This document shows, piece by piece, positions 1-12,163 of a stretch of 12,163 nt of DNA. The notes beneath the pieces were generated by a model that had not been told where the DNA came from, did no database searches, and saw only the letters and a list, made by a program, of their open reading frames with translations. Both the position numbers and the translations under genes were made by a program. Each line of letters begins with the position of its first letter. Positions within the stretch are counted from its first letter, which is position 1. The stretch is taken from NCBI GenBank assembly GCA_021029095.1, contig JAJOHG010000600.1:1-12163 (forward strand), written 5' to 3'. Source of the stretch: Phellopilus nigrolimitatus. Lineage: Eukaryota; Basidiomycota; Agaricomycetes; Hymenochaetales; Hymenochaetaceae.

Positions 1-1452
1 TCGTTTCTGCGGTTTCGTGCGGGTTTAAACCTCTAGTAGTCATTAAAACTATACAGGGTATTGCTTAAGGTGTTTTGAGATCGAGTTTGAACTCAATATC
101 ACCCAGAGCTTCTGATGGTACTACTTATATTTGGCGAGCCAGTATTCGGGTTGTCGGATCGGGTACACCTAGTTGTTGGTGTGCTGTATGTACCTACGCA
201 CTCCCGAGTCAGCCAGCGCTAAATTTACTCTGTTCATCAATTTGTTCCCCGAGCCATTTTTTCATTCAAGCGCACTTAGCGAGGTCTCTATCGCCCTCAA
301 ACCTTCATTAGACAAGATTATCTCCGAGCCGCGCGGAACACAGCACTTCGATCCTTCGTGAAAGTTTCGCGTGACCTTGTAAAATGTTCTGAACGAGGTT
401 CAGGTGCGGGTACCTAGGCGCTGGCTGATTCTGTAATGCTATTTGACTTTTCGGTGCTGCATTTTTTTCGCTATTACTGTCCGTGATTGTTTCTGTGAGT
501 AACTTTTAGTTGTTCTCTTCGGAGAGTGCCGGAGCAGAAAATATAGTCTGGAAAACGTTTTTTGTTTGTGTAGTTTGCATGGACCGACAAAACCCTTTCG
601 ACAGAGAATAGACTCCAATACAACGGGAGGTAGATATTATGAACGACGACAGAAAAAAATCCTTATTTCATGCTCCTTATAAACTCCTACGTTCCTCTTG
701 TCTCTGCTTAACCGATAACATCTTTGAAGCAGTTTGTGTTCGTAGTCGGCGCGTCCTTTTTATACCCGCTACAAGAGCTTTAAAGAAGATGCATGAATGA
801 TCGCCCTTAGAGATCGACGACTTTCCAGAAAAAGAACTCATACCGACAAGTGGCCGTGCAAATGCAATTTTAGCGACTTTTGTTCTATTTTCTGCTGCCT
901 TCAAATAGCTTCAAGCAAGTCTCAAGTTCTATGATACATGTCGAGGTTGTATGTTTTACGCGACAATTACACATTTCTCGTCAGAATCCGCTCACTGAAC
1001 CATCTTCGCGGCTCATCGGGCCACTCACAGCATCCGGTCCGAGTCATTGCCTGTTCTCTTGCTTGTGACTCGCGTCAGACTACTTGCACATCGGAAGAAT
1101 TTCCAGGAGAGCACTCGCGGGTTAGGGGTTACTTTTCGCGTACCTTTCCCGCTCACCGGCTACCATATACATACTGAACGGAAACTAAGGCCAATGTCTT
1201 CGGTGCTCATCATGCTGCGAACCAAGCACCACCTATGATTTCGCCGGGGCTTACAAGCACCGCTTGAAACCTTTTACCTACTCGCTTGCACGTTGCTGCT
1301 ATCAATTTTAAATCTCTTTTACACGGTCTTCAATGTCGTGCCCAACCAATAGAGTAATACTACGCATATTTGCATACAGATTATCCTCTCTTCCTTGCGA
1401 AATTCCTGCCCTGCCTCAACTCGGTCGGAGCTCTTCTCAGCTGCCGCCCGGC
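1..1452. other. Left flank without a supportable gene
   Basis: No gene model holds here. Open frames on both strands are short, carry no recognised motif and do not splice into longer products. From about 690 rightwards the sequence is homologous to 3106-3763, with many substitutions and frame-breaking indels, so it reads as duplicated non-coding DNA downstream of the gene at 1453-1955. Between about 640 and 700 there is weak similarity to the 3062-3110 region, which may mean that an older duplicated unit once lay further left. On the minus strand, roughly 170-410 is open except for one TGA. That could be a decayed exon, but it may be chance. Confidence 0.4.
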
Positions 1453-1955
1453 TTACTTAGGCTTGGGCTTAGGCTTTCCAGACCCGGTCGTCGTAGTTAG
1501 CTTGCCTTTCGGTCGGAACTTGACTGTACTTTTCTCAAGCGAGAATTGAGTACGATTGTTTTCAAATGGCGAAGGAAGTGCTCGTACTGATTTTCCTCTG
1601 CATGCGGACGCGCCTCTTCACCCTTCCCAGAATCTCCAAGATCCCTTATAGACATATCAAATGAATGCATTTTCAAGCACGCCCGCGCTTAGCGAGGTAA
1701 GATCCACTCACGGATGATGTTTTTGGTCGGGGGATTCATCGGACGAAGCTCTTTTCCCCTCGTCTGTCGCTGTGTCCGCTGAAGTAGCAGCGGCTTCCGA
1801 TGAGAACCTGAGAATCATAATCAGCAACGCATAGCCTCATCTAACCGACTCGTGGCAGGGCTGATAATTATATGATCAGTGCATTTTTGGACTAACGTCT
1901 CTTCCCTGGCTTCGCCCGGCTGTGGGTAAGATTCAGATGCCAGAGTGTCTGGCAT
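1453..1955 (-). CDS. Small acidic protein with basic AT-hook-like C-terminus, type I copy 1
   Basis: Unrecognised family; spliced by eye. Exons on the minus strand: 1955-1897, 1807-1712, 1644-1588, 1528-1453, giving 95 aa. Introns of 89, 67 and 59 nt are all phase 2. Residues 1-70 are hydrophilic and rich in Glu, Asp, Ser, Thr and Ala, with no signal peptide or membrane segment. The last exon gives HTVKFRPKGKL (71-81), then a Thr-rich run and a Lys-Pro tail ending at TAA. The paralogue at 3764-4266 has the same exon layout and an identical stretch TSADTATDEGKR. Differences in the last exon are mostly silent or conservative in this frame, which supports coding. The first donor (GTTAGT) and third donor (GTACGA) are weaker than in the paralogue, so splicing may be impaired. 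The basic core resembles an AT-hook, so nucleic-acid binding is an inference only. Confidence 0.68.
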
Positions 1956-2280
1956 GATATGTCTCCGTTGCTACTATCGAGCGATGAGGGTATGTGAGAG
2001 ATGGATGTTAGATAGCAAGACGATAGGCGCTCGTATCCGGAATCACTTTATCCTGCTAATTCGGTCCGGCGCTAACACATGTACATAATCAACCCCTCTC
2101 TGACACAAGCCCCGGCACATCGATTAACTCGCAAAGTGAATTTAAAGAGCATGTAAAAAGACCAATAACAGATACTGAAAACAACAGTGAATAAACAGTA
2201 AATACAATGCCAATGATTTAATCCACGTAATAACGTAATTAAAGGAACGCCTTTATAGTGTTCAAGATGTTTTGAAAAAG
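1956..2280. other. Upstream region of the type I copy 1 gene
   Basis: Non-coding stretch between the 3' remnant of a type II gene (from 2281) and the gene starting at 1955 on the minus strand. It holds the conserved promoter block listed separately. The remainder, about 2111-2280, is AT-rich and aligns only loosely with 4431-4590 in unit B. An open minus-strand frame here (2314 down to 2072) is only partly homologous to coding sequence, at its first residues, and is not a gene. Confidence 0.5.
1999..2110 (-). promoter_or_regulatory. Conserved promoter block of type I gene, copy 1
   Basis: This 112-bp stretch upstream of the ATG at 1955 is unusually well kept between the two duplicated units (matches 4315-4430). 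It includes 28 identical bases at 2046-2073 and an identical 17-base stretch near 2087-2103. Read on the minus strand it contains AGGATAAAG, a weak TATA-like element, 91 nt before the start codon. Its high conservation against drifting surroundings suggests a shared regulatory role. Confidence 0.5.
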
Positions 2281-2338
2281 TACATCTTCCTTTTTGAGAA
2301 TGGCTACGTCTCATGATATCGCATCTTTCACCTATTTA

Positions 2339-2446
2339 CAGCGCTTTTACAAAACCTTGTCAGTGCGCGCAAAAAAAAAAAAAAAGTTGCGGCCCTCAGG
2401 GTGTGCCAAATAAGGCATTATTGCCTATTTGGGCGAAGTCGCGTTG
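2339..2446 (+). repeat. Left terminal inverted repeat of the element
   Basis: Outer 32 bases (2339-2370) are identical to the reverse complement of 2881-2912. A 15-A run follows, then GTTGCGGCC, then a subterminal near-palindrome (AAATAAGGCA / TTGCCTATTT), then GCGAAGTCGCGT. Relative to the right arm it carries 10 extra bases after GGCC. Confidence 0.8.
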
Positions 2447-2810
2447 TGATTGCCTCGTCCATTGTGCAGTTTGTTGTGTTGTGCAGCACACTGTCCGTGT
2501 CGAGCAGCTCGTAGATGCAGAACTGGAGTCAGTGGAATTATGCAGAGGCACCCGCACAATGTACAGCCAAAATTTGACATCAACTTCGCCGGTTTGCAAG
2601 CTACACCGCCGTCGTCTCTGGGAGACTTTAGCCTGCAGGAGCTCATGCAGGTACAATATTACTATCTTAGTTACTATCGAGAAGCCAAAATGCCAGCAAG
2701 TGCATGAGGGTAGTATTGGCTTGTCTTGTATAGCCAAAGAGCACGGACATTCAATTCCTCACTGATCTTTCGATAGGGCATGCATTGTACAACGACGACG
2801 AAAAAAAAAA

Positions 2811-2912
2811 AACCACGACGCGACTTCGCTCAAATAGGCAATAATGCCTTATTTGGCGGCCGCAACTTTTTTTTTTTTTTGCGCGCACTGACAAGGTTTT
2901 GTAAAAGCGCTG
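2811..2912 (-). repeat. Right terminal inverted repeat of the element
   Basis: Reverse-complement partner of the left repeat. It has the same order of blocks (GCGACTTCGC, the subterminal near-palindrome, GGCCGCAAC, a 14-T run, 32 terminal bases), but lacks the 10-base insert of the left arm. A second A run (about 2801-2812) lies just inside. Confidence 0.8.
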
Positions 2913-3114
2913 TAATCCCTCGCGAGAAATCCGCCTCCGTCACGAAACTTTGTGAGCGAACAAGCGATACGAAACAGAAGTAGAGAAGTAATAACGAAGG
3001 CACTTACGAATCTGTAAACGAATCTGTATTTCTATGTGATTCCACTTTTTCACTTGGGGTGTTCCTTTCCCTCTTATTCACTATGTTGTTATAAGCGAAG
3101 TCAATGCTTGTTTG

Positions 3115-3763
3115 CTAAAGCTTGGGATCTTGAAGAAGCTGTAATTGGAAGATACGGCCTGAATGATCGTCCTTTTCCGAAGAATTGATTCCGAGTGGCC
3201 GTGCAGATTTAAATTTAGCAATTTTGCCTTATTTCTGCCGCGGCTCAAGCAGAAGCATGTTCAGAGCGCCACCATGGTTATCGACTAACATTAGTTCTTT
3301 ACTCTATGCTGCCCTTTCTCCCCCTTCTTTTTGCCTTAATTGCTATTATCTGAGTCCACAGAACGACTGGAACTCCATAGTATGGCATGCCTGTCGTGCT
3401 GAGCACAAAACTCAAACGCGTGCGAATCTTCCTTGTGGCTCGCGTAGACTAATTGTATATGCGGGAAGGCCAGACTCAGAAAGAAAAGTCAACATGTTGA
3501 CGCTGTGTGTAACTTTCACTTCTTGCTCCATACATCAAACCTTGGAAAGTTTGCGGTAGATTTTCCAGCGACATTGACAAACGAATGGAATTCTCCAGTC
3601 ATTTGCTCAGTACGCATTTTAAAGGTTACTACATCAATCCATTCAAGCTCTGATGCCTCTTACAGTCGTCAATATCGTACCCAACGGAGTACGTACAGCA
3701 TAGCGTACAGACCATTATTCCTTTCTTCTGCCACATCTCGATTGGTATTATTTTCAGGCAGCG
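3115..3763. other. Non-coding DNA downstream of type I copy 2
   Basis: Homologous to about 700-1440 in unit A but strongly diverged. Open frames present here (for example 3185-3559 on the plus strand) are not preserved in the other copy because of indels, which argues against coding. No RNA gene or regulatory motif is recognised. Confidence 0.5.
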
Positions 3764-4266
3764 CTACTTTTTCCCACCACTCCCAGTCGTTGAACTCAGC
3801 TTGCCTCTCGGACGGAACTTGAGTGTGCTTATATATATTTCAAGTGAGAGATTGAGTACAATGGTGTCAAAAGCAAAGGAGAAGCACGTACTGCGTATCC
3901 TCAGTATGGGGATGTGCCTCTTCGCTCTTTCCGGAACTTTCCGGCTCCCTTGTCGCATGCACATATTTAAGCATGCGGCTAAGCAAGGCGATGGTGAGAG
4001 CACTCACGGATGAAGTTTCTGCTCGTCGGACTCAGGTGATCTTTTCCCCTCGTCTGTCGCTGTGTCCGCCGAGGTAGTGGCGACTTCCGCCGGATGACTG
4101 ACAATCAATCAGCAACGCATAGCCTCATCGAACCGACTCGGGGCAGGACAAAGCTCGCGCTGATCGCCATATGATCAGTACATTTCTGGACTCACGTTTC
4201 TTCTCTGGCTTCGTCCGGCTGTGTGGATGCTAGTGTATACACGTCCTTGAAAGGTGTGGCCGGCAT
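3764..4266 (-). CDS. Small acidic protein with basic AT-hook-like C-terminus, type I copy 2
   Basis: Best-supported member of the unrecognised family. Exons on the minus strand: 4266-4196, 4097-4008, 3948-3892, 3827-3764, giving 93 aa. Introns of 98, 59 and 64 nt are all phase 2, with donors GTGAGT, GTGAGT and GTACGT and acceptors TCAG, CAAG and TAAG. Residues 1-72 are hydrophilic and acidic (EAREET, TSADTATDEGKR at 32-43, ESDEQK). The last exon gives HTLKFRPRGKL (73-83), then a Ser/Thr/Gly run and two Lys before TAG. A second possible acceptor 12 nt into exon 3 would remove four residues in frame. There is no signal peptide or membrane span. Function is unknown; the basic core suggests DNA or RNA contact, as inference. 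The upstream block at 4315-4430 is its likely promoter. Confidence 0.72.
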
Positions 4267-4594
4267 GATAGATGCGTCTTCCGTTGGCGCTGGCAAGCGA
4301 TGAAGATATGTAGTAGATGGATGTTAGATAGCAAGGCGACAGGCGCTTGTACATATCTGAAATCGCTTTATCCTGCTAATTCGGTCCGGCGCTTACGCAT
4401 ATGCATAATCAACCCCTCTCTGATACGAGCAAACACACTTTAACGACTCGTAAGTTGAAATCATGAAAATGAGCATAAAGACGCAAAACCTGCTTTTAAA
4501 TAATGTAGGGATAGTACAATGTCGATACATTAGATAAATTAATTCGCGCGAGAAAGTTATTAAAAGAATGCCCTCAGCAAGTGAGCCTGATACG
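4267..4594. other. Intergenic region between type II and type I genes
   Basis: Holds the conserved promoter block (4315-4430) for the gene starting at 4266 on the minus strand. The rest, about 4431-4594, is AT-rich 3' flank of the type II gene. No further gene is supported; the minus-strand frame at 4393-4632 includes bases of the type II last exon but in the wrong frame. Confidence 0.5.
4315..4430 (-). promoter_or_regulatory. Conserved promoter block of type I gene, copy 2
   Basis: Counterpart of 1999-2110. It shares 28 identical bases (4366-4393), including the TATA-like AGGATAAAG on the minus strand 100 nt before the ATG at 4266, and the downstream AATCAACCCCTCTCTGA. No similar block was seen before the genes at 5139 or 6070. 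Confidence 0.5.
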
Positions 4595-5139
4595 TTAAAA
4601 AATAGTGCATCCTCCTCCTTGATGGTGACCATGTTTGCCGGTACCGCTACTCTTGTTTATTCGACCCCTCGGGAGAAATTTACCTCTGTCATATAATGTT
4701 GTGAACAAACAAGCGTTATGAACGAGAATAAATGGAACTTACAAATTTGTTCTTTTAACAGGTGGTCTTATCTTCTCATTTGGGTCATCCTCTTTTACTT
4801 GTCTGTGAACGACGATTCAGTATTTTTATAAGCAGTGGCGACTTCAACGTACGGAGGATTTGCGTCAGACCCACGCTCATCCGGCTTTTCAACGGCAGCA
4901 GCGCCATCAGCTATTTTTACGACATGGTTGGCAGGTAGCGAGTTTCCAGCCGACCTATAATGAACGCAGGAAGTAAGGCGCAGTTAATCGGGTCGCTCCT
5001 ACGCAAAAGCCGCCCCAGTGCAGATTACTCACCCATTCTCCTGTGCATCCTGGGGAGTGTTTGCTGCTGGCGTGTTTTCAGCGGCGGTCGCAGCTGCGGT
5101 AGGATCTCCGCGCGAGACGGCAGACTCGAAGTGCGACAT
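4595..5139 (-). CDS. Small Ala-rich protein with AT-hook-like core and C-terminal CTIF, type II
   Basis: Spliced minus-strand model. Exons 5139-5033, 4954-4853, 4802-4743 and 4685-4595 give 119 aa. Introns of 78, 50 and 57 nt are all phase 2, with donors GTGAGT, GTACGT and GTAAGT and acceptors TATAG, CACAG and GACAG. Residues 1-36 are Ala/Thr-rich, and about 37-80 are acidic with scattered Lys. Residues 90-99 (LGKFLPRGRI) match the basic core of the neighbouring genes. The tail is Ser/Gly/His-rich and ends G-G-G-C-T-I-F, which has the form of a CaaX prenylation box. Unspliced reading through intron 2 would stop at 4797, giving an 88-residue product instead. The duplicated remnant at 2281-3105 retains exon 3, its donor and the Cys-containing end, which supports the model. 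Function is not recognised. Confidence 0.68.
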
Positions 5140-5726
5140 TTTCAGGCGAATAGCTCACACCGGAAGCTCAGGGATGACAGTGGGTAGGTGACGGTGGGTG
5201 ATATCGATATCGCTAAGTAGGGGAAAATGAGTCGGGCGGCCTTCTATAATCGAGCCTCGCGCGAACGGCGACATAGCATCAGAGATGCCGGCGAAAGCAG
5301 TGACGACGCCCAAGTGGCTCCATCATCGCTTTGTTCAACAACCGTTGATCTTGTGTAGTTCGTCAATGAGAAGAGATTCCGTTCAGTACGTTTGCGACGA
5401 CATGCGGTCTGCCTGTGCAATAAGTCATACTGGCAGACTTCCAGAATTTCAGAGACGCTCGCTGATGACTTTCTCACGCTATAATCATTGTCAGGTCAAA
5501 ATAGATGAACACAAGGACACAGCAAATTCACGACATAGCATTGAGAAGGTTAGGAAAAACAGGGAAAAGTAACAGTCAGGAATAGTAAAAACTGGTGTAG
5601 GTAAAGCGGGTATTAAAATGTGGGCACAGCATAGAATGGGGTTCTAGAGGGACATGCTCGAGCACATCAGTTTGGCTTCACAGGAGCGCGGACGTCCATC
5701 GCACTTCCTAACGATTGATTCCCTCA
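5140..5726. other. Intergenic region between type II gene and the 76-aa gene
   Basis: Upstream sequence of the gene starting at 5139 (minus) and downstream flank of the gene ending at 5727 (minus). No clear TATA box was seen; CGATTATAGAAGG near 5240-5252 on the minus strand is a weak candidate. Overlapping open frames at 5244-5477 (minus) and 5285-5572 (plus) carry no family motif and no convincing splice signals. I see no gene here. Confidence 0.5.
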
Positions 5727-6070
5727 TCAAGACGTTGGCTTGCCGGGCGGAGGCGGGGGCGGCTTTGTGATGGTTGGCAAGCTTGGCCTTCCCCTAGGAG
5801 TCCACTTGAAAGGCGGAATGGCCCTGCCGGTATATTCAGCACAGGTTCGACGTTCAAAGGAATATAAAATCACTCAGGAACTTCAGCAGGGCTGTCAGAT
5901 GGAGACCTTTCATCGTCACTCTTGTCGCTGCGATACGATTGTGATAAGCAGTGATCGCCTAGAGGGAGGTCGCAGGAATGGGGAGCATACCTCGAGTTGC
6001 GTGAAGTTTTGTCTCGCGTATCGTCGCTGGAGACCGACTCAGAACTTTTGTTGACGATCTCTGGCTTCAT
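5727..6070 (-). CDS. Small Ser/Asp-rich protein with P-R-G-R-P AT-hook core and Pro-rich tail
   Basis: Fourth family member. Exons on the minus strand: 6070-5991, 5927-5874, 5823-5727, giving 76 aa. Introns of 63 and 50 nt are both phase 2. Residues 1-45 are very hydrophilic and rich in Ser, Asp, Lys and Glu. The last exon gives FKWTPRGRPSLP (50-61), which aligns with the KF-x-P-R-G-K core of the neighbours and contains the canonical AT-hook core P-R-G-R-P. A six-proline run and GKPTS follow, then TGA. Intron 1 is 63 nt with no stop, so retention would add 21 residues in frame, including two Cys. The second donor (GTGATT) is weak. A TATA box and a CT-rich leader precede the ATG, so it has its own promoter. 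DNA binding through the minor groove is inferred from the motif alone. Confidence 0.68.
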
Positions 6071-6142
6071 TGCAAAGAAATGACTGTCGTCTACGGTCGT
6101 AGGAGTTTTCCTTGACGGTTCGAGTCAGAGGAAGAGGCAGCG

Positions 6143-6150
6143 CTATATAC
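6143..6150 (-). promoter_or_regulatory. TATA box of the 76-aa gene
   Basis: GGTATATAGCG on the minus strand, about 75 nt before the ATG at 6070, followed by a CT-rich stretch (CTGCCTCTTCCTCTG). This layout is common for fungal RNA polymerase II promoters. Confidence 0.55.
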
Positions 6151-7133
6151 CTTTGTCTAAGCGCTCGCTCGCTGTCGGCTGTGACTCAACGCGTGTCGAA
6201 CTATACAGAAAGTAAGACGCTAGCACAGGAAAGCAGGTTCTCGCTGCACTTGTCTACTTCCACATCTTCAAAGTGATCCATAGAGGCTCGTGTCTATAAC
6301 GTTTGCTAGGACACAGATGACAGGAATACGGGGCGTCGACTCTTAGTGGAATGGCGTGCATTGCAGGTAGATACGGTAAATGTATGAAGAGCACAGGTAC
6401 GATCCTAGTCTCCGCGCCTGTAAACGAGGTGAACTTGGAACCGAACAACCTAGCAGGCTATACGATGCCAATTACCTTCGAGTTTCGAGGCAACAAGAGA
6501 TAGCGCAACAAGAGATGGCACCCTAACTGAAAGAACAGAACAACGGCACTGTGAAAACGCACCACTGTTCCTTGGAAACATTGCCTACAGACACGAAATG
6601 TTCCTCGCCTTCCTCTTTTCGCCAGGAGAAAGCCGTGCTTCATAGTGTAAGCGCGGCATTAGTATGGGCACGGGCCTGACCCGGGCATGAGGCGAGGCGG
6701 CTGTTAGCTTCTCCGGTACATGTTGTCTCAGTTCATAGCATTTGCTCGTGCCAAATACCATGGAGTTTTGATCTCTTGATTTGCATAGTATAACTAGAAA
6801 TAGCTTTGGAGCATTGTCAAAGTTTTATCGCCGAACTTAAAGTCAATTTCCTCATTGTAGATTGAAAGAAGAAACTCTCACCACAATGTCGGATAGCTTT
6901 CCAGATTAGTCCGCACATTGCATTGCTAAATGAATCATGCATGCAGTTTGAAACTGCGGCGCCGGGGCTCCTGAGAGATGAAATGAAGGTAACCGCCTGC
7001 ATTATATGAAAATTTGACATGGTTCCGAGTTCCGACTTCCCACGCGACGGCCGTGGCCATGGCTTTCAACACCCCTTTATACGCTCAGGCTTGTTCTTGA
7101 AAGCAGATGATACCGACAGGCCACAGCTATATG
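6151..7133. other. Divergent intergenic region
   Basis: Lies between the minus-strand 76-aa gene and the plus-strand WW-like gene, so it probably carries the upstream control regions of both. Short open frames on the minus strand (6254-6448, 6458-6643, 6817-7020) show neither the family's basic core nor splice-joined extensions. The only structure noticed is a 15-bp tandem pair at 6490-6519. Confidence 0.5.
6490..6519. repeat. Two-copy 15-bp tandem repeat
   Basis: GCAACAAGAGATAGC followed directly by GCAACAAGAGATGGC, with one mismatch. No function is apparent. Confidence 0.7.
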
Positions 7134-7142
7134 TATAAAAGG
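7134..7142 (+). promoter_or_regulatory. Canonical TATA box
   Basis: TATAAAAGG on the plus strand, the only strong TATA box facing right in this area. It lies about 260 nt before the ATG at 7395 and 65 nt before an ATG at 7207 that opens a 60-codon frame. It either drives a long leader for the WW-like gene or belongs to a small upstream reading frame. Confidence 0.5.
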
Positions 7143-7206
7143 ACTGGTTGTTAGGCGCAGACAAAAGCACAGAGAACGCTTGGGTCGGTAGTATTGATAG
7201 TCCTTC

Positions 7207-7389
7207 ATGCTGTCGCTGCGGCTGTGGCCGCGTCAGTCAGCGAAGCATGTACTTAATAGGAAGCTGTGCGCACAGCCTGTGAATGCCGGTTGCTACAAAT
7301 ACAGTCGCCAGTTGGGAACGCTACGTGTCGAATTCCTGCTTTCTTTGTGCCCTCTCTTTCGATTTGAGCCTACCTTCAGCGTCTATTGA
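7207..7389 (+). other. Upstream 60-codon reading frame in the probable leader
   Basis: Begins 65 nt after the TATA box and ends with TGA five nt before the ATG at 7395. The product is Arg/Leu/Cys-rich and resembles nothing I recognise. By position it could be an upstream ORF that limits translation of the WW-like gene. It could equally be a relic of a small secreted protein, since another frame over 7198-7250 has an Ala/Val-rich, signal-like stretch without an ATG. It may also be chance. Confidence 0.25.
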
Positions 7390-7394
7390 GTATA

Positions 7395-9386
7395 ATGGAT
7401 CATATATCTCTAAAAATCGCTCCGGAAGACGATTCTAATGCTCTCTCGAAACTGAAGCCAATCACGCCTGCTCATTCGACACGATATTCGAAGGGGGGAA
7501 GGTAAGAATACTGGTCTTTTCTCATATATTCTCAAACTCAAGTTGCTCTCTAGCATAAATCTGACTAATAAGCGCATTCCTCCTGGCTTTTTCTCGCGAC
7601 AGTTCGACCCAGAGTGAGTGGTTTCAAACGAAAACGGAATTCGGGACGTATTCACCGACGAGTGCTCTCCCTCAGACCTGAATACTTTTCTCCTGGATGG
7701 TCCGAGCATGTTCAGCCCGAGGGCCAGCGATATTTTTATCACAGCAAAGGCCACATCGTGACCGAAGCGAATATTTATGATGAAGAGCAGTTCAGGTGCA
7801 TCTCGTGCTCGATGGAGGCCGTGGATAAACTCGCCCATACGCAAAATATTAAGATCTCGAATTCGGTCGAAATTTTCTTGCAGCTTGATGAGGATGATCA
7901 GTGCACATGTGGCTACTATCTGGTTGAACATGCATCGCACACAGTCTTCTGGTTGCACGAAACGACCTCGGAGGACATCGGTGTTCCTGACTCTGCCTCC
8001 TTCTCCCAGCTCCGTAGGCGCCTCTAATATGTCCGCGGATAAAGGATTTAATGTTGACTCCGGACTTTCAGGACTAGCGTCAAATGAACATTACTGGACA
8101 CACGTAGAATACTTCCCAACACATATGTCCGGCGTCAAGACATCGTGTATTCGAGATCTCATAGGCATCTTGACTCATGCGAGAGCAGGTAAGTGCACGT
8201 AACGGTCCCTAATGAAAGGCGATTTCTCAAATGGGTTCTGTTAGATCACTTGACTTCTTTGGTCGGAACGTTCCCGTACAATGCGGCACAGTGCAAAGAA
8301 TACGTCGACTTGCTCCGGGATCATATGTCTAGCCCGTCTGACCTACTGACAGACCCTTATGTTATTTGCGTCGTTGGTGAGCGCTGTGTTGTTCATAATA
8401 CCCGCTTTCGTGTATTCATCACACTCATACAGCTCGTCTAATGTCACAAGTTGGTACGTTACTTACTCTCAGGAAACCAAAATAGCGCTCTGATCCTATT
8501 TTTTGCCATCAGCGCGGCACAGGTTCCTCAATTACTACGGAGAGACAAACGCGCGGCTCTCACGAGACCAACACATCGTTGATATTTACCCGAAGAAAAC
8601 TCCTCGGCTGTTCAAATTAGTCTCGAAGATTCTGCTCTTCGACCTGCCGCACCGTTTCGTCACAGAACTTGAGACCCTTTGGGTCGACAACCTTGTTTAC
8701 GCAGAGCCATGGAAGCACTTTATGATCCGCTGCCTCGCTGACTGGAAAGAATCAGGGGTTTGGACCTTAGCTTTAATAATGTACGGTTAAGCCTTTCTTA
8801 TTTTGGTTGCTAAACTGATCTTCTTGCTCGCAGTATTCACGCCCTCTTCTATGCTATCTCCAATGGATCGCGTAACATCGCTATCGCTTCCATGACACTT
8901 TCGATAGTTGGTTTCATTGCAAGCCTGATACTAGCCAACTATCACCGCATTCCCCTGAACTTCGAAACTGCTGAAGCCGTCAGTGCCTATTCCCGATCAA
9001 TCTCCATTCTTGATATTGACGGTTTGATGCGATCTTAGGCTGATTTCCTCGAGAGGAACTTCCACCCTACATACGGTTTCACCCTGCTGTCGCTCGTGTA
9101 CAGCATCCCCAAAGCGCTTCTCTTCTGGTCTGCAGGGACGTTACTGCTCCAAATGGGCTTTGCAGTGTTCCAAATCACAGATGTTTACATGGCCGGGGCG
9201 CTTATCAGCCTCACCGTTGTCGCCGTCGGCGCTTTCGCCGCCGTTCTGCGCCGCAATGCCAGTGTCAAATATGACACGGAGGAAGACAAGCAAGAAACGA
9301 TGTCGACATGGAGGCGCTTCTTTCATCCATCTTCTCGTAGTAAAGGTGATTTGGAAGGAAATGATGAAGGTCTCAGCGCTTCGTAG
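7395..9386 (+). CDS. WW-domain-like multi-pass membrane protein
   Basis: Complete eight-exon model: 7395-7501, 7676-8013, 8072-8188, 8245-8376, 8433-8453, 8513-8780, 8834-8978, 9039-9386 (491 aa). It matches a large agaricomycete family of uncharacterised proteins. These have an N-terminal partial WW module (here GWSEHVQPEGQRYFYH, about 43-58), a middle with VFWLHE, YWTHVEYFP, ARLMSQVARHRFLNYYG and WVDNLVYAEPWKHF, and C-terminal membrane spans (about 343-362, 403-420, 427-446, perhaps also 320-336). Exon 5 is a 21-nt microexon supplying RLMSQV, which the family expects at that point. Introns are 53-60 nt, except the first (174 nt), which may hide an unresolved small exon. The start codon has A at -3. 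The last codons and stop lie in a long inverted repeat. Its function and cellular membrane are unknown. Confidence 0.85.
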
Positions 9387-9439
9387 AAGCCCTTTATGGA
9401 GCGCTGAGATCTTCCTTTCCAAATCACCTTTACTATGAG
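9335..9439. repeat. Long imperfect inverted repeat over the stop codon
   Basis: Left arm 9335-9380 and right arm 9400-9439 are reverse complements apart from about six extra bases in the left arm and a few mismatches; the loop is 19 nt. The left arm encodes the last residues (SKGDLEGNDEGLSA) of the membrane protein, and the right arm is 3' flank. The transcript could fold into a stable hairpin around its own stop codon. Confidence 0.85.
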
Positions 9440-10113
9440 GAAATGGATGTATCAAGTCAATCTTTAGTGCACACACGGTCATCCAATGTGACAACCACGT
9501 TGGACAGGCGGAACACGTCCCAGCTCATTAGTAAAGCAAAACTTGCGTTTCAAGTTTGTTTTGGAGGATTTCACAGATAGATGTACTTGTACTTTTATGT
9601 TCAGACTTAAAGTAAGAAGTAAGAAAGTATGTTGTACATGCTCCATAATGAATGAGCCTTCAGGAATTTCTTTCTTCCGAGCACTCCTGGCTTCACAGCG
9701 GATGCATTTATGTATGCATTTCCGACACTGCAATGTGGGCGCTAGCATCGCATCCGTTAGCGAAACCGTGCCTTGCTACCCACGCTTCATACCCGCAATC
9801 ACCAACGCTGTGCTTCAACCATCCTGCTTTTTGGCAATCATCTGCTCGTGGAGTCTAGCGCACTGATTGCTTTGCATGGAACTTGAAGCCGATCTTTTTA
9901 ATCATGGCTCGGGAGCATGAAGCGCCGACGCTCGTAGCCGTTCAGGCAACAGTCAGCGCTTGGACAGCGCTATAAGTATGATGATGGTCAGGTCCACCCG
10001 AACGCACCGACGTTCACTACTCAGCTCTCGAAGACAGATCGCAGCTCTTGGAAGGCCCATAAGCTCCTGTCTATCCTGTTGCAACCACTCCCGCCTCTCA
10101 AACTCCGTTTGCA
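9440..10113. other. Intergenic region between membrane protein and metacaspase genes
   Basis: 3' flank of the upstream gene and promoter or leader of the metacaspase. A weak TATA-like CTATAAG occurs near 9969. Open frames here (for example 9543-9866 plus, 9479-9748 minus) lack recognisable motifs. A hydrophilic frame at about 9942-10060 (YDDGQVHPNAP) runs close to the metacaspase start but in another frame; it could be leader sequence or an unresolved exon. Confidence 0.45.
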
Positions 10114-12075
10114 ATGGGTGGAATCAGTATCGAAATACCAAAGGGACCTCAAAAGTCTGCGTCGTCGGGTGCGAAAAAGGCTTTGTTGATTGGCATTCAG
10201 TACAAGGACGCCGTGCAGTACTCTCATGGAGATCCTCCTCCCGAACTCGGTGTTTCGCACAACGACACCGAAGTGTTGAAGAAGATATTGACACGTGAGT
10301 CAATCCAATGATTCAATATCGTGCTTGGAGGCTGAATTTCCTATGTGCAGACTTTTACGACTACAAAGAAGAGGATATCGTCGTGCTCAAGGATGACGGC
10401 AAACATACTCTGCCGACGAGAGAGAACATCGTACGTTTCGTCTTTGCTCCTGAACACCTATGCAGAGCTCTAACTTGTTTTATTTTCCTGACTAGCTGAG
10501 CGCTATAGATGATCTGATACGAGACGCTAAGGCTGGGGATCATTTCGTATTTCATTGTATGTTGTTAACCTGTCGCGATTTCGGTGTGCTTAACCCTCGT
10601 CGCTCACCTTTTGGTTGCAGACTCAGGCCATGGTTCACAAATACCAAATCGTGGCGACGACTACGAGGAAGATGACATGGATGAAGGTTTGCTTCGTTCT
10701 CCGGTCTGTGCAGGGTATAAACTGACTGCGAACAAAGTTATTTGGCCGGTCGATGTAGTCTATCGGAAGGACTTAGACGAGGAAGTTGAGTCAAATTTCA
10801 TCATCGATGATGTGAGTAAGAATTCCTCGATCTTAAAGACGTCGAGTTCATTGTTATCGTCTGCAGGAACTGAAAATTCGGCTCGTGGATAGCCTTCCAG
10901 CGGGAACGCATCTTACGGTGGGTCTTCGATGAGTCTCAGGAAGTTCGTCATTGGCATTTCTAAACTTTCTTTGAATAGGTTATTCTCGACTGTTGCCATT
11001 CTGGCACTGGCGTAGGTAAGCTGAGTTGCAATGTGCCTCTTAGCTTCTTTTAATCATCAGTGGATAAGATCTGCCCTACACACACACAGCAAGCTTCGAA
11101 TTTGAAGAGCTTTGGTCCCCTGCAAAGTCTCCTGTTTCGCCAGCGGCCGGGAATTTCTTCCCCGACGGTGTCCCTCTCGCAGCCGGTATGAGATCTCGAG
11201 CTTATAGAGCTTATCAACTTTTACTGAAAGCGTATCTTCCTAGTAAACGCAAGGGGATCGCTTAAACTGAGTGAGTGGCCTCCATGAGATCCTAGGTTGC
11301 GTGTGATTATCCAACAACTGCTACTTTTAGACCTCCAGGGCAATGTATTGAAGAGGATGAGAACCTTGGAAGATGGTCTTATAGAAAGAGCAGAACGTAT
11401 CGCCGGAGCACATACCGTTCAGGAAATGACGATGATAAATATGTTGTGAGTCTCGACACATCGTTTCGACGGCTCTGTTCTCACAGCGTTCTTATCACTA
11501 GACGTCCTGGGCTGCTTGTATAGACAAAGACGTCGAGGTAGAAGGAGAAGTAAATGGCATGCTGACTCAGGTCAGTAGGCTTCTCCCGTTTCAAATGCAT
11601 TGGAGCTAGTTACTGAGGAGTAATCTTCTCCAGGCTTTCTGGGAGATCCTAAGTCGGTGCACTTTACTTTGCTAAACGTATACTTGCTGAATATGTTAAA
11701 CAGGTAACAATCGGTCACTCACCAATGAAGAGCTTATACGTGCACTCGCGTGAGTCTGATAAAACGACAAACTCACCTATGTTTCAATTCTTATCTACTT
11801 GCCTTACAGGAAGCAACTGATCATAACAACGAGGCCTGCCAAAAAGTACTTCAGGGAAAATAATTGGGGGGAAATCTCGTGCCCTAAGCCTGTTGTGAGT
11901 CGTCTTAAGTTTTTACTGTACGGTACAAATGGACTATTCCTAACTTACGACGAAATGTAGCTCGGAAGCCTTCAAAAATTCGTGAGTGCGGCTAGACTCA
12001 AGTGAGCTTCAGAGATATCTGACTCTCTTTTGGAAAAAACAGGATGCCATCCACGAAATTTCATTCACATTTTGA
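10114..12075 (+). CDS. Type I metacaspase (Arg/Lys-specific cysteine protease, family C14)
   Basis: Complete 16-exon model, 361 aa: 10114-10294, 10351-10430, 10496-10556, 10621-10686, 10738-10811, 10867-10917, 10979-11015, 11069-11185, 11244-11274, 11331-11445, 11502-11570, 11634-11652, 11704-11749, 11810-11894, 11961-11981, 12043-12075. The p20 core starts at KKALLIGIQY (about 21). Catalytic His111 lies in YSGHGS and Cys177 in DCCHSG; MDEVIWPVD and DLPYTH are typical. The p10-like part has TSWAACIDKD and SLTNEELI, ending SFTF. A basic linker (WSYRKSRTYRRS) separates the two. The family cleaves after Arg or Lys, is calcium-activated, and acts in stress response and proteostasis. The pro-region is only about 20 residues; codons are open in frame back to 10063, so more N-terminus is possible. 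Exon 9 uses a poor donor (GTGGCC at 11275), needed to keep frame beside a better-looking GTGAGT at 11271. Confidence 0.9.
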
Positions 12076-12163
12076 CTTGCGGAATCTACGTTGGTTGTCG
12101 CTTATTTTATTGATTTTTCTCTGTACCTTGCACGTGCTCCTTAATCTTTCTCCGTGCTGACAC

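What the first reader, a model, noticed from the sequence alone, without database searches (positions are those of the whole stretch)
1453..6070. Cluster of four small intron-rich genes forming an unrecognised family
Four minus-strand models (95, 93, 119 and 76 aa) hidden among short exons share an acidic low-complexity body and a last exon with K-[FW]-x-P-[RK]-G-[RK]. Frame is conserved across all splices between the two type I copies, including identical TSADTATDEGKR and mostly silent or conservative changes in the last exon. I know no named family with this layout. Small charged proteins with a DNA-contact-like tail in a local array could be chromatin-associated factors or a lineage-specific effector-like group; that is inference.
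Basis: partly seen in the sequence, partly recalled or inferred. Interest (0 to 1): 0.88.

Follow-up and report, generated by a model that had tools for sequence, protein, structure and literature searches.

The report
Tandem array of tiny two-charge proteins
A fungus, likely of the wood-rotting family Hymenochaetaceae, carries a row of four predicted small genes, each encoding an acidic stretch followed by a short basic tail, that matched no family in the libraries searched here; one ends in a box that would let it be anchored to membranes by a lipid.

Summary
All four minus-strand models rebuild exactly (95, 93, 119, 76 aa); all 11 introns are GT-AG and in codon phase 2; in this window the tail motif occurs only there. 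The window is the whole of contig C557; a second, probably allelic copy on C57 keeps all four frames and all 11 introns. The two type I copies differ in a coding pattern (codon positions 18/21/37; Ka 0.26, Ks 0.81). New here: gene 3 ends in CTIF, a CaaX-type prenylation box; a fifth, broken copy is split by a transposon-like insert absent from C57; bodies are acidic (net -5 to -12), tails basic (+5 to +8, no D/E). No homologue was found in Pfam, in two searches of a protein collection that holds Hymenochaetaceae proteins, or elsewhere in this genome above chance. Mating pheromones, secreted effectors and AT-hooks fit poorly. Best reading: a young, lineage-restricted family of probably disordered proteins whose tail docks on acidic surfaces, likely a membrane for the CaaX form. 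The family is well supported, the mechanism weakly. There is no transcript evidence, and exon constraint between haplotypes is weak.

The parts
1453..1955 (-). gene A (type I, 95 aa): exons 1955-1897, 1807-1712, 1644-1588, 1528-1453
   Evidence: C57 copy 541094-540592 intact, 8 exon substitutions, no exon indel
3764..4266 (-). gene B (type I, 93 aa): exons 4266-4196, 4097-4008, 3948-3892, 3827-3764
   Evidence: C57 copy 546160-545656 intact, 13 exon substitutions, no exon indel
4595..5139 (-). gene C (type II, 119 aa): exons 5139-5033, 4954-4853, 4802-4743, 4685-4595
   Evidence: one substitution (V to G) in the C57 copy
4598..4609 (-). last four codons of gene C, Cys-Thr-Ile-Phe, a CaaX-type box directly before the stop
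   Evidence: identical in C57
5727..6070 (-). gene D (type III, 76 aa): exons 6070-5991, 5927-5874, 5823-5727
   Evidence: exons identical in C57
2279..3020 (-). broken type II copy (psi-C), split by the insert at 2339-2912; donor-like site at 3012-2999, exon-4-like pieces at 2935-2916 and 2302-2279
   Evidence: the C57 counterpart aligns to gene C at score 167 against a maximum of 108 in 300 shuffles; the acceptor position reads CGG and a TAA follows in frame (read by eye)
2339..2912 (.). MITE-like insert, inverted terminal repeats, flanked by TA, absent from the C57 copy
1974..2076 (-). predicted 5' (leader) intron of gene A: GTTAGC donor, CTAAC branch site, TAG acceptor
   Evidence: signals kept in A and B in both copies of the locus
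4290..4396 (-). predicted 5' (leader) intron of gene B: GTAAGC donor, CTAAC branch site, CAG acceptor

Best explanation
The array is four predicted multi-exon genes, plus one broken copy, of an unnamed family of small and probably disordered proteins, each an acidic body joined to a basic K[FW]xP[RK]G[RK] tail that likely docks the protein on negatively charged surfaces, a membrane in the case of the copy predicted to be prenylated at its CTIF end. Shown directly: frames and GT-AG introns intact in both copies of the locus, phase-2 introns throughout, charge split between body and tail, the CTIF codons, a repeated type II plus type I unit. Inferred: that the genes are transcribed and spliced; that symmetric phase-2 exons let copies lose or swap exons without frame damage (gene D has one exon fewer); that gene C is prenylated and its basic tail adds to membrane binding, as in the C-terminal regions of Ras and Rho proteins; that type I and III proteins, lacking the Cys, stay soluble or nuclear and bind by the tail alone. 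The likely gain is divergence in cell location after duplication of one binding module.
For: Models and phases. The C57 copy keeps all 4 frames and all 11 GT-AG introns, no indel in any of 15 exons. A against B: Ka 0.26, Ks 0.81; codon-position differences 18/21/37, third-position excess p = 0.004; with an alignment made on DNA alone 11/19/28, p = 0.013. Body net charge -12, -12, -5, -5; tail +8, +6, +5, +5 with no D or E in any of the 4 tails. Motif rarity. The broken type II copy keeps Cys-Thr at the place of the box. Phase-2 symmetric exons are a reported signature of exon shuffling in young gene families (Tetrahymena LRR genes, PMC6564038, passages). Prenylated, polybasic, disordered C-termini sort lipids in Ras and Rho proteins (PMC10622456, start of abstract in the listing).
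Against: No transcript data. No homologue outside this locus. Between the two copies of the locus the exons of A and B are not clearly constrained: Ka/Ks 0.024/0.045 for A and 0.043/0.065 for B, and B has 13 changes in 282 exon bases against 5 in 221 intron bases. Between A and B intron 1 is more alike (88.5%) than any exon (68-77%), and exon 1 aligns only with gaps of 7 and 5 bases. A branch-site-like word was found in 5 of the 11 introns only. The CaaX box is in one intact gene of four; the broken copy reads on past its Cys-Thr. Disorder was judged from composition only; no structure was predicted. Gene D's kinship rests on a 7-residue motif and intron phase.
Confidence: 0.4

Rival explanations
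1. Nuclear factors: the basic tail contacts DNA or chromatin in the manner of an AT-hook, the acidic body tunes it.
For: Acid body and basic tail; gene D has PRGRP, as in the consensus TPKRPRGRPKK quoted in PMC11354804 (passages).
Against: GRP core in 1 of 4 genes (A and B have PKGKL/PRGKL, C has PRGRI); no AT-hook model listed by Pfam at E up to 10; gene C ends in CTIF.
Confidence: 0.2
2. Not genes: chance frames in duplicated, decaying intergenic DNA.
For: No transcripts, no homologues; a decaying copy lies within the array; intron 1 more conserved than exons and gaps in exon 1 that are not multiples of three; weak constraint between haplotypes; branch-site-like word in 5 of 11 introns.
Against: Third-position excess between A and B, all 11 introns in phase 2, all 11 GT-AG pairs kept in the C57 copy with no exon indel, net exon length differences all multiples of three, motif absent from 1 Mb of simulated DNA.
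Confidence: 0.13
3. Precursors of mating-pheromone-like lipopeptides outside the mating locus.
For: Gene C ends in a CaaX-type box; pheromones with Thr in that box occur in Trichaptum, same order (PMC8970355, passages).
Against: No D or E in the last 28 residues of C, so no acidic maturation site near the Cys; 357 coding bases in four exons; the 18 STE3 matches lie on C13, C322, C80, C38 and C533, none on C57 or C557; A, B and D lack the Cys; Pfam Pheromone model not hit here.
Confidence: 0.09
4. The conserved thing is RNA or regulatory DNA (leader intron and intron 1), the proteins being incidental.
For: Parts of the 5' region and intron 1 are the most alike stretches of A and B.
Against: No Rfam match in the array at E up to 1; codon-position signal in the exons; genes C and D do not share these stretches in the repeat list.
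Confidence: 0.07

Closest known systems
C-terminal membrane-targeting regions of Ras and Rho proteins (polybasic stretch plus CaaX)
   Same: Gene C ends with a basic, D/E-free 28-residue tail and CTIF
   Different: No GTPase domain or any Pfam domain in C; genes A, B and D have the basic tail without the Cys
AT-hook / HMGA small chromatin proteins
   Same: Small, charged, with separate acidic and basic segments; gene D has PRGRP
   Different: Three of four lack the GRP core; no Pfam match
Basidiomycete mating pheromone precursors and ascomycete h-type precursors
   Same: Short protein with C-terminal CaaX-type box in gene C
   Different: No acidic maturation site near the Cys, no repeated CaaX-like motif as in HPP1 (PMC3068285, passages), not near STE3
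Tetrahymena young LRR genes with phase-2 symmetric exons
   Same: Internal exons a multiple of three long, all introns phase 2, tandem
   Different: Other proteins, no LRR, five copies rather than thousands of genes (PMC6564038, passages)

Membership tests
Basidiomycete mating pheromone precursor | C-terminal CaaX box | tested here: met
   In gene C only, CTIF before the stop; not in A, B, D
Basidiomycete mating pheromone precursor | acidic (E/D) maturation site about 10-11 residues before the Cys | tested here: not met
   no D or E in the last 28 residues of C; criterion from PMC8970355 passages
Basidiomycete mating pheromone precursor | lies next to STE3 receptor genes | tested here: not met
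   18 STE3 matches, all on five other contigs
Basidiomycete mating pheromone precursor | length of 100-200 bp (filter used in PMC8970355) | tested here: not met
   gene C has 357 coding bases without the stop (filter seen in passages)
Basidiomycete mating pheromone precursor | match to Pfam Pheromone PF08015 | tested here: not met
   not listed for the four proteins; 4 sub-cut-off matches in the genome, none on C57 or C557
AT-hook protein | GRP core flanked by basic residues | tested here: not met
   in gene D only, 1 of 4; criterion from PMC11354804 passages
Secreted small effector | hydrophobic N-terminal signal | tested here: not met
   highest 19-residue mean hydropathy anywhere -0.53, -0.56, +0.48, -0.41; no signal-peptide predictor was available
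Ras/Rho small GTPase | G domain | tested here: not met
   no such Pfam family listed
Prenylated protein | lipid on the C-terminal Cys | not testable with these tools
   sequence motif only

The most novel reading that the evidence does not exclude
A lineage-restricted fungal protein family, built by tandem duplication of genes with symmetric phase-2 exons, that sends one and the same acid-basic binding module to different places in the cell: lipid-anchored to membranes (type II, CTIF) and free (types I and III).
Probability: 0.3. Interest if true: 0.6.

Novelty: new variant of a known kind. Interest (0 to 1): 0.42.

Why it matters
Tiny, intron-rich genes are easily missed by gene finders. If these are real, they show how a fungus makes new disordered proteins by duplication and exon loss, with two haplotypes, a dying copy and a recent transposon-like insertion caught in the same 6 kb. 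The CaaX-type end gives one copy a directly testable location, and the type I copies are natural controls without it.

Tried and rejected
Mating-type pheromone array: rejected as the main reading after the STE3 and Pheromone searches. Further family members elsewhere in the genome: searches with the proteins of B, C and D found only this locus in its two copies (one other row, C112 at E 0.91, was judged chance); gene A was not used as a protein query, and such searches see short exons one by one. The motif pattern gave 18 other hits, near the control level of 16. The closest look-alike, KFRPKGKPDSTSTIVLVV on C614/C627, was read by eye and left out because no matching acidic exons were seen upstream and the number of hits is at chance. 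Non-coding RNA: Rfam at E up to 1 gave 5 hits, all below their gathering scores and all on a hairpin at 9327-9446. Upstream start codon in the conserved 5' block: in B it would extend the protein in frame (MHMPPTEDASI), in A it would give a 16-residue frame that stops, so the block was treated as leader. Seven paper searches listed no paper that I recognised as describing this family; of the listed papers I saw titles and abstract starts, and passages of four. Limits: the protein collection was searched with the four-row alignment and with gene C alone; the third search went to the neighbouring metacaspase as a check of coverage; A, B and D were not searched there singly. Of the family libraries only Pfam was used for the four proteins.
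Full report
What was checked. The four gene models were rebuilt from the minus strand. They have exactly the lengths claimed: A 95 aa, B 93 aa, C 119 aa, D 76 aa. The 11 introns are 50-98 bases long, all begin GT and end AG, and all 11 fall after the second base of a codon. Internal exons are therefore multiples of three (96, 57; 90, 57; 102, 60; 54). Each last exon carries K[FW]xP[RK]G[RK]. The acceptor of A intron 3 was chosen because it keeps the frame; an AG 5 bases upstream would break it, and that upstream AG is missing in the C57 copy.

Where it lies. The window is the whole of contig C557 of a 56.4 Mb, 635-contig assembly. A long contig, C57, carries a second copy of the region: window 1-2220 matches C57 539131-541360 at 94.7% and window 2913-12163 matches C57 544776-554054 at 98.4%. 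I take these as two haplotypes; a recent large duplication is not excluded. The five best protein matches of the neighbouring metacaspase are Sanghuangporus, Coniferiporia and Fomitiporia proteins at 57-61% identity, so the fungus is likely a member of the Hymenochaetaceae.

Evidence that the proteins are real. In the C57 copy all four frames and all 11 GT-AG introns are kept, with no indel in any of 15 exons; the only intron length change is 2 bases in B intron 2. A against B: net exon lengths differ by 12, 6, 0 and 12, introns by 9, 8 and 5. Nei-Gojobori distances are Ka 0.26 and Ks 0.81, codon-position differences 18, 21 and 37 of 76 (third-position excess p = 0.004). A DNA-only alignment of the same exons gives 11, 19 and 28 of 58 (p = 0.013).

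Evidence that weighs the other way. Changes between haplotypes show little constraint: A 5 replacement and 3 silent, B 9 and 4, C 1 and 0, D none. B has 13 changes in 282 exon bases against 5 in 221 intron bases; A has 8 in 288 against 10 in 215. Intron 1 is 88.5% alike between A and B, more than any exon (68-77%), and exon 1 aligns with gaps of 7 and 5 bases that only in sum make a multiple of three. A branch-site-like word was found in 5 of 11 introns.

Is it more than chance? The protein motif occurs 4 times in the six frames of the window, all in the claimed last exons, 4 times in 50 kb of C57, the same four, and 0 times in 20 simulated 50-kb sequences. Genome-wide a looser DNA pattern gives 26 hits; 8 are the array in its two copies and the other 18 compare with 16 for the reversed control. 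Over a 15-residue core built from A and B, C scores 44.5, above the best of 20 simulated 50-kb sequences (35.0); D scores 20.5, which is within chance, though its 7-residue motif score is reached by 0 of 5000 shuffles of the D protein. A, B and C therefore form a family; D is a likely, more distant member.

(1) Gene C ends Cys-Thr-Ile-Phe-stop in both haplotypes, a CaaX-type prenylation box. (2) Between B and A lies a broken type II copy. Its C57 counterpart aligns to gene C at score 167 against at most 108 in 300 shuffles; the acceptor position reads CGG and an in-frame TAA follows (read by eye), while Cys-Thr is still present at the place of the box, without a stop behind it. The array was thus probably built from type II plus type I units. 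(3) In the window haplotype this copy is split by a 574-base insert with inverted ends, flanked by TA, that is absent from C57. The insert has at least 12 further copies over its whole or nearly whole length at 93-95% identity and 3 more at 82-84% in the assembly (whose counts are lower bounds). (4) Both type I genes have a predicted leader intron with GTTAGC/GTAAGC donor and a CTAAC branch site 34 bases before the acceptor in the window copies, the signals being kept in both haplotypes. (5) All bodies are acidic (pI 4.4-4.8) and all tails basic (pI 11.1-12.0), with no D or E in any tail.

What it is not, as far as tested. Pfam at E up to 10 lists one weak sub-threshold hit, for B (DUF3664, E 0.73), and none for A, C and D. 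The protein collection gave no homologue with the alignment of all four (1055 candidates, none at E up to 0.1) or with gene C (36 candidates, none at E up to 1), although it holds proteins of related genera. That is moderate evidence only, since the search needs shared five-residue words and small intron-rich genes are often not annotated. Mating pheromone precursors: the 18 STE3 matches lie on C13, C322, C80, C38 and C533, the Pheromone model gives 4 sub-cut-off matches on other contigs, and the 28-residue tail of C has no acidic residue, while pheromones in the same order mature at an acidic site near the Cys (PMC8970355, passages). AT-hook: GRP core in D alone (criterion: PMC11354804, passages). 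Secreted effectors: no hydrophobic stretch.

How it most likely works. Shown: the charge split, the shared tail motif, the CaaX-type end of C, phase-2 symmetry. Inferred: the basic tail docks on an acidic surface. For C, prenylation would place it on a membrane, the basic tail adding affinity as in Ras and Rho C-termini; A, B and D would stay free. That CVIF-type ends are prenylated in known Ras-family proteins is recalled, not looked up. Phase-2 symmetric exons would let copies lose or swap exons without loss of frame, a pattern reported for young LRR genes of Tetrahymena (PMC6564038, passages); D, with one exon fewer, fits. I put the reality of the A-B-C family at about 0.8, D's membership at about 0.6, and the docking mechanism at about 0.35.

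Surroundings. In the C57 copy a stretch of about 3.3 kb lies between gene A and the broken copy that the window lacks; at least 2.7 kb of it is an inverted 93%-identical copy of C57 520001-522735 (the edge of what was fetched) and holds a fungal protein kinase frame (PF17667). To the right in the window lie a gene with a sub-cut-off WW-domain match and a metacaspase gene. The locus looks young and mobile, in keeping with a lineage-restricted family.

Noticed in passing
window 2339-2912: MITE-like element with long inverted ends and TA flanks, present in one haplotype only, with at least 12 relatives over nearly its whole length at 93-95% identity in the assembly: probably recently mobile.
   Followed up: partly
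G000:C57:541363-544062 (L006): Inverted 93% copy of C57 520001-522735 with a fungal protein kinase frame (PF17667; the name FunK1 is recalled), present in the array region of the other haplotype only.
   Followed up: partly
window 1808-1896 and 4098-4195: Intron 1 of the type I genes is more alike between copies (88.5%) than their exons; gene conversion or a regulatory element could explain it.
   Followed up: partly
window 9317-9456: Hairpin-forming inverted repeat (45-base arms, 82%) near the 3' end of the WW-domain-like gene; five sub-threshold microRNA and snoRNA models hit it.
   Followed up: no
L064 and L065, position 1501 (C614 and C627): KFRPKGKPDSTSTIVLVV before a stop, the best look-alike of the tail outside the array; hit numbers are at chance level.
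   Followed up: partly
window 849-880 and 3194-3225; C57 539989-540038: A stretch downstream of gene A repeats a stretch downstream of gene B (81% over 32 bases in the window, 80% over 50 in C57), hinting at a longer duplication unit.
   Followed up: no
window, plus strand, from 10114: Metacaspase gene (PF00656, E 6e-16) with closest matches in Sanghuangporus, Coniferiporia and Fomitiporia.
   Followed up: partly
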